The notes under the pieces were generated by a model that was not told the DNA's origin, searched no databases, and saw nothing but the letters and a program-made list of their open reading frames with translations. The translations under genes were made by a program, and so were the position numbers. From Pirellulales bacterium (GTDB lineage: Bacteria > Planctomycetota > Planctomycetia > Pirellulales > Lacipirellulaceae), in contig JAKVCC010000003.1 in assembly GCA_022448265.1 (NCBI GenBank), forward strand, positions 186,001-250,000: DNA of 64,000 nt, written 5' to 3'. Below are positions 1-64,000 of the stretch, one piece after another (position 1 is the stretch's first letter; the number at the start of each line of letters is the position of its first letter).

Positions 1-2
1 TG

Positions 3-302
3 GGCGGAGCGTGGGGAGTGGCGACCTGGGTCGACATAGATCCGGAAATCGATTTTTTCTCGGTCCTGGTTGGCGGATTGACCAATGCCAACCAGTGGCA
101 GGACCCTCCCGGGCAGTTCAGGCTGGGCGACCCACCGGGCAACGGCCGTCGGCTATCGCACAAAAAACTCCAGCTCAACTTCTGGCGGCCGGGCGATACA
201 TATGCCGAGAACGAGCAGGAAATCCGCTATGGCCCAGCGCCTGGCAAGGCCCATTTGTATGGATCGGGCGAAGGCGTTGCCTATCAGTGGGTTTACCGGT
301 AG
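3..302 (+). CDS. 3' end of a planctomycete-type hypothetical protein (partial)
   Basis: An open frame enters from the left edge and stops with TAG at 300-302, giving about 99 C-terminal residues. The segment is rich in aromatic residues (ATWVDIDPEIDFF near the start, YQWVYR at the end) and reads like the end of a folded domain, not a shadow frame. I recall similar C-termini in planctomycete conserved hypothetical proteins but cannot name the family. It lies about 90 bp upstream of rpmA on the same strand, where many bacteria have rplU (bL21). The visible residues do not resemble bL21. Confidence 0.6.
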   Translation, partial: GGAWGVATWVDIDPEIDFFSVLVGGLTNANQWQDPPGQFRLGDPPGNGRRLSHKKLQLNFWRPGDTYAENEQEIRYGPAPGKAHLYGSGEGVAYQWVYR

Positions 303-391
303 AATCGACAGGCTCAAACGTATCGCGGCGGCTCCTGCCCCTCGAATCTTGTCCTCAAACCTTCCCCCGATCATAGCCAGGGCTCATAACA

Positions 392-640
392 ATGGCTCAC
401 AAAAAAGGACAAGGCTCCAGCCGTAACGGTCGCGATTCCAATGCCCAACGCCGTGGAGTAAAGAAGTTTGGTGGCGAAAAGGTCATCGCCGGTAACATTC
501 TCATTCGGCAGGTTGGCAACAAGTACCACCCCGGCAAGGGCGTCGGGCAAGGTAAAGACTATACGCTTTTCGCGATTATCGATGGCCAGGTTAGTTTCGA
601 TCGCAAGGGCCGTCGTGTTAACATAACACCTGTGGCTTAG
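392..640 (+). CDS. rpmA: 50S ribosomal protein bL27
   Basis: The 82-residue product starts [19 protein letters not shown], the diagnostic bL27 N-terminus, and contains the conserved GNILIRQVG and the [16 protein letters not shown] region. bL27 sits by the peptidyl-transferase centre of the large ribosomal subunit, with its basic N-terminus reaching the tRNA acceptor ends. Length is normal for the family. There is no cleavable N-terminal extension of the Firmicutes type. A hairpin terminator follows 35 bp downstream, so rpmA can end transcription before obgE. The usual rpmA-obgE neighbourhood is kept, but rplU is not visible upstream. Confidence 0.97.
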
Positions 641-674
641 CCGGCCTCAATTGCTTTAAGATAAATACGAGCAG

Positions 675-710
675 GGGATGCGCCGCGGGGTGCATCCCTT
701 TTTCATTTTC
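675..710 (+). terminator. Intrinsic terminator after rpmA
   Basis: GGGATGC at 675-681 pairs with GCATCCC at 692-698, followed at once by TTTTTCATTTT. This is a canonical rho-independent terminator between rpmA and obgE. Confidence 0.8.
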
Positions 711-805
711 ATCATGGATGATGAGATACCCCGTGACGAAGAAGTAGGGCCTGATTGGGTCCATCGTTGTTCGTTCTTTTGTGCTGGTCGTTCCACCTTC
801 TCGCC

Positions 806-1807
806 ATGTTTACCGACCGTGTTACTGTGAAAGTAGAGTCCGGCAAGGGCGGTGACGGGTGCCGCAGCTTCCGCCGCGAAAAGTTCGTGCCCCGGGGCGG
901 GCCTGACGGTGGGGATGGAGGTGCGGGCGGAAGTGTCGTTGTCGTGGCCGAGGCAGGTGTCGACAGCCTTGCGGCCCTGGTGCATCGCAAGCACTGGCGG
1001 GCCCAATCTGGCACGGCGGGAACGGGGAGCAATCGGCACGGGGCCAAGGCTGAGAACATTACGATTCGCGTACCGCCCGGCACGGTCGTCGTCGATGCCC
1101 AGCGAGATTTTGTGCTGAAGGACTTGGCGGCTCCCGGTGACACAGTCGTTGTGGCCCATGGTGGAACGGGTGGCAAAGGTAACGCACGCTTCAAGTCATC
1201 GACCAACCAGGCACCGCGTGAGTTTACGCGAGGCACGGTGGGCCAGCAGCGGCAGGTGTCGTTCGAGCTGAAGGTAATTGCCGACGTGGGCTTGCTCGGC
1301 AAACCGAATGCTGGCAAGAGTACGCTACTCAGTCGCGTGTCGCGGGCACGTCCGGAAGTTGCCGACTACCCGTTTACAACCAAGAGACCAAACCTGGGCA
1401 TCGTACAGGTCGACATCGATCGCAGCATGGTGATGGCCGATATTCCGGGTTTGATCGAGGGGGCCCATGCGGGCGCCGGATTGGGGCACGAGTTCCTGCG
1501 CCACGTGGAGCGCACTCGAGTGCTGGTGCATTTGGTGGAGCCACTGCCTAGCGACGGCAGCGACCCCGCGCAAAACTACCGGGCGATCCGAGAGGAGTTG
1601 CAGCTCTACGATGTTGATCTGGCGGACCGGCCCGAGATTATCGCCGTCAGCAAAGCCGAGTTGCCCGGCGCTGCTGCGGTGGGCGAGCAATTGGCAGCTG
1701 ATACCCACGGTGAGGTGCTGCTGTTTTCTTCCGTTACCGGCGCGGGGATCAAAGAGCTAGTTCACCGCATATATTCGCTGCTAGTTTCCGAGCGACAGCT
1801 ATTATGA
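806..1807 (+). CDS. obgE: Obg family GTPase (ObgE/CgtA)
   Basis: This is an essential GTPase linked to 50S assembly and stress control. I start it at ATG 806 (MFTDRVTVKVESG), because the family begins there; the frame stays open further upstream. The product is 333 residues. The glycine-rich Obg fold covers about residues 1-155 (GGDGCRSFRREKFVPRGGPDGGDGG). The G domain follows, with G1 GKPNAGKSTL, G2 TTKRPNLG, G3 DIPGLIEGAH and a divergent G4 (VSKAEL where NKxD is usual). The C-terminal OCT domain of longer Obg proteins is absent. The stop overlaps the coaX start (ATGA at 1804-1807), indicating translational coupling. Confidence 0.95.
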   Translation: MFTDRVTVKVESGKGGDGCRSFRREKFVPRGGPDGGDGGAGGSVVVVAEAGVDSLAALVHRKHWRAQSGTAGTGSNRHGAKAENITIRVPPGTVVVDAQRDFVLKDLAAPGDTVVVAHGGTGGKGNARFKSSTNQAPREFTRGTVGQQRQVSFELKVIADVGLLGKPNAGKSTLLSRVSRARPEVADYPFTTKRPNLGIVQVDIDRSMVMADIPGLIEGAHAGAGLGHEFLRHVERTRVLVHLVEPLPSDGSDPAQNYRAIREELQLYDVDLADRPEIIAVSKAELPGAAAVGEQLAADTHGEVLLFSSVTGAGIKELVHRIYSLLVSERQLL

Positions 1808-2646
1808 GCCCGAGTGCAGAGAGTGGATTGGTAGCGATTGATGTAGGGAGTAGCCGCATAAAACTCGGTTGGTTCCCGCCGCCCACCGCCTGCACCTCGG
1901 AAGGCCTCACGGACGGATTACCCATTACCACTCTGCGCTTACCGCAGCCCGAAGCCACCCTCGCGCTTACGCATCGCAAGGCGGACCCTGGCGACTTGAT
2001 TGCCAAGATGGACCAGTGGCTTGAACCATTTTCCTGGAAATCGGCCCGGCGGCTGTTGGCTTCGGTTTTTCCTGACGTGAATCCTCTGGTGGCCGAATTG
2101 CTGCAAGATCGTCCGCGCCAAATCACCGCGGGTGACCTTCCGTTACAAGTCCGAGTAGACCAGCCCGACAAGGTGGGCATCGACCGGTTGCTGATTGCAG
2201 TTGTTGCCAACCGATTGCGCGAGCCCCATCGAGGGGCCATCGCGATTAGTCTGGGTACTGTGACGACTGTCAATCGGATTGGGGTCGAGGGAGCGTTTGA
2301 GGGAGGCGCTATTCTGCCCGGCTTGGCCATGTCGTCCGCAGCGCTGCACGCAGGCACTTCGAGTTTGCCCTATGTAAGGGCCGACTCTGCCGCTCGGCCG
2401 CCAGCGGCAGTGGGCATGTCGACAAGTGGGGCGATTGCTGGAGGCCTTTATTGGGGGGCGGTGGGAGCGATTCGAACCGTGGCCGAGCTGCAGACCCGTC
2501 CCGACGAGCCCCCGCCCCACGTATTTGTTACTGGCGGCGATGCGCCCCTGCTGGCCGATCAATTGGAGATCGCTGGCGCACCGGTCTGCCATGTGCCGCA
2601 CATGGTCCTAGTCGGCATGGCGATCGCTGCAGCGAGTGTGTCATGA
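1804..2646 (+). CDS. coaX: Type III pantothenate kinase
   Basis: CoaX phosphorylates pantothenate, the first step of CoA synthesis. The 280-residue product has the ASKHA-fold phosphate motif near the N-terminus (AIDVGSSRIKLGWF), the DKVGIDRLL motif near residue 120, and the second nucleotide-site motif ISLGTVTTVNRI in place of the common D-x-GTA. The GGAILPGLAMSSAALHAGT segment is also typical of CoaX. Family length is about 250-270 residues. It overlaps obgE by 4 bp upstream and the GTPase gene by 4 bp downstream. Together with panC at 38.5 kb, this gives two steps of the pantothenate/CoA pathway in the window. Confidence 0.93.
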   Translation: MSPSAESGLVAIDVGSSRIKLGWFPPPTACTSEGLTDGLPITTLRLPQPEATLALTHRKADPGDLIAKMDQWLEPFSWKSARRLLASVFPDVNPLVAELLQDRPRQITAGDLPLQVRVDQPDKVGIDRLLIAVVANRLREPHRGAIAISLGTVTTVNRIGVEGAFEGGAILPGLAMSSAALHAGTSSLPYVRADSAARPPAAVGMSTSGAIAGGLYWGAVGAIRTVAELQTRPDEPPPHVFVTGGDAPLLADQLEIAGAPVCHVPHMVLVGMAIAAASVS

Positions 2647-3851
2647 GTCAGCTCGCGGCCGCGGCCGCGACGTATGCGTACCTTTTGACGCCAAAGGGAC
2701 AGTGCGCAGTCGCCGTGGTAGCGGTCACGGGTGTCAATGCGCTGGCTGCAGTCGATCGGTATTTTAGGGCGGCCAACGGGCGTCGACTGGGCGTTCAGCC
2801 TTTGGGCCGTATTGTCTACGGACGGTGGGGAGGTGCGGAGGGCGAGGATCTAATTGTTTGCCGCCGCACGTCGGCGGAGCTGGAGATTCACTGCCATGGC
2901 GGCAACCAGTCTGCGCCACAAATCATGGACGACCTCCGCGTTAGCGGCTGTACCCAGCGAGAATGGGGGGAGTGGCTGTTCCAAAAAAGGACGTGTCCCC
3001 TTGCCGCTCAGGCGGCAATTGCGCTCGCGGCTGCTCCGTCGCTTCGTACAGCGACGATTCTCCTCGATCAATATCACGGGGCCCTCCGTACTGCCCTGAG
3101 AAACATCGTTGCCGATCTAAAAGCGGCGCGCCCAAGCGAGGCGCAGCATCGCTTGGGCTGCTTGGTCGAGAGGGCCTCGGTTGGGCTCCACCTTACGCAG
3201 CCGTGGCGCGTGGTCCTGGCGGGACTTCCCAATGTGGGCAAGAGCAGCCTTATCAATGCCCTGGTTGGCTACACGCGAACCATCGTCTTTGATCAACCGG
3301 GCACAACCCGTGACGTGGTGGCTGTCGCCACGGCAGTCGAAGGTTGGCCCGTGGATCTGTGTGATACTGCGGGCTTAAAAAGCGGTGCCGAACCCATCGA
3401 AGAGGACGGCATCAAGATGGCCACGAGCCAACTAAAAACAGCTGACTACGTGCTGTGGGTGTTGGATGCAAGCCAGGTGTCCGACGTCTCTACGGCCTCG
3501 CCTTGGCAACTGGCGTGCGATCAGGCGCAATCCGTGGGCGTGCAACTCGATGCTGGGCGGACGCTAATGGTTATTAACAAAACCGACCTAATCGATTTTT
3601 CGTTGACAGACGGTCCCCAATCTATTGCCACCAGCGCCATCACAGGCGCGGGAATTGAGCGATTGCTGCGATTGCTGGCGTCGCGGCTTGTGCCCCAATT
3701 GTTGCCACCGGGTGCGCCCGTGCCATTTACAAGCGACCAGGTAAGCAGCCTGCAGGCCGCCCTTGCAGCGTGCCAGCAGGACGGTGTCGCCTCAGCACTT
3801 GCGGGCCTGTTGTCGAGCGCCAGTTTTGGTTCTCTGTGCATGCAGCGCTAG
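2643..3851 (+). CDS. MnmE/TrmE-like GTPase lacking the C-terminal catalytic motif
   Basis: The product is 402 residues from ATG 2643, which overlaps the coaX stop. The N-terminal ~100 residues resemble the folate-binding domain of MnmE (TPKGQCAVAVVAVTG; EIHCHGG at 81-87). The G domain is intact: GLPNVGKSS at 194-202, GTTRD at 220-224, DTAG at 241-244, NKTD at 312-315 and SAI at 331. Two features of true MnmE are missing. The PGEFTxRAF segment is replaced by an unrelated stretch near 105-115, and the protein ends SLCMQR instead of in a C-x-G-K motif. MnmE makes the wobble-uridine cmnm5 modification with MnmG; without that cysteine this protein probably has another role. A divergent paralogue is the best description. 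Confidence 0.85.
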   Translation: MSQLAAAAATYAYLLTPKGQCAVAVVAVTGVNALAAVDRYFRAANGRRLGVQPLGRIVYGRWGGAEGEDLIVCRRTSAELEIHCHGGNQSAPQIMDDLRVSGCTQREWGEWLFQKRTCPLAAQAAIALAAAPSLRTATILLDQYHGALRTALRNIVADLKAARPSEAQHRLGCLVERASVGLHLTQPWRVVLAGLPNVGKSSLINALVGYTRTIVFDQPGTTRDVVAVATAVEGWPVDLCDTAGLKSGAEPIEEDGIKMATSQLKTADYVLWVLDASQVSDVSTASPWQLACDQAQSVGVQLDAGRTLMVINKTDLIDFSLTDGPQSIATSAITGAGIERLLRLLASRLVPQLLPPGAPVPFTSDQVSSLQAALAACQQDGVASALAGLLSSASFGSLCMQR

Positions 3852-3973
3852 CGTGCATTCTTGCGCAATCCATATTTTTTCTTTGCGCCGCATAAATTGA
3901 TGCAATTTGTTTGTGACGCAGGGCCGATAACGGGCGATATCGAACCACGTCGTATTCAAGGTAGGAGTATTCC

Positions 3974-6061
3974 ATGCGAGGGGGCATCCAAAAAATCATA
4001 TGGGAAAACGGCATGCGCCGCTTTGACGAGGTTGCATTTATCGCGGTTCTCACGACGTTTGTTCTGCTAACAGCTGAACTGGGTCGCGCGCGCGAAAAAA
4101 ATACGGACGAGAATTGCTGCCCAACAACCCCCGTAGAGCAGTCGATTGTTGTTGTGACGGACAGAGCAGGCTGGGACGAGGGAGCGATCACGGTCGCTAC
4201 TGACCAGAGAGACGACTCCCTTAAGCCGATCGCCAGAGTTTCCAGATCCGTCCCTGACTTGGCAGAAGAAACTGTGCAGCAAGGCCGGGGCCCCGACTTG
4301 GCCAATCCAAGTGCGGTCAAGGTTGGCGCGGCCGAAGGTGACGCGGACCCGGTTTTTGCCGAGTCCAACTCCCAGGTCATCAAATTTGAAGGGATTACGC
4401 CCGGCATTTCGCATCGTCGCGATGTGTTTCGCGCCTGGGGCGACCCTCGCTCCGAATCCACTGCGGCCAAGACGCTCCGATATCGATTCGACCAGTTCCA
4501 GTCGGTCTCTGTGGGTTTCGACGGCGAGATTGTGGACACCATGGTCGTGCGATTGGACGCCCCAATACCTCTGAGCGCTTTGATGCACCGCCTCAAATTG
4601 GAAGGCATTCGTCCCGCAGCGCTGACAAATGACCAGGGAGTTTTGCAAGCGCGTGCGTTTCCCGAAAGGGGTGTTGTATTGCATTTTTCGGCGGAACAGG
4701 CCGAAGGTTCGGTTGACGACACCAGCACCTTGCACGTTGGTGAGATCGTGATCCAGCCTATCAAGGCAGAGCCGTTTGTACTGCGTGCGGAAAACGGGCT
4801 GTCACTCCAACCCTCGCAGAGCCACGCGGATCTCGAGGCGGCGTTGCAACTCAATCCCAAGTACGCTCACGCGCTGTGGTTGATGGCGGAGCTCGAAATG
4901 AAGCGAGGCAAAGCGGTCGCTGCTGAGCGCTATGCCGCGGAGGCGTCCGAACTAGAACCCGAGAATCTTGCTTTCCGTTTGCAATGGGCTAAGTGCCTGC
5001 GACAATTGGCCCGATACGACCGGGCTGTTGCCGAGACAAAGACTGTTTTGGAAGTGGCCACTGCCGAATCGCTGCTTCGTGCAGAGGCGCTATTCGAAAT
5101 GGGCATGCTCGCTGCCCTGGGCTCGCAGGAAGTTGCTAAGAGCGCTGTGCCGCTGCACCAAAAGGCCATGGAAATTGCCGATGCGCTCGCTGGCGGCGAC
5201 GATCTTCAGATCAGTCGGGCCGCCAACAGGCTCCTGGTGGAGGCCCATTTGGCGACAGCTGTGGAAATTGCCCGCGGCCAGTGGAAACAAAAAATGGAAA
5301 CGGTTCCGAAATGGATCGAACGGGCTTCTGCTTTGGCAGAAGGCATCATTGCCGAGGATACGACCCAATTGCACTTCCGCCTGAAGGTGGCTGTTAGTGC
5401 GTTGGCGGCTGTCGCGAGTCTTGACCAGCCCATCGATCCACAACTGTGGATTGAAGAAGTAGAACAAACCTCCCGAGAGTTGCGTCGCGCGAGTGACGAT
5501 CCGATATCGCGAGACCAAATCGACTGGAATGTGGGCCTGGCGTATTTTCAGGCCGCTCAGATTGAGCATCGTCGACGTGAGCCGGAAAGCGCATTGCGAT
5601 TTGGCAAATTGGCTGATGCCAAGTTGTTGGGCCTGGCCAAAGATCGCGACGAATTGCCCGACACGGCCTACCTAATGGGCCGGCTGTATTTCCAGATTGG
5701 AGCCGTTTACGCAGTTCACGAGAACGACCACGCTACGGCCTGTGAGTGGTACGAGCAGGCCCACGAAAGACTCCTCAACCCCGTTCCGGTTACGACCATG
5801 GCTTCCCCACAGCAGCACGGCGATGCGCTGGTGAGTATGGGATTTTCTTACTGGGAAAATGATAACCGTGAGCAGGCTATCAAAGTCACCCGCGCGGGAG
5901 TCGAACTGATTGAGCAGGCTGTTACCACGGGACTGCTTACTTCCGAAACGCTCGCCATACCCTATGGCAATCTGGCTGCCATGTACGAAGCGCACGGCGA
6001 AACCAAACCGGCGGCAAGGTACGCGGAGCTGGCGCGAAAACTCACGAGCGCGCCGCGCTAG
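3974..6061 (+). CDS. Secreted or membrane-anchored TPR protein, planctomycete type
   Basis: The product is 695 residues. GGTAGGAG lies about 7 bases before ATG 3974, supporting this start. A hydrophobic stretch at about residues 20-36 (VAFIAVLTTFVLLTAEL) looks like an uncleaved signal anchor or signal peptide. A non-TPR region of about 270 residues includes a compact segment near 130-210 (HRRDVFRAWGDPRSE, SVSVGFDGEIVDTMVVRLD). Tetratricopeptide repeats then run from about 285 to the end, for example NPKYAHALWLMAELEMKRGK and LAIPYGNLAAMYEAHGE. Such proteins are usually scaffolds for protein-protein contact. It stands alone between the obgE operon and tpx. The exact partner is unknown. Confidence 0.8.
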   Translation: MRGGIQKIIWENGMRRFDEVAFIAVLTTFVLLTAELGRAREKNTDENCCPTTPVEQSIVVVTDRAGWDEGAITVATDQRDDSLKPIARVSRSVPDLAEETVQQGRGPDLANPSAVKVGAAEGDADPVFAESNSQVIKFEGITPGISHRRDVFRAWGDPRSESTAAKTLRYRFDQFQSVSVGFDGEIVDTMVVRLDAPIPLSALMHRLKLEGIRPAALTNDQGVLQARAFPERGVVLHFSAEQAEGSVDDTSTLHVGEIVIQPIKAEPFVLRAENGLSLQPSQSHADLEAALQLNPKYAHALWLMAELEMKRGKAVAAERYAAEASELEPENLAFRLQWAKCLRQLARYDRAVAETKTVLEVATAESLLRAEALFEMGMLAALGSQEVAKSAVPLHQKAMEIADALAGGDDLQISRAANRLLVEAHLATAVEIARGQWKQKMETVPKWIERASALAEGIIAEDTTQLHFRLKVAVSALAAVASLDQPIDPQLWIEEVEQTSRELRRASDDPISRDQIDWNVGLAYFQAAQIEHRRREPESALRFGKLADAKLLGLAKDRDELPDTAYLMGRLYFQIGAVYAVHENDHATACEWYEQAHERLLNPVPVTTMASPQQHGDALVSMGFSYWENDNREQAIKVTRAGVELIEQAVTTGLLTSETLAIPYGNLAAMYEAHGETKPAARYAELARKLTSAPR

Positions 6062-6321
6062 TGCCGTGCGACTTTGCAGCACCTGCTGGCGAGACCTCCA
6101 CGCCCCTTGCCAGAGCCCTCCAAAAGCCGATACTATTGGTTCTTGTCCAGGGTGCCCGTCCACGTTGCCCGGACAGTTTTCGCTGCCCGCCGAACTAATC
6201 GCCATTGGCCGCTGGCTAGGCCTTGCCCACTGCGTCCTACGAGCGGTTTGCTTGACCACGCGATGATTGGCCGTCCGTCGAGCAATTCAATAGACCCATT
6301 TGCCATAAGAAGGATTTTACA

Positions 6322-6840
6322 ATGTCACGCTCCGATGCAGTCACATTCAAAGGCAATTCCATCACGCTCGCTGGCCAGGAAGTTCAGGTCGGCCAAGCAG
6401 CGCCCGACTTCCGGCTCCACTATTTTAAGGACGGCATGCAAACGCTCACACTGGCAGACGTGAAGGGCAAGCCGACGCTGATCAGCGTCGTGCCATCGCT
6501 GGACACGCCCGTTTGCGCGACGCAGACCAAAACGTTCAATGAAACGCTGGGCGCACTGGGTGACTCGATCAATGCGGTCACCGTGAGCCTCGATCTGCCC
6601 TTTGCTATGAACCGGTTTTGTGGCGCTGAGGGTATCACTAACATGCAATCGGCGAGCGACTACCAGGACCGCAATTTTGGTAATGGCTGGGGCACGTTAA
6701 TTGAGGAATTAAAAATCCTTACGCGAGCGATCTTTGTGCTGGACGCGGATGGAAAAGTGATGCACGTCGAGTATGTTGGAGAAGTGACCGAAGAACCGAA
6801 CTACAGTGCCGCCGTCATGGCCTTGAAGGCGCACCTATAG
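6322..6840 (+). CDS. tpx: Thiol peroxidase (atypical 2-Cys peroxiredoxin)
   Basis: Tpx reduces lipid and hydrogen peroxides with thioredoxin as electron donor. The 172-residue product matches the family in length (E. coli 168). The peroxidatic cysteine is C65 in SLDTPVCATQ, and the resolving cysteine is C100 in MNRFCGAEGI. The peroxiredoxin-fold APDF motif lies at 27-30 and TRAIFVLDADGK near 140. The start is supported by AGAAGGA about 10 bases upstream of ATG 6322. It appears monocistronic, with a 260-bp leader region before it and a convergent gene after it. Confidence 0.96.
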   Translation: MSRSDAVTFKGNSITLAGQEVQVGQAAPDFRLHYFKDGMQTLTLADVKGKPTLISVVPSLDTPVCATQTKTFNETLGALGDSINAVTVSLDLPFAMNRFCGAEGITNMQSASDYQDRNFGNGWGTLIEELKILTRAIFVLDADGKVMHVEYVGEVTEEPNYSAAVMALKAHL

Positions 6841-7180
6841 AGAGGCGGCTCCGAAGCGTATCGCGGCATTGCCTGTAACTCCAACGGACTGGAGGACGAC
6901 GGGTCCCATGACGGCTGGCTACACGACGACTTGGCCCACAAGAAATGGCCTCGCAAGCGAGGGAGCAAGAGATTTTTCGATGCACCCAGCGTGATCTTTT
7001 GGGCCCGTGCTGATGCACACGGCAACCGGCGGTGAAGGCAGCGCGGCCGCCCTTGGTTTGTACTTGTGTTATCGGATCGCCCCCATTGCTGGCGCCGGTA
7101 AACGCATTGGCAATTTACCCGCGTCTGACGCCGTCGACTGAGTTGGCTTTGGTTTGATTCCTGTTTGAACACCGCGCTGA
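6841..7180. other. Intergenic region between convergent tpx and fxsA-like genes
   Basis: These 340 bases separate convergent genes. I see no convincing reading frame, no tRNA and no clear hairpin with a T-tract. Nothing further can be assigned. Confidence 0.5.
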
Positions 7181-7663
7181 TTACTCTACATCTGTATCGA
7201 TAACGTGTGCGTCGATGACGCGCCCCTCTACGACCTGGCTTTCTGCCACGCTGTTACCGTCTGTTTGAGGGAATCCTGCCGAAGAAAACGATGTTTCCAT
7301 ACGCACGTGTTTGGCGACCCACATCTGCAAGCCCTTCCGTGCGGCTAAGCGGACCGGTGGCAGCAGCAGGGCCAGGCCAACAACATCGGTCAGCACCCCC
7401 GGTGTGATCAGCAGTACGCCGGCTACCAGGATCAGCGCACCGTCACCCAGTGCCTGGGCGGGCATGATGCCCTGGTTCATTTGACTACGAATGCGGTGCA
7501 TTGCTTGCCATCCTTGCCATCGGGCCAGCGCTGCCCCCACCATGCCGGTGAGCAGCACTACGCTAATGGTTGTCAACAATCCGAATACGCCGCTGAGCCG
7601 AATCAACAGCCACAGCTCCAAGAGTGGAACCAGCGTGAATAATAATAAGAGGGGGAGTAGCAT
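7181..7663 (-). CDS. fxsA: FxsA family membrane protein
   Basis: The 160-residue product has the FxsA signature: a hydrophobic N-terminus (LVPLLELWLLIRLSGVFG), a glycine-rich TM segment (TISVVLLTGMVGAALARWQGW) and the LITPGVLTDVVGLALLLPPVR block near residues 83-103. It is predicted to have three or four membrane helices and a polar tail of about 45 residues. E. coli FxsA is named for suppressing F-plasmid exclusion of phage T7; the cellular role of the family is unclear. The start is ATG 7663 with no good Shine-Dalgarno sequence. It is convergent with tpx. Confidence 0.88.
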   Translation of the reverse strand: MLLPLLLLFTLVPLLELWLLIRLSGVFGLLTTISVVLLTGMVGAALARWQGWQAMHRIRSQMNQGIMPAQALGDGALILVAGVLLITPGVLTDVVGLALLLPPVRLAARKGLQMWVAKHVRMETSFSSAGFPQTDGNSVAESQVVEGRVIDAHVIDTDVE

Positions 7664-7845
7664 GGTATTAAAATCGCATATTGAGTGGTCCGTTGTTTCG
7701 GTATTCTATACGAAGTTGTCTCCGAATGAACTACGCGTACTGTGTTCCCACCTAAATTCAAGTACGAGACCAAGTACGGAAAATAGTTTTCGCCCCGGGC
7801 AGAGAATTGTTCTACACAACAAGGTCATCGCTCCCCAAAGTTCCT

Positions 7846-8334
7846 TTATGCCTGCGAGGCCATGAGTGCCGAGTTGAGTACCGCATCAACAAACGAGAGG
7901 ATCTCCGGTTGCTGCGACCCTCGCGGTCCGGCGATGTTGAGCTTGGTGGCATTATGCTCGCCAATAAAGTCCACAATTTGCGCTCCCGCTGCAGCGGGAG
8001 ACGGGCAAGTGTCGCGACTGATATGCAGCCATGGTTTGCCGAGTTGGCTGGCCACTTTGGCAGTGAGCCCTGTTCCACCCCGTATCTTCCGATCGATTGT
8101 GAGCAGCAGTGTCGCGTCGGAGTCGCGTACATTCCAGCGAGTCCGCTGGTCGTAGCGAGAGCTGGTGGTTTCCTCGAGCTGATAGATGGGCGGCAGCGCT
8201 CCATCTTCGGCCAGCCGGCCTCGTGGACACCAGCCTCCATGAGGGATTCCCGTGCGGATCGCAAAGTCGAGCGCCGCGCGATCAGCTCCAGTTTGGCCGC
8301 CGGAAATAATACAGAAATCTCGAGGCAACGGCAT
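7846..8334 (-). CDS. cpYpsA/SLOG-family protein (formerly 'putative molybdenum carrier')
   Basis: The 162-residue product begins with the nucleotide-binding motif IISGGQTGADRAALDFA at residues 8-24, followed by GGWCPRGRLAEDG. This matches the circularly permuted YpsA SLOG family (Pfam 'cpYpsA', once labelled molybdenum carrier). SLOG proteins bind nucleotides or nucleotide-derived ligands. Some members are predicted sensors in stress or conflict systems, but none is established here. There is no effector gene next to it: a possible short fragment lies upstream and fxsA downstream. Confidence 0.85.
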   Translation of the reverse strand: MPLPRDFCIISGGQTGADRAALDFAIRTGIPHGGWCPRGRLAEDGALPPIYQLEETTSSRYDQRTRWNVRDSDATLLLTIDRKIRGGTGLTAKVASQLGKPWLHISRDTCPSPAAAGAQIVDFIGEHNATKLNIAGPRGSQQPEILSFVDAVLNSALMASQA

Positions 8335-8573
8335 CTTAGCGTCTTAGGTTGGTGGACACCCCGTCGTGGTAATACTTCTCTATGCGCTCTTTGCGATAGG
8401 CCTATCGGAACTTCACAGAAGGTTAGCGCCGCAGGGCCGTCATCAAGATAAAAACGCCTAGCAACTTCATCGTCCCATTTCACGTCCCGATCAAAGACCA
8501 ATGTGATTTCATCTTTCCTGGCACTGGAATACGGATTATCCGCTTCCAATTCGTCCTTGCGGCCGCACTTCAT
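8335..8573 (-). pseudogene. Possible fragment of an unrecognised gene upstream of the cpYpsA gene
   Basis: A reading frame starts at ATG 8573. Its first ~75 residues look protein-like, with acidic and aromatic composition (DEITLVFDRDVKWDDEVAR, FYLDDGPAALTFCEVP). It then continues out of frame through the cpYpsA gene, where the translation no longer looks real. It may be a truncated gene, a short real gene with a sequence error, or chance. I recognise no family. It fills most of the gap between the cpYpsA gene and sufS. Confidence 0.3.
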
Positions 8574-8671
8574 GCTCAGGGCCTAGGCGATCATTTGGCT
8601 TATTTGTGCGATATGAACGTTGTCGTCCAATACATTCAGAACACCGGCCAAACCTTGGAAGAGCCCCTGTT

Positions 8672-9967
8672 TTATCCACCCCGGGCCTTTCTCCGACGCC
8701 CTTGGGGTGCAAACTTGGCCTGCACTGCCGCCACGCCCTCCAGGAGCCGATCGATATCTGCCAGGCGGTTGTAGAGATAAAAACTGGCTCGTGTGCTGGC
8801 GGTGATGCCGAGGGTGGCGTGCAGCGGCTGCGTGCAGTGGTGACCGGCACGTACGGCCACGCCAAACTGGTCGTTGAGCACTTGCGCAAATTCATGGGCG
8901 TGGATTTTTTCAAAGGCAAAGCTTACTAGGCCTGCGCGATGCTCAGGTGCAGGCCCAAGAATCCGCAGGCCGGTAATTTGGCTCAAGCCCTGGTAAGCGC
9001 GCTTGACTAGGGCCTGCTGGTGACGGTGAATGGCGTCTAGCCCGATGCCACTCAGGTAGTCGATCGCCGCCGACATGGCAATGGCCGGCACGATAGGCGG
9101 GGTGCCCGCCTCAAATTTGGCGGGCAGGGCCGCCGGTGTGAAGCTCTCCAGCCCTACCTCTTGGATCATGCTGCCACCGCCCATAAAGGGCGGCATCGCG
9201 TCGAGAAGCTCTCTTTTTCCGTACAGAACGCCAATGCCCGATGGTCCCAGCATTTTGTGTCCACTGAAAGCCATGAAGTCAGCGCCCATCGTGCGCACAT
9301 TGGTCGGTTGGTGGGGGACGCTTTGGGCGGCGTCGACCAGCACTAGCGCCCCTACCGCATGGGCCTGTGCCGCGATGGTACTGATCGGGTTGATTGTCCC
9401 CAGCGTGTTGGAAACAGATGTCAGCGCAACCAGTCGGGTGCGCGGTCCTAGCAGCTGGTCCAGTGTCGCGATGTCGAGGAGACCTGTTTCGGTAATCGGC
9501 ACATGGCGCAGCACGGCACCAGTTTTTGAAGCGATCTGCTGCCACGGAACTAGGTTGGAGTGGTGCTCCATCGCCGTCAACAAGATTTCGTCGCCCGGTT
9601 TTAGATTGGCTCCACCCCAGCTCTGAGCTACCAAGTTGATAGAAGCCGTTGTCCCCTGGGTAAAGACAATCTCCTCGACATGTTCGGCACCGATCAGTGC
9701 GCGGACCTTTTCCCGCGCCTGCTCATATTGTTCGGTACTCCGTTCGCTGAGCGTGTGGATGCCTCGGTGGACATTGGAATAGTCCCGCTCGTACACGCGG
9801 CAAATTGCGTCGATCACCTGCCGCGGACGTTGTGTACTGGCCGCGTTGTCCAGAAACACGAGCGGATGTCCGTCCAACACGTCACCGGAAAGAATGGGGA
9901 AATCATCGCGGAGCGACTCTGGCAACAGGTCGGATTTTTGCGGCGCGTTTTTTTCGAGCGCACTCAT
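8672..9967 (-). CDS. sufS: SufS-type cysteine desulfurase
   Basis: SufS removes sulfur from cysteine using PLP and passes it to a scaffold for Fe-S cluster assembly. The 431-residue product has the PLP-binding lysine at 238 (FSGHKMLGPSG) and the active-site cysteine at 378 (RAGHHCTQPLH), the short-loop pattern of group II desulfurases. Other family motifs are FLDNAASTQRP and TAMEHHSNLVPW. Its start shares one base with the sufU stop, indicating coupled translation. The sufS-sufU pair is the Gram-positive-type arrangement. No sufBCD genes are visible nearby, so they must lie elsewhere if the system is complete. Confidence 0.95.
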   Translation of the reverse strand: MSALEKNAPQKSDLLPESLRDDFPILSGDVLDGHPLVFLDNAASTQRPRQVIDAICRVYERDYSNVHRGIHTLSERSTEQYEQAREKVRALIGAEHVEEIVFTQGTTASINLVAQSWGGANLKPGDEILLTAMEHHSNLVPWQQIASKTGAVLRHVPITETGLLDIATLDQLLGPRTRLVALTSVSNTLGTINPISTIAAQAHAVGALVLVDAAQSVPHQPTNVRTMGADFMAFSGHKMLGPSGIGVLYGKRELLDAMPPFMGGGSMIQEVGLESFTPAALPAKFEAGTPPIVPAIAMSAAIDYLSGIGLDAIHRHQQALVKRAYQGLSQITGLRILGPAPEHRAGLVSFAFEKIHAHEFAQVLNDQFGVAVRAGHHCTQPLHATLGITASTRASFYLYNRLADIDRLLEGVAAVQAKFAPQGRRRKARGG

Positions 9968-10356
9968 CAGCTCGCTCCGTCAACAGGCGAATGGACCACC
10001 GACTGAAGGACTTTCCAAGAGAGTAGGCAGCATTTTTGCCGATTGGGTGTCAGGCGGGGTCCGTAGAGCTGCAGCATGTCGTCCGCAGAAAACTGCTTCA
10101 AATCGTCGATTGTTTTGCCATGCATTTGCTCCAGCAGCATCGACGCGGAAGCTTGGCTGATCACACAGCCTTCGCCTGTGAAATAGAGGTCGCAAATCTT
10201 GCCCTGGGCGTCCAGCTCTAGTTCGATCCGCACCACATCCCCGCAGAGCGGATTTTTCTCCTGGTGCGCATGAGTCGCCGCTTCAAGCGTACCCCGATGG
10301 AAGGGATCCTCGTAGTGGTCGAGGATATGCTCCTGGTAAAGTTCTTCCTGATCCAT
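9967..10356 (-). CDS. sufU: SufU-type Fe-S assembly protein / sulfur acceptor
   Basis: SufU receives sulfur from SufS. The 129-residue product has the zinc- and sulfur-binding residues of the family: the NPLCGD motif near residue 38, GEGCVISQASASML near 65 and RQKCCLLSW near 110. SufU typically carries an extra insertion compared with IscU, and the length fits a compact SufU. The start is ATG 10356 (MDQEELYQEHILDHY). It is immediately upstream of sufS with a 1-base overlap. Confidence 0.92.
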   Translation of the reverse strand: MDQEELYQEHILDHYEDPFHRGTLEAATHAHQEKNPLCGDVVRIELELDAQGKICDLYFTGEGCVISQASASMLLEQMHGKTIDDLKQFSADDMLQLYGPRLTPNRQKCCLLSWKVLQSVVHSPVDGAS

Positions 10357-10464
10357 GTTCGACGGCAGGTGGTAGATGGATGAAGTGACAATCGATTGTT
10401 TCCGATCTTCAATCTAGCATCTCTCAGCTGTCCTACGAAGCCTTGGCCGAGGAGGATCTCAAAT

Positions 10465-12090
10465 TCAGCCTCTATTTCGAAGGATTTCAGCGGCCGCGTT
10501 GGCGCCGCAAGCGCCCATCACGCCGCCTCCTGGGTGGCTCGCGGCGCCACACAGGTAGAGTCCCGGTACGGGCGTATGATGATCGGCCCAGCCGGCCACC
10601 GGGCGGAAACAATACAGTTGGTGCGGTGCCATTGCCCCCTGCATGATGTTGCCACCGGTGATGCCAAAGGTCCGCTCCAAGTCGAGCGGGCTCAGGACTT
10701 GCCGATGTTCGATTGCGGCGGGCACGTTGGGCGCGTAGCGGGCCAGCATTTCGACGCACCGGTCGCCGAACGATTCTTTAATTGCGTCCCAGTTATCTTC
10801 GGCCAATTCGTAGGGTGCGTACTGCACAAACATCGACAACAAGTGCTTGCCATCGGGGGCGATCGATGTGTCGACGCTGGTAGGCATCGTAATTTCAAGA
10901 ATCGGCTCGCTGCTAGGCCGGCCATACTTAGCCTCGTCGTAGGCCCGATCAAGGTAGTCGAGCGTGGGGCCAATGTGCATGGTGCCGTGATGATGGGGCG
11001 CGACGCCGTCGCTGGGCAGGCATGCAAACTGGGGCGGCTCAGCCATCGCAAGATTTACCTTAGCCGAGGCTGACGCGTAGTCGATCTTTGCCACCGCCTC
11101 GCGAAATTCCTTTGGTAGCACATCGGGAGCCAGGAGCCGCTCAAAGGTGAGATGCGCGTCCACGCTCGAGGCCACCACCGGGGCCTCCAGCTGCGAGCCA
11201 TCATCCAGGCCCACGCCGCAGGCGCCGCGAGAGTTGGTGTGGATCGAATGGACTGGCGCTTCACGGCGAATCTCGACACCCATATCCTGGCAGGCAGCGG
11301 CAATTGCATCAGATAGGCTGCCCATGCCTCCTGCAACGTAGCCCCAAACGCCCCTCGCGCCTCCCGCCTCGCCCATCACATGGTGCAGCAGCACATAGGC
11401 GCTGCCAGGCGAGCTAATCGAGGTAAACGCGCCAATGATTGCGTCGGTGGCAAGCGTGGCTTTTAAGACCTCGGTATCGAACCATCGCTCTAGAATCGGC
11501 CGCGCTGCCCCTGTAAGCAGCTCGACCGCTGCCGGTAGATCGGCGCCGAGCCTCTTGGCGGCGCCGTAGAGTTTCATGAGTTTTTTTCCGTCCCGGATTC
11601 GTTTACCCAGGCCAATTTTGCGCCAGTCCGGAGGCAAGGGCAGTGGATCGGGCGCTGCTTCGCTGAGCGCCGGTTCGAGTGTGCCGGCCACCCGCTCCAG
11701 GAGTGCTTCGTAGCGCGGGTAGGCAGTTGCATCGCGGGGACTGAACTTAGCGATCTCGCGTTGGTTGAAGGTGGCGCTGGGGCCCATCGTGAGGCTGCGG
11801 CCGTCAGGGAGTGGCGTGAACGACGAAGGCGAGCGGGGCAGGATCTTCAGTCCATATTCGTGCAGTCGCAGCGTACGGATGATCGACGTCTGAAACAAAC
11901 TGATGACGTAGGCGGCGGTTGATACGCGGTAGCCGGGCCAAAGTTCTTCGGTCGCCGCGCAGCCGCCCAGTACCGCGCGGCGCTCCAACACGCACACCTT
12001 GCGGCCCGCCTTGGCCAGATAGGCCGCGCACACTAGCCCGTTGTGTCCGCCTCCGATAATGACGCAATCGTATTTGCCGTGTTTGGCCAT
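10465..12090 (-). CDS. FAD-dependent oxidoreductase, PYROXD2/phytoene-desaturase-like
   Basis: The 541-residue product has an N-terminal dinucleotide-binding motif (CVIIGGGHNGLVCAAYLAK) followed by VLERRAVLGGCAA. It ends with the typical FAD-site block of the carotenoid-desaturase-like family (TPVPGLYLCGAASHPGGG). The closest named family I recognise is PYROXD2; bacterial members are of unknown substrate. I place the start at ATG 12090 (MAKHGKYD), because the frame further upstream overlaps the SixA-like gene. It lies 108 bp upstream of sufU on the same strand. A role in carotenoid synthesis is possible but not shown. Confidence 0.85.
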   Translation of the reverse strand: MAKHGKYDCVIIGGGHNGLVCAAYLAKAGRKVCVLERRAVLGGCAATEELWPGYRVSTAAYVISLFQTSIIRTLRLHEYGLKILPRSPSSFTPLPDGRSLTMGPSATFNQREIAKFSPRDATAYPRYEALLERVAGTLEPALSEAAPDPLPLPPDWRKIGLGKRIRDGKKLMKLYGAAKRLGADLPAAVELLTGAARPILERWFDTEVLKATLATDAIIGAFTSISSPGSAYVLLHHVMGEAGGARGVWGYVAGGMGSLSDAIAAACQDMGVEIRREAPVHSIHTNSRGACGVGLDDGSQLEAPVVASSVDAHLTFERLLAPDVLPKEFREAVAKIDYASASAKVNLAMAEPPQFACLPSDGVAPHHHGTMHIGPTLDYLDRAYDEAKYGRPSSEPILEITMPTSVDTSIAPDGKHLLSMFVQYAPYELAEDNWDAIKESFGDRCVEMLARYAPNVPAAIEHRQVLSPLDLERTFGITGGNIMQGAMAPHQLYCFRPVAGWADHHTPVPGLYLCGAASHPGGGVMGACGANAAAEILRNRG

Positions 12091-12104
12091 GGGAGCTTCC
12101 TTGG

Positions 12105-12602
12105 TTAGACTCCCAGCGACTTGGCCGTCACCAGCCAATACAATTCGCCGCAGCCGTAGCCTGGAAGATCGTAAAGCCGCACCGCGGCGATTGCGCTTTT
12201 GGCAAAGCGAATGTCGGCCCGGTTGTCGCCCACCAGTGCGGAGGTCAGGTTGCCGACATCTGGCGCGTGGCCAACCCAACAGGTTTGCTGGCAGCCGGTT
12301 TCCTGAGACCATGCTACTAGCGTTTCGAAGTTGCTGCCGGGCGCAAGCGCGTCGAGCTCGGTGATCGCCGGTTGGTGGGCCGTGTACTGCGAAATAATCT
12401 CGGCGGTTTGCCGGCAGCGGAGGTACGGACTGGTGGCGATTGCTTCGGGGGCAAAGCCTCGTTCAGCAACGCTTTCAATCATTCGCATGTACCGCTCAGA
12501 CCCTTCTTCTTCCAGTGCTCGCTGTGAGTCATCGGGCCAGCGGGGATCGCCAAACTCATGGGCCCAGGCATGCCGGGCTACGTAGATAAACTGTCCGCTC
12601 AT
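12105..12602 (-). CDS. SixA-like histidine phosphatase
   Basis: The product has 165 residues from ATG 12602 (MSGQFIYVARHAWAHEFG). The RHA near residue 10 is the phosphohistidine motif of the histidine phosphatase superfamily, and CWVGHAPDVGNL near 120 carries the second catalytic histidine. SixA-type enzymes remove phosphate from phosphohistidine domains, though many family members act on small molecules. The start overlaps the stop of the RNase HII-like gene by 4 bp (ATGA), so the two are coupled. Confidence 0.85.
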   Translation of the reverse strand: MSGQFIYVARHAWAHEFGDPRWPDDSQRALEEEGSERYMRMIESVAERGFAPEAIATSPYLRCRQTAEIISQYTAHQPAITELDALAPGSNFETLVAWSQETGCQQTCWVGHAPDVGNLTSALVGDNRADIRFAKSAIAAVRLYDLPGYGCGELYWLVTAKSLGV

Positions 12603-13603
12603 CGAGTCCTCCATAGCCATTGGTCGGCAATCCCAAGTTCGTATTGTACTGCCGCAATCTCGGCTTTGAACCGCTTGGCATCTTGCGGATAGCCAGCCGT
12701 TGGCCGGAGCCCGCTAACCCGTTGCGTCCAAAAGGCATTGAAGGCGCGCATCGCAAGCTCGCGGTGGTACTTGGCCGTCATCGACGCTAATGCCACCGGC
12801 AGCTCAGCTTCGCCCTTGGTGCGAAACACCACATCCACTCGCGATTCTCCATCGCCCCAGCGGTACTGGCTCCGCGCTCGGCCTTCTTCCACGGTTTCGA
12901 TCCAGTGTTCGGGGAAGTGATGCTGTAGGAGTGCTCCATAGTGATTCCGGCCGCCGTGTTTGTCAAAAGTGATGGAGACACGTGTTGGCGGATAGAGGTC
13001 GGGCAGGTGGGTGAGGAGCGATTTCACCAGTTCGATCGACACGTGCGAGAGGGCGGCGCCTTTGGTGCCGTGGTGGGTAACGAGTTGGTTGAATTCTTCC
13101 GGAAAGACCAGGCGGGTGTGGAGGTCGACCAGCTCGGTAGCAGCGGCCGCCGAGGCCTCCAAAAATCGATTGGCCAGCGCTGCCAATTCCGTTTGCGCCG
13201 TGTCGATCGGCAGACGACAATTGTAGTCGGCGTACCATGGCACCGGTGGAGGCCGGAGCAGCTCTTGTAAGTCGGCGGCCGGCTTGCCGCATACACCAAG
13301 TGCCGTAAGCACGCCGCGCTCCAGGTGGCGCAGCCCACAGTTTTTGGCGCGGCTGACTGGCTTATAAAGTAATTTCGAATCAGCGATTGTGATCCGGTTG
13401 CCATCGGGCGTAGCCGAAACCACATCGGCAAGCGCGGCATAAAGATCGCGGGGTGCCGCAACCGCCACGCCCGCGCGTTCCCCTTCTCCCTTCTTCCGCC
13501 TCCGTTCGGCCCTCGGCTCCACCCGCCACGCCGTGGCCGCCACGCACAGCGGACCCAAATTGGGCCCATACCCGGCTTCGTCGATCCCAATCATCCATGC
13601 CAT
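12599..13603 (-). CDS. Divergent RNase HII-like protein
   Basis: The 334-residue product starts with an RNase HII-like signature (MIGIDEAGYGPNLGPLCVAA; D8 and E9). It later has DSKLLYKP near 75 (compare DSKKL), FDKHGGRNHY near 213, and ASMTAKYHREL followed by PTAGYPQDAKRF near 273-312 (compare the ASxxAKxxRD and KGYPT blocks of RNase HII). True RNase HII enzymes are about 200-230 residues. This protein has about 100 extra residues, mainly in the 90-200 region. RNase HII removes ribonucleotides from DNA and RNA:DNA hybrids; a related but distinct substrate is likely. Full conservation of the four acidic catalytic residues is not certain from inspection. Confidence 0.7.
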   Translation of the reverse strand: MAWMIGIDEAGYGPNLGPLCVAATAWRVEPRAERRRKKGEGERAGVAVAAPRDLYAALADVVSATPDGNRITIADSKLLYKPVSRAKNCGLRHLERGVLTALGVCGKPAADLQELLRPPPVPWYADYNCRLPIDTAQTELAALANRFLEASAAAATELVDLHTRLVFPEEFNQLVTHHGTKGAALSHVSIELVKSLLTHLPDLYPPTRVSITFDKHGGRNHYGALLQHHFPEHWIETVEEGRARSQYRWGDGESRVDVVFRTKGEAELPVALASMTAKYHRELAMRAFNAFWTQRVSGLRPTAGYPQDAKRFKAEIAAVQYELGIADQWLWRTR

Positions 13604-13809
13604 GCGGGGCAGTATAGTCCCTGGATTGTGCTGTGGTCAAAAATTCCCTGTCAACAAAACCTTCACAGGGGCTATACAAGATTGCCTAAACGTAGCATAA
13701 GTGTCCTCGCGTCAAGCACTGCTAACGTGTGGCCGTCAAGTAGTTTTTGGGAGGGCCTGGAGTTCAGAGACACCAAGGCCTAGCGAACGGTTTGTCGGTT
13801 GTAACCTAC

Positions 13810-14994
13810 TTAGTGTTCGGTTAGGTCCTCAAACAGCAGTAAGTCAAAACTTGTCTGTGTAGGTTGCGAGTAGGGCGCCACACGCTGACAGGCGATTGCC
13901 CAGGCTTCCTTGGCCGGTGGGGCAGTGCCGCCCAATTCGGTCCAGGGGATGGCCGCCTCTACGGTCCAGTGTGTCTGGTCTTGGCGGGCCGCGACGAACC
14001 AGCGGGGGTTCCAGTCTTTAGCCATCCAGCAGCGATCGGCGGTCCAGCCACGGTGATCCACGGCCAGGAAAAAACACGTGGCATAGTCGCGATCAAGGTC
14101 AAGTTGCAATTCAATGTGGTCGTGGGCGCTGAGGTTAGCGTCGTAATTTCGCTTGCGGTTGTCGACTGCGTACTCAGTGCCCGGAAATTTTTTGCAGCGA
14201 ACGGCCAGATAAAAAAACTCTTTGTCCCGCGCGAAACCATAGCGGGTGGGCGGGCCAGCCCGGTCGCCCATGGCCGATTTCCAAAACGGCTCGTCCAGAA
14301 TTCCATCCAACACGGGCCGCACATCGGCCTTGGCGCACTGCCGGGTGCGCAGCGGCGCATCGTCTTGGCGGCCGCTCAGGAGCCAGGCTTCGGCTCGCGC
14401 CCGCCCGTGCCACGGCTCGGCGCGCGGATTGTGCTTCAGTGGGGTGAGAAAACCTTGCGATTGCGCTGGCCGGCCACTACGGCGGGCGGCAACCGCACAC
14501 TGGAAGGTGAGCCTGGGGTCGGCGGCCAGCGTACGGTTTTTGGCGCGGGCCTTGCGCGCACTGTGCAGCGCAAAAGTGGCCAAATCGGTTGTCGATGGAG
14601 CGTGCCCGGTGGTGCGTATCTGGCTGGTGGCAACTTCGCTACTGGCATACAGGCGGACCAACTGGAGCAGGCCGTCGGCCGTGGCGGGCTCGTTCGGGTA
14701 CTGATCGACGAGCTGACGCAGGAGCTCGCCGGCTCGATCATATTGGGTGGCTGCCAGGAAGTCGTCGGCGATCTGGTTGAAAAGAACGGCCCCGTCCGCT
14801 TCCGAAAGTTTACTGGTGAGTTGCACGAGGTGGGCCACCGCCGCCGGGTCATCTTGGCGGAGGAGCACGATTTGACGTATCCGCTCGACTTGCTGCTCGG
14901 CGCCGGTTTCCGCGGCGAGCGATAGGCTCGCCGCAGGGAGCGCGGCGAGCGCCAGGAGCGAAATCCATGTGTTGCGCAGACCGATCATCAGCAT
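13810..14994 (-). CDS. Secreted protein with N-terminal helical repeats and C-terminal CBM9-like domain
   Basis: The 394-residue product has a signal peptide (WISLLALAALPAASLSLAAE). A helical region at about 40-215 resembles degenerate TPRs (FNQIADDFLAATQYDRAGELL). The C-terminal ~170 residues match the CBM9/DOMON-like sandwich fold: VLDGILDEPFWKSA, YLAVRCKKFPGTE, DHIELQLDLDRD and WTVEAAIPWTELGG. The CBM9-like module binds sugars in xylanases. In planctomycetes such modules also occur on proteins of unknown ligand. It is monocistronic. Confidence 0.82.
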   Translation of the reverse strand: MLMIGLRNTWISLLALAALPAASLSLAAETGAEQQVERIRQIVLLRQDDPAAVAHLVQLTSKLSEADGAVLFNQIADDFLAATQYDRAGELLRQLVDQYPNEPATADGLLQLVRLYASSEVATSQIRTTGHAPSTTDLATFALHSARKARAKNRTLAADPRLTFQCAVAARRSGRPAQSQGFLTPLKHNPRAEPWHGRARAEAWLLSGRQDDAPLRTRQCAKADVRPVLDGILDEPFWKSAMGDRAGPPTRYGFARDKEFFYLAVRCKKFPGTEYAVDNRKRNYDANLSAHDHIELQLDLDRDYATCFFLAVDHRGWTADRCWMAKDWNPRWFVAARQDQTHWTVEAAIPWTELGGTAPPAKEAWAIACQRVAPYSQPTQTSFDLLLFEDLTEH

Positions 14995-15403
14995 TCCTCG
15001 CCCGGAGATTTCGAAACAAGTATTCTACCGGATAGGGCCACGCAGACCCAATTGGAGTTTCGGGTCTAGTCGTAGTGATTGTGCTAGCAACAGCGGAACG
15101 GGGCTACTCAATGTCCTATCATTTAGGCATGACTGGTCCCAGGCTCCGGCAGCGTCGCGCCCGACTCAGCCCTCAATGAACTCGTCGCGATTGATCGCGA
15201 AGATTTTACGGATGGTAAAGAGTACCCTGCTTGGCCTCAGCGGCTAAGTGAGCGATTTTAATCAAACGGTGGTCCTGCAGAACTAAATTCCTGAAGCTGC
15301 TCGTACTCGGCTTCAGTTTTCCGGAAAGCTTGTTCTGCAAAGTTGCCTGCGCCACACTCCGGTGTCTCTGGACTACCGCCCCTTTAGACTCTATGATTCG
15401 CCG
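14995..15403. other. Divergent intergenic region with hairpins
   Basis: The 409 bases separate the CBM9-like gene (minus) from the M50 protease gene (plus), so promoters for both are expected. I see a short palindrome TCGCGA-TTGA-TCGCGA at 15185-15200, a possible operator site. A hairpin with a T-tract is at 15291-15320. No coding frame is convincing. Confidence 0.45.
15291..15320 (+). terminator. Terminator-like hairpin upstream of the M50 protease gene
   Basis: CTGAAGC at 15291-15297 pairs with GCTTCAG at 15310-15316, followed by TTTT. It lies about 85 bp before the protease start and could act as an attenuator or end an unseen short transcript. The T-tract is short. Confidence 0.35.
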
Positions 15404-16495
15404 ATGAGTAGCGAGGAACCATCTTCCGGAGAACAGGCCAAATTACCGGCTGCGCAGAGGGCCGAACAGTCGCCGTCCACGCCACCCGCCCCTCCCTTGC
15501 CGGTTGCAATTGCTTCACCACCTGCAATTGGCGTTACTCCTGCGGCCGTCCCGCGGGGTGAGCCCGATTATTCCCATTTGCCGGAACTCAAACTTTCGGA
15601 TCTGCACTTTAGGCCGCAGCGGCGCCGGTTGTTGCCGCTGCTACTGTTTGTGGGCACATGCGCTTCGACATTTTGGGTCGGCTGCACGCACTGGCGGCCC
15701 CTCGAACACCCCTTCCTCAGCAGCTACGCGGCCATGTGGGAGGTCATTAGCGCGAATTGGCTGACCGGCGTTCAATACATGGTTGCCGTCCTGGCTATTT
15801 TGTTGACCCACGAGATGGGCCATTTTTTGCAGACGGTGAAGCACCGCATTGCAGCCAGTTACCCGCTTTGTATCCCCATCCCGTTCAACGCGATTGGCAC
15901 GATGGGCGCGGTCATCGGCATGGACGGCATGCGCGCCGACCGCCGGCAGATCTTTGATATCGGCATTGCGGGGCCTCTAGCTGGGCTAGTCGTGGCGGTA
16001 CCAGTATTTTGGTGGGGGATCAGCGACTTGGACCTTTCGCATCGGCCACGCGCCGATGAAATCCAGCTCTATCTTCCCTGGATCGGCCAGTGGATGCTTG
16101 CCGCTGCGCATCCCGAGTGGACAGGGCGCGACTGGATTGGTTTGTCGCAGCTCAATCCTTGTTTTATGGCAGGGTGGGTGGGCATGTTGATCACGGGGCT
16201 CAACATGCTGCCGATTAGCCAGCTCGACGGCGGACATACCATCTATGCGCTGTTCTTGGATCGCGCGCATACGCTGGCACGTTGGTTTGTTTCGCTCTCC
16301 ATTTTCTACATATTGGTGCACATCAACGACGCAGTAATGTGGACACCCATGTTGGTTCTGGTGATTCTGATGGGGATCCACCATCCGCCTACTGCTAACG
16401 ACAACGTCCCGCTGGGCCCGGTACGGTGGGCAATCGGCCTGGCATCGCTAGTGATTCCCCTGCTGTGTTTTCCCCTGCAAGGAGTTCGGCAGTAG
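15404..16495 (+). CDS. Site-2-protease-like M50 metallopeptidase
   Basis: The product has 363 residues from ATG 15404 (MSSEEPSSGEQ); an in-frame GTG lies 42 bases upstream. A proline-rich cytoplasmic tail of about 60 residues is followed by membrane helices. The zinc motif is HEMGH at 136-140, and the third ligand motif is LDGGHTIYALF near residue 275. Between them is the FNAIGTMGAVIGM segment of the S2P family. These enzymes cut membrane-embedded substrates, often anti-sigma factors. The tail and the NAIGTMGAV motif resemble plant EGY-type and bacterial homologues lacking a PDZ domain. None of the three anti-sigma genes in this window is adjacent. Confidence 0.88.
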   Translation: MSSEEPSSGEQAKLPAAQRAEQSPSTPPAPPLPVAIASPPAIGVTPAAVPRGEPDYSHLPELKLSDLHFRPQRRRLLPLLLFVGTCASTFWVGCTHWRPLEHPFLSSYAAMWEVISANWLTGVQYMVAVLAILLTHEMGHFLQTVKHRIAASYPLCIPIPFNAIGTMGAVIGMDGMRADRRQIFDIGIAGPLAGLVVAVPVFWWGISDLDLSHRPRADEIQLYLPWIGQWMLAAAHPEWTGRDWIGLSQLNPCFMAGWVGMLITGLNMLPISQLDGGHTIYALFLDRAHTLARWFVSLSIFYILVHINDAVMWTPMLVLVILMGIHHPPTANDNVPLGPVRWAIGLASLVIPLLCFPLQGVRQ

Positions 16496-16583
16496 GCATT
16501 GCCGTCTACTCGCGACACCAGCGCTGCGCAAAGAATCGCCACTGCATGGCGACGATGTCCCCATCCCTTTCCGAGTGATGGGT

Positions 16584-16602
16584 TGTCGCAATCGATGCGA
16601 CA
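16584..16602. repeat. Inverted repeat downstream of the pyruvate dehydrogenase operon
   Basis: TGTCGCA at 16584-16590 and TGCGACA at 16596-16602 form a perfect 7-bp inverted repeat with a 5-base spacer. It lies between the convergent M50 gene and aceF. There is no T-tract, so it may be a hairpin that stabilises mRNA 3' ends or a protein site. Confidence 0.35.
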
Positions 16603-16711
16603 CAGCCTGGCGTTTAAGCTATGCGGGCCTTTTTAGGCAGCGTGCTGGTAAGCGCGTAGCCACCCTGCTTTCCAGGGTCCTTAGCCGCAACGTGTGCTAA
16701 CATGGTTAGAG

Positions 16712-18103
16712 CTAGGGCGCAAGCAGCAAGCGCCCCGGATTCGCCAGGTAGCCCTTCACTTCGTTTAGGAAGCGTGCAGCAGCGGCGCCGTCGACGATGC
16801 GATGATCGTAAGTGATCGATAAGGGCATCATCAGCCGCGCTTGGAACTGGCCGTCGATGTATTGCGGCAATATGCGGCTGCGGCCCGCCAGGAGAATGGC
16901 CACTTCGGGCGGATTGATAATCGGCGTTGAGTAAGTGCCCCCGATGGCCCCCAGATTGCTAATCGTGAAGGTGCCGCCCCGCAGGTCATCCACACCAAAA
17001 CGGCCCTCTCGGACCGACTCGGCCGCCGAGGCCAAATCACGGGCTAGTTGGGGGATGTTTTTGCGGTCAGCATCCCGCAGGACCGGCACGACCAAGCCGC
17101 TTTCCGTATCGACGGCAATTCCGATGTTGACGTATTCCTTATAGATAATCTCGCCCGCTTCCTCGTCGATCGAGGCATTGACCACTGGATGTTGCTTGAG
17201 GGCCGAGGCGACTGCCTTGATCAAAAAGGGCATCGAAGTCAGCTTGATGCCGCTTTCAGCGTAGTCGTGCTTGCTGTCTTTGCGGATGCGCTCCAATTCC
17301 GTAATGTCTACATCGTCGAAGTTGGTGAGTTGCGGGATGGTGTTGTAGGAATGGAATAGGTTGCGGGCAATTGTTTGCCGCATCCGCGACATCTTGTGGC
17401 GACGGACGGCTCCCTGCCCGTCGGAGTCCGGCGTGCCCGGTGGCGTAACGCCCGCGGGGGTTGCCGAGGCCACTTGTTCATTGCTCTGGCGGACGTGGGC
17501 CTGCACATCTTCGTCAGTAATCCGTCCGTCGCTGCTGGTGGGGCGGACGCGACGTAAATCGACGCCCAGTTCCCGCGCCAGGCGGCGCACTGCGGGACCT
17601 GCTGCGGTGGAGGAATGGCCGTCGCCGGGCACATCTTCGTCGGACGTTGTTGGATCAAGTCCGCTTGTTGGTGAGGGCAAGGGAGCTGGTGCCGGTGCAG
17701 GAGGCTTCACCTCGGCTGGTTGTTGCGTAGTTGCTGGGGCGGCCGGCGGCATGATGTCTGCGGCGGGTTGCGCTGGGACCGGCGTTGCCACCGTGGGTGG
17801 ATCGGGTGCAGCGGGTGTTGGGGCGGCAGCGCTCGCCGTCGAGTCGGATGTCGCCGCACGGGAGTCGGCAGCCTCCATCTCGAGAATGGCTGCGCCTACC
17901 GAAAGCGTGTCGCCTTCGTTTACCAGCAGCTTGGTCACTGTGCCGGCGGTGGGACTGGGGACGGGCATGGTCGCCTTGTCGGTTTCGAGTTCGACCAGAT
18001 CCTGATCCACAGCGATCACGTCGCCGACACTGACCAGAATCGACAGGACATCGCCGGACTCGATATTTTCGCCCAAATTGGGAAGCGTGATTTGTGTGGC
18101 CAT
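16712..18103 (-). CDS. aceF: Pyruvate dehydrogenase E2, dihydrolipoyl acetyltransferase
   Basis: The product has 463 residues from ATG 18103 (MATQITLPNLGENI), preceded by AGGGAGGGG. Domain order is: one lipoyl domain (1-80; lipoyl lysine K43 in ELETDKATM), a long Ala/Pro-rich linker (about 85-170), a peripheral-subunit-binding domain (VRRLARELGVDLRRV), a second linker, and the catalytic acetyltransferase domain ending near DHRIVDGAAAARFLNEV, which holds the catalytic HxxxDG. The E. coli E2 has three lipoyl domains; this one has one. It is the last gene of the lpd-aceE-aceF operon, 37 bp after aceE. Confidence 0.95.
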   Translation of the reverse strand: MATQITLPNLGENIESGDVLSILVSVGDVIAVDQDLVELETDKATMPVPSPTAGTVTKLLVNEGDTLSVGAAILEMEAADSRAATSDSTASAAAPTPAAPDPPTVATPVPAQPAADIMPPAAPATTQQPAEVKPPAPAPAPLPSPTSGLDPTTSDEDVPGDGHSSTAAGPAVRRLARELGVDLRRVRPTSSDGRITDEDVQAHVRQSNEQVASATPAGVTPPGTPDSDGQGAVRRHKMSRMRQTIARNLFHSYNTIPQLTNFDDVDITELERIRKDSKHDYAESGIKLTSMPFLIKAVASALKQHPVVNASIDEEAGEIIYKEYVNIGIAVDTESGLVVPVLRDADRKNIPQLARDLASAAESVREGRFGVDDLRGGTFTISNLGAIGGTYSTPIINPPEVAILLAGRSRILPQYIDGQFQARLMMPLSITYDHRIVDGAAAARFLNEVKGYLANPGRLLLAP

Positions 18104-18140
18104 GGATGGTTTCCCCTCCCTGAACAGAAGGGGTATTTCC

Positions 18141-20864
18141 TTAAGCGTAGAGCGCCGATGGTTTGTCGGGATCAATATCTAGTTTTTTGACAGCTGCGGC
18201 TACCTTTTTGGCATCGTATTTCCCCTGCTTCTGCAACTGGTGCAGCGCGGCCAGTGCGATGCACTCGGCGTCGACCTCGAAGTGGCGGCGGAGCGCACCC
18301 CGCGATTCACTGCGGCCCATGCCGTCGGTTCCCAGGGCAAAGAATCCGTTGGGTGCCCAGGGGCTGATTTGCTCGGCGAGGGCCCGCATATAATCGCTTG
18401 CCGCGATGACCGGCCCCTCGGTAGGGGCGAGTTGCTCTTCGACGTATGATCGGCGAGGGGTTTTTTCTGGGTTGAGCATATTCCAGCGCTGACATTCCTG
18501 GCAGTCACGGCGGAGCTGATTGTAACTGGTAACGCTCCACACGCCGCTAGCAACCCCGAACTGGTCGGACAGAATTTCGGCAGCCCGCAGAGCTTCGCGG
18601 AGAATCGCTCCGCTGCCAAAGAGTTGCACCTCGGGCACCTTGGTGGTGGCCCCACTCACCTTGTCTGGAGCGACGCTAGCGACCTGATACATGCCGCGGA
18701 CAATCCCCTCTTCGCAGCCGGCTGGCATCTCGGGCATCAGGTAGTTTTCGTTTTCCAGTGTGATGTAATAGATGGCTGTTTCGTTGTCTTCGTACATCCG
18801 CTTAAGCCCGTCAAAAACAATCACGGCCGTTTCGTAGGCGTAGGCCGGATCATATGCCCGTACGGTGGGAAAGGCCATCGCGTTCACCAGGCTGTGGCCA
18901 TCCTGGTGCTGTAACCCTTCGCCATTGAGTGTCGTGCGTCCCGCCGTGCCGCCCAGCATGAAACCCTTGGCCCGCATGTCGGCTGCGGCCCAGATCAAAT
19001 CACCGATTCGCTGGAAGCCGAACATCGAGTAGTAAATGAACATCGGAATCATGTTTACACCATGCGACGCATAGCTAGTGCCGGCCGCGTTAAACGACGA
19101 CATAGATCCCGCTTCAGTAATTCCTTCTTCTAATAGCTGGCCGTCTTTGGCTTCTTTGTAGTACGAAATCTGATCCGAATCGACTGGCTCGTAGAGCTGT
19201 CCGGCGTGGGCGTAGATACCCACTTGCCGAAACAGGCCTTCCATGCCAAATGTGCGAGACTCGTCGGGGACGATGGGTACAATATGTTTGCCGACCTGTT
19301 TGTCACGCAGAAGATCACTTAACAGGCGGACAAAGCCCATCGTGGTCGACATCTCCTTGCCAGGGCCCTTACTCACCAGCTTGCCCATCGACTTTTCGTA
19401 GTCGGCAAGTTTCGGCACGGCCATCGTAATAGGCGCCGTGCAGCGGGATGGAGTGGGGCCGCCAAGGGCTGCACGGCGCTCGCGCAAATAGACCATCTCG
19501 GGGCTGTCTTCAGGCGGACGATAGAAGGGCGCCTCCGCCACTTTTTCGTCGGAGATTGGAATGCCAAAACGGGTGCGAAATTCGCGCAACTCGTCCTCAT
19601 TGAGCTTTTTTTGGTTGTGGGTAACGTTGCGGCCTTCGCCTCCCTCACCAAGTCCATAGCCCTTGATAGTCTTGGCGATAATCACCGACGGGCGATCCGG
19701 GCAAGTCACGGCAGCCTGATAGGCGGCAAACACTTTTTCGGGGTCGTGTCCCCCTCGGCGAAGCTTGCTGAGTTTTTCATCGGAGTAGTTTTGCACGAGT
19801 TCCAGCAGTTCGGGGTATTTGCCAAAGAAGTCCTGGCGTATGAAGTCACCTCCTTTGACGATATAGTTTTGATACTGGCCGTCGACGACTTCCATCATCC
19901 TCGCTGCTAGTAAGCCTTGCCGGTCTTGTTCGACGAGCGGATCCCAATCGTCGCCCCAGATCACCTTGATCACATTCCACCCGGCGCCGCGGAACGTGCC
20001 TTCCAGCTCTTGGATAATTTTTCCATTGCCGCGCACCGGCCCATCCAGGCGCTGGAGATTGCAGTTGATGACAAAGGTGAGATTGTCGAGTTTTTCGCGG
20101 GAGGCGAGCGTGATCGCGCCGAGTGTTTCCGGCTCATCGCATTCGCCGTCCCCCAGAAAAGCCCACACCCGCTTGTTCGAGGTGTCGACAATATCCCGGT
20201 CCCGCAGATACTCGTTGAAGCGTGCCTGGTAGATTGCCATGATCGGCGCCAGACCCATCGAGACGGTGGGGAATTCCCAAAAATCAGGCATCAGCCATGG
20301 ATGTGGATACGACGACAGCCCACCGCCCTCGCTCAGTTCGCGGCGGAAGTTGACTAGGTTTTTTTCGGTCAGTCGTCCTTCAAGAAATGCCCGAGCATAC
20401 ATGCCGGGCGCTGCATGTCCTTGGTAATAAACTTGATCGCCATCGTAGCCATCACTTCGACCGCGAATGAAATGGTTGAGCGCTACTTCGTACAGGGTCG
20501 CCGAAGAAGCAAACGTCGAGATGTGCCCGCCGGGGGCTGCCGGATCGCGGTTGGCGCGGGCGACCATGGCCATTGCATTCCAGCGGACGAAGCTCTTGAT
20601 GCGCCGTTCCAGCTCCCGGTTGCCAGGGTAGGAGGGCTGTTGGTCCCGGGGGATGGTATTGACGTACGGCGTGGTCGCGGTGAAAGGCAGTTCGACACCA
20701 TTGCGATGGGCCGACTCTTCCAGGGCCGCCAGCAATTGCTTGACCCGTTGAGGGCCTTTGCTTTCCAGCACATAATCCAGCGATTCCAGCCACTCCGCCG
20801 TTTCGGCTGGATCGATATCGTCGAGAATCGGCGACTTCGGAGGGATTGCGTTGGTGTTAGCCAT
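18141..20864 (-). CDS. aceE: Pyruvate dehydrogenase E1, homodimeric type
   Basis: The 907-residue product is collinear with AceE of Gammaproteobacteria (887 residues). It has the thiamine-diphosphate motif FLGDGECDEPETLGA near residue 240, the N-terminal DDIDPAETAEWLESLDYV, and C-terminal RALAEQISPWAPNGFFALGTDGMGRS. It decarboxylates pyruvate and acetylates the E2 lipoyl group. Bacteria use either this single-chain E1 or an alpha2-beta2 type; this operon has the single-chain form. It lies 11 bp downstream of lpd and is followed by aceF. Confidence 0.97.
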   Translation of the reverse strand: MANTNAIPPKSPILDDIDPAETAEWLESLDYVLESKGPQRVKQLLAALEESAHRNGVELPFTATTPYVNTIPRDQQPSYPGNRELERRIKSFVRWNAMAMVARANRDPAAPGGHISTFASSATLYEVALNHFIRGRSDGYDGDQVYYQGHAAPGMYARAFLEGRLTEKNLVNFRRELSEGGGLSSYPHPWLMPDFWEFPTVSMGLAPIMAIYQARFNEYLRDRDIVDTSNKRVWAFLGDGECDEPETLGAITLASREKLDNLTFVINCNLQRLDGPVRGNGKIIQELEGTFRGAGWNVIKVIWGDDWDPLVEQDRQGLLAARMMEVVDGQYQNYIVKGGDFIRQDFFGKYPELLELVQNYSDEKLSKLRRGGHDPEKVFAAYQAAVTCPDRPSVIIAKTIKGYGLGEGGEGRNVTHNQKKLNEDELREFRTRFGIPISDEKVAEAPFYRPPEDSPEMVYLRERRAALGGPTPSRCTAPITMAVPKLADYEKSMGKLVSKGPGKEMSTTMGFVRLLSDLLRDKQVGKHIVPIVPDESRTFGMEGLFRQVGIYAHAGQLYEPVDSDQISYYKEAKDGQLLEEGITEAGSMSSFNAAGTSYASHGVNMIPMFIYYSMFGFQRIGDLIWAAADMRAKGFMLGGTAGRTTLNGEGLQHQDGHSLVNAMAFPTVRAYDPAYAYETAVIVFDGLKRMYEDNETAIYYITLENENYLMPEMPAGCEEGIVRGMYQVASVAPDKVSGATTKVPEVQLFGSGAILREALRAAEILSDQFGVASGVWSVTSYNQLRRDCQECQRWNMLNPEKTPRRSYVEEQLAPTEGPVIAASDYMRALAEQISPWAPNGFFALGTDGMGRSESRGALRRHFEVDAECIALAALHQLQKQGKYDAKKVAAAVKKLDIDPDKPSALYA

Positions 20865-20875
20865 AATTGCAGTTC

Positions 20876-22306
20876 CTACTTGCTCTGCGGTGTCCTCTTT
20901 GGGCGATAAACTTCCGTCGCTGTCCCTAGGTAGACTTCGCCGGCGAAGGCCATCGTTTCACTGAGTGTGGGGTGGGGATGGATCGATTCGGTCAAGTCGA
21001 TCGCCGTGCAGCCCATCTCAATTGCTACAACTGCCTCGGCAATCAGTTCGCCAGCACCCGACCCAACGATGCCGCAGCCCAACACGCGGTCCGAGGCCGG
21101 ATCGATCAGCCACTTGGTGAGCCCGTCGGTTTTGCCCATGGCAATGGCCCGGCCACTGGCTTGCCACGGGTATTGGGCAATCTTGACTTCGCGCCCGGCT
21201 AGCTTGGCTTCTTCTTGGGTGAGGCCCGCCCAGGCGATTTCCGGTTCGGTAAACACCACCGCGGGAATCGCCATTTTGTCGAAAGCGGCCGGCTCGCCGG
21301 CCAGCACTTCGGCAGCCACCTTCCCCTCGTGCGACGCCTTGTGCGCAAGCATTGGTTCGCCGGCTACGTCGCCGATCGCCAGGATATGGGGGTCGGCCGT
21401 ACGCTGTTGGCTATCGATCTCCACAAAGCCGCGGTCGTTGACGACGACCCGGGTATTTTCCAGACCAAAGCCCTCGGAGACGGGGCGCCGGCCTACCGAA
21501 ACGAGTACTCGATCGTAGGCGGCGGCCTCCTCCATCTCGGGACCCTGCATTTGGACCTTCACATGGCGGCCGGCGTCTTTCATCCCGACAACTTTTGTAT
21601 TTAGGTAAATGTTCTGGAAAAGTTTTTCCAGCCTTTTATGCAGCGGTTTGACTAGGTCGCGATCGGCACCGGGCAGGAGCCCGCTGGTGAGTTCGACGAC
21701 CGAAACCTGCGTGCCAAGTGCGGCGTACACCGTGCCCATCTCTAATCCGATGTAGCCGCCGCCCACTACCAGAAGCGTCTTCGGAATATCTTGCAGGGCT
21801 AGAGCTCCGGTCGAGTCCATCACCCGTGCACTGCCGGTTTGGAACATAGGCGGCATCGCTGGGACCGAACCGGTGGCGACAATACAGTGATCGAATGTGA
21901 TCCGCTCGCTCTGGTAAGTCTGGGGGTCGCCACCTTCGAGCTGCAACGTTTGAGAATCGACAAAAATCCCCCGGGCATGGATCACTTGCACCTTCCGCTG
22001 CTTGGCCAACTGGGCCAGCCCGTTGGTTAAGGTCTCGATTACCTTTTCTTTGCGTGCTCGCATCCTATCGACATTGATTTTCGTTTTGCCAAAGGCAACG
22101 CCCCACTCGCCCATTTCACGCGATTCGCTAATCACCTTAGCCACGTGCAGGAGCGCTTTGGACGGAATGCAGCCGCGCAGCAAACAAGTGCCGCCTAGGT
22201 GGGGGTTCGCCTCAACGAGCGTGACCTTCATCCCCAGGTCGGCCGCCAAAAACGCGGCGGCATACCCACCCGGTCCGCCGCCAAGGACGATAACTTGTGA
22301 ATGCAT
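20876..22306 (-). CDS. lpd: Dihydrolipoyl dehydrogenase (E3)
   Basis: The 476-residue flavoprotein reoxidises dihydrolipoamide with NAD+. It has the FAD motif VIVLGGGPGGYAAAF at the N-terminus, the redox-active disulfide C41/C46 in GGTCLLRGCIPSKALLH, the NAD-binding motif VVGGGYIGLEMGTVYAALG, and the C-terminal His-Glu dyad motif HPHPTLSETM. Length and motifs are standard. It is the first gene of the lpd-aceE-aceF operon, an order different from the E. coli aceE-aceF-lpd. Confidence 0.96.
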   Translation of the reverse strand: MHSQVIVLGGGPGGYAAAFLAADLGMKVTLVEANPHLGGTCLLRGCIPSKALLHVAKVISESREMGEWGVAFGKTKINVDRMRARKEKVIETLTNGLAQLAKQRKVQVIHARGIFVDSQTLQLEGGDPQTYQSERITFDHCIVATGSVPAMPPMFQTGSARVMDSTGALALQDIPKTLLVVGGGYIGLEMGTVYAALGTQVSVVELTSGLLPGADRDLVKPLHKRLEKLFQNIYLNTKVVGMKDAGRHVKVQMQGPEMEEAAAYDRVLVSVGRRPVSEGFGLENTRVVVNDRGFVEIDSQQRTADPHILAIGDVAGEPMLAHKASHEGKVAAEVLAGEPAAFDKMAIPAVVFTEPEIAWAGLTQEEAKLAGREVKIAQYPWQASGRAIAMGKTDGLTKWLIDPASDRVLGCGIVGSGAGELIAEAVVAIEMGCTAIDLTESIHPHPTLSETMAFAGEVYLGTATEVYRPKRTPQSK

Positions 22307-22889
22307 ACAATTCTCGAATCAAAGGAGCGCACACGGCAGAATCCCCCCTATTTTACCGGACTGCGGCGTTCTCACAATGGGAATCAGGCGGCCGGAGCCA
22401 GTAGAGCCGCCTGGTTGAAATTATCCGCAACGAGACCAGCGGAATGAGCCTCCCAGGGCACCAAAAACACGGGGCATAGTGTCATGGAATAGCAGACACT
22501 GCTCTGCAGAAATTACCACAGGCAGAAGCAGTGTAAGGACTTGCGACGCATCCATAAAATGCCCTGCACGCGATAAGTTGTTCGTAGCCTTGGCCATTTT
22601 GAGAAGCTGCTCGATCTCCGAAAAATTTTTCGCCCGTCCGTATTTGCAACTGCTCGTACTTTGCTTGTCGGCCTTCCTGCAAGACTGCCAGGATGATGTC
22701 AATTTGGTCGCGATGCGTAATGTGTTCGATCATCGCCAAATGCATGGCTTCGCTAGGTCGCGAGCCGCACTCTTTTCGCAAGCCACTTCCCAGGATTTCA
22801 ACAGGTTTTTTGTGCCCTTCCACTTCAGCGGATAGTCCCCGCTGTAGACCAACTAGTTTGCGCCTGAAGATTTTGCGCGATAGCCGAGC
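22307..22889 (-). pseudogene. Possible decayed coding region, unrecognised
   Basis: This 583-base gap lies between lpd and the TIGR01777 gene. On the minus strand the frame following the TIGR01777 stop codon stays open for more than 100 codons and looks protein-like (KLVGLQRGLSAEVEGHKKP, EAMHLAMIEHITHRDQIDI, VLQEGRQAKYEQLQ). From about 22650 a second minus frame becomes the more plausible one (FSEIEQLLKMAKATNNLSR, DASQVLTLLLP). This pattern suggests a frameshifted gene. No clear start codon is present and I recognise no family. Chance open frames cannot be excluded. Confidence 0.28.
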
Positions 22890-23813
22890 TTACGCCTTGC
22901 CGAGCAAGTGACGCAGCGCCGGCTCCAACAGGGGATACTGGAATTGGAATCCGCTACCAGTCAAAACGGTGGGGACCACGCGCGTGCTGCTTAGCAGTAG
23001 TGCGTCAGCCATTTCTCCAAAAGCTAGGCGTGCGGCGAACTCTGGCATGGGCAAGATCGTAGGTCGCGATAAAATCCGCCCGAGGGTTTTGGTATACTCT
23101 CGATTTGTGACCGTGCCAGGCGCGACCAGATTGATGGGGCCGGAAAGCGTTTTGTGTTCAAGTACGAAGCGGATTGCCCTGACCACGTCGTCCAGGGCAA
23201 TCCAACTAAAATATTGCCGGCCATTGCCAATGGGCCCCCCCGCGCCAAGCTTAAACGGCAATAACATCTTGGCCAGTGCGCCGCCGTCGGGACTCAGTAC
23301 AACGCCAATGCGGAGGTTGGCCACCCGAATAGCTGCGTCGCGGGCGGGCTGACAGGCCCGCTCCCACTGCATGCAGACTTCTGCCAAAAAATCGTCTCCG
23401 CTCGCAGCCCCTTCGTTGAGTTGTTCATTGCCCCGGTTGCCGTAGTAACCGATGGCTGAAGCCGAGATGAGTACCTGCCCCTTGCGCTCCAAGCTGGCCA
23501 TGGTGCGGCTGATTAGCTCGGTGCCGGCAACACGGCTGTTAAGAATTAGCGTTTTTTGTTTTTCGCTCCAGCGGCGCCCCGCGATGTTGGCCCCTGCCAA
23601 ATGGACGACCGCCTGGGCGCCTGCTAGCCGATCGCGATCGATTTCGCCTGAGACTGGGTCCCAGTGCATTTCGGTGTGCGGATCGCGCACCGCGCGGCGC
23701 ACCGCGCGGACCACGCGCCAGGGCCCTCCGTCCAGGGCAGATACCAAGCGGGACCCCACCAGCCCGGTTGCGCCGGTCACTACGATTTCTGGCGGTGATG
23801 AAACTTCGGACAC
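22890..23813 (-). CDS. TIGR01777 family NAD-dependent epimerase-like protein
   Basis: The 307-residue product has an SDR Rossmann motif (VTGATGLVGSRLVSAL at residues 12-27) and the family-specific QAVVHLAGANIAGRRWSEKQK near 70-90, SASAIGYYGNRG near 118 and WIALDDVVRAIRFVLEH near 205. The C-terminal DUF1731 region ends with LEPALRHLLGKA. E. coli YfcH and plant SULA-type proteins belong here. The substrate is unknown. The gene is not in a tight operon. Confidence 0.9.
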   Translation of the reverse strand: MSEVSSPPEIVVTGATGLVGSRLVSALDGGPWRVVRAVRRAVRDPHTEMHWDPVSGEIDRDRLAGAQAVVHLAGANIAGRRWSEKQKTLILNSRVAGTELISRTMASLERKGQVLISASAIGYYGNRGNEQLNEGAASGDDFLAEVCMQWERACQPARDAAIRVANLRIGVVLSPDGGALAKMLLPFKLGAGGPIGNGRQYFSWIALDDVVRAIRFVLEHKTLSGPINLVAPGTVTNREYTKTLGRILSRPTILPMPEFAARLAFGEMADALLLSSTRVVPTVLTGSGFQFQYPLLEPALRHLLGKA

Positions 23814-24307
23814 GATGAGAACTCAAATCCCAATAACTCAAATTCGAATAACTCAGATGCTAGTGCAGACCGAGTCAGACCAGGACGCCTGATCCAGAAT
23901 AGAGCATGAAAAAGGCGAATGACCAAGGACTCCAAAGCGGCCGCAGTGCCTTGGCGCACGGCGTTCTCGCCGTGGGGCGTCGATGGCCAGTAGCTGTCCC
24001 GTCAGGCGCAACCTTGGCTGGAGGCGGGGCAGCGGGGGTTTTCTGTCGGGCCCAAGCCGCAAAATCCATCTGTGCCATCGTCGAGTTGTAAAAAATTGAT
24101 TTGCCAGTAATTGGCCTGGTAGGTGTCGCTCGGCCGCAATGCACGACCCCACAGCTAGAGACACCCGGCCACGCCGCCCCGGGCAGCGTATTCTATCTCG
24201 GTCTCGGTCGGCAGTAGTTGCGTCTTGAGTGGCTGTCACAAAGGCGGAAAATTCCCTATTGGTCATTGGCGAGGCGCGTATGCTGCGATGGGAATCGACA
24301 GCCGATT
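23814..24307. other. Intergenic region with a short tandem repeat
   Basis: These 494 bases lie between two minus-strand genes. At 23821-23860 a 15-base unit (ACTCAAATCCCAATA and close variants) is repeated about 2.7 times, just upstream of the TIGR01777 start. A frame on the minus strand ending near 23875 with a hydrophobic tail (SFAFFMLYSGSGVLV) is not convincing as a gene. Nothing else is clear. Confidence 0.4.
23821..23860. repeat. 15-bp tandem repeat (about 2.7 copies)
   Basis: Units ACTCAAATCCCAATA (23821-23835) and ACTCAAATTCGAATA (23836-23850) are followed by a partial, diverged third copy. They lie immediately upstream of the TIGR01777 gene on the opposite reading direction and could be a regulatory or slippage-generated repeat. 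Confidence 0.6.
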
Positions 24308-25207
24308 TTATTTTTTTTTGCGCTGATAGTCGCGGCTTGCTCTTTCTAGGATACGTCGTTCGCGTTGGGTGAGGCTGTCTTGACCATGCTGTTGGATTTT
24401 TCGCAAAAGCTCATCCACGACCTGGTCGGTTTCCGACGGAGACTCATCTGGGTCGTGAACGCGAAGCTTGTGGCGCCGGTGGGTCCGCGGCAGTGACCAA
24501 CCGCGCGGGAGCCTCTGGGAAAGATTCCAGCCAAAATAAAAATAGAGGCCAGCGAACAGCGACCCTCCGAGGTGGGCCGTGCAAGCCACGTTGCTCGTGC
24601 GGTCCATGGCCCCCAATAGATCGCTGCCAACAAAAAACATAGCGAATAGCCACGCCGGAACGCCAAAGATGCCCCAAATGTAAATCCGTTGGCGAGGATA
24701 ATTGATCGCGAACAGAATCAAGACGGCACTCAATCCACCGGATGCGCCATACATCATTGGTCTCGTGTCACGCCCGGCGCCGACCATCACCTCCGATAAA
24801 CACCAGGCTGTTCCGGCAAAGACAATAGCGATCAGATAAAAAGCCAGGTACTCCCGCTGTCCGTAGCGACTCTCCACAGTTCGCCCAAACATCCATAGGC
24901 CTAGCATGTTAAAGACGATATGCCGAAAGTCGTTCAAGTCGTGCAGGAAGCCATAGCTCAGAAGTTGAAACCACAACCAGGGGCGCTGGAAAGAGTCGGT
25001 GTAAACTGAGAAATATTTGGTGACCCAGCCATAGTCGCCCACAAATTCTGGCCGCGCGGGTTGGGTGAGCAGTTGCAGTACGTAAATGCCGAAGGTGAGC
25101 AGTACGATTTTTGTGGTTAGCGTAAGCGGACCTCGCGCCCCGAGGTGAAACCCTGGCTGGCTACCGTAATGGTCGTCTCGTCCGTAGTCGCGGTCGTAGA
25201 GGCCCAT
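24308..25207 (-). CDS. Rhomboid-family intramembrane serine protease
   Basis: The product has 299 residues from ATG 25207 (MGLYDRDYGRDDH). It has a rhomboid core of about six membrane helices. The catalytic serine S156 lies in GASGG (154-158), the catalytic histidine is H212 in CTAHLGGSLFAG, and the HxxxN oxyanion motif is HIVFN at 96-100. A charged C-terminal cytoplasmic tail (about 235-299) ends RRILERASRDYQRKKK. Rhomboids cut single-pass membrane proteins. The substrate is unknown. Confidence 0.92.
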   Translation of the reverse strand: MGLYDRDYGRDDHYGSQPGFHLGARGPLTLTTKIVLLTFGIYVLQLLTQPARPEFVGDYGWVTKYFSVYTDSFQRPWLWFQLLSYGFLHDLNDFRHIVFNMLGLWMFGRTVESRYGQREYLAFYLIAIVFAGTAWCLSEVMVGAGRDTRPMMYGASGGLSAVLILFAINYPRQRIYIWGIFGVPAWLFAMFFVGSDLLGAMDRTSNVACTAHLGGSLFAGLYFYFGWNLSQRLPRGWSLPRTHRRHKLRVHDPDESPSETDQVVDELLRKIQQHGQDSLTQRERRILERASRDYQRKKK

Positions 25208-25476
25208 GTTTTTTAAAGGCGAGGTGTGAGTGTTTGCAAATGGACCGCGGTGCTCTCGCTCCGATCGAGGAGCGAGCGCAGAGCCATGTGGAATTCTAGG
25301 CCTGATCACTGCGGAAGGCGACAGCAATGATCGGACAGTTTGTCCGCTTGGGCTAGGCCTCGATGGGGCACCGCTCATCCGTTAGCGCGGGAGGCCCGGC
25401 CATGGACATGGCGGGCGTGAAAGAACCGGCCCTCCAGCTGGCTGCCAGACAAGGGGGCTACCAGCAATTTTTTAGC

Positions 25477-26673
25477 TCAAGGGCCGATGCGATTCAAGCT
25501 CGCCGGTGCAGGGGCCGTCGAGTTGATGTAGCGCAGTAGGCCTAGCTGCCGCTTGGTCAGCGCTGCAGCGAGGCCTGAGTTTTCCGTCAGCTTGGCGTCG
25601 ATGAGTTGTTGGGCATTTTTGAGTTGCAGCAATAACATATCGCGATGCGACTCGATTGCTTCCCGATCCCTTTCCATGCCGGTCAAATCTACCGCGAGAT
25701 TGCGGATTTCTTCTTCACGAAATTCGCCCAGTTCTTCAGCACTTTTGAGCGCCGTTTCCTTCAGGCGGTTGTCGCCGGCAACGGCTTGGATACTGGCTAG
25801 CATCACGACGCGCTGCTCGGCCAATTCGCCAAACAGAATTGCGTAGTCCCTCAGCGGACGGCTGTACAGTCGCTTGACGGCAGTATCGATTTTGTCGGGT
25901 CCTACGCGCTCGTCGTTCTCGTCGAGACCGATAACGTCCCATTGATCATCGTCGGCCGTGGCCGGAGTTCCATGCCGGACATGTTCGTCGAGGGCCTTGG
26001 CCGGAAGCAGCTCTCGGAGTTCCTTTTCTGAAAAGTTGGCGAACAACTCGTGCCGGTCCGCAGGCATTGTCTCGTATAGGCTCCACGGCCCTTGGCTCTG
26101 GTCGATCCGTTTGCCGGTACGTGCATGCAGCAGGTGAACCGGCTCCAGCTTGACGCCGGTGGGACTTGTTTCGACGACGCGGAATTCACCTAGGTACTGC
26201 GCACCATTGTCCGGTTCGGCAACATCCGGCGGTCCGGCTTCAAAGGCAAAAATGATTGCGTCTTGTTCGATGCTGTGGGGTTGGGGCTGGAGAACTTCCA
26301 CTTCTATGTGTTTTTGGGCGTCCAGTTGGCCCACTGGCCGCACCTGCCGCCAAACCCGTCCGCGATCGCGAACCGCAATGGCCAGCCGATGTTCGAGCTG
26401 CCGCAGCCCTTCTCTCTCGTCAGTGCCTTTGATCCAGTCCTCATTTTCGGCTTTGGCGTCTGCCAATTCCTTTTCCAATCGTGGGATATTGGCGCGGAGC
26501 TTCTTGTGCGCGCTCGCCGTCTTGGTCGCCAGGTAGAGCACGCCCAAGCCGGACAAGAATACAAACAACACCAGTACCACTTGGGTCCAGTGCCAGTTTT
26601 TTGCGCTCAAGAAAACCGAGATCAGCCCTGCCAGCAGCGCGACCGCAATCAGTATTTGAAGGACCAGCGCCAA
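25477..26673 (-). CDS. Planctomycete-type membrane protein with coiled coils, function unknown
   Basis: The 398-residue product has two N-terminal membrane helices (IAVALLAGLISVFLSA and VVLVLFVFLSGLGVLYLA), a short coiled coil (LRANIPRLEKELADAKAEN), a middle beta-rich domain of about 150 residues, and a C-terminal coiled-coil region (EEEIRNLAVDLTGMERDRE through LLLQLKNAQQLIDAKL). It resembles conserved hypothetical proteins I know from Pirellulales. The arrangement suggests a structural or sensing protein of the cytoplasmic membrane. A repeated 38-base element lies about 190 bp upstream. Confidence 0.7.
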   Translation of the reverse strand: MALVLQILIAVALLAGLISVFLSAKNWHWTQVVLVLFVFLSGLGVLYLATKTASAHKKLRANIPRLEKELADAKAENEDWIKGTDEREGLRQLEHRLAIAVRDRGRVWRQVRPVGQLDAQKHIEVEVLQPQPHSIEQDAIIFAFEAGPPDVAEPDNGAQYLGEFRVVETSPTGVKLEPVHLLHARTGKRIDQSQGPWSLYETMPADRHELFANFSEKELRELLPAKALDEHVRHGTPATADDDQWDVIGLDENDERVGPDKIDTAVKRLYSRPLRDYAILFGELAEQRVVMLASIQAVAGDNRLKETALKSAEELGEFREEEIRNLAVDLTGMERDREAIESHRDMLLLQLKNAQQLIDAKLTENSGLAAALTKRQLGLLRYINSTAPAPASLNRIGP

Positions 26674-27100
26674 GCGAGTGTTCCTTTCGAAGGATCTTGG
26701 ATAGGGCGGGAGTCAGGGAGGAGCGAGCCAGCGACGCGCCCAGCCAGACCCATTCAGCGCAGACCGGCCACCGGGCCCATCCCGGTGGTTTGCCAGGTCC
26801 GGAATTCCACGAATCCACGGATCTGGCTACAACCGATTGAAAAACCAACAATTTTGGGCAAAGTTCCCCAGAATTGTGGCCTCAAGCCAGGTTTTGACAC
26901 CGATCTCACTATGTTCGATCCTAAGTACCCCTCTTGGCAGCGTCAAGTTTTTGCACGCCTACTGACCTAGCGTCGAATCCGCCTTTGGGCTGGAATCCCG
27001 CGTAATCGTTATAGCAGGCACAGGACAATGCGTGATGGCGGCTTGCCGTTCCTGTCGCCTTTCTCTGCGACCGGGGGCCCAGGCAGAGCCTTGAAAACGA
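26674..27100. other. Intergenic region carrying one copy of a 38-base repeated element
   Basis: These 427 bases lie between bioF and the coiled-coil membrane protein gene (both minus). No good coding frame is seen. The element at 26861-26898 has a close match upstream of the second sigma factor gene (44071-44108). Confidence 0.5.
26861..26898 (+). repeat. Copy A of a dispersed 38-base element
   Basis: Aligned without gaps to 44071-44108, about 29 of 38 positions are identical, including the blocks GCCTCA and CCAGGTTTTGA. Both copies are intergenic. The reverse strand of this copy contains GGGGAACTT, which resembles an ECF-type -35 element and would point towards the gene starting at 26673. 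Confidence 0.55.
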
Positions 27101-28294
27101 TCATTGGCGGTCCCGGTTGCCCGATTCGACTTCTGTAAGCGCGGCCACGAGCGTTTCGATCATTGGACCGGTGTGTGCGGCAGTGAGCCCCAACCGCAAC
27201 AGTGACTCGCGGGGCGGAACTGACGGTGGCCGAATCGCGGGTAGCCACAGCCCCCGCTTGCGCAGTTGCTCGGAGATTTGCAAGGCCGCGCGCGGTGCGC
27301 CCACGCGCAGGGGAATGATCTGACTGGCGCTGCGTCCCGTATCCCACCCGAGTTGTTGTAGCCGGCCTCGCAAGGCCTGGGCTTCGGCCAGGAGTGCGGC
27401 GGGACGTTGCCTGTCTGATTCTACAATGTCTAACGCCGCCAGAGCGGCGGCGCTTAGCGCCGCCGGATGGGCTGTAGAAAAAACGTAAGTCCGCGCACGG
27501 TTGGCAAGCCAGCGCACCAGTCCGCGCGAACCGCACACAAACCCGCCAGCGACTCCGAGCGCTTTGCCGAAGGTCCCCACCCGCACGTCGACGCGCGCGG
27601 ATAGTTCCGGATGAGCTGCTGCAAAATGTTCGACGATGCCGCGGCCACCTGAGCCAAACACGCCGAAGGCATGGGTCTCATCGAGCATAAGCATCGCGTC
27701 GTACTTTTCTGCCAGCGTGGCGAGTTCGGGCAGAGGAGCTAGGTCGCCATCCATGCTAAAGAGCGTGTCCGAGACGATCAGCCGTCGTCGATAGTGCGCG
27801 CCGGTTTGGAGTAGCTGCTCGAGTGCACTGGCGTCCGCGTGCGAATAAATGTGTCGTTCTGCGCGCGACAGCCGGCAACCGTCAATGATGCTGGCATGGT
27901 TTTTGGCATCACCATAGATCGCGTCGCCGCGATCCACCAGCGCAGGGATCACGCCGGCATTGGCGGCAAAGCTGGTGGGAAAAAGTAGCGCTGCCTCGGT
28001 TTGAAGAAACTGTGCCAGGCGCAGTTCCAGCTGATCGTGAAGCTGCGAGCGTCCGCAAACGAGCGGACTGGCCCCGCGTCCCACTCCATGTTGCTGGCAG
28101 GCACGAATGACCGCTTCGGTCAGCCGTGGATCGGCGGCCAGTCCCAGGTAATCGTTTGACGCAAAATTGATCAGCCGCCGACCAGCCTGTTCAACGGTTG
28201 CCCCTTGCACGCCAAGCGGCGGCGGTACGCTGCGCAGCAGGTCGCTGCGTTCGAGTTGCGCGAGCTCTTCGGCTATCCAGTTCAGAGGATCCAT
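27101..28294 (-). CDS. bioF: 8-amino-7-oxononanoate synthase (biotin synthesis)
   Basis: BioF condenses pimeloyl-ACP or pimeloyl-CoA with alanine using PLP. The product has 397 residues from ATG 28294 (MDPLNWIAEELAQL); the frame stays open upstream. Motifs are FASNDYLGLAADPRL, LDETHAFGVFGSGGRG and the PLP-lysine region VGTFGKALGVAGGF. Family length is about 385-400. Glycine C-acetyltransferase (Kbl) is related, but the N-terminal LERSDLLR and FASNDYLGL features favour BioF. No other bio genes are nearby. Confidence 0.88.
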   Translation of the reverse strand: MDPLNWIAEELAQLERSDLLRSVPPPLGVQGATVEQAGRRLINFASNDYLGLAADPRLTEAVIRACQQHGVGRGASPLVCGRSQLHDQLELRLAQFLQTEAALLFPTSFAANAGVIPALVDRGDAIYGDAKNHASIIDGCRLSRAERHIYSHADASALEQLLQTGAHYRRRLIVSDTLFSMDGDLAPLPELATLAEKYDAMLMLDETHAFGVFGSGGRGIVEHFAAAHPELSARVDVRVGTFGKALGVAGGFVCGSRGLVRWLANRARTYVFSTAHPAALSAAALAALDIVESDRQRPAALLAEAQALRGRLQQLGWDTGRSASQIIPLRVGAPRAALQISEQLRKRGLWLPAIRPPSVPPRESLLRLGLTAAHTGPMIETLVAALTEVESGNRDRQ

Positions 28295-28538
28295 GGTCCA
28301 ATGGTAGCCGGGCAGTGGGCTATCGGCCATCGCTTGCAGCGGGGCGGGGTGCGACCAGTACATTTGGAACTGAACTCGTCCAAATCGGTCGCGCAGGTTG
28401 AAAAAGGCGGGCCGGTGAGATAAATCGAGAGAACCTAGCACAGGCCCCAAAATAGAACGCCACCCACAATCGAGCTGACAGCCGATAGCGGGCGGAACTT
28501 TTCCGAGGCCTCAGTGTCTAAAACAACAGCAGTAGCAC

Positions 28539-29129
28539 GTGAACGACCTGCCGTGTGAGGATGCAACTCTTGTCTCTGCTGCCCAGGGCGGCGACCAGGG
28601 GGCGTTTGGCATGTTGGTCGAGCGATACCAGGACCGCATTTATAATACCTTGCTGCGCATACTGGGTTCCCGCGACGACGCACTCGACGTGGTTCAGGAA
28701 GCGCTGGTGCAGGCTTATATCAAACTTGGCTCGTTTCGGGGCGAGTCGAAGTTTTATACGTGGCTCTATCGCATCGCCATCAACATGGCCCTCAGCCATC
28801 GTCGTCGCGCGGGCCGGAGTGGTCCGGCGGTGTCGATCGAGGATCTCAAAGAGCGCATGGGAGACGAGCCTGTCAGCAAACAGCCCGCGCCTATTAGTGG
28901 ATTGATCAGCGACGAAAGAGCCTTGGTCGTGAAGCGCGCCCTGGCTGAGGTAAGCGACTCCTATTGCCAGATCCTGGTGCTTCGTGAAATGGAAGACTGT
29001 TCCTACCAGCAGATTGCCGAAATCTTGGAGTTGCCGGTCGGCACCGTCCGCAGTCGGCTATTTCGGGCCCGACTCCAATTGAAGGTAAAGTTGCAAGAAT
29101 TGATGCCAGAAGAGCAAGTATTCGAATGA
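28539..29129 (+). CDS. ECF-type RNA polymerase sigma factor (pair 1)
   Basis: The product has 196 residues from GTG 28539. Region 2 contains GAFGMLVERYQDRIYNTLL and GESKFYTWLYRIAINMAL; region 4 contains EDCSYQQIAEILELPVG and TVRSRLFRARLQLK. These define a group IV (ECF) sigma factor resembling RpoE. The next gene overlaps by 4 bp and encodes a membrane anti-sigma-like protein, so activity is likely controlled by sequestration at the membrane. The promoter region is shared divergently with bioF. Confidence 0.95.
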   Translation: MNDLPCEDATLVSAAQGGDQGAFGMLVERYQDRIYNTLLRILGSRDDALDVVQEALVQAYIKLGSFRGESKFYTWLYRIAINMALSHRRRAGRSGPAVSIEDLKERMGDEPVSKQPAPISGLISDERALVVKRALAEVSDSYCQILVLREMEDCSYQQIAEILELPVGTVRSRLFRARLQLKVKLQELMPEEQVFE

Positions 29130-30331
29130 CCGATGACACCCCATCTATGATCGACGAATCTGACGGTGAATTGCTGAGCGCTTTTGTCGACGGCGAGCTC
29201 ACTGAAGACCAGCGCGTACACGTCGAAGCCCGCTTGCGCACAGATCCGGTGGCCCGGAGGTGGGTGGAGGAGCTTCGCGATCTCTCGTCCACTCTCCGCG
29301 CACTTCCGCGGGAGGCGGTGGGCCAGGACCTGAGCGGCAAGGTTTTGGAACGCGGCAAAAAAACTCTGGCCCGGCGACCTCTTGCACCGCGGCGCTGGAC
29401 GTGGGCGGCGCTGGCGGTAGCAGCCGCCCTACTACTCGCTATTACGCTGCCACAGACGGCGCCTCAGCAGGAGCACTTATTGACCAAGAGCAGGGGGCTG
29501 GCTGGAGGGGAAAACGCCCAGGCTGATGTGGCTGAGCTGGCGCCTGCATTGCGCGTGGGCAGCGATAGCGGCGGGGCGCAAATCGGCTTGGCGGATTCCA
29601 GCGGCGCAGATGTCGATGATGCGGATGATTGGGTCGCGTCCAAGGCTGCCGGTAACGACGATCTCTACGTCGAAGGCGAGAGAGAAATCGAAAGGCTGGG
29701 TCGAGGCGGAGGCCTGCGTGGCCCGAGCAAACGTGAGCGCCTGGAATTGGCGCAGGCCGATTATGACGTGCAGATCACGTTTACCCGACCGGATAAGTTT
29801 ATTAATCTTCTGGCGGAGCAGCGCGTTTCCTATCGGCGACTGCAGTCGAGCCAAACGGCCCAGACAAAAGAAAGCCGAACATCGGAGCGACTTCTGGTCG
29901 AAGCCACCGACGAGCAAATTGAGCGCGTCCTTGCCGCATGTCACGCCGATACGTTTTATTGTCGCTCGCTTCGCGTTACTGGCTCGGCACCTGGAGTCGA
30001 GCAGCCGGTGGCCTGGAAGCGATGGCAGCGCCAGGAAAGTTTGGCGAAGGAGAAGAAAAGGCCTGACCGGAAATCTCGCCCGGAAAGCGACAAGAGTGTG
30101 GCCAAAGAAAGCCAAACCGATCTTGAACGCGCAATCATCCTGCCGGAGTCAGGTTTGTCCGAGGTTGGCAAGCAGCAGCTCGTCCAAGGAGGCGGGGGTC
30201 GGAAAACTGAGCAACCGTCTTCATCTGAGCTGCGTGCCCGCGCCGAAGTAGGCCAGCGGGTGGCCCCGTTCGCTGAGCGGCCGCTTCGCGTGCTGTTTTT
30301 ACTGCGGTTGGCTCCAATCGGCCAACCGTGA
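29126..30331 (+). CDS. Membrane anti-sigma factor-like protein (pair 1)
   Basis: The 401-residue product starts within the sigma gene (ATGA). The N-terminal ~60 residues (GELLSAFVDGELTEDQRVHVEARLRTDP) match the anti-sigma helical domain of the RseA/zinc-finger type but lack the zinc-binding H-x3-C-x2-C residues. One TM segment is at about 92-110 (WTWAALAVAAALLLAITLP). The ~290-residue extracytoplasmic part includes YDVQITFTRPDKFINLLA and a low-complexity tail rich in Arg, Lys, Ser and Glu. Signalling probably proceeds by regulated proteolysis of this protein. An M50 and a rhomboid protease are encoded elsewhere in the window. Confidence 0.85.
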   Translation: MTDDTPSMIDESDGELLSAFVDGELTEDQRVHVEARLRTDPVARRWVEELRDLSSTLRALPREAVGQDLSGKVLERGKKTLARRPLAPRRWTWAALAVAAALLLAITLPQTAPQQEHLLTKSRGLAGGENAQADVAELAPALRVGSDSGGAQIGLADSSGADVDDADDWVASKAAGNDDLYVEGEREIERLGRGGGLRGPSKRERLELAQADYDVQITFTRPDKFINLLAEQRVSYRRLQSSQTAQTKESRTSERLLVEATDEQIERVLAACHADTFYCRSLRVTGSAPGVEQPVAWKRWQRQESLAKEKKRPDRKSRPESDKSVAKESQTDLERAIILPESGLSEVGKQQLVQGGGGRKTEQPSSSELRARAEVGQRVAPFAERPLRVLFLLRLAPIGQP

Positions 30332-30445
30332 GCGGAATACACTTCCATGGCCCCACGCTTGATCCAACTAGCGAAACAGGCAGGGTTCGTTAGAATCTCT
30401 GTGCGGCTCGACCTCCTTGTAGGTACCCCATAGGAAACTTATGCA

Positions 30446-30661
30446 ATGGCTGACGTAAAGATCCACATGCGCCCCAATGGCCCGTTTCTCGTGGAAGGCC
30501 CATTTTCTTTGACCGATTCCGAGGGAAATGCGTTTAGCATCAGTCCCGATAAGCCGGTGGTTGCGCTCTGCCGCTGCGGCCAGTCGGCCAACCATCCGTT
30601 TTGCGACGGCACGCACAAACGGTGCGGGTTTGAGTCAGATGAACGAGCCCCTGCCGAGTAG
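30446..30661 (+). CDS. CDGSH iron-sulfur domain protein
   Basis: The 71-residue product carries the 2Fe-2S CDGSH motif: C42 and C44 in LCRCGQSANHPFCDGTH, then C53 and H57. The three-Cys/one-His ligation is the hallmark of mitoNEET-like proteins. The preceding FLVEGPFSLTDSEGNAF is the usual N-terminal strand of single-CDGSH bacterial proteins. These carry electrons or clusters; the partner here is unknown. Confidence 0.92.
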   Translation: MADVKIHMRPNGPFLVEGPFSLTDSEGNAFSISPDKPVVALCRCGQSANHPFCDGTHKRCGFESDERAPAE

Positions 30662-30926
30662 CGAGCGGCTATCGACAGGTTATCCCCCGAGCGTTGCCGG
30701 CTGCCATTGCTGCCATTGCCCATAGAATTTGCTTGGCATGGCTGCTGCGATCGTCTTGTGACGGGCGAGCCCTGCTTTTCTCGTCCGGCTGGCACTCTAG
30801 CCAGTGGTTCTTGCGCCGAGCGGCGTGTTAGAATCCGCCCCGCTAGCTCCTCAAGGAGCACTGCTGGAGCGGTGACACTGAAGTTGGGTTGCCGGATTAT
30901 TCTCTTAACCATGGATAGAGTCCCCT

Positions 30927-31760
30927 ATGGCTGAACATGAAGTTGCCGCCGATACCCCGCCGCGCGAAGAGGCGACTACCGACGACGTCGCGATCCCCTT
31001 CGTAGGCCAGTGGAACCGCCTGGTCAGCACGACCAATTGGGAAAAGGGTCAGATCATTTGCCAATGGCGCGAGGCGATGATGGGCCGTGCGGCACCGGTC
31101 ACCGCGTATTCCGACGAAGTCTGGGCCCAGCGGGTGGGCGGGGTCACGAGCCAGCATGTGGGGCGTTTACGGCGGGTCTCGCAGCGCTTTGGCGACGTCG
31201 CCGAACAGTACCAGGGTCTGTACTGGAGCCATTTTCAGGCGGCCCTGGATTGGGACGACGCCGAGATGTGGCTTGAAGGCAGCTTGCAGAATGAATGGTC
31301 GGTGTCGCAAATGCGCGGCAAGCGTTGGGAGACGTTGGGGATGCCAGCGGATGAGCAGCAGGCTGCCGCGGCCCAGGACCAGGCTGAAGGTGATCGTGAA
31401 GCGGCGGCCGAGGGTGCGTCGTCGGTGGCTAGCGAAGCCGAGTCGGCCGTGAATGGCGATGATTCCTCGGTCAGCCTTGCGGCCAGCGCAGGCAGTGCGC
31501 CGGAGACCCAAGCAGACACGGACAGCGCGCCGAACGAAACATCCGAGTTTGCAAGCGGTGGGGATGGCACCGAACCCATTCAGCAGCGCACCCATCTTCA
31601 CGTCAAAGTAGAATCACTGCCTGACGATCTGGCGGAAGCCTTCGAAAGCTTCAAGCTGGCCATCATCGCCCACCGCCGCGAAGGCTGGCGAGATACGACA
31701 CCTGAGTCGGTGGTGGAATGCCTAAACGCGCTGAAAGAGTTGGCGATGGTTGAAGGCTAA
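30927..31760 (+). CDS. Conserved planctomycete-type hypothetical protein
   Basis: The 277-residue product has a well-conserved N-terminal ~120 residues (VGQWNRLVSTTNWEKGQI, SDEVWAQRVGGVTSQHVGR, FQAALDWDDAEMWLEGSLQ) that I recall from many planctomycete genomes. A low-complexity Ala/Glu/Ser-rich linker follows (about 140-210), then a C-terminal helical segment (LPDDLAEAFESFKLAIIAHRR). The RVGGVTSQHVGRLRRV segment resembles a helix-turn-helix, so DNA binding is possible. The role is unknown. Confidence 0.75.
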   Translation: MAEHEVAADTPPREEATTDDVAIPFVGQWNRLVSTTNWEKGQIICQWREAMMGRAAPVTAYSDEVWAQRVGGVTSQHVGRLRRVSQRFGDVAEQYQGLYWSHFQAALDWDDAEMWLEGSLQNEWSVSQMRGKRWETLGMPADEQQAAAAQDQAEGDREAAAEGASSVASEAESAVNGDDSSVSLAASAGSAPETQADTDSAPNETSEFASGGDGTEPIQQRTHLHVKVESLPDDLAEAFESFKLAIIAHRREGWRDTTPESVVECLNALKELAMVEG

Positions 31761-31928
31761 TGGCCGAAGACCGATCTCTGAAGATTGGCAGCTGCAGGCC
31801 CACTTCCTCCGGCGAGCAGCAGGTTGTGGACTCGCAGCACGATAGTAGCGATAGATGCACGCTGGTGCTCAGAAGACAGGCGACGACACGACCGCCCCAC
31901 GACGGGCGCCCGGCGGCCCAGTGGTATT

Positions 31929-32414
31929 CTACCCCCCGCTGGCGACAAACTGTTCCGCATAGTCGAGCGTCCACTGCTCAACCAACTGCCGAAAGCTATC
32001 CAAGTCGGCGTCTTTTAGGAGCTGGTAGTGATTGCGGCTAAAGTTCTCCTTGTTGTGAATCGCCCCTTTTGCTTTTAAGTCGAGCACGTGGTAATTGTTG
32101 TGTGGACTGATCGTCATGGTGAGTCGGCTGAACAGATTGTCGCGCTTGCCCGCATTGAGCGACAGATCATCCCGACGGATAGCCGCTCCCCAGCCCTGAT
32201 CATCAACGACGCTTTCGAAGTCGAATCCGGGAAAGTTTTCCGCCAATTGTTTGAGGCACTCCTCGATATATTCGGTGAGTTCCCGGCGATGTCCCGAATG
32301 GAGACGCCGCCACTCTTCCTCGCTCATCGCCTGAGCCGCCTCGGCCGCGGCCTGGGCATCACGGGCCTGTTGACCGCGGTCCGCCGCCCGCTGCAGTCGC
32401 TGTTTGAAGTCCAT
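31929..32414 (-). CDS. Conserved hypothetical protein, planctomycete type
   Basis: The product has 161 residues from ATG 32414 (MDFKQRLQRAADRGQQ). It begins with an alanine-rich helix, followed by an alpha/beta region (YIEECLKQLAENFPGFDFES, DNLFSRLTMTISPHNNYHVLDLKAKG). No catalytic motif is obvious. The frame extends upstream, but the real protein most likely starts here, since the upstream part is not protein-like. It is convergent with the gene ending at 31760. Confidence 0.65.
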   Translation of the reverse strand: MDFKQRLQRAADRGQQARDAQAAAEAAQAMSEEEWRRLHSGHRRELTEYIEECLKQLAENFPGFDFESVVDDQGWGAAIRRDDLSLNAGKRDNLFSRLTMTISPHNNYHVLDLKAKGAIHNKENFSRNHYQLLKDADLDSFRQLVEQWTLDYAEQFVASGG

Positions 32415-32872
32415 GCTGGCATCTGGGTTGAGAGTACGGAGTTGCTTTCGATCATCCAGAACTTGCCGGAGAGGTGCAAGCCCCGAAGGGTGAGAAGGCC
32501 CGCATGAACAAGGACCAACGGCATCAGGACCAAGTCCCCACGAAAACCGGTGCTTTATTCGGCCATGGGGTCCAGCAGATTGCACGTACTGTTCCCTGTG
32601 TGCTTCGTTGGCACGACCTAGATGCTAGCGGCAGATGGCGGAAAAATCGGAATTTTCCTTCAAATAGAATCAACGCCCATTATTGCTTTGGTCGATACGT
32701 CCAATACGAAGGGGGGCGTTGCGTCGTGCCGGCAGGGATTGTGCCGGATCGCATCGAGTCTCAACGCACACTTAAGGCCTATCCAACACGCCTCAAGAAC
32801 CTTGCTATTGGCTACCAGGCGCCGTCGGTGTCGGTAGATGGATAGGCAATCCCTCGAAAGGAATCGTCAGCG
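32415..32872. other. Divergent intergenic region, no clear gene
   Basis: These 458 bases separate the divergent hypothetical genes. Frames on the plus strand (for example 32474-32845) lack protein-like composition or a ribosome-binding site. Promoters for both neighbours are expected here, but I cannot point to a specific one. Confidence 0.4.
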
Positions 32873-33103
32873 ATGCCACACTCCCATCTCAAGTTGTACA
32901 GTGGTCCCGAACAGACTGCCGCTTACGCCACGCCGGAAGACAATGTAACCGTTTCGGTCGGCGAGGTTTTGCCGTTGATTGCTGACGCCGTGAACAAGCA
33001 GCGTACCTGGATCGCGGATTTTGAGCATGAAGACATCACCATTTCGCGTGATCTTTTTGAAGTGCTATCAGCCTACCAGTTTTTCAGCCGGCCCTCGGCC
33101 TGA
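32873..33103 (+). CDS. Small conserved planctomycete-type protein
   Basis: The 76-residue product begins MPHSHLKLYSGPEQTAAY, with VSVGEVLPLIADAVNKQRTWIADFEHEDI in the middle. AAAGGAA lies about 11 bases before ATG 32873. A very strong terminator follows 25 bp after the stop, which supports a real, separately transcribed gene. I recall close matches in other planctomycetes, all of unknown function. Confidence 0.7.
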   Translation: MPHSHLKLYSGPEQTAAYATPEDNVTVSVGEVLPLIADAVNKQRTWIADFEHEDITISRDLFEVLSAYQFFSRPSA

Positions 33104-33127
33104 TAATTCTTCGCATCTAACCAATAA

Positions 33128-33170
33128 AACAGCTCTGGACGATCCTTCGCCAGGGCTGTTTTTTGTTTTG
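33128..33170. terminator. Strong bidirectional intrinsic terminator
   Basis: AACAGCTCTGG at 33128-33138 pairs over 11 bp (one G-U) with CCAGGGCTGTT at 33150-33160. TTTTGTTTTG follows on the plus strand, and TTTTATT follows on the minus strand. It ends the small gene on the left and the vWA gene on the right. Confidence 0.9.
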
Positions 33171-33227
33171 TGTTCTGCTGGTCGGCAGCACCACACGCGA
33201 TGCAGCACAGTCCGAGCCCTGGTGATC

Positions 33228-34442
33228 CTATGGCAGCGCAGTGCTCGTCGCAAAACCGGACTCGGCCAATTGCTTTACAATTGCCGACACAATTGCGTTA
33301 CCCAAAGTCGCTTGGCCCGACTCCTCAGTCAAGCGCTGGCGTGCTTCAGAGAGGTACGCTTCGCGCTCGGCGGCGACCTTAGCAATCTCCATTTGTACGC
33401 GATTCCGTTGCGCCGCCAATGCTTTAACGTAGGCTTCACGTTTTTCGGAGGGCATTGTTTGCAGGACGTCAGGCAGTTGCTTCTCTTTGACTTTCGTCAA
33501 AATCTTGTCATCTTCGCCAAAGGTATCGACTAGGCAGCGGGCTACGTTGCGATACGCGGCACCCGACTTGGCGAGCACCCGCCCGACGGCCACGCCTTCA
33601 CCGGCGGACGCGGCGTTGGAGTCTTGGGCAAGCTGATTTTCGGCAAAGGCTTTGCGTTTGTCTATGTTGCCGTACCATAGATACGTTTTGTTCAGCTCGG
33701 CGTTGAGCCGAAGAATGATTTCGTCCTGCGGGCACTTGATATGCACAATCGCGCGGTCCTGGTCGATATTGAAGAACTCGCCCTCGGCAAGCAAGGCCCC
33801 TTGCTGCCACTGGCCGTCGACTCCCGCAGAGTGGCTTCCGCAGTGGATCGTGTTGACAACGATACCCATCTCGATTGCGCGCTGGCACGACTCGCGATAA
33901 TCAACTGCGCCCTGGGTAAACCGCTCATTGCCAGCAATGAAAATCGCTTTGTACGCATTGGGCTCCTTCGACCATTCGAGGCGGAGAAGGGCTTCTCTCA
34001 GGACCTGCCCGCAATACTCGTCGCCGCCACTGGTGGAGAGGCCAAAGAGGGCTTGCGACAATTTGTCCAAGTCGTCAGATAGCGGCACCACCTGCCGGAG
34101 ATAACCTTCGGCCGCGGGCAAGCGGGTGTTGCCATACTCGAATAGCGCGACCCGCAAGACAGGTGTCTGGCCGTTTTTCTTCGCTTTGGCAAACTGCTGG
34201 ACGATCGTCCAAAGCTGGCTTTTGGCCTGGTTGATCAGTCCGTCCATCGAATTGGAAGTGTCGAGTAGAATAGCGACGTCGACGGAGGCCCGCTGGCCCG
34301 CAAATGGGAGCTTCGCGGCCAGCTCAATCTTGGCCGGAGATTTTTTTACCGTGATCACAACCTCGGTATTTTTGGCCAGCGTGGCAGTTGGGGTGGTGAG
34401 AAGCGCGAGCATCGCCACCCAGTTGGGGATAAGGGGTTTCAT
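33228..34442 (-). CDS. Secreted von Willebrand factor A domain protein
   Basis: The product has 404 residues from ATG 34442 (MKPLIPNWVAMLALL), with a signal peptide ending near TATLA-KNT at residue 23-24. The vWA domain (about 53-240) contains the metal-ion site DTSNS at 61-65, SGGDEYCG near 139 and IFIAGNERFTQG near 170. The C-terminal half is helical (EKREAYVKALAAQRNRVQ). vWA domains bind proteins or metals; here the location is likely periplasmic. It is similar to vWA proteins of other planctomycetes, whose roles are unknown. Confidence 0.87.
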   Translation of the reverse strand: MKPLIPNWVAMLALLTTPTATLAKNTEVVITVKKSPAKIELAAKLPFAGQRASVDVAILLDTSNSMDGLINQAKSQLWTIVQQFAKAKKNGQTPVLRVALFEYGNTRLPAAEGYLRQVVPLSDDLDKLSQALFGLSTSGGDEYCGQVLREALLRLEWSKEPNAYKAIFIAGNERFTQGAVDYRESCQRAIEMGIVVNTIHCGSHSAGVDGQWQQGALLAEGEFFNIDQDRAIVHIKCPQDEIILRLNAELNKTYLWYGNIDKRKAFAENQLAQDSNAASAGEGVAVGRVLAKSGAAYRNVARCLVDTFGEDDKILTKVKEKQLPDVLQTMPSEKREAYVKALAAQRNRVQMEIAKVAAEREAYLSEARQRLTEESGQATLGNAIVSAIVKQLAESGFATSTALP

Positions 34443-34634
34443 GTTCCGTACCTCCACGATGTTTTCGGGGAAAGAAAAGGGGCTCTCTAGAAGTCTTAGA
34501 CGCATAGTCGCGGCGAAAGTTCCCTTCCGCGCCAAGAATTCTTCGGCTGCCCCCTCCGCCCAGCAACCGCCTGTTGCAAGGGCGTTCTATAGGCATCGGT
34601 TTCACCGCAGATCATTGAAAAGCCGAAAAGGGGG

Positions 34635-36569
34635 CTAGCGGCTACTCGCTTCATGCACAAAGTCGACTAGGTAGCGCACATTGTCCACTGGCGTTTGCTG
34701 CAACACTCCGTGGCCGAGGTTAAAAATATGGCCCGGTCTACCTGCGGCGGCGTCCAGCACTTCGGTTGCGCGAGCGGCAATCGTAGGGCGGTCGGCAAGG
34801 AGGACCAGTGGGTCGAGGTTTCCTTGCACTGCCCGGTCGTGGCCGACCGCTGTCCAGGCGGCGTCGAGTCCAATTCGCCAATCAATGCCCATGACGTGGC
34901 CGCCGGCGGCAGCCATAAGTGGCAGTAAGGTCGGGTTGCCCGTGCCAAAGTGGATCAAGGGGACCCCCGGTGTTAGGTTTGCAGCGATCGCCTTGACGTG
35001 CGGTTGCACGTAGATGCGATAATCCTCTGGCCCCAAGCAGCCGATCCAGCTATCGAACAGTTGCACGGCTTGGGCCCCAGCAGCAATCTGTGCGTTAAGG
35101 TATCGCTGAATCGATTGCGACAGTCGCTGCATCAGCTCGTGCCACGCGGAGCTTTCGCGGTACATCAGTGTTTTGGTGTGCCGAAAGTTGCGACTGCTGC
35201 CGCCTTCGATCGCATAGCTGGCCAGGGTGAACGGCGCTCCTGCAAATCCGATTAAAGGCAGCGCTTCCGGAAGATCGTGCCGCGTTTGAGCGACAGTCTC
35301 ACAAACAAATTCGAGTGCGTCGAGGTTTTCCAACTCCCGTAGGCGGTCGACATCGCGCGCCTCGCGAATTGGATTGCTGATTTTCGGCCCGTCGCCAGCA
35401 ACGAATTCCAGCTCCATGCCCATCGGTTCGAGGATCGGCAACAGATCGGAAAAAATAATCGCCGCGTCGACGCCCAGTTGGTCCACGGCAGTACACATGA
35501 CTTCGCTGCACAGATGCGGCGATTTGCAGAGCTCTAAAAATGGCGTACGATTGCGGACTGTGCGGTACTCGGCCATATAGCGGCCAGCTTGACGCATGAG
35601 CCAAATGGGTGTGTAGGGTACGGTTTCACCTCGGCAAGCGCGCATAAACACACTATTGTCGTAGGCACGTGCACGCGGATTGACCTGTTGCTGCGAGATC
35701 GGTTGTGCGGCCATTCGGCCGACCGCTCGGCGCTTGCGCTCGACGAGCGCTGCAGACGCCGCAGCCGTTTCCCGTATAAGGTGTCCCAGCTTGGGATGCG
35801 TGGGCTCGAGGTCGACGCCGATTGTGTGCTCACGCAGCTTTTCGCTGGTGGTTGGGCCAATGGATGCCACGACAACGCGGCGCAGCGCGTTGGCGACTTC
35901 TGATTTCAACGCTAGTTGCTCCGCGACCCGCAGCAAGTGAACCAATTGCTGAGCCGAAGTGAAAATTGCGATATCGATTTCGCCAGCCACCAGTCGGCGG
36001 ATGTTCTCCTCGAGGGGGCCGATATCAGTCGGTAATTCCCAGCGATAGATTGCTACCGATTCGACCAGTGCCCCGCGCGCTTCGAGCCCGGCGGTCAAGC
36101 TAACGTTGGGCAGCCCATATTCCTGTACGGCTACGACAAGATTTGCGATGGGCAGTTTTTCGTCGATCGTCGTGAGCACTTCTCGCCAGGTATTTGGTTC
36201 GGGAACACGCCATGAAGGTTCGACCCCCATTTTCCTCAGCGCCGCGGCCGGCTTGGGTCCGCGAACAACTGTTTTTATGTCGGCGAGCGCGTCAAGAAAG
36301 CGTTTGCGTGGCACATGGCGTTCGACGCGATCCAAAAGCATGCGCGTGCCAACCCCTGTGAGAAAAATCACTACGTCCACCTGGCCGGTAATGAGCCTGT
36401 TTGCAAAGTCGATGCACCTTCGGTCTTCTTTTACCGCCACCTCGCGCATCGACGGACTCACCAGTGGCACGCCCTCCATGCGCTCGATCAGGCGCTCCAT
36501 CTCTGCAGTGCGACGGCTCTCAAAGGCGGCAACACGCAGTTGTGAAAAACAGGCTGGAGAAGAAGGCAT
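34635..36569 (-). CDS. hemDE: Fused uroporphyrinogen-III synthase / uroporphyrinogen decarboxylase (HemD-HemE)
   Basis: The 644-residue product joins two consecutive haem-pathway enzymes. Residues 1 to about 270 match HemD, with RVAAFESRRTAEMERLIER and FTSAQQLVHLLRV near 203. Residues 304-644 are HemE. The HemE active site is complete by alignment with the human enzyme: R326 and R330 in WLMRQAGRY, D375 in IIFSD, Y452 in LASYAIEGG, S507 in LFDSWIG and H620 in NLGHGV. The two parts share one frame without a stop, joined by a linker of about 30 residues. HemD closes hydroxymethylbilane to uroporphyrinogen III, which HemE then decarboxylates. The HemD part is weakly conserved, as usual for that family. 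Confidence 0.9.
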   Translation of the reverse strand: MPSSPACFSQLRVAAFESRRTAEMERLIERMEGVPLVSPSMREVAVKEDRRCIDFANRLITGQVDVVIFLTGVGTRMLLDRVERHVPRKRFLDALADIKTVVRGPKPAAALRKMGVEPSWRVPEPNTWREVLTTIDEKLPIANLVVAVQEYGLPNVSLTAGLEARGALVESVAIYRWELPTDIGPLEENIRRLVAGEIDIAIFTSAQQLVHLLRVAEQLALKSEVANALRRVVVASIGPTTSEKLREHTIGVDLEPTHPKLGHLIRETAAASAALVERKRRAVGRMAAQPISQQQVNPRARAYDNSVFMRACRGETVPYTPIWLMRQAGRYMAEYRTVRNRTPFLELCKSPHLCSEVMCTAVDQLGVDAAIIFSDLLPILEPMGMELEFVAGDGPKISNPIREARDVDRLRELENLDALEFVCETVAQTRHDLPEALPLIGFAGAPFTLASYAIEGGSSRNFRHTKTLMYRESSAWHELMQRLSQSIQRYLNAQIAAGAQAVQLFDSWIGCLGPEDYRIYVQPHVKAIAANLTPGVPLIHFGTGNPTLLPLMAAAGGHVMGIDWRIGLDAAWTAVGHDRAVQGNLDPLVLLADRPTIAARATEVLDAAAGRPGHIFNLGHGVLQQTPVDNVRYLVDFVHEASSR

Positions 36570-36794
36570 GACGGCAAGTGCTCAGGTGTTGCAGGAAAAA
36601 TTGTGTGGTTCGAAAACCCATTTGGTTCGAAAAAAGAGGATAGCGTGTTGCAGGCGATTGTTCATTGTAAGGTGCGTTGTGAGGCCGAGGGTGCCCGATT
36701 AGAAAGTTTCTGGGAATACAGCTTGAAGGAATTCTGTCAAGCGGTCTGGCGAATCTATTTCCGCGCGTGTTTCAACGGTCAGAGAAAAACTTGC

Positions 36795-36823
36795 TTGACA
36801 GGACGGACCCGCCCTTCTAATAA
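36795..36823 (+). promoter_or_regulatory. Sigma-70-like promoter
   Basis: A perfect -35 box TTGACA at 36795-36800 is followed by 17 bases and TAATAA(T) at 36818-36824 as the -10 box. Transcription would start near 36830. No protein gene begins nearby on this strand; the next feature is the terminator at 37243. Confidence 0.6.
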
Positions 36824-36829
36824 TGGCGT

Positions 36830-37290
36830 CCTTCCTGAGGCGGGCTAGTTCTTTTGTTCGGCGTTACTTTGAGTCCAGTCCGTCCGAGGGCATCACAGTA
36901 CGCCATGCCAATTTTTCGGTGGTCGAGTCCGAGCTTCGAAAACGACCCTCGAATCCAAACTCCAACCCAATTTACAACCTGCAATCGGACAAGAGCAACT
37001 GTCCGTCTTTAAGTCGCACATTTTTCGAGTCTGGTCGTTGCTTTGAGCCGCGCCAGAAGCTGTTTTGCGCGCCGATGGCAATTTTCTACTACCAGCCCTG
37101 CTTGTAGATGCGTTGAATCATCGTTGAGTCATTAAGGAGGTGCACGCCCACGGGATTGACTGTTGGCAATGGCTAGGACTCGTTTCTATTGCCTTTGCGG
37201 AACGGATGCCCGCCTCCTTGTTTAAGAGCTGCACGGATGCTTGAACCGACGGCCCCTGGCATGACGCCCGGGGCCGTCGGTTCGTTTTAA
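36830..37290 (+). ncRNA. Candidate structured non-coding RNA
   Basis: The transcript would run about 460 nt from the promoter to the terminator. Near the 3' end it can fold into nested stems: AAGGAGGTG at 37134-37142 with CGCCTCCTT at 37211-37219, and inside it GGCAAT at 37165-37170 with ATTGCC at 37188-37193. A third hairpin, CGGACA/TGTCCG, is at 36986-37005. I do not see the signature sequences of RNase P RNA, tmRNA or SRP RNA. It could also be a long leader of folK ended by attenuation. Confidence 0.4.
37243..37290 (+). terminator. Perfect intrinsic terminator upstream of folK
   Basis: GAACCGACGGCCCC at 37243-37256 pairs perfectly over 14 bp with GGGGCCGTCGGTTC at 37270-37283, followed by GTTTT. 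It is on the plus strand, 120 bp before the folK start, so it would end transcription arriving from upstream. Confidence 0.9.
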
Positions 37291-37412
37291 TGGTTGGTTT
37301 TTGATCTGGTCCGAACCAGGATAAAAAGCTTACCGTGAAATGGGTTCCCTCGCTGAGCCGAGCGCTTTTACCGAGGTTTGGGTAGGGCTCTTGGTAAGGG
37401 GCATTTGGGTCT

Positions 37413-38375
37413 ATGGCACGTTGTCTGCTGGCACTGGGCTCTAATCTGGGCGATCGGTGGTCAATGTTGGCCAGCGTCTGCGGGGCACTCGCCACTTTAC
37501 CCGCTTCGCAGCTCCTGGCGCGGAGCCGCTGGCATCGGACTGCTCCGATTGGGGGCCCTGGCCAGCAGGGAGAGTTTCTCAACGGTGCGGTGGTCCTCCA
37601 AACTGAGATGCGGCCCACCCAGCTAATAGCGTCGCTTCACGCAGTGGAGTCTCGTCTGGGGCGCCAGCGAGCGATTCGGTGGGATGCTCGTTTGGTCGAC
37701 ATCGATTTGTTGCTCTATGATGATCAGCAGATCGACTTGCCCCGCCTGACGGTGCCGCACCCGCGAATGACGTTTCGCCGTTTCGTCTTAGAGCCGGCGG
37801 TTGAGGTGGCCGGCTCCTGGCGACATCCCCGCGACGGCTGGACACTGAGCCGCACACTGGCCCATTTGGACCGATCGCCCTGCTGTGTGCAGCTGCACGC
37901 CGCGCAGGAGAGCTTGGCCCCTTGGCTGGCCGCAGCGCTATGTCATCGGCTAGGTGGTACTTACGATGCTCACAGCCGCTTTGGAGTGTGCCTGCGCGGT
38001 ATCTCCAGTACGGCGGGGACGTTAGAATCGGTTACCGTCGGGGGGCTGCCCGCGAATCCGGTCATCCATATTGCAGCCGGACCACCTACCAAGGGGGGGG
38101 CGTTGAAATTGCCAGCTGGAGAGCAGACATTTTGGCCCTCGCTGATGATTGTCCTAGAACCAGACTCTCCAGAGGAACTGCTAGCACGAATTGGTGACAA
38201 AAAAGAGGCTGGCCAGAAAAAAAAACAAAAAAATATTTCCCCCAATGTTCAGGAAAATTTGTGTCTTCCAGCCCCTGGTCCGAAGGCAATCATCCGTTCC
38301 AGCGACCCAGCCACCGTCGTCGCAGACGCATTTGCAGTGCTCTGCAGCGCGTGGCCCGATCTGGCTGGTGGATAG
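37413..38375 (+). CDS. folK: HPPK (FolK) with an unrecognised C-terminal extension
   Basis: The N-terminal ~150 residues are 2-amino-4-hydroxy-6-hydroxymethyldihydropteridine pyrophosphokinase: ALGSNLGDRW at 7-16, TAPIGGPGQQGEFLNGAV near 43, WDARLVDIDLLLYDD near 89 and VPHPRMTFRRFVLEPAVE near 108. FolK makes the pyrophosphorylated pterin for folate synthesis. HPPK proteins are about 160 residues; this one has 320. The extra ~170 residues include a Gly/Ala-rich domain (THIAAG-like segment VIHIAAGPPTKGG) and a lysine-rich stretch (KKEAGQKKKQKN) that I do not recognise. panC follows 155 bp later. Confidence 0.88.
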   Translation: MARCLLALGSNLGDRWSMLASVCGALATLPASQLLARSRWHRTAPIGGPGQQGEFLNGAVVLQTEMRPTQLIASLHAVESRLGRQRAIRWDARLVDIDLLLYDDQQIDLPRLTVPHPRMTFRRFVLEPAVEVAGSWRHPRDGWTLSRTLAHLDRSPCCVQLHAAQESLAPWLAAALCHRLGGTYDAHSRFGVCLRGISSTAGTLESVTVGGLPANPVIHIAAGPPTKGGALKLPAGEQTFWPSLMIVLEPDSPEELLARIGDKKEAGQKKKQKNISPNVQENLCLPAPGPKAIIRSSDPATVVADAFAVLCSAWPDLAGG

Positions 38376-38530
38376 AATGCGCCAACAACTAGTTCGCCTG
38401 TTAGTTCATATGTAAGCGCTGGCCATCTGTCGCGACCGGTAGTTGATAAAACAACTGGAAGTCAATAACAATTAGCAGTCTGGGACGTTTGGCAGACTGT
38501 GACGCCGATTCAAACCACAACTCTTATTCA

Positions 38531-39484
38531 ATGAGTATGCCGTCTCACCAAACAAAAAAACCTTTGCTCAGCGCGGGCGAACGATCTGCGCGGCGGGGCA
38601 GTGCCAACCTTAGTCGCGGTACTGAATCTGGCGCTGGCACCACGCAAGTAGTGACATCTTCTTCCAGGATGCGGCTAGCTGTACAAGCGGCCAAGACTTC
38701 GGGCAAGACCATTGGCTTTGTGCCGACGATGGGGGCTTTGCATCGAGGACATCTTTCGCTAGTGGAGGCTTCGCTGTCGCAATGCGATCAAACGGTTGTG
38801 AGTATATTTGTCAATCCTACCCAGTTCGGTCCAGACGAAGATGTTGGGCGCTATCCACGCACTCTGGACCGCGACTTGCGGTTGTTGGAAGAACTGTGCT
38901 GCCCCTGGGTCTTCGCCCCAAGTGCCTCAGAAATGTACGGAGCGCAGTTCGACACAAGCATCGATGTCGGTCCGGTTGCCGAACCTTTCGAGGGTGCAAT
39001 GCGACCTACCCATTTCCAAGGCGTCGCGACAGTAGTACTCAAGTTGTTTCAAATCGTCCCGGCCAACCACGCTTACTTCGGGCAAAAGGATTATCAGCAG
39101 TCGCTTGTTGTGAAACAACTGGCCCGCGATCTCTCTGTGCCGATCGATATTCACGTGCAGAAAATTGTACGTGAAGAAGACGGCCTGGCGTGCAGTTCGC
39201 GCAACGCGTTCTTAAGCCCTGCCGAGCGAGTTCGAGCCCGTAGCTTGTGGCAGTCGCTGCAGCTCGCTGAGCAGATGGTAGCAGCGGGCGAAAAAAGTGC
39301 TGATAAGATAATCGGCCAAATGCGAGAGCAATTGGCGAGGTGCGAAAACGTCGAGGTCGAGTATATTGCATTTTTGGAAGAGGGTACTGTTTGTGAAGTT
39401 ACCACCGTCGACCGTCGTACCGTTGTCGTCATCGCGGCCCGTTTCGGCCAAACACGATTGATCGACAACCATATTATTGGCTAA
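38531..39484 (+). CDS. panC: Pantothenate synthetase
   Basis: PanC joins pantoate and beta-alanine using ATP. From ATG 38531 the product has 317 residues; a TTG 42 bases upstream is a weaker choice. The first ~50 residues are a low-complexity Ser/Arg extension. The core has GFVPTMGALHRGHLSLVE (the HxGH-type adenylate motif), SIFVNPTQFGPDED and VANHAYFGQKDYQQ-like NHAYFGQKDYQQSLVVKQL. It overlaps the lgt frame slightly at its end. The product feeds the CoaX step encoded at 1.8 kb. Confidence 0.95.
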   Translation: MSMPSHQTKKPLLSAGERSARRGSANLSRGTESGAGTTQVVTSSSRMRLAVQAAKTSGKTIGFVPTMGALHRGHLSLVEASLSQCDQTVVSIFVNPTQFGPDEDVGRYPRTLDRDLRLLEELCCPWVFAPSASEMYGAQFDTSIDVGPVAEPFEGAMRPTHFQGVATVVLKLFQIVPANHAYFGQKDYQQSLVVKQLARDLSVPIDIHVQKIVREEDGLACSSRNAFLSPAERVRARSLWQSLQLAEQMVAAGEKSADKIIGQMREQLARCENVEVEYIAFLEEGTVCEVTTVDRRTVVVIAARFGQTRLIDNHIIG

Positions 39485-39491
39485 CGGCCCC

Positions 39492-40805
39492 ATGTGCTCC
39501 GAGTTGTTTCGAATTCCGTTGCATTGGCTGAGCATTCCGGTGTGGGATAGCGTTGCGCCTGGCGCGCTGTTGGCCGGACTCCTTTGCTGCGGAGCCATTG
39601 GGACGCTCCTGTGGGGAAAGCGAACGAATCGATCGGCCGAGGCGTGGGGCTACCTTCCAGGGTTGCTCTTGTTAGCAGCGGCGGCCGTGTTTTTGCCCAA
39701 GCTGTTCCCAGGCGGATTGCCGATTCGCGGCTATGGCGTGATGGTGCTACTGGGATCGCTGGCAGGTATCTGGCTGGCCGTGCTCCGCGCACAGCAAATG
39801 CGTCTCCACCCCGACGTTATCTTTTCGCTTGCGTTTGGCATGTTTGTCTGTGGCATAGTCGGTGCTCGACTTTTCTATGTTGTCGAGTATTGGAACCCGC
39901 GATTCCAGTTTGACGAGTGGACGAACACGCTAGTGAAAATCGTCAGTTTTACCCAGGGGGGCCTGGTCGTCTACGGTGCGCTGTTGGGTGCCACGATTGC
40001 TTTTATTGTATTTGTCCGTCGTCATCGATTGCCCGCGCTGGCGATGGCTGATCTGATTGCACCGAGTTTGCTCGTCGGCTTGGCTTTTGGGCGAATCGGC
40101 TGTTTACTTAACGGCTGCTGCTATGGGGGCGAGTCGGCTCAGTGGTGGGCAGTGACGTTTCCGACCGAGAGCGTGCTGTATCAAGAACAAGTCGTAACCG
40201 GTCGTATGCATGGTATAGAGCTGGCGTTTCCCGCGGACAAACCGTTCGCCCTGGTGGCCCAAATCGATCCGGGGTCGCCGGCGGCCCAATCAGGATTGAC
40301 CGTCGGCATGCGCATCCTTCGCTTCAATGGTGCGCCAACGCCATACGTCGATAGGGAACTCTTGCGTACGATTGACAAGCAGGTTCCCCTTGTTTTGCAA
40401 ACCGATGATGGGCAATCCATTCACCTTCCCGCACCCGATCCGCGCAGGCGTAGTTTGCCGGTGCATCCGACACAGGTTTACAGTGCCGTCAACGCGGGCT
40501 TTCTGGCGTGGATGCTTGGCACCTTCTATCCATTTCGCCGCCGTGACGGGGAGGTGGCCGCACTGATGCTTACCATCTATCCGATCTCGCGATTCTTGCT
40601 GGAAATCATCCGTACAGATGAGTCGGCCGTTTTTGGGACCGGGCTTAGTATTTCGCAGAATATTAGCTTGGTGCTGCTGGCCGGCGCGCTGGTGTTCTGG
40701 GTTTACCTCCGTCGGCAAGAGCCGGGGCGGGCCGTTTTGGCCCCACTGGGAGAACACAATACGTCGAGGAAGCCAAACGCACAGGCACCCCGTTTCCGCG
40801 AGTAG
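39492..40805 (+). CDS. lgt: Prolipoprotein diacylglyceryl transferase with an inserted PDZ-like domain
   Basis: Lgt transfers diacylglycerol to the lipobox cysteine of prolipoproteins. The product has 437 residues from ATG 39492, against about 270-300 for typical Lgt. The Lgt signature GRIGCLLNGCCYGG starts at residue 200 (R201, N207), GGLVVYGALLGA precedes it, and VHPTQVYSA and SRFLLEIIRTDE follow at 324 and near 373. Between signature and VHPTQ, residues about 252-315 form a PDZ-like domain (LVAQIDPGSPAAQSGLTVGMRILRFNG). The histidine often found in the FHGG motif is a tyrosine (VVYGA). The insertion would face the periplasm. Confidence 0.9.
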   Translation: MCSELFRIPLHWLSIPVWDSVAPGALLAGLLCCGAIGTLLWGKRTNRSAEAWGYLPGLLLLAAAAVFLPKLFPGGLPIRGYGVMVLLGSLAGIWLAVLRAQQMRLHPDVIFSLAFGMFVCGIVGARLFYVVEYWNPRFQFDEWTNTLVKIVSFTQGGLVVYGALLGATIAFIVFVRRHRLPALAMADLIAPSLLVGLAFGRIGCLLNGCCYGGESAQWWAVTFPTESVLYQEQVVTGRMHGIELAFPADKPFALVAQIDPGSPAAQSGLTVGMRILRFNGAPTPYVDRELLRTIDKQVPLVLQTDDGQSIHLPAPDPRRRSLPVHPTQVYSAVNAGFLAWMLGTFYPFRRRDGEVAALMLTIYPISRFLLEIIRTDESAVFGTGLSISQNISLVLLAGALVFWVYLRRQEPGRAVLAPLGEHNTSRKPNAQAPRFRE

Positions 40806-40845
40806 GCTGTCGGCTTGTAGCCTAATCGGGATGAGAAATACTTGC

Positions 40846-41955
40846 CTAGCCAAGCTCGACAATCGGCTGCTGCGCGCGACGTAGTTGCCCGCAGGCGGCG
40901 TCGATCTGGTCACCCTTACGGTGACGGAAACGCACCCGCAAGCCGCCTGTTTCTAGGATTTTGCGAAACTGGATCTGGCTGGCGTGGCTTGGGGTTTGAT
41001 AAGGCAGCCCGGCGACCTGGTTGTAGGGAATGACATTTAGCATTGCTTCGCGTCCGGCTAGTAATCGGGTCAACTGATGGGCCTGTTGTGGAGAATCGTT
41101 GACGCCTGCCAGGAGTACGTATTCGAATGTCATGCGCCGGCCGGATGCGTCGAAGTAGCGGTCGGCTGAGGCTAGGATAGCGTCGAGGCCAATCTTGTCG
41201 TTCACTGGTACCAGGCGGTTGCGGAGTTGGTCGTTAGGCGCGTGCAGCGAAATAGCCAGCCGATAGGACGCATTGCTGCGGGTGAGCCGATCAATGGCCG
41301 GCGGCAGGCCAACTGTGGAGATGGTGATGCGCCGCGTACTAATATCCAGTCCATCGGGGCGATGCGCTTCAGCAAGTGCAGGCAATAGCGCGTCGAGATT
41401 TGCTAGCGGTTCGCCCATGCCCATGACCACAACATGGCTGAGCCGTTCTTCACGGCGGAGCAGCAGTTGCAGCCGCAGAATCTGCTCGACGATTTCACCG
41501 GTCGTCAGATTTCGCTCGACTCCGTCTAGGCCGCTCGCGCAGAACACGCAGCCCATCCCACATCCGACTTGCGTACTGATGCAGATCGTGCGGCGGACCC
41601 GGCCGCGGAGCAGCACGCACTCAATTTGCCCGCCGTCGGCCAGTTGTAGGAGCAGCTTTTCGGTTTCGTCTGCAGCGTGGGTGTGACGCACGATTTGAGT
41701 GGTCCAGAGTTGCAAAGAGCCAGCCAGATCTGCGCGCAGCGATTTGGGCAAATCGGACATCTCCGCCCAATCAGAGGCCCGTCGTTTGAACAGCCAATGC
41801 CGCAGTTGCTGGCGGCGAAAACGCGGGAGGTTGCGCCTGGCGGACCACGCTGCGAGCGTGTCGTCAATAGAGTTCAGGAAATGTGGCGATTTGTCGATAG
41901 CCGATAGCCCAGCTAGGGCTGCGAGTTGGAAAGGATGGAAGGCAGCCAGGTGCAA
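40846..41955 (-). CDS. rlmN: Dual-specificity RNA methyltransferase RlmN
   Basis: RlmN is a radical-SAM enzyme that methylates A2503 of 23S rRNA and A37 of some tRNAs. The 369-residue product has the CxxxCxxC cluster motif (C132, C136, C139 in VGCGMGCVFCASG), the MGMGEPLANL motif and the C-terminal methyl-accepting cysteine C355 (IDAACGQLR). The N-terminal accessory domain contains FRRQQLRHWLFKRR. The best start is TTG 41955, which overlaps the end of sppA by 43 bp; no ATG or GTG start occurs before the conserved region. Confidence 0.95.
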   Translation of the reverse strand: MHLAAFHPFQLAALAGLSAIDKSPHFLNSIDDTLAAWSARRNLPRFRRQQLRHWLFKRRASDWAEMSDLPKSLRADLAGSLQLWTTQIVRHTHAADETEKLLLQLADGGQIECVLLRGRVRRTICISTQVGCGMGCVFCASGLDGVERNLTTGEIVEQILRLQLLLRREERLSHVVVMGMGEPLANLDALLPALAEAHRPDGLDISTRRITISTVGLPPAIDRLTRSNASYRLAISLHAPNDQLRNRLVPVNDKIGLDAILASADRYFDASGRRMTFEYVLLAGVNDSPQQAHQLTRLLAGREAMLNVIPYNQVAGLPYQTPSHASQIQFRKILETGGLRVRFRHRKGDQIDAACGQLRRAQQPIVELG

Positions 41956-42989
41956 AGATAATAGGCTCGCGGCGCGGTAAGATTGAGCCAGGTACTGAGA
42001 TTAGCACCTAGCACACCCGCCCCCTGCGACCGGGAACCGAGCAGAGCGCTTAGCGACGTGGGCGGTTCGTCGTACTTCACGCAGCGCAATTGCTTGGGGT
42101 CGTGGCCGGCCAATTCGGCCGCACGCTCAATGGCCGCTTCGATGAATCCAATTTTGTCGATCAGGCCCTTGTCGACGGCCTGATCGGCCGTAAAAATTTG
42201 GCCCGTCGCTACAGCGTCGAGGGCTCCTTCGTCGGCCCGAAACTTCGGCCTTCCGCTACGAACAATCTCTTTGAATCCCTCGAAACTCAAGTCAACCAAC
42301 TCCTGGAAAAGCTTTCGCTCCTCGGCCCGTTCTTTTTCGCTGAGAATGCGCGTGGGGCTGCCCATCAGCTTGTACTTGTGGCTGGAAATGGAGTCATCCT
42401 TCACTTTGTAGTCCGCTAGCATTTCTGAAAAATCGTAGTGGGGGATCACCACACCGATAGATCCCGTCCAAGTGGTCGGCTCGGCGAAGAGACTGTCTTC
42501 CTGCTCACCGACAGCCATGGCAATGTAATAACCACCGCTAGCACAAATACTACCCATGCTAACGACCAGGGGCAGTTTGCGTTCCTGGAAAAGTTCTTTG
42601 ATGTGATGGTAGAGATAATCACTGCCGGTGACCGTTCCCCCGGGAGAATCGATACGCAACACGACTGCCACGACATCTTTGTCCTCGCGCACCCGGTCGA
42701 GTTGCTCTTTGGCAAAGCCGTTGCCTTCCATAATGGTGCCCGCAACGGTGATGATGGCGATTTTTTTGGTCGCCTTCTTGGAGAGCGAGTGATATTTTTC
42801 TTGCGGCCCCCCCGGAGGGCTGAAGTAGCTTTGATAGCTGGATGTTAAGGCGATGATGCTCATGACGGCCAGGACCAGCAAAAAAAGCGAGAATTTGCCG
42901 TAGCGGCCGAAGGCTGAGGTGGGTTGCTGAATAATGACCTGGGGTGGGACGCCCATCGGCGGTATGGGGGAAGAAGTGGTGGCAGACAT
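41913..42989 (-). CDS. sppA: Signal peptide peptidase SppA (S49 family, short type)
   Basis: SppA degrades signal peptides left in the membrane. The 358-residue product has a proline-rich start, one TM helix (KFSLFLLVLAVMSIIALT at 32-49) and the protease domain. The catalytic serine is S151 in GSICASGGYY and the general base is K207 in SHKYKLMGSPTR. Conserved RIDSPGGTVTGSD lies at 112-124. The length matches the half-size (SppA 36K-type) family of Bacillus. It overlaps rlmN on the same strand. Confidence 0.93.
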   Translation of the reverse strand: MSATTSSPIPPMGVPPQVIIQQPTSAFGRYGKFSLFLLVLAVMSIIALTSSYQSYFSPPGGPQEKYHSLSKKATKKIAIITVAGTIMEGNGFAKEQLDRVREDKDVVAVVLRIDSPGGTVTGSDYLYHHIKELFQERKLPLVVSMGSICASGGYYIAMAVGEQEDSLFAEPTTWTGSIGVVIPHYDFSEMLADYKVKDDSISSHKYKLMGSPTRILSEKERAEERKLFQELVDLSFEGFKEIVRSGRPKFRADEGALDAVATGQIFTADQAVDKGLIDKIGFIEAAIERAAELAGHDPKQLRCVKYDEPPTSLSALLGSRSQGAGVLGANLSTWLNLTAPRAYYLCTWLPSILSNSQP

Positions 42990-43178
42990 GGGAATCTCCG
43001 GGGGAGCAGTTTGGTGACTTATTGCCTATTCTACAGCCTTCGTGCGGCGGGACAACGACTAGCGTCATGCGAGCGACGTCTTGCCACAGTTTGCGGTGTT
43101 GCCTCTCAACCGCCTCAGCCGCTACAGTAACCCTACTTCTACTTGTCGGCGGTACTTTATTGAAAAGGGTTTTTCGCG

Positions 43179-43931
43179 TTGTTCGTCTGTTCGTCCATTG
43201 AGAGTTTTTCTGGCATGCCGCGGGAAGATATTTTCCCGATGCTGGTGGACTTAGAATTCTCGTCGGTGGAGTTGCCCATCCACGAAGAGGGTCTGAGTTG
43301 GGTGCGTCCCTCTGCGGTGCTGGCTAACTTGGAAAGCGCGTTTAACGTTTGCCGGGAAACCAGCCGATTCAATATCGCGGCCCTGAGCGTAGCACCATTG
43401 GCAGAAGGCGATTTGTACTACGAGCAGTTTGCGGCGTGTTGCAAGCTGGCCAAGGCGCTGAAAGTGGTACCCCTAGTCGTGCCGGCGTCCGAGTTGGGTA
43501 CGCCCTTCAATGCCGAAATTGAACGCCTGCGGGAGCTGGTGCGCATCGCATCATTCGACGGCTGTTTGGTCGCGCTGAAGACACAAATTGGATGTATGAC
43601 CGAAGACCCCGCCACCGCGACGGTGCTTTGCGACAACGTCAAAGGAATGGGTTTGTCGCTGGACCCCTCGCACTATGTCACCGGTCCCTGGCAAGGACGT
43701 GATATCACCAAGGTGATGCCGTACGTATTCCACGTGCGGTTGCGAGATTCGACCAAGGCGGACTTCAATGTGCGCGTGGGTCAGGGCGAAATCGATTACG
43801 GCAAGCTCATCAGCCAATTGGCCCATGCGGGTTACGACCGCGCGCTGTCGATCGATATGCCTCCAGTGGAGGGTCAAGACCATCGGGCCGAGCTGCGTAA
43901 GCTTCGGCTATTGCTGGAAAGCTTGCTCTAA
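43179..43931 (+). CDS. Sugar phosphate isomerase/epimerase-like TIM-barrel protein
   Basis: The product has 250 residues from TTG 43179 (MFVCSSIESFSGMPREDIF), which matches the N-terminus of similar planctomycete proteins; ATG 43215 is an alternative. It has the xylose-isomerase-like TIM-barrel features: LEFSSVELPIHE near strand 1-2, VALKTQIGCM in the middle, GLSLDPSHYVTGP, and IDYGKLISQLAHAGYDRALSIDMPP near the C-terminus. The substrate is not known. It is monocistronic and transcribed divergently from sppA. Confidence 0.78.
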   Translation: MFVCSSIESFSGMPREDIFPMLVDLEFSSVELPIHEEGLSWVRPSAVLANLESAFNVCRETSRFNIAALSVAPLAEGDLYYEQFAACCKLAKALKVVPLVVPASELGTPFNAEIERLRELVRIASFDGCLVALKTQIGCMTEDPATATVLCDNVKGMGLSLDPSHYVTGPWQGRDITKVMPYVFHVRLRDSTKADFNVRVGQGEIDYGKLISQLAHAGYDRALSIDMPPVEGQDHRAELRKLRLLLESLL

Positions 43932-44070
43932 AGCAGTTGCCCGGTTGCCCCAGGTAACGCGCCGCTGGATTGGCTCAGCCGAAAAATGGGCCAGAGTTCC
44001 TACCTTGGCCGTACCGAAACGAAAACTTTTTTCCATCGGCGGGGTTCATTTAATTGACCGCTCGGCGACA

Positions 44071-44108
44071 AGATTCCCGAGGATTTTAGCCTCATACCAG
44101 GTTTTGAG
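44071..44108 (+). repeat. Copy B of a dispersed 38-base element
   Basis: It matches 26861-26898 at about 29 of 38 positions and lies about 55 bp upstream of the second ECF sigma gene. The conserved core reads GCCTCA, then CCAGGTTTTGA. It might be a promoter element, an operator or a small dispersed repeat. Confidence 0.55.
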
Positions 44109-44161
44109 ACTGGCTCTAGTGTTTGCAGGATCGTATTGGCGATAGATAGCGGAGATTACGG

Positions 44162-44815
44162 TTGTCCATTAGCGATTCCACCGCGCAGCGATACACGGCG
44201 CATGATCCCGACGTGCGCTTGATGCTGCAGGTGCGCGATGATGATGCGCAAGCCTTCGAGGAGCTGGTGGGGCGCTACCAGCAGCGTTTGGTATCGTTGA
44301 TGACCCGTCTGGTGGGGAGGCGCGACATGGCCGATGACCTGGCCCAGGATGTGTTTTTGCGCGTGTACCGCGCGCGACATCGCTATGTGCCGGGCTCCAA
44401 ATTTTCAACCTGGATGTATACGATTGCCCATAATGTGGCTGCGAATGCCTTGCGCGGATTGGCCCGGCGGCGCGAAGTGAATCTCGTCGGGCGCACAAGC
44501 GGCGAGCAGGGGGCCGATCCCATGGATGGGGCAGCCTTAGCCGCTAGTGGATTGATGCCGACGCGACAACTGGAAAAGGCAGAACTGGGCGAAGTGGTGA
44601 AGATGGCCGTGATGGCCCTCAGCGAGCGCCAGAGGATGGCAGTGCTTTTGAACAAATTTGAACATATGAGTTACGAAGAAATCGCTCAGGTAATGGAGTT
44701 GACTCCCTCGGCAGTCAAGTCCTTGCTGTCGCGGGCACGCGCCAATCTTAGAGAAGTCTTGGATCCCTATTTGCAGCAGGGAACCCGGGTCGCGGAGGGT
44801 ACTGATCCTGCTTGA
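44162..44815 (+). CDS. ECF-type RNA polymerase sigma factor (pair 2)
   Basis: The product has 217 residues from TTG 44162, with GGAG about 10 bases upstream. Region 2 has QAFEELVGRYQQRLVSLM and GSKFSTWMYTIAHNVA; region 4 has EHMSYEEIAQVMELTPSAV and KSLLSRARANLREVL. It is a group IV sigma factor, distinct in sequence from the other two sigma factors in the window. The large anti-sigma-like gene follows after 65 bp on the same strand. Confidence 0.93.
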   Translation: MSISDSTAQRYTAHDPDVRLMLQVRDDDAQAFEELVGRYQQRLVSLMTRLVGRRDMADDLAQDVFLRVYRARHRYVPGSKFSTWMYTIAHNVAANALRGLARRREVNLVGRTSGEQGADPMDGAALAASGLMPTRQLEKAELGEVVKMAVMALSERQRMAVLLNKFEHMSYEEIAQVMELTPSAVKSLLSRARANLREVLDPYLQQGTRVAEGTDPA

Positions 44816-44880
44816 CGGCAGATCAAGAAATTTTTTTAGAACTGACTTTGATCGTCTCATAACAAATCATTTTTTGAGCC

Positions 44881-46383
44881 ATGGAAAACTCCTCATCCCC
44901 TCGCGACAATAGCCAACGCTTGGAGCAGATCGTCGCTTATCTCGACGGCGAACTGTCGCCCGAAGAAAGCGCGCGTGTCGAATGCCAGCTTGCGAGCGAT
45001 GAGAAGTATCGCCAGGATCTGCAGAGCATCGACCGGACTTGGGCGGCGCTCGATCAGCTCCCAGCACCAGTCGTAGGCGTCGGTTTTTCGAAAACTACTA
45101 TGGAATTGGTGGTCGGCGATGCCGTTGGCGAAGTACATGCGCGTACACAAGCATTGCCGATGAAGCGTCGCCGCCGAACCTTGGCAACAGTACTGATGTT
45201 TGGGACGTGTGCGCTCTTGGGCATGTTGATGTTTCGCATGATCAATCGCGATCCCAACCAGCGGCTCATTGCGGATTTGCCGGCGATTCACTACGTCGAT
45301 CTATATACTCAATTTGAGGATCCTGATTTTTTGCGGGTCCTTGAAAAAACGATGGGCAAGCCGCCGTGGGACAGCGATACTTTGGCCACCCCGCTGCAGC
45401 AACACCTCGAGCAGTACAAGCTGGTAAGTACGGCTGAAACGCGAGGAGATTGGCTAGAGGGGCTGGCTCCCGAAGAAAAATCTGCCCTGCGTGCCAAGTA
45501 CAATCACTTTTATGGATTGTCGACCGCTGAGAGAAAACGGCTACGGGGGCTACATCGGGAGGTGGCGGAAATGGGCGATGGGGCCCCTTTGGCCACGCTC
45601 GTCCAATATCACCAATGGCTCAAAGGCCTGCCCGCTAGCGAGCAGTACGAACTTCGCCAGCAGCCCACTGCCCAAGATCGTGCTCGCGAAGTTAAGCTCT
45701 TGGTCGAAGCGAAAGGGCGGGCGGCGGCGCTGGAGTTGTCCGATGATCAATTGCACGACCTGGTAGCAGCGGTTAGCAAGCACGTAAAGCAGGAACTTCG
45801 AAAGCGGGGCCGAGAATTGTCAGACCGGGAAAGGCGCGTCTTGAACAACCAAGACCCAGCACAAGTACTGGGCTGGGTTTTCCGCTCGATGAAGCAACAC
45901 AAAATGCAGGACCTGCGACAAGATATGCTGCAAGTTCTTCCCAACGAGGCTCTCGCCGAATTGAAAAAAATGTCACGACAGGAGTTTCAACGACAGGTAC
46001 AGAATTGGCTCATGCAGGCTCGAGTATTGGTTGCGACTCGCGGAAGGCAGGGTGAAGTGACCGAGGAGCAGCTGGAAGAAACCTTTGCTGAGGAATTGCA
46101 GGGGGCAACGCAAGAGCGGCTATTGGCATTGCCTCGCGAAGAAATGCGAGAGCAGTTGAAAGGCATCTATCGCGGAAGTGATTGGCAAGATCGTTGGCGC
46201 CAGGGGCCTGACCCGTCCCATCTCCGTCCGGCTCCAGGACGACCGGTGGAACGCGACAGGCGGCGCGGCGACAGGCGCCCGCCTGCTCCACCAAGGTTCC
46301 GCGAGGGCCGCGACGAGCGGAATCGCCCCCTGCACGAGGAGGATCAATCGCGACCACATCGCCCGCTGCCAGAGGACCGTTAA
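44881..46383 (+). CDS. Anti-sigma factor-like membrane protein with long extracytoplasmic region (pair 2)
   Basis: The 500-residue product begins with an anti-sigma-type helical domain (QIVAYLDGELSPEESARVE, residues about 17-35) that lacks zinc-binding cysteines. One TM helix lies near residues 102-120 (LATVLMFGTCALLGMLMFR). The ~375-residue outer part is helical and charged (VDLYTQFEDPDFLRVLEKT, LSDRERRVLNNQDPAQVL). It ends in an Arg/Pro-rich tail of about 50 residues (GRPVERDRRRGDRRPPAPP), which may be disordered or bind an anionic polymer. It is convergent with the next gene. Confidence 0.78.
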   Translation: MENSSSPRDNSQRLEQIVAYLDGELSPEESARVECQLASDEKYRQDLQSIDRTWAALDQLPAPVVGVGFSKTTMELVVGDAVGEVHARTQALPMKRRRRTLATVLMFGTCALLGMLMFRMINRDPNQRLIADLPAIHYVDLYTQFEDPDFLRVLEKTMGKPPWDSDTLATPLQQHLEQYKLVSTAETRGDWLEGLAPEEKSALRAKYNHFYGLSTAERKRLRGLHREVAEMGDGAPLATLVQYHQWLKGLPASEQYELRQQPTAQDRAREVKLLVEAKGRAAALELSDDQLHDLVAAVSKHVKQELRKRGRELSDRERRVLNNQDPAQVLGWVFRSMKQHKMQDLRQDMLQVLPNEALAELKKMSRQEFQRQVQNWLMQARVLVATRGRQGEVTEEQLEETFAEELQGATQERLLALPREEMREQLKGIYRGSDWQDRWRQGPDPSHLRPAPGRPVERDRRRGDRRPPAPPRFREGRDERNRPLHEEDQSRPHRPLPEDR

Positions 46384-46523
46384 GGGCTGGCAGACTCGCG
46401 CCATGTCCTGCCCGCGCCTGCCAGACATTTGTTGGGGCCGGCAATACCCGCGGCGAGGATGGGACGCTGAGGCGTACAAGGGCAAATTTGCCAGTCAGGT
46501 GCGGCAAGTCCTAACGCTGCCGG

Positions 46524-47651
46524 CTATTGCATGAGTTGCCCGGCCGCAAAACCTACCAGGTCGTTACGCGATTGACAAATCTCGAAGTAGCGCTCCCATT
46601 GGCCAGCCGTTTGCGCCAATTGTAATAGCGAGGGCGCCAGAGATGAGAGTACACAGTTGGCCGGCACGATTTCTGGGTACTCGGCAAGCGCCCGATCCGG
46701 CTGACCGGTGCGCACCAGTAATATCAAATACGATTCGATCGCGGACGTCCCGTAGGATTCGACTGACACACTGCGCGCTTGCTTACTGAAATACTCCACA
46801 GCCTGCTCCTGCTGCTCTCCGAGAATGGCCCGGAAGAATTGCAGATGAGTGGCAAATAGGTCTTCAAAAGGAGGTTGATCGGGATACTGGAGCTCTTGGT
46901 CCAGCCGACTCCCATAGTCGGCTAATTCGATGGCTAACTTGAGTAGCGCAGGTTCGGTCAGCAAGCGGGCGAAGCGCACGGTCGTAGCCAGGTGTGACGT
47001 ATCGACGTGATACGCGCCATCTTGCATGAGCGATGGATGTTGATCGAGTAGAGCGATCACGGACACCCCTTCCGGAACCTCTTCTTCGAGACGCTCCAGG
47101 TGCCCCTGAACATTGCCAAGAAGTTCTTCATGAAGGTGCCGAACCAAAACAGCAGCGCACGCTATTTGGCCGGCTACGGGAAGTTGTGTGGAAAGGCCTC
47201 CCAATTCGGTAATCGCGTTGCAGGTGCCGCGCCGCGCCAACAGCCAAGCAAAGCCACGCTCCGGATCGATCGCCTCGTAAAGCGCCAGTTCGATCAGCTC
47301 ATCGGCCTGCTCGTCGTTGGGCACGACGGTTGCCAGCCAGTCGCTCACCATTTTTTTTTCGCCAGCGGGACGCAAGTAGCCCCACGCTTCGCGGGGCTGG
47401 CCACTCTCCAACAGGAGTTGGCCCACCTCGCGGCATGCGGCCATGTAAGCGGTTTCTAGACGCGATCGCTCCGGTTCAGGCAGATCATCGATCGAACTAT
47501 TCTGCTCCAAAGGGAGCGCGAGCCGGTGTCGGCACTCCAATAACCTCAAGTCAAACAAGTGATGGAGTTGGCCCGACTCGACTAATTGCTGGGCAGCCCG
47601 CTGGAACATTTGGTCGGCGTTTTGCGCCAGGGCAGCGATTTCTTCGAACAT
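46524..47651 (-). CDS. Conserved hypothetical helical protein
   Basis: The 375-residue product is predicted to be almost entirely alpha-helical, with degenerate TPR- or HEAT-like spacing (MFEEIAALAQNADQMFQRA, REVGQLLLESGQPREAWGY, YLILLVRTGQPDRALAEY, SLLQLAQTAGQWERYFEI). No signal peptide or membrane segment is visible. I do not know the family beyond its planctomycete look. The DUF4338-like remnant ends 3 bp upstream, so the two were probably co-transcribed. Confidence 0.7.
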   Translation of the reverse strand: MFEEIAALAQNADQMFQRAAQQLVESGQLHHLFDLRLLECRHRLALPLEQNSSIDDLPEPERSRLETAYMAACREVGQLLLESGQPREAWGYLRPAGEKKMVSDWLATVVPNDEQADELIELALYEAIDPERGFAWLLARRGTCNAITELGGLSTQLPVAGQIACAAVLVRHLHEELLGNVQGHLERLEEEVPEGVSVIALLDQHPSLMQDGAYHVDTSHLATTVRFARLLTEPALLKLAIELADYGSRLDQELQYPDQPPFEDLFATHLQFFRAILGEQQEQAVEYFSKQARSVSVESYGTSAIESYLILLVRTGQPDRALAEYPEIVPANCVLSSLAPSLLQLAQTAGQWERYFEICQSRNDLVGFAAGQLMQ

Positions 47652-48335
47652 GGATCAGCCAGCCACATGGAGCCATTGATGCAGAGTCGGGGTCTGGTAT
47701 CGCACGAAAACTTTTGGCAGATACCCACGCAAACCCGTTTCAAAATCCGGTTTGGGGTCAATTGGTGGATCTTGCGGTCGACCGACGGTTTTGGAATGGG
47801 CGGTCAACGGAATGCACTGCGCACCCGCAGTATTACGGATGTCCAGCAACGTTTCAAGCAGGACCGGGCGGCGCCAGTTTTCTGGCCGCTGTTGCTCAAG
47901 CGGGGGCGAAGGAGCTGCAGCCCAGCATCTGCTTGCTCAGCACTTTGCCAAACGCGCTTTCAGAAGACAACTTTGTCGAGTTATGCGCTATGCCACTTAA
48001 TTTGCCGAGCGATGCACACCATGGGAGCATTCGGCGAATCGAACTGCTCGCCTCGGTGCCTCAGATCCACTATTTTCAAAATGCACAGGCAGCAACCTGA
48101 CCTCGGAAAAACATTTGGAAGCAATTTCCGGACGGACACCAGCTAGGGAGAATGCCGATTCAGCATGCTGGAGTCGCTGGGCGAGAGGCATGTGACTTGG
48201 CCCGGAGCCATGGCCCATTGCCCCCCGCTTCCTCGCACTGTCATTGACCCAAATTGTCGAGTTAGGATACGATTGCCCGCCTGAGCAGCTTGCCCATCCT
48301 TATTGCCTCGCTCAAAATTCCCTACCTGCCTCAGC
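47652..48335. other. Intergenic region containing a decayed DUF4338-like gene
   Basis: The 684 bases separate the helical protein gene from the peptide transporter operon. The left part holds the remnant described at 47655-47936. To the right, short minus-strand frames continue in other phases with weak similarity in character, and stop codons interrupt all of them. No promoter for the opp operon is clear. Confidence 0.5.
47655..47936 (-). pseudogene. Probable remnant of a DUF4338 (DruA-like) gene
   Basis: A minus-strand frame open from 47936 to the TGA at 47657-47655 ends with ~90 residues resembling the C-terminus of DUF4338 proteins: RRPVLLETLLDIRNTAGAQC (compare the LLETFVD-x-RFxGTCY motif), TVGRPQD (compare VGxTQG) and LPKVFVRYQTPTLHQWL (compare KxVFVxPLxxxxRxxL). 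Upstream a stop interrupts the frame and a second phase looks more plausible (AFGKVLSKQMLG), which indicates a frameshift. DUF4338 includes the DruA component of Druantia defence and many transposon-linked proteins. Only the 3' part is left here. Confidence 0.45.
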
Positions 48336-50189
48336 ATGCCGCGTTATTCGAGAAAAACTGATCAGCGGCCATCGCCTTGGGAATCGTTAGTAGCTTACAC
48401 GACTTTGCGGGCCCTGGTTGCGGTGGTCGGCCTAGCCTTTCTTGTGGGGTGCGACCGCGCGACTGCCACTGGTAGCGGTAAGGTAGCCCACCTTTCTATG
48501 GCAACCGCCGGCCCGAATACCTTGGATCCGGTCCAGGGATCAACCCAATACGACAATCGTGCCAGCATCATGGTCTACCAAACCCTGTTGCATTACGAGT
48601 ACCTCAAGCGGCCTGTGACGCTGAGCCCGTTGTTACTCACCCAGCTGCCGACGATTTCGGAAGATGGCAAAGTCTACCGTTTCGAGCTCAAGCGAAACGT
48701 ATTTTTCCACGATGACCCCTGCTTTCCGGATGGCAAAGGTAGAGAGTTGGTGGCCGCCGATGTTTTTTATTCTCTCAAGAGAATGGCGGACGAGAGCAAT
48801 CTTCCCAAGGGTTGGTGGTTGCTGAAAGACTCGATTGAGGGTTTCGATGCGTATTATGAGCAACAAAACGATGCAGATGAATTTGACTACGATATGCCTG
48901 TCGCCGGCATGAAAGTGATGGACGACCATCATTTCGAAGTTCACCTGACAGAGCCGTTTTATCGCTTTAGCTATGTCCTAGCCATGTTTCAAACAGCAGT
49001 AGTTCCCCGCGAAGCTGTTGAGTTTTACGGAAAAAAATTTGCTCGCCATCCGGTTGGTACGGGGCCTTTTCGATTCAAGCGATGGGATACGGGAATACAA
49101 ATCGTTTATGAAAAAAACCCAAATTATTGGGAAGAGTATTATCCAGAAGATCCAGGGCTAGAGGAGGATGGCAGCGAGCCTTATCCGGGGTACCTGAAAG
49201 ACAAAAAACTAGGGTTTTATGAAGATGCGGGCAAGCGACTCCCTCTGCTTGACCGGGTCGAATTAGAATTCTTTGTGCAGTCGCAGCCCAAATGGTTGAA
49301 GTTTCGCAATCGTGAGCTGGACTATACGACCGTTCCGGCTGAGAATTTTGAGGAGGCGTACGTCAAACGGACGGCGCAAGTTAGGCAGGCATTTTCAGAC
49401 GAAGGAATTCGGTCCCATCCGGAGCCGCTCTTAGACTTGATCTACTACGGCTTTAACATGGAGGACAGAGATTTTGGCGGATATGATGACACGCACAAAT
49501 GGATTCGTCAGGCCATTTCGCTGGCTATTGATTGGGACGAGCGCAACGAGGCTTTTTACAACGATTTGTGTTTGATTTACGACGGCCCGATTCCAGCGGG
49601 CTTGGATGGACATCCCGACGCCCATGCGTTGCCGCACGCCTATCGAGGAGCCGATCTCCCTCGCGCTCGCCAGCTTTTGGCCAAAGCCGGATATCCGGGA
49701 GGCAAGGGCCTACCAAAACTGGTTTTTTTCACGAGTCGGGGTGGGCGCAATGCCGAAATGGCCGAGATGTCAAAGAGGCATTTGGCCAGAATCGGGGTGC
49801 GAGTCGACATTCGTCTGGTCGATTTTGCGACGCTCAGCGACGCCCTTCGCAATCGCCGGGCCCCTTTCTTTGCACTTGCTTGGGGCTCTGACTACCCCGA
49901 TGCAGAGAACAACCTGCAGCTTTTTTACGGCCCCTATAAGTCGCCGAGCTCCAATAGCTTTAACTACGATCAGCCAGAATACAACGCGATGTACGAGCGC
50001 ATACGGGTGATGTCGCCGTCGCCAGAACGCACGAGACTTTACGAGCAAATGCGCGACATGGTCGTTGAGGATGCGCCGATGATTGGGTCGATGGGCCGTA
50101 CGCGATACTACCTCATTCATAAACACCTAAAAAACTTTAAGCCAACAGAAGCTTTTTTTAATTGGCCCAAGTATCTCAATGTGAACTAG
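48336..50189 (+). CDS. Oligopeptide ABC transporter, substrate-binding lipoprotein
   Basis: The product has 617 residues from ATG 48336. A signal peptide ends at the lipobox LVGC with C39 as the lipidated residue. The mature protein is a family 5 solute-binding protein: SMATAGPNTLDPVQGSTQYDN, YRFELKRNVFFHDDPCF, PVGTGPFRFKRWD and NEAFYNDLCLIYDGPIPAG-like hinge region. It captures peptides or related compounds outside the membrane for the permeases encoded next. Lipid attachment would use the Lgt encoded at 39.5 kb. It is the first gene of a five-gene operon; the next gene starts 18 bp downstream. Confidence 0.95.
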   Translation: MPRYSRKTDQRPSPWESLVAYTTLRALVAVVGLAFLVGCDRATATGSGKVAHLSMATAGPNTLDPVQGSTQYDNRASIMVYQTLLHYEYLKRPVTLSPLLLTQLPTISEDGKVYRFELKRNVFFHDDPCFPDGKGRELVAADVFYSLKRMADESNLPKGWWLLKDSIEGFDAYYEQQNDADEFDYDMPVAGMKVMDDHHFEVHLTEPFYRFSYVLAMFQTAVVPREAVEFYGKKFARHPVGTGPFRFKRWDTGIQIVYEKNPNYWEEYYPEDPGLEEDGSEPYPGYLKDKKLGFYEDAGKRLPLLDRVELEFFVQSQPKWLKFRNRELDYTTVPAENFEEAYVKRTAQVRQAFSDEGIRSHPEPLLDLIYYGFNMEDRDFGGYDDTHKWIRQAISLAIDWDERNEAFYNDLCLIYDGPIPAGLDGHPDAHALPHAYRGADLPRARQLLAKAGYPGGKGLPKLVFFTSRGGRNAEMAEMSKRHLARIGVRVDIRLVDFATLSDALRNRRAPFFALAWGSDYPDAENNLQLFYGPYKSPSSNSFNYDQPEYNAMYERIRVMSPSPERTRLYEQMRDMVVEDAPMIGSMGRTRYYLIHKHLKNFKPTEAFFNWPKYLNVN

Positions 50190-50207
50190 CTAGGCGATGC
50201 AATTGCT

Positions 50208-51161
50208 ATGTGGGCTTACATTATTCGACGCGTTGTTTACAACATTCCAGTCTTCCTGGCGATTGTGTTATTGGTGATGGTGCTGTTGCGCCAGCAAGAT
50301 CCGGTACCTGGATTGTTGGGTAAGAACGCTACGCAGAAAGAATACGACAGCAAGCGGAAAGAGCTAGGCCTCGACCGCCCCTTGATGGTTCAGTATGTGT
50401 CGCTGCTCAATCAAATTGTTCGTTTTGATTTCAAACAGGAGATGTGGACGCAGCCCGGCATGACCGTGGGAGAACAACTTCGTAAAGCTATTCCCCCATC
50501 GCTATCATTGACATTGCCTGCATTAGTCCTAACAAGCTTGGTTTCGATCAGCATTGGTTTGTTCTCGGCCTTTGCCCGGGGCCGGTGGCTCGACAAGGCC
50601 TTGGTCTTTTTTGCCGTGCTCGGGATGAGTGTGAGTTTTTTGGTGTACATCATATTCGGTCAGTATTTGGGCTCTTACCAATTGGGCCAGTTGGCAGGGA
50701 GGCCTATCTTTGCCATCCACGGCTATGAGCCGGGCCTCGAGCACTGGGCGTATTATCTGCTGTTGCCAGTGCTGATTAGCGTGGTCGTTTCAATGGGCTA
50801 CGACACGCGCTTTTACCGCGCCGTGATGGTCGAAGAAACTGGTCGTGATTACATTACGACTGCTCGATCGAAAGGCGCATCCACTGCAAAGATCATGTTT
50901 GTGCATATGCTTCGCAACGCGATGATCCCGATCATTACGCGCATCATGATCACGCTCCCTTTTTTGGTAACCGGATCGATCTTGCTGGAGACCTTCTTTG
51001 GCATACCTGGGATGGGGAATGTTTTGTTAACTGCCATTCTGAATAGCGATTTTCCAGTAGTCGAAGTGTTTGCATCCATATTCTCGGGCATGTTCATTGT
51101 GAGCATTATAGCGACAGATATACTCTACGCCGTGTTTGATCCGCGAGTACGACTTCAATGA
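50208..51161 (+). CDS. oppB: Oligopeptide ABC transporter permease, OppB/DppB type
   Basis: The 317-residue product has six predicted membrane helices, starting YIIRRVVYNIPVFLAIVLL. The inner-membrane ABC permease loop (EAA-like) is DYITTARSKGASTAKIMFVHMLRNAM, near residue 225. This pairs with the OppC-type permease to form the pore. Length is normal for the family. Its stop overlaps the next gene by 4 bp (ATGA). Confidence 0.95.
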   Translation: MWAYIIRRVVYNIPVFLAIVLLVMVLLRQQDPVPGLLGKNATQKEYDSKRKELGLDRPLMVQYVSLLNQIVRFDFKQEMWTQPGMTVGEQLRKAIPPSLSLTLPALVLTSLVSISIGLFSAFARGRWLDKALVFFAVLGMSVSFLVYIIFGQYLGSYQLGQLAGRPIFAIHGYEPGLEHWAYYLLLPVLISVVVSMGYDTRFYRAVMVEETGRDYITTARSKGASTAKIMFVHMLRNAMIPIITRIMITLPFLVTGSILLETFFGIPGMGNVLLTAILNSDFPVVEVFASIFSGMFIVSIIATDILYAVFDPRVRLQ

Positions 51162-52351
51162 TTTCTAGCCTTCGCCGATTGTTCGAATCGCGCGCCGCTC
51201 GAAAGCTGCGGCGCGACAACGGCGCGCTTGTTGCGCTGCTAGTTATTTGTGTTTATTTGCTCGTGACAATTGCGGTGATGTGCAACGCGATTTCTCTGAA
51301 CGACTGCTCTCAGGTGATTGGTCCCAAGAGCGCAGCCGGTTTTTTTTTGAAAGAACTGCCTGAGCGGCGATTTGAAATCGCCCGAACCAGCATGCTCAAG
51401 CCGGTAGCACGAGCACTGCAGAATTCAGATCCAACCGCCGCTCTGGCCGATGTGAAGCTGGGTCGTTGGGCGGTGGCTGACAAACGGCTCACGCAGTTGC
51501 AGAAAATCGTCTCCGACGCAATTGCTATCCAGCACGAATTGGAAAAAAGTGAAAACCTCGACCAAGCTCCGGAACTCGAGCCCAAGCTTGTCGAGTTTGA
51601 ACGGAAAACCGCCGAATTGATCGAGCCACTTTCCCGCTGGGACCGACTGGCACAGAACGCGGCGATGTTATTGGGGACCGATGCTCAAGGCCGCTCCATC
51701 TTCTTTCGGGCTTTGTATTCGATAAAAGTTGCGATCCAAATCGGAGTGGTGACCGCGGTAGTCTCCGTATTGATCGGCGCGATTCTCGGAGCCGCAGCGG
51801 GTTTTTTTGGCGGCTGGGTCGACCATTGCGTTGTGTGGTTGTATACCACCTTTTCTTCCATCCCCAGCCTGGTGCTGCTAGTAGTGATTGCCTACGCCTT
51901 TTCGGCTTCGGACGCAAAGGAGACCTTGTTGCCTGTTTACGTCGCCTTTTGTGCGACCTTTTGGATTGGTACATGTCGGGTGGTTCGTGGTGAGACGATG
52001 AAACTCAAACAACTTGAGTACGTGCAGGCGGCCAGAACAGCCGGTTTTGGCAGTGCTCGCATTCTTTTCAGGCATGTGCTGCCTAACACGGCGCATTTGA
52101 TGTTGATCAACTTTTCGCTGCTGTTAATCGGCGCAATCAAGTCCGAGGTGATTTTGAGCTACCTTGGATTGGGTGTGCAATCCCAGCCCAGTTGGGGGAT
52201 AATGATTCGTGATGCGGGCAACAATGGCGACGTAATGTCAGGTTTTTTCTGGCAAATTGGCGCAGCTACCTTCTTCATGTTTTTTCTCGTTCTGGCATTT
52301 AATATTCTTTCGGACGCGTTGCAGGATGCGTTTGACCCCAAGCATCTCTAA
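51158..52351 (+). CDS. oppC: Oligopeptide ABC transporter permease, OppC/DppC type, with insertion
   Basis: The 397-residue product is about 100 residues longer than typical OppC. After the first helix (ALLVICVYLLVTIAVMCNA) there is a polar helical insertion of about 110 residues (about 55-165) before the conserved LLGTDAQGRSIFFRALYS. The rest is standard: GAAAGFFGGWVDHCVVWLY, and the EAA-like loop YVQAARTAGFGSARILFRHVLPN. The insertion should face the periplasm and could contact the binding protein. It sits between oppB and oppD. Confidence 0.93.
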   Translation: MISSLRRLFESRAARKLRRDNGALVALLVICVYLLVTIAVMCNAISLNDCSQVIGPKSAAGFFLKELPERRFEIARTSMLKPVARALQNSDPTAALADVKLGRWAVADKRLTQLQKIVSDAIAIQHELEKSENLDQAPELEPKLVEFERKTAELIEPLSRWDRLAQNAAMLLGTDAQGRSIFFRALYSIKVAIQIGVVTAVVSVLIGAILGAAAGFFGGWVDHCVVWLYTTFSSIPSLVLLVVIAYAFSASDAKETLLPVYVAFCATFWIGTCRVVRGETMKLKQLEYVQAARTAGFGSARILFRHVLPNTAHLMLINFSLLLIGAIKSEVILSYLGLGVQSQPSWGIMIRDAGNNGDVMSGFFWQIGAATFFMFFLVLAFNILSDALQDAFDPKHL

Positions 52352-52375
52352 AGCCCCCAGTCGCCCATTTTATTT

Positions 52376-53368
52376 ATGCCGTCTGTCGCACCACTGCTGG
52401 AAGTCAAGGATCTTACGGTCGGCTTTCGTACGGACAGGGGGGACGTGACCGCGATCGAGGATGTTTCGTTTCAGGTGCGACCGGGGGAAATCTTGGGGAT
52501 CGTCGGCGAATCGGGTTGTGGAAAGTCGGTTACCAGCCGCAGTATCATGCGGTTGCTTCCGGAGCAAAATAGTTTTATCGATCACAGAAGCGAGATTCTT
52601 TTCAACGGAGTGAATCTGGCCCACACGGACGAATCAGTGATGCGATCTATTCGCGGCAACCGCATCGCGATGATTTTCCAGGAGCCGATGACTGCGCTGA
52701 ACCCCGTATTTACGATTGGCTGGCAGCTCGACGAGGCGCTCAAATACCACACACCAATGAATAAGCTCCAGCGCCGAGAGCATGCGATCGAGATGTTGCG
52801 ATCGGTTGACATCCCTCATCCTAGGCAGCGTTATTGCGAGTACCCTCATCAGTTGTCGGGAGGAATGCGGCAGCGGGTTGTGATTGCGTTAGCATTGTGC
52901 TGCGGGCCGGAATTGCTTTTGGCTGACGAGCCAACAACTGCCCTGGATGTGACCATCCAGGCGCAGATTCTCAGTCTGATGGATGAACTAAGAAAGAAAA
53001 GTGACACGGCAGTCGTGCTCATTACCCACGATCTTGGCGTGATCGCACAGATTTGCGACCGTGTGGTCGTGATGTATGCTGGACAGATCGTGGAGACGGC
53101 TGATGTGGAGTCGCTGTTTGCGCGACCGCAACACCCGTACACGAAAGCGCTGCTGGAGTCGATTCCGCTCCCTGGCCCTGCCCATCACCAGACGCGTTTG
53201 CCCACCATCGATGGGCTCGTGCCGAGCCTGTTTGAATTGCCCTCAGGGTGCCGCTTCCAAGACCGTTGTCCATACCAGGATGAGCAATGTGTCCGCGAGC
53301 CACCGAGCTTAAGCCAAGAAAGCAATTTGCGAAAAGTCCGTTGTTTTTTCCCGATCAACGAGTCGTAA
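52376..53368 (+). CDS. oppD: Oligopeptide ABC transporter ATP-binding protein, OppD type
   Basis: The 330-residue product has Walker A GESGCGKS at about 43-50, the ABC signature QLSGGMRQR, Walker [13 protein letters not shown] and the H-loop [11 protein letters not shown]-terminal oligopeptide/dipeptide domain holds cysteine-rich [15 protein letters not shown], which in several OppD proteins binds an Fe-S cluster. It hydrolyses ATP to drive uptake together with the OppF-type subunit. Confidence 0.96.
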
Positions 53369-53371
53369 ACG

Positions 53372-54331
53372 ATGCCCCTTGTGGAAGTCTCCAATCTGGT
53401 CAAGCATTTTCTCGTGAGGGGCGGGGTATTCAATCGCGTTCTTCGTCAAGTTCACGCGGTGAATGGCGTGAGTTTCGCCATCGAGAAGGGCAAAATTCTG
53501 GGCGTGGTGGGCGAGTCGGGCTGCGGGAAGTCGACACTGGGAAAACTGATCGTTCGCTTGCTGGACATGACAGCGGGCAAAGTTCAGTTTCGTGGGCAGG
53601 ATATCAGCCACCTGAGTGCCTCCGAGCTGATGTCCGTGCGCCGGAAGATGCAAATGATCTTCCAAGATCCCCACGCATCGCTAAATCCCAGAATGACTGT
53701 GGGAGCGGCAGTTCGCGAAGTCGTTGCCTTCCACAAGATTGTGCCGAAGCGAGAGATTCGTGACGAGGTTGACGCGCTGTTCGCGAAGGTCGGTATCCAT
53801 ACCGATTCCCAAGAAAAATATCCCCATGAGTTTTCCGGTGGGCAGAAACAGCGGGTTGGCATTGCCCGATCCCTGGCGGTGAACCCCGAATTTATTATTG
53901 CCGACGAGCCGGTGTCGGCCCTCGACGTTTCGATTCAAGCGCAAGTGCTCAACTTGTTGATGGATCTCAAGGACGAGTTCGATCTGACCATGCTATTCAT
54001 TTCTCACGATCTGAAGGTGATCGACCATTTTTGCGATTCGGTGCTGGTGATGTACCTTGGCTTTGTATTGGAAGAGTTACCTTGCCGCGACATTCAAGCA
54101 GATGCCCTGCACCCCTATACAAAGGCCTTGCTGGGAGCGAATCCCGTCGCTGATCCAACGCAGCGGCACGAGCTGACAGTTCTAGCCGGGGAGGTTCCCA
54201 GTCCCTACGACTTGCCTCGTGGCTGTCCGTTTGCTGCGCGTTGCGAGCTGGTCACGAACCAATGTCGCCAAGAGATGCCACCCCTGGTGGAAAAAGAGTC
54301 AGGGCATCGCGTGGCGTGTTGGGAGGTATAG
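53372..54331 (+). CDS. oppF: Oligopeptide ABC transporter ATP-binding protein, OppF type
   Basis: The 319-residue product has Walker A GESGCGKS, signature EFSGGQKQR, Walker B FIIADEPVSALD and H-loop FISHDLKVI. The C-terminal part holds the same cysteine pattern (GCPFAARCELVTNQC). It starts 3 bp after oppD and ends the operon. A hairpin terminator lies about 150 bp downstream. Confidence 0.95.
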   Translation: MPLVEVSNLVKHFLVRGGVFNRVLRQVHAVNGVSFAIEKGKILGVVGESGCGKSTLGKLIVRLLDMTAGKVQFRGQDISHLSASELMSVRRKMQMIFQDPHASLNPRMTVGAAVREVVAFHKIVPKREIRDEVDALFAKVGIHTDSQEKYPHEFSGGQKQRVGIARSLAVNPEFIIADEPVSALDVSIQAQVLNLLMDLKDEFDLTMLFISHDLKVIDHFCDSVLVMYLGFVLEELPCRDIQADALHPYTKALLGANPVADPTQRHELTVLAGEVPSPYDLPRGCPFAARCELVTNQCRQEMPPLVEKESGHRVACWEV

Positions 54332-54478
54332 CAGGAAGCGGCGGAGGTATGCCGCAGAGTTCGTTGCACAGGGGGGGCTGTAGTCCTGGTGCTGTCTGCG
54401 TATGAGGGATGCTTGGCGTAGTGATCGCAAAGGAAGCGGCAACCCGTTTTAAAACGTGGCTTTTGGATAGCGCGGCGC

Positions 54479-54520
54479 GGGAAACTTAGCAGCATCTGCT
54501 AGTTTTCCCGTTGTGTTTTC
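54479..54520. terminator. Bidirectional terminator between opp operon and the barrel gene
   Basis: GGGAAACTTAGCAG at 54479-54492 pairs with CTGCTAGTTTTCCC at 54496-54509 with two mismatches. TTGTGTTTTC follows on the plus strand. It lies between convergent units. Confidence 0.6.
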
Positions 54521-54521
54521 C

Positions 54522-55424
54522 TCAATAGAATCGTATCGACAGCCCAGTGCCCGCAAAGTAATCGTCCGCGGCGTCGTTGATTCCGAGTCCGGCTCGAATG
54601 TCCCACTGCACATCGTCGCTCAGCAAGACCGTGAATCCGCCATTAAAATAGTACTCCGGTTTTGCGGTATCGGCGCTGTGCGGAAAGAAGGCAAACCATT
54701 CCGTATACGCCCCGAGACGTTCCGCCAGGGAATAGGCGACTGTCCACGACTGCGCCCACTCGGTGTACGCCTCGGTGGTTACACCATCAATGGCCCGATT
54801 AAACTGGGTGCTGCCGGCGGTAGAGACTATTTGGTTTACCTCCCAGCCATAGATCCAGTTTAATCCCGGCAGAACTTCATTCGCCGAAAACGGATCAGCG
54901 CCAACCGGTACGTTCATTTGTGGAATCAATGCCATTTCGGGCAGGATTCCTGCTTGGGGTGTCAATCCGATTTTGAAGCCAAGGTACAAGTCTTCGGAAC
55001 CCGATGTTTGAACATCATTGAGCAGCTCCGTGGCGTAGTTCCAGCCTACTCGTAGTTCCAGCCAGTCCGCGATGAGTCCCGCCCGCAGCAGTGGCTCAGG
55101 ATAAGAGTGGTGTATTGTCTGATCGGTGCCGTCGTTGTCGAAGATATAGGTGTAGCCTATTTCGAGCTGTGCGACTCCTATGCCGACCGTGGAGCTCGCC
55201 TCGGTGAAATCAGGCCGGTCGGTTACCAGCGGGGCGTCGAGGTCCGGCCCACCCGAAACACAGGCCGCCGAGCTCCACCTGAAAAGTGTTCCAGGGGAGT
55301 CAGTGCAGAAGTTATCTTGGCCAAGACACGGAGTGGTAGCGGCCACTAGCAACAGGAGCGAGAAAGGCATGCACGTAAAATTATATTGGCCAAGACGATA
55401 GGCTTTTGTGAGGCGAGAGTTCAT
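54522..55424 (-). CDS. Outer-membrane beta-barrel protein (phenol-degradation MetA-like family)
   Basis: The product has 300 residues from ATG 55424 and a signal peptide (MPFSLLLLVAATTPCLGQ). The mature part has LVTDRPDFTEASSTV, the alternating strands YLGFKIGLTPQAG and LIPQMNVPVG, and ends DYFAGTGLSIRFY with a terminal aromatic residue typical of outer-membrane barrels. It matches the 'putative MetA-pathway of phenol degradation' transporter-like family (PF13557). The transported compound is unknown; the family name does not imply phenol use. Confidence 0.82.
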   Translation of the reverse strand: MNSRLTKAYRLGQYNFTCMPFSLLLLVAATTPCLGQDNFCTDSPGTLFRWSSAACVSGGPDLDAPLVTDRPDFTEASSTVGIGVAQLEIGYTYIFDNDGTDQTIHHSYPEPLLRAGLIADWLELRVGWNYATELLNDVQTSGSEDLYLGFKIGLTPQAGILPEMALIPQMNVPVGADPFSANEVLPGLNWIYGWEVNQIVSTAGSTQFNRAIDGVTTEAYTEWAQSWTVAYSLAERLGAYTEWFAFFPHSADTAKPEYYFNGGFTVLLSDDVQWDIRAGLGINDAADDYFAGTGLSIRFY

Positions 55425-55717
55425 TGCGGAAAATCCAATATAACGTGGCATTAAACGCCAACCCGTGACGGTAGACAGGAGTTACACCCCACTGTCTGCC
55501 ATCGGCAAGGCAGACGCCGCTACAGCAGCGCAATTAGGTGTTTTTGAGTCAGTAGCTCCTAAGAGGGATCGCTCGCAAAAAAATCAGGAAGGGCGCTTGC
55601 AGAATCGTTCCAGACACTAAACTTTGCCAGCCAGCCAGCCTGGCGGCCCGCAGTACACCCGAGGCTAGCACCTGCGGCTGATTGGGGGGGTAACCACGAA
55701 CCCGGGTTTATTCCTGT

Positions 55718-56764
55718 TCAGCGATCGCCGCGCCCAGTCAGAATTACCTCGCTTCGCAAAAGCACCACGTCCTGGAGATGACGGCCGGGTGCGTGTTGGT
55801 CGTCGGCATTTAGAAATAAGTGGTCTTTAGAATCGCCGTCAACGCATTGTCTGATGTAATGAGTGCTGAGATCTTGGTAGAGGATGTTCTGGCCACAGCC
55901 GCCATGGTTGTCGCTTTGAAATCCAGCGACCGAGAAACTTGGTGCATCCGCTAGTAATGGCGCATGGCTGCCTCCCACAAACTTCGCCGGGTGATACTCG
56001 CCATGAGTGTTCACATAGCCGATTCGGTAAGCATAGCTGCCCGACATGCGCTCGCGCAGCGCCTCCAACATTCCTTCAGGTGCGGTGGCAAGTTCCTCGC
56101 GGGTGGGCAGTCGCAGTACGTCGATGCCTGCAAAGATGTCAGCGGCCAGCTTGGTCGACGGGCAAACCAAAAAATGGCTCAGCGCATCTCTCGTCAAAAT
56201 GCCATGATCGGCCAGCTCGAGCACAAAAATCCCAGCGTTTTCACCGGGCTCGATTTTAGGTAGTTCGCCACCACGCTGCTGGGCATATTCCACTAGCGCG
56301 AAGCCTAAATGGCGCAGATTGTTTTGGCATGTAAGCCGGCGCACAGCTTCTCGACTTTCGCCGAGCGCAGGAAGCAGCAACATTCCCACTGCCAGCAGGA
56401 TGCCGGCGGTGACGGTGATGTCGGACCACGACCAGGTTTGGCGGTGCGTGGATGGCTCGCGCGACTCCGTCAGGGAAGCGGGGGTTGTCGGCGATTGGTG
56501 CCGCGGCAGCGGGCAGTGATCGCCCTGCTTGGATGCTGCCGGTGTACTTCGGACCGCCTGCTGGACGAAAGAGCAGGTGCGGTGAACGAGGTCTTCCGGC
56601 GGACATGTTTCGCTTTCCGGGTCGGCCTGGTAAGCGATTGTACATCGGCGCAGTCGTTCTAGTTCGTGTTGCCAAATCGGATCGCTTTGAAGACGCGCCT
56701 CGACGCGAGCCCGTTCGTCGGGCTCCATGTCTTCCAGCAGATAGGCCAGCAACGCGTCTCTCAT
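55718..56764 (-). CDS. Anti-sigma factor fused to a DUF1559-like pseudopilin module (pair 3)
   Basis: The 348-residue product begins with an anti-sigma-type domain (LLAYLLEDMEPDERARVEARLQ, residues 5-26). A Ser/Pro/Thr linker leads to one TM helix (about 114-134). Directly after it comes a segment like the DUF1559/type IV pilin-like N-terminus (LPALGESREAVRRLTCQNNL at 131-150, then LRHLGFALVEYAQQ). Near the C-terminus DNHGGCGQNILYQDL resembles the H-X9-DG region of DUF1559 proteins. The outer half may sense the state of the pseudopilin-like envelope. It lies 240 bp after the sigma gene, with a strong hairpin between. Confidence 0.78.
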   Translation of the reverse strand: MRDALLAYLLEDMEPDERARVEARLQSDPIWQHELERLRRCTIAYQADPESETCPPEDLVHRTCSFVQQAVRSTPAASKQGDHCPLPRHQSPTTPASLTESREPSTHRQTWSWSDITVTAGILLAVGMLLLPALGESREAVRRLTCQNNLRHLGFALVEYAQQRGGELPKIEPGENAGIFVLELADHGILTRDALSHFLVCPSTKLAADIFAGIDVLRLPTREELATAPEGMLEALRERMSGSYAYRIGYVNTHGEYHPAKFVGGSHAPLLADAPSFSVAGFQSDNHGGCGQNILYQDLSTHYIRQCVDGDSKDHLFLNADDQHAPGRHLQDVVLLRSEVILTGRGDR

Positions 56765-56877
56765 CGAGTTGTCCTTTCTGGGAGAGAGCAGCCGGCCGCC
56801 GGCCGCCGGTTATCGGCAGGCCTGAGCCCTATCGGGGCGAAAGCCTTGTGGTGAAGGCCAAGAGTCTCTGCACAACA

Positions 56878-56920
56878 AACGACAAGCCCGCCACCATCGG
56901 TGGCCGGCTTGTCGTTGTTT
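56878..56920. terminator. Strong hairpin between sigma factor and anti-sigma gene (pair 3)
   Basis: An 18-bp near-perfect stem, AACGACAAGCC-C-GCCACC (56878-56895) with GGTGGC-C-GGCTTGTCGTT (56899-56916), has a 3-base loop. On the plus strand GTTTTCCC follows; on the minus strand, in the direction of the sigma operon, TGTTGTG follows. It could act as a partial terminator that lowers anti-sigma expression relative to the sigma factor. Confidence 0.65.
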
Positions 56921-57004
56921 TCCCAGTTGATGTCGCAGTTGGTTTCACAGCTGATGCTCAGTAGAGCGTCTAAAGCGGACCAGCCTAGCCTGGCCACTCT
57001 AAAC

Positions 57005-57673
57005 TCAGGGGCGTCCCGCCGCGTGACAATCACGCCACGATTGGCCAAGGCGCTGAATGGCTGCGTGCAGCCTGCTCTTGACCGTCCCCACCGGTACCGA
57101 CATAAGCTTGGCAGCATCACGGTATTTCAGTCCCCGGAAATAAACGAGTTTGACGGCGCTCTGCAAAGGATCAGGCAAATTGCCCACCGCGTCTCGCACC
57201 CATTCCGCCCGCTCTCTGCCAACAACGGCTTCGCAGGGGCCCGCCTCTTGCGTGGCGACCACCTCAAGCAGGCTGCCCATTTCTTCGTCACCCGCCCCAT
57301 GCGTTTGGTCAAGGCTCAATCGCCGGTGGCGACGATTGCGGCGCTGGGCATCAATGGCTTGGTTGGTGGCGATCGTGTAGAGCCAGGGGCGGAATTTTCG
57401 GCCGGGCTCAAATAGCTCGCATTTTAAATGCACTTGAAGGAAAGTTGCCTGGAATACGTCTTCGGCTAATGCTGCGTCGCCGAGAAATCGTCGAAGGTAA
57501 TTGAATAACTCACGTTGGTAACGTGAGACCAACTCTGTGAATACCGTTGCCGTTTCGGTCGTCCGGTATTCGAGCAGTAGCTGTTCGTCACTACGTTGGC
57601 CATGATCGACCTGCATCGCAGCGGCGCTGGGCAGATTATCGACAGTTAATTCTTCCTTGTGCCTACTAATCAT
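57005..57673 (-). CDS. ECF-type RNA polymerase sigma factor (pair 3)
   Basis: The product has 222 residues from ATG 57673, with GAGGAG about 10 bases upstream; the frame extends further but that part is not conserved. Region 2 has TVFTELVSRYQRELFNYLRR and GRKFRPWLYTIATNQAID; region 4 has GLKYRDAAKLMSVPVGTVKSRL. It is a third, separate ECF sigma factor, more like those that pair with DUF1559-type anti-sigma proteins in this phylum. The anti-sigma gene lies downstream. Confidence 0.93.
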   Translation of the reverse strand: MISRHKEELTVDNLPSAAAMQVDHGQRSDEQLLLEYRTTETATVFTELVSRYQRELFNYLRRFLGDAALAEDVFQATFLQVHLKCELFEPGRKFRPWLYTIATNQAIDAQRRNRRHRRLSLDQTHGAGDEEMGSLLEVVATQEAGPCEAVVGRERAEWVRDAVGNLPDPLQSAVKLVYFRGLKYRDAAKLMSVPVGTVKSRLHAAIQRLGQSWRDCHAAGRP

Positions 57674-58226
57674 TTCTACGAACTCCTCGTAATGAGAGTT
57701 CGACGTTTCCAGGAGAAAATCCTTTCTCCCAACCGTCCAAATAGGAATCCGCTCCTCCTCGCAACAACACGTGTGCGCGTCCTTGGGTCGCGGAAATGCC
57801 GGCAATACCGGCCTGGCAGCTTGGATGGGCTCCGGTCACCTCGCCTTCGCAAAAGGAGTTGTGATCCTAGGCACCCGGCCTAGTTGCCGCCTCTTATGGT
57901 GCAAGTCCTATGCCGTAGGCAGGGGTGAACTGGTCTACCACCCTAGCTGTCAGGGTCGCAACTACCATCAAGCTAGACATTTACGCACCCCACGACAATG
58001 ACGGTTCTCGCAATTTTCCAGGTAATATCCGCATGCCATTTTTGCATATTATTCTACAAATTTTCCAGCTCTGTGTCCCAGATACGGACGTATATGTGAT
58101 CAATTTCAACACACTCGCGCGATCGCGATACAGTCCTGGAGAGGGGGGAGTTTCGGTTCCGAGCGAGTTGGGACAGTCGTCTACGCAAGACTCGGCGACC
58201 ACAAACACGGTTGCCACGGGGCCCAT
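57674..58226. other. Upstream region of sigma factor pair 3
   Basis: These 553 bases between the sigma gene and dprA have no convincing gene. CGCGATCGCG lies near 58118. An autoregulated ECF promoter for the sigma gene is expected near 57700-57850, but I cannot place it with confidence. Confidence 0.4.
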
Positions 58227-59360
58227 TTAAACCCGTGCGATCCGATTGCCGCCTACCCTTCGCACGAGGTTCCGCATCTCCAGCACGCTAACGGTTGACA
58301 GCACCCGGTGGACCGGCAGGCCTGTAGTTTGGGTCACCTCGTCGATGAGTGAACCCTGCGATTCGACTGCCTGGAGCACTTGGTTTTCAACTTCGTTGAG
58401 CGCCAGTTCAGCCGGAGCACGCACGGTACTGCCATCTTCACGCTGGACTGCGTGCGCTAGCGGGCCCAGCTCTTCGAGCACGTCGTCGATCGAGGAGACC
58501 AACTTGGCGCCATCCCGGATCAGTTGGTGCGGGCCGGTGGACAGTCGACTATCAACGGGTCCCGGTACGGCAAAGACCTCTCGGTTTTGTTCCCAGGCCA
58601 GACGTGCAGTGATGAGCGCACCCGATCGCTGGGACGCCTCGACAACGATCGTACCAAGTGTCAGGCCGCTAATAAGTCGATTTCGCTGCGGAAACATTCC
58701 GCCCAGCGGCGGCGCGGTCGGTGCAGCTTCACTCACCACTGATCCTTGGGCGGCGATTTGTTCTGCAAGCGAATGATTTTCGGGCGGGTATGGTCTTAAT
58801 ACACCGCTGGCGAGAACCGCAATGGTTCGTCCACCAGCAGCCAGAGCCGCCCGATGCGCGGCAGTATCGATTCCGCGCGCCATACCGCTGACTACGGTAA
58901 TGCCGGCATGGGCTAGGCTTGTCGCAAAACGGCTGGCTTGCTGCAAGCCGTACTGACTGGCATGCCGGGCCCCCACAATCGCCACGGCAAGCCTATCAAC
59001 GGATTGCAATAGGCCGCGCGTGAAGAGTACTGCAGGCGGGTCGGGGATCTCGCTTAGCAGGGGCGGATATTTGTCGTTGGATTCGAGGAGAATATCGATA
59101 CGGTTGTCGCGGGCCATCTGAAGCTGTCGGTCAACATCGATATCGGTGCTTGCCCTGGCGATGGCGGAGGCCAACTTAGGCCCGACACCCTGTACGCTTT
59201 GCAATTCGCTAGGGCTTGCACGAAGTACCTTCTCGGGCCTGCCAAAATGCTCTAGCAGGCGTCTTTGCATCAGGGGTCCCACGCCGGCGACCATGGCTAA
59301 GCACAGGTGTTGGCGCACAGAATCACCCATCTTGTCGGTGGATGGATTCAAAATTGCCAT
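58227..59360 (-). CDS. dprA: DNA-processing protein DprA/Smf
   Basis: DprA loads RecA on incoming single-stranded DNA during natural transformation. The 377-residue product has an N-terminal helix-hairpin-helix part (QSVQGVGPKLASAIARAS), the Rossmann-like core (VGARHASQYGLQQASRF, VSGMARGIDTAAHRAAL, GGMFPQRNRLISGL, VVEASQRSGALITA) and a C-terminal winged-helix domain (about 310-377). All family motifs are present. It follows aroB after 9 bp. Confidence 0.95.
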   Translation of the reverse strand: MAILNPSTDKMGDSVRQHLCLAMVAGVGPLMQRRLLEHFGRPEKVLRASPSELQSVQGVGPKLASAIARASTDIDVDRQLQMARDNRIDILLESNDKYPPLLSEIPDPPAVLFTRGLLQSVDRLAVAIVGARHASQYGLQQASRFATSLAHAGITVVSGMARGIDTAAHRAALAAGGRTIAVLASGVLRPYPPENHSLAEQIAAQGSVVSEAAPTAPPLGGMFPQRNRLISGLTLGTIVVEASQRSGALITARLAWEQNREVFAVPGPVDSRLSTGPHQLIRDGAKLVSSIDDVLEELGPLAHAVQREDGSTVRAPAELALNEVENQVLQAVESQGSLIDEVTQTTGLPVHRVLSTVSVLEMRNLVRRVGGNRIARV

Positions 59361-59369
59361 TTTCGATTA

Positions 59370-60461
59370 TTATTCCTTCAGCGCTGCCAGCACATCTTCG
59401 ATGCGGACGTCCTCGACCAGCTCCACGTGCCCCATTCGGTCGGGTAGGACGAATCGCAAGCGGCCACCATCGACTTTTTTGTCGTGGTGCATCAATTCGA
59501 CGAGTTGGTCAGCATCGAAGTCCGGCGGCGCAAGGGGGAGCTTTAGGTTTTCCAAAAGAGTTCGTTGGCGGTCGACAAAAGTTTTATCGATGCGACCGAT
59601 TCGTCTGGCCAAGCGCGCGGCGCACATTATGCCCAGCGAAACAGCTTCGCCGTGAAGCAAAGAACCGTAATTACCGGCCGCTTCAAATGCATGGGCAAAT
59701 GTGTGGCCGTAGTTCAGAACCGCACGGTGGCCTGTCAAGTCGCGTTCATCGTTTTCCACGACGTCGGCCTTGAGCCGGCAGCATCGTTCGACAATCACGT
59801 GGAGTGTCGACGGATCTTGGGCATGGATTGCGTCGGAGTGCTGTTCCAGGTAGGCGAAAAAATTCGCATCGAGAATGACACCGTACTTCACAACTTCGGC
59901 GAGTCCGGCGCGGAATTCGCGGTCGGGAAGCGTTTTCAGCACGTCGACATCAACGAGCACACCGCAGGGCTGCCAAAAGGCACCAACCATGTTTTTTGCA
60001 GACGGCAGGTTGATCCCAACCTTGCCCCCTACCGAACTGTCGACCTGGGCCAAGAGCGTGGTGGGTACTTGAAACAAATCGAGTCCTCGGGAAAACGTGG
60101 CAGCGACGAATCCGGCTAGGTCACCTACGACACCGCCGCCGACCGCGAGCACTACTGACTGCCGACTGGCACCTTCGGCAAGCATCGTTTCCCAGAGTTC
60201 TGTAGCCACCTCCGCCGATTTGCTTCGTTCGCCTGCCTCGACGACCAGGATATGTACCCCCCACCCGTTGTCGGTGAGTTGATCGCCAAGCTGGTCGGCA
60301 TAAAGCTGATCGACGTTGGCGTCGGTTATCAGGACAGCGTGAAGGGAGTCAGTCCGCTCTCGCAAAAACGAAGCAAGTCCGGCCCGATTGCCGCTGCCGA
60401 ACTGAATGTCATAGCTACGATCTCCCAGAGCGACACGTGTCGTGTTGACATCGTTAGGCAC
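59370..60461 (-). CDS. aroB: 3-dehydroquinate synthase
   Basis: AroB converts DAHP to 3-dehydroquinate, the second step of the shikimate pathway. The product has 363 residues from GTG 60461. NAD-binding GGGVVGDLAGFVAATFSRGL lies at about 107-126. Metal and substrate residues are in KYGVILDANFFAYLE, LNYGHTFAHAFEAAGNYGSLLHGEAV and HDKKVDGGRLRFVLP. It is the first gene of an aroB-dprA unit. Confidence 0.95.
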   Translation of the reverse strand: MPNDVNTTRVALGDRSYDIQFGSGNRAGLASFLRERTDSLHAVLITDANVDQLYADQLGDQLTDNGWGVHILVVEAGERSKSAEVATELWETMLAEGASRQSVVLAVGGGVVGDLAGFVAATFSRGLDLFQVPTTLLAQVDSSVGGKVGINLPSAKNMVGAFWQPCGVLVDVDVLKTLPDREFRAGLAEVVKYGVILDANFFAYLEQHSDAIHAQDPSTLHVIVERCCRLKADVVENDERDLTGHRAVLNYGHTFAHAFEAAGNYGSLLHGEAVSLGIMCAARLARRIGRIDKTFVDRQRTLLENLKLPLAPPDFDADQLVELMHHDKKVDGGRLRFVLPDRMGHVELVEDVRIEDVLAALKE

Positions 60462-60641
60462 GGCGAACTTGCCTCGTGTAAGAGTACGACTTGGATTCCA
60501 TGCTTAGTTCACGGAATGATAGTTTGCTCAATTGTGGAGGGCCGCAATGAATGCGGTTTAGCAAGCGGCTCTACATCCATAGGGCTCTTCGCGCCGCTGG
60601 TGGCAATTGGTATTTCATCCCGCCAACGGCAATAATAACGG

Positions 60642-60860
60642 CTATGAGACCCGCGCAAGATCGTCTTCGGTAACCACGATACGGCGGCAAAAGCCAGTGT
60701 GAGTGCGGATGTACTCTAAGTGGTCCGCTTCTTCAGGTTTTTCGTGTAGTGCCGCTGCCAATTCCGCCTGGTGGCGCGGGTCGAAGTCGGTTTCCTCCGG
60801 CCACCGGGTTTCCGTTTCCATGACCAGGGCTTCACGGTAAGGATCAAACTTGTCGGCCAT
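60642..60860 (-). CDS. Small conserved hypothetical protein
   Basis: The 72-residue acidic product starts MADKFDPYREALVMET and includes PRHQAELAAALHEKPEEAD and HTGFCRRIVVTEDDLARV. It resembles short planctomycete proteins of unknown role. It stands alone between aroB and a divergent gene. Confidence 0.6.
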   Translation of the reverse strand: MADKFDPYREALVMETETRWPEETDFDPRHQAELAAALHEKPEEADHLEYIRTHTGFCRRIVVTEDDLARVS

Positions 60861-61002
60861 CGATCAGTTCCATCGCCAAAGTGTTGGACAGGGCAAAGGG
60901 CTCACCCCAGGCTGGCGAAGGGTTTACCACAGATTGCAGACAAGTAGTATACTGGCACGCAGAATCGCGGGCTAGCCGTGGCAAACGTGGCAGGAGGGAG
61001 AA

Positions 61003-61536
61003 ATGGAAGGATCGGGCACAAAGCTGGTAGTCACGCTTGTTGGCTTAGCCCTGTTGGCCGGCGGCGCTTCATGGATCTATCAATACGAGACCACCCACAG
61101 GGCGACGGAATTCTGGGGCCCCGAGGTGGCGACGCTGATCGCCCGACCGTCGCAGGTTGAGATGCGGCAATTTGAGCCTCCCGTGGTTGGGACTGAGTCG
61201 CTTTGGCTGCCGGGGGCTCTGGGCGCCCCGCAGGATTTGAGTCGAGTGCGAGGCATGGTGCATCTCCGCCGCGTCTTGTTCGGCGACAAAAATTACGTGT
61301 GGGATCAGCCCATCAACTTGGTCGAGGTGACCTGGCGGTGGCGGTTGGAGTTTGCCGCAAACAACCGTCGTGGTCTGATTGTGCTGGCAGACGATTTTGC
61401 CACGATAGGTCGTCTCGACGGCGAACAGCATCGTTTGCACGCCGCCAACTGTCAGCCAATGGCCGAAACACTGCAACAGTACTTTTCGGCTATTGGCTTG
61501 GGCCAAGACGACGGACCTGCTAGCACCGGCGAATAG
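61003..61536 (+). CDS. Membrane-anchored hypothetical protein
   Basis: The 177-residue product has GGAGGGAG directly before ATG 61003. An N-terminal TM or signal-anchor helix (LVVTLVGLALLAGGASWIY at 8-26) is followed by a soluble domain with TRATEFWGPEVATLIARPSQ-like HRATEFWGPEVA and LIVLADDFATIGRL. It looks like a planctomycete conserved protein facing the periplasm. ParA follows about 105 bp later on the same strand. Confidence 0.65.
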   Translation: MEGSGTKLVVTLVGLALLAGGASWIYQYETTHRATEFWGPEVATLIARPSQVEMRQFEPPVVGTESLWLPGALGAPQDLSRVRGMVHLRRVLFGDKNYVWDQPINLVEVTWRWRLEFAANNRRGLIVLADDFATIGRLDGEQHRLHAANCQPMAETLQQYFSAIGLGQDDGPASTGE

Positions 61537-61641
61537 TGACCTGGGAAGCGCTGGCCGCGACGCCTATAATCCGCCGCCTCTGCTGTACGGTGGATGATTT
61601 GCCTTCTGCAAGAGTGCGTCCCGGAAAGGCCTGCGCGTGCT

Positions 61642-62487
61642 ATGAGATCGATCGCGATTATTAATCAAAAAGGCGGCGTTGGAAAAACGACTACGGCCGT
61701 GAACCTGAGTGCCGCCTTGGCCGGCCAGGGTTTGCGCGTTGGGCTGATCGACATGGACCCGCAAGCGCACGCCTCCCTGCACTTGGGCACCAGCGCGCAG
61801 CCCGAGCAGTCCACAGTCTACGATCTGATGACCGGCGATACCCCACTATCAAAGATTTGGCAACCCGCCGGTAAAAATATGTCCGTCGCCACTTCGCATA
61901 TCGATCTGGCGGCCGCCGAGGTGGAATTGGCCGGCGTGGTAGGACGCGAGTTGATCTTGCGCGACCAGTTGGTTCTAGAGCGAGACCGTTTCGACTATGT
62001 CTTGATCGACTGCCCGCCCTCGCTCGGAATTTTGACAATCAACGCACTGTCGGCTGTCGACGATGTCTTGCTTCCGCTCCAGCCGCACTACCTGGCCCTG
62101 CACGGTTTGAGCAAACTGCTCCAGACAATTGATTTGGTAGCCACGCGTTTGAACGATCGGTTACGGTTGGCAGGCGTCGTGCTTTGTCTGTACGACTCGG
62201 GAACGCGGCTGGCCGCAGAAGTTGCTGCAGACGTGGAAGAATTTTTCCGCGAGTCGCAGCGCAGCCAGTCCGCTTGGCAGGATGTACACCTGTTCGAGAC
62301 TCGTATACGTCGCAATATTCGCTTAGCCGAAGCGCCCAGCTTTGAGCAGTCGATTTTTGATTACTCCGCTCAGTCGGCCGGTGCTGAAGATTATTTCGGC
62401 TTGGCCACCGAACTGATTTCTCTTTACGCAGCTCAATCTGAGGCTGCTCGCAGTAGGTGCAACGACAGGTCGCGCTTGGTCGCGTGA
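61642..62487 (+). CDS. ParA family ATPase
   Basis: The product has 281 residues from ATG 61642 (MRSIAIINQKGGVGKTT). The deviant Walker A KGGVGKTT is at 10-17, Walker A' at LIDMDPQAHASLH and Walker B at YVLIDCPPSLG. Such ATPases partition chromosomes, plasmids or protein clusters. No parB gene or parS-like 16-bp palindrome is visible next to it, so it may be an orphan ParA. A role in protein positioning is possible. Confidence 0.92.
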   Translation: MRSIAIINQKGGVGKTTTAVNLSAALAGQGLRVGLIDMDPQAHASLHLGTSAQPEQSTVYDLMTGDTPLSKIWQPAGKNMSVATSHIDLAAAEVELAGVVGRELILRDQLVLERDRFDYVLIDCPPSLGILTINALSAVDDVLLPLQPHYLALHGLSKLLQTIDLVATRLNDRLRLAGVVLCLYDSGTRLAAEVAADVEEFFRESQRSQSAWQDVHLFETRIRRNIRLAEAPSFEQSIFDYSAQSAGAEDYFGLATELISLYAAQSEAARSRCNDRSRLVA

Positions 62488-62645
62488 GGTTTTACGCGAA
62501 AGAACCTACACCAATACCGATTCCAAATCAAAATTTCAAACAGCGCTACGTTGCACCTGTCCAGTTACTCGCTCTTCCTGCGCAGTTTGTGAGGTGGTGT
62601 CGCGTACACGTACTAAGCTGAGAGCCGTAAGCCAGCCAGAAAAAT

Positions 62646-62682
62646 ACCCCGGTCGACGCGATTTGCGCAGGTCGGGGTTTTG
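62646..62682. terminator. Terminator downstream of the TPR gene
   Basis: ACCCCG at 62646-62651 pairs with CGGGGT at 62673-62678, with an inner GCG/CGC pairing. TATTTTT follows on the minus strand and TTTTGA on the plus strand, so it can serve the TPR gene (minus). Confidence 0.6.
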
Positions 62683-62707
62683 ATGTTGTAGAAGCAGCGC
62701 CCCAGCA

Positions 62708-63223
62708 TCATCCTAACAGCTGTGTCAGATCCTGAAACACGGGGTCGCTCCGCAACGGGTCGAAGTCGGGCTCGTCCTCGACCAGCTCGCGGAAATTGCC
62801 GTCGATGCGTAGCGCATTGGCCAAATACCTCAGCGCCTGGTGGCGGTCGTGCGCGAGACTCCAGTAGCAAGCCAGATTGTAATGCAAAATGGCGCTGCCC
62901 GGCTCAATATCGATGGCCGGTTCGAGAGAATCAATCGCTTGATCGACATGGCCCACGCGTTTATAGCACCAAGCCAGTGCCATGCGCACGTGGATGTCGT
63001 CGGGAATCAGTTCCAGACTACGGGAGAGCGGTGAAATTGCTTCCCGATAGCGCCGCATTTCTCGCAGGCACTCGCCCAGCAGATAGCAGCCTCGCGCGTC
63101 GTTGTGCACCAAGGGCGTTCGCCGCTGAATTGCCTGTAGCGCCTGTCTCGGCATACCCAGTTCCAGGTAGCCCTCTGCCTCGCGGCGCACGCGATATACT
63201 CGCTCTCGTAGGGAGTTAACCAT
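62708..63223 (-). CDS. TPR repeat protein
   Basis: The 171-residue product starts at ATG 63223 (MVNSLRERVYRVRREAEGYL). It has at least three TPR-like units (GCYLLGECLREMRRYREAIS, HVRMALAWCYKRVGHVDQAI, LHYNLACYWSLAHDRHQAL) and ends with a conserved tail (LVEDEPDFDPLRSDPVFQDL). No signal peptide is seen. The tail LRSDPVFQ is often found in planctomycete TPR proteins. Confidence 0.8.
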   Translation of the reverse strand: MVNSLRERVYRVRREAEGYLELGMPRQALQAIQRRTPLVHNDARGCYLLGECLREMRRYREAISPLSRSLELIPDDIHVRMALAWCYKRVGHVDQAIDSLEPAIDIEPGSAILHYNLACYWSLAHDRHQALRYLANALRIDGNFRELVEDEPDFDPLRSDPVFQDLTQLLG

Positions 63224-63891
63224 CAGATTGAATTCATTCTACGTAGCGGCACTGCCCAAGTGGCCTAGCGGGCAGCACCCGTTCGCCCGGCGGGCAGGAC
63301 CCATGGACACGGCCTACCGCAGTGGCCTGATCGACTTGAGATAAGGTAGTTGAGAAAAGCTAATTGATTCTACTCGCAATTTCGTGTTCGTCCAAATCGA
63401 TGCGCGCAGTTTAGGTCGTAACTCATGTAGCCGTAACCGCTAACGGATCCAAATTAGAGTTCACCGATCTTTTCGGTTGAAACGGCAACATAAACTATTG
63501 CATCCGGCGTCCGCTGTGAGTAGGCGGTATTCGCAGCGATCGTGATTCTTGCGTATCCCCGCGATACAGAGGCGCGAGAGACGTCCCCATCCTGCGGGCC
63601 CTTAGACAGCGATTTTCAACGACTCAGGAGATGTCGACACGCCGGCCGAGTACGACGTTGCATAATCACTACGGCCTGACGCGGATCTGTGGCATTTTCG
63701 CATCCCGGCGAGTGTTGCAGGGGGCGCTGTTCCTAGGCGATTTCCCTCTATTTTTCGCACAAAACTGGGACTAGGCCGTTGGTTCCGCCTAGTGCAGGAA
63801 CGCCCCTTGCAATGACCTGGTGTGCCGCGTCTGTCTCTCGCATTGTCCATCGGGCACGTGTTTGCGCGGCCATCTTTTTGGAGGCCTCGAG
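63224..63891. other. Intergenic region before the last, partial gene
   Basis: These 668 bases have no convincing gene. A short hairpin ACCGA/TCGGT lies near 63458-63472. Open frames on the minus strand near 63602-63993 lack protein-like features. Confidence 0.4.
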
Positions 63892-64000
63892 GTGTACCGA
63901 TTTGTGCTGACGATTAGTGCTGTAGGGATACTCGGCATCTGCCTTGCCCATCTGGAAGTTGCCCAAGGCCAGCGGTCCACACTCCTCGGGCACTCTCGCA
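63892..64000 (+). CDS. 5' end of a secreted protein (partial)
   Basis: GTG 63892 is preceded by TTGGAGG eight bases upstream. The first ~24 residues form a signal peptide (YRFVLTISAVGILGICLA followed by HLEVAQGQ), with cleavage near AQG. The frame is open to the right edge, giving 36 residues. The family cannot be determined from this fragment. Confidence 0.55.
   Translation, partial: MYRFVLTISAVGILGICLAHLEVAQGQRSTLLGHSR

Follow-up and report, generated by a model that had tools for sequence, protein, structure and literature searches.

Prolipoprotein diacylglyceryl transferase (Lgt) is a membrane enzyme that moves diacylglycerol from phosphatidylglycerol onto the lipobox cysteine of preprolipoproteins. 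PDZ domains are modules that usually bind peptides, and their carboxylate-binding loop carries the motif X-hydrophobic-Gly-hydrophobic. The membrane core of the site-2 protease RseP is not known to be related to the Lgt core. RseP is a protease with two PDZ domains, unlike the enzyme described here, and the two share a periplasmic PDZ between two membrane helices and a membrane-embedded active site (RseP as described in passages of PMC7728848). The passages available from a survey of microbial PDZ proteins place 93% of them in 12 families; most of these are proteases, no lipid transferase is among them, and 7% of the proteins are unclassified (PMC6411480).

In E. coli Lgt, residues E151-P197 form the head, which faces the periplasm between TM4 and TM5 (PMC4728403, excerpts). 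Domain swaps in E. coli indicated that the head is important for Lgt function, and the authors hypothesized a contact between the head and the flexible preprolipoprotein linker; the protein contacts they predicted fall to arm-2, not to the head (sections of PMC13251419). The terms PDZ and Planctomycet are absent from the main text of that paper. A PDZ domain in Lgt was unreported in the titles and abstract openings that we searched, with passages of PMC6411480, PMC12419801 and PMC10632474 as the text scope; most subscription papers and all supplements lay outside this search.

The locus lies in a 64,000-nucleotide stretch of a Pirellulales genome (GCA_022448265.1, contig JAKVCC010000003.1), which we call the window. 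Its Lgt carries a PDZ domain in the head, a variant of this lipid transferase found in several planctomycete groups, and the enzyme may hold a substrate or partner at a second site. A usually peptide-binding module placed exactly in the head bears on how Lgt recognizes preprolipoproteins beyond the lipobox. The features of the locus are collected in Table 1.

Table 1. Features of the lgt locus in window coordinates; residue numbers refer to the window Lgt.
Feature	Position	Strand	Basis
folK (HPPK domain), upstream of lgt	37413..38375	+	Pfam HPPK 1.4e-32
panC (pantoate-beta-alanine ligase), directly upstream of lgt	38489..39484	+	Pfam 1.4e-96; conserved neighbour
lgt, encoding a 437-aa prolipoprotein diacylglyceryl transferase that has a PDZ domain inserted	39492..40805	+	Translation to stop; Pfam and NCBIfam profiles
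N-terminal extension, residues 1-73, two extra predicted helices (25-45, 48-71) before Lgt core	39492..39710	+	Model
Lgt signature GRIGCLLNGCCYGG, residues 200-213; R201 = E. coli R143	40089..40130	+	Alignment to 5azb chain; invariant residues
Whole insert (residues 225-323), flanked by WAVTFP and VHPTQ and counting the retained head segment	40164..40460	+	
PDZ domain, residues 239-317	40206..40442	+	Pfam, relatives, AlphaFold2 model, structure searches
Carboxylate-binding-loop-like MHGI, residues 239-242	40206..40217	+	Conservation; coincides with start of aligned DegP/DegS PDZ ranges
Second Lgt half, residues 324-405; R367 = E. coli R239, E371 = E243, R374 = R246	40461..40706	+	Alignment
rlmN-like radical SAM gene, convergent, downstream	40846..41955	-	Pfam Radical_SAM and RlmN_N

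Identity of the Lgt and its Catalytic Core

The Pfam LGT profile (PF01790) matched the protein in one continuous stretch, residues 74-405, at 4.7e-54 (183.7 bits against a cut-off of 24.9), and TIGR00544 lgt exceeded its curated cut-off (126.5 against 118.9 bits). Matches to seven other, narrower NCBIfam Lgt models were below their own cut-offs. A protein search and a PF01790 profile search each returned this protein as the single Lgt of its genome. Judged from its sequence and model, the product is the complete Lgt of the cell and is predicted to perform diacylglyceryl transfer. The open reading frame, its coordinates and the GRIGCLLNG and HPTQ motifs are as given in the initial annotation, according to the translation of 39492-40805.

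The window enzyme shares with E. coli Lgt (5azb/5azc) the core fold (VIA-align of the predicted model to 5azb: Z 21.1 over 258 residues, 3.1 Å) and the signature. In the alignment to the 5azb chain, E. coli Y26, R143, Y235 and R239 correspond to Y81, R201, Y363 and R367, and E243, R246 and D129 to E371, R374 and D187. It differs from the E. coli enzyme in the PDZ domain of the head, in two extra N-terminal helices, and in Y161, C204 and C209, which stand in place of H103, N146 and E151. The same kinds of swap at these three positions are seen in other Lgts (PMC13251419, in the sections available). C204, C209 and C210 (window 40101-40121, within the signature) replace E. coli N146, E151 and L152 and are invariant in alignments A1 and A2; a disulphide is possible.

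A PDZ Domain in the Periplasmic Head

The initial annotation had claimed a PDZ-like insert at residues 252-315, in a region that forms periplasmic loops, and had proposed a PDZ profile search and a structure model as checks. In the window protein, PDZ_6 matched residues 255-302 (E 4e-5, 23.7 bits, curated cut-off 27) and Pfam PDZ matched residues 241-284 (E 0.0015, 19.3 bits, cut-off 23.2), so that the window protein, taken by itself, falls just short of both curated cut-offs. Relatives make the assignment secure: of 60 Lgts in an alignment that includes PDZ-less ones, 28 matched PDZ_6 and 25 matched PDZ at E ≤ 0.01, with a best value of 4.7e-13. The PDZ_6 cut-off was exceeded by L189, L203, L217, L222 and L223, with L219 below it, and L189, from Gemmataceae, was over the cut-offs of PDZ_6, PDZ_2 and PDZ.

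The AlphaFold2 model of the Lgt, built from an alignment of 60 sequences (the window protein and 59 loci of one genome scan), had a mean pLDDT of 91.2 and a pTM of 0.87. Ten-residue blocks across residues 221-320 scored 89-98; the region is thus modelled as folded and not as the unfolded loop that the initial annotation had considered. The secondary structure elements follow the PDZ order (strands at 242-245 and 253-258, helix 263-266, strand 274-278, helix 283-296, strands at 300-304 and 309-312). Foldseek on the model returned 5azb first (1.1e-9), followed by HtrA2, CtpA and DegP at E 0.006 and above. With VIA-align, which re-aligns only the matches of Foldseek itself, residues ~239-317 gave Z 8.3-9.8 at 2.0-4.1 Å to a list of mostly HtrA-type PDZ domains (DegP, DegQ, DegS). 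The domain shares with these PDZ domains the fold (Z ~9, ~78 residues) and the loop form hydrophobic-x-Gly-hydrophobic; in contrast to the HtrA family, it is joined to a lipid transferase rather than a protease and is inserted in a loop of a membrane enzyme.

Since the E. coli head lies on the periplasmic side between TM4 and TM5, the PDZ domain of the window enzyme sits in the head. Sequence profiles and the structure model together confirm that this Lgt carries a genuine PDZ domain in its predicted periplasmic head, between GRIGCLLNG and HPTQ. The proposed insert was therefore borne out by Pfam (relatives included), by the model and by the correspondence with the E. coli head, but its limits needed correction: the domain spans residues ~239-317 and opens with the loop MHGI (239-242).

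The peptide loop was examined in 129 PDZ inserts, of which 123 were aligned at positions 241-242. Within these, residue 241 is glycine in 98% and residue 242 is hydrophobic in 100%; no other single residue of the domain is as well conserved as G241. Positions 275, 278, 300 and 302 are hydrophobic in 100% of the PDZ inserts; the GSPAA-GL-G loop is less well conserved (G268 in 86%, G272 in 87%). Position 240 is hydrophobic in 70% of the inserts and is His in the window protein, where the second position of the motif is accordingly not hydrophobic. A glycine equivalent to G241 was present in three of the 31 placeable PDZ-less rows with short heads, all three from PDZ-less relatives of the same genus (two mis-registered rows were corrected by eye). 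G237 and the hydrophobic residue at 239 prove nothing, because they are also seen in PDZ-less Lgts. Because the glycine of the carboxylate loop is the most conserved residue of the domain, the alignment suggests a peptide groove in working state, although G241 could be kept for folding instead of ligand binding. The domain diverges faster than the enzyme around it, with a mean pair identity of 25% against 57% for the core (171 pairs, 19 sequences). Some inserts, such as L140 (Botrimarina hoheduenensis) and L028, gave no Pfam PDZ signal and have lost the GSPAA loop; a model of L140 was still PDZ-like in arrangement, with a best PDZ Z of 7.2 to Deg9, a weak value.

Distribution, Losses and Origin

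The distribution was read within Planctomycetota. Inserts were examined in 59 genomes (the window's own and others of its genus, family and order), 57 of which had an Lgt match. The PDZ domain was present in 51 of these 57 and absent in six; it is thus not missing from all close relatives, which the initial annotation had named as a refutation. The script labelled 48 of the 51; the other three were assigned manually, as G003 has a broken frame, G048 a broken contig, and G013 is a fragment with only the end of the domain. In the genus, 10/14 genomes carry the PDZ, with G004, G005, G006 and G012 lacking it. All 20 genomes with an Lgt match in the rest of the family have it, and so do 21/23 from the order's other families, G041 and G058 being the exceptions. 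Named PDZ-bearing relatives include Lacipirellula, Botrimarina and Rhodopirellula. Beyond the order but in the same class, the PDZ was found in Gemmataceae and in the families coded f80, f81 and f82; two of the three loci fetched from f80 (L220, L221) hold a different insert, and the f21 and f78 rows that were read are short-headed. In other planctomycete classes, rows with a junction had short heads or non-PDZ inserts, with one weak match (L085) as the exception.

These labels come from a non-random set of 247 loci with an Lgt frame, which contains duplicates (e.g., L008/L129, L113/L139, L037/L094, L046/L079). One scan of genome contigs for Lgt contributed its best 80 loci. An insert was obtained from 238 loci: 129 PDZ, 76 short, 32 other and one weak (L085). 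Four of the short labels (L029, L184, L202, L216) were failures of the junction finder, and all of these except L202 have a PDZ match. Nine loci were without a junction. A PDZ match was present in L128, L209, L212 and L213; L180 contained only the start of the domain at a contig end, L126 matched the domain end weakly, and L088, L095 and L204 had no PDZ match.

Trees were built from the core without the insert, with SH-aLRT support only. The first omitted most Gemmataceae rows; the second, with 55 near-duplicates, nine gappy rows and the weak row removed, contained cysteine-type Lgts and eight others. In the core trees, the PDZ-less f7 group, the pair G005/G006 and G012 were placed inside the PDZ-bearing clade. 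This nesting is most simply read as at least three losses of the PDZ within the clade. Changes of state numbered five over the first tree and six over the second, in which deep branches are weak. One Lgt that clusters with the PDZ-less f7 rows of the window's order (L193) comes from a record under the title Candidatus Kuenenia stuttgartiensis, which is perhaps mislabelled or misbinned.

The PDZ is inserted at the same place in Pirellulales and in the Gemmataceae group, and a profile of 115 Pirellulales inserts recovered 14/14 inserts of that group. With this profile, however, a protein of the window's own genome that is HtrA-like by eye (L299) outscored the Gemmataceae-group inserts, so a single origin of the insert is not proved.

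Gene Neighbourhood and Lipoprotein Pathway

The position of lgt after folK and panC had been taken as unusual. The gene order itself is as described, but panC-lgt is common among relatives: at 64 PDZ-bearing loci, panC is encoded on the same strand no more than 3 kb upstream, and 82 such loci had at least 900 bases upstream (duplicates included). With panC upstream of lgt in most relatives examined, this context is ordinary for the group. Elsewhere in the window, a 644-residue frame on the minus strand (34635-36569) fuses HemD (HEM4) and HemE (URO-D) domains.

Lnt was over its cut-off in 13/14 genomes of the genus, the window's own included. LspA was matched in 12/14, over the curated cut-off in only two; the match in the window's own genome is below it. 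On these profile matches, the lipoprotein pathway appears complete in that genome. A link between the insertion and a lipoprotein feature had been suggested, and the presence of Lnt and LspA across the 14 genomes does not follow the PDZ: the PDZ-less G004, G006 and G012 have both, the PDZ-less G005 has Lnt and no LspA match, and the PDZ-bearing G002 has no LspA match either.

A separate protein with a single PDZ (PDZ_2 46.9 bits, ~335-400 residues, N-terminal hydrophobic segment by eye) was detected in 13/14 genomes of the genus (e.g., G011:C46:36995-37999; G006:C1:5978109-5979110) and had no match in the window's own genome (G000, 97.3% complete). In 12 of the 13 congeners having it, the gene lies within ~2 kb downstream of lgt on the same strand, a link of lgt to a lineage-specific, probably exported factor. 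It occurs beside lgt genes with or without a PDZ in the Lgt.

Possible Roles of the PDZ Domain

Our preferred reading, tentative at a probability of roughly 0.4, is that the PDZ serves as an auxiliary docking site for the preprolipoprotein, or for a client or partner, beside the catalytic cavity. The periplasmic head of this Lgt is enlarged by an HtrA-type PDZ with an intact-looking peptide loop. After export, the PDZ would bind an extended stretch from the mature part of the preprolipoprotein, or else a client's exposed strand or tail, and would hold the substrate as the signal peptide enters the cleft. Such docking would raise the efficiency or selectivity of lipidation. The PDZ is accessory, because same-genus relatives without it keep the catalytic core. 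The six PDZ-less genomes among the 57, and the inserts of L140 and L028 without the GSPAA loop, count against docking. Close relatives without the PDZ provide natural enzyme pairs that make its role testable, and a PDZ groove could offer inhibitors a point of attack on an enzyme whose pathway is widely essential.

The simplest version of docking, in which the PDZ reads hydrophobic C-termini of lipoproteins, was unsupported. We applied our own signal-peptide and lipobox scan to 61 pieces of the window's genome, the window included (1,258,449 bases with overlap counted twice, about a third of the genome). In this crude scan, which gave 29 candidate lipoproteins, some visibly false, a hydrophobic C-terminal residue was not enriched: it ended 7/29 predicted lipoproteins against 39/149 other predicted secreted proteins, and 267/700 other proteins without membrane segments. 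Fewer pieces, scanned more strictly, gave four candidates in this genome and six in the PDZ-less G006, none with a hydrophobic end; the looser scan of G006 gave eight candidates, also with none, too few for comparison. Substrate recognition, in the form of hydrophobic lipoprotein C-termini, thus found no support in the crude scan. It is also conceivable, if somewhat unlikely, that the PDZ provides a second signal, reading part of the mature lipoprotein and making substrate choice depend on more than the lipobox, with relaxed choice in lineages that lost the domain.

By analogy with RseP, the PDZ might instead bind no peptide and lie as a gate over the membrane-embedded site, limiting entry, for example, to extended and not folded preprolipoproteins; we consider this unlikely. 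The tandem of periplasmic PDZ domains in RseP is a size-exclusion filter over the intramembrane site (passages of PMC7728848), and the PDZ of the window enzyme likewise falls between a pair of membrane helices, on the side facing the periplasm in E. coli Lgt. The PDZ-like fold modelled for L140, despite the loss of its GSPAA loop, would also suit a role of bulk. The strict conservation of the loop glycine argues otherwise, as a pure spacer has no need of it unless folding demands it. Just as doubtful is a scaffold role, in which a partner protein (export machinery, LspA, Lnt or a secreted helper), and not the substrate, is what the PDZ binds. The separate PDZ protein downstream of lgt in 12/13 congeners would fit such a scaffold, but it also lies near the PDZ-less lgt genes of G004, G005, G006 and G012 and is unmatched in the window's own genome, and PDZ-less genomes of the genus also have Lnt (4/4) and LspA (3/4). 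Least probable is neutral growth of a head that accommodates insertions, with the PDZ as a passenger of at most structural use: the 32 rows with non-PDZ inserts at the same site, the losses of the PDZ and its low identity are in keeping with this. Against it speak the presence of the PDZ in 51/57 genomes of the order, its occurrence in other families of the class and the near-invariance of its loop glycine.

Other Variants of the Lgt Architecture

Insertions recur at one site of the Lgt head, which makes it a hot spot for growth. Non-PDZ inserts of 54-130 residues make up the 32 rows labelled other, mostly from other planctomycete classes (including L061-L066, L071-L080, L188, L195 and L196), with L220 and L221 from the same class; they share the place of insertion with the window enzyme and differ in an inserted sequence without a PDZ match.

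The N-terminal extension was found in 59/59 PDZ-labelled and seven PDZ-less rows of order genomes, and is missing from most Gemmataceae and f80-f82 rows and from six short second copies in the order. As most rows of the Gemmataceae group lack them, the N-terminal helices are independent of the PDZ. By eye, the two helices may partly repeat the first arm and helix. The short second copies are Lgt-like proteins of some order genomes (L241-L244, L247, L248), with frames of 253-322 residues and no insert. Longer PDZ-matching inserts, of 141-190 residues, occur in five planctomycete Lgts (L161, L163, L167, L179 and L187), one of them from a goat duodenum record.
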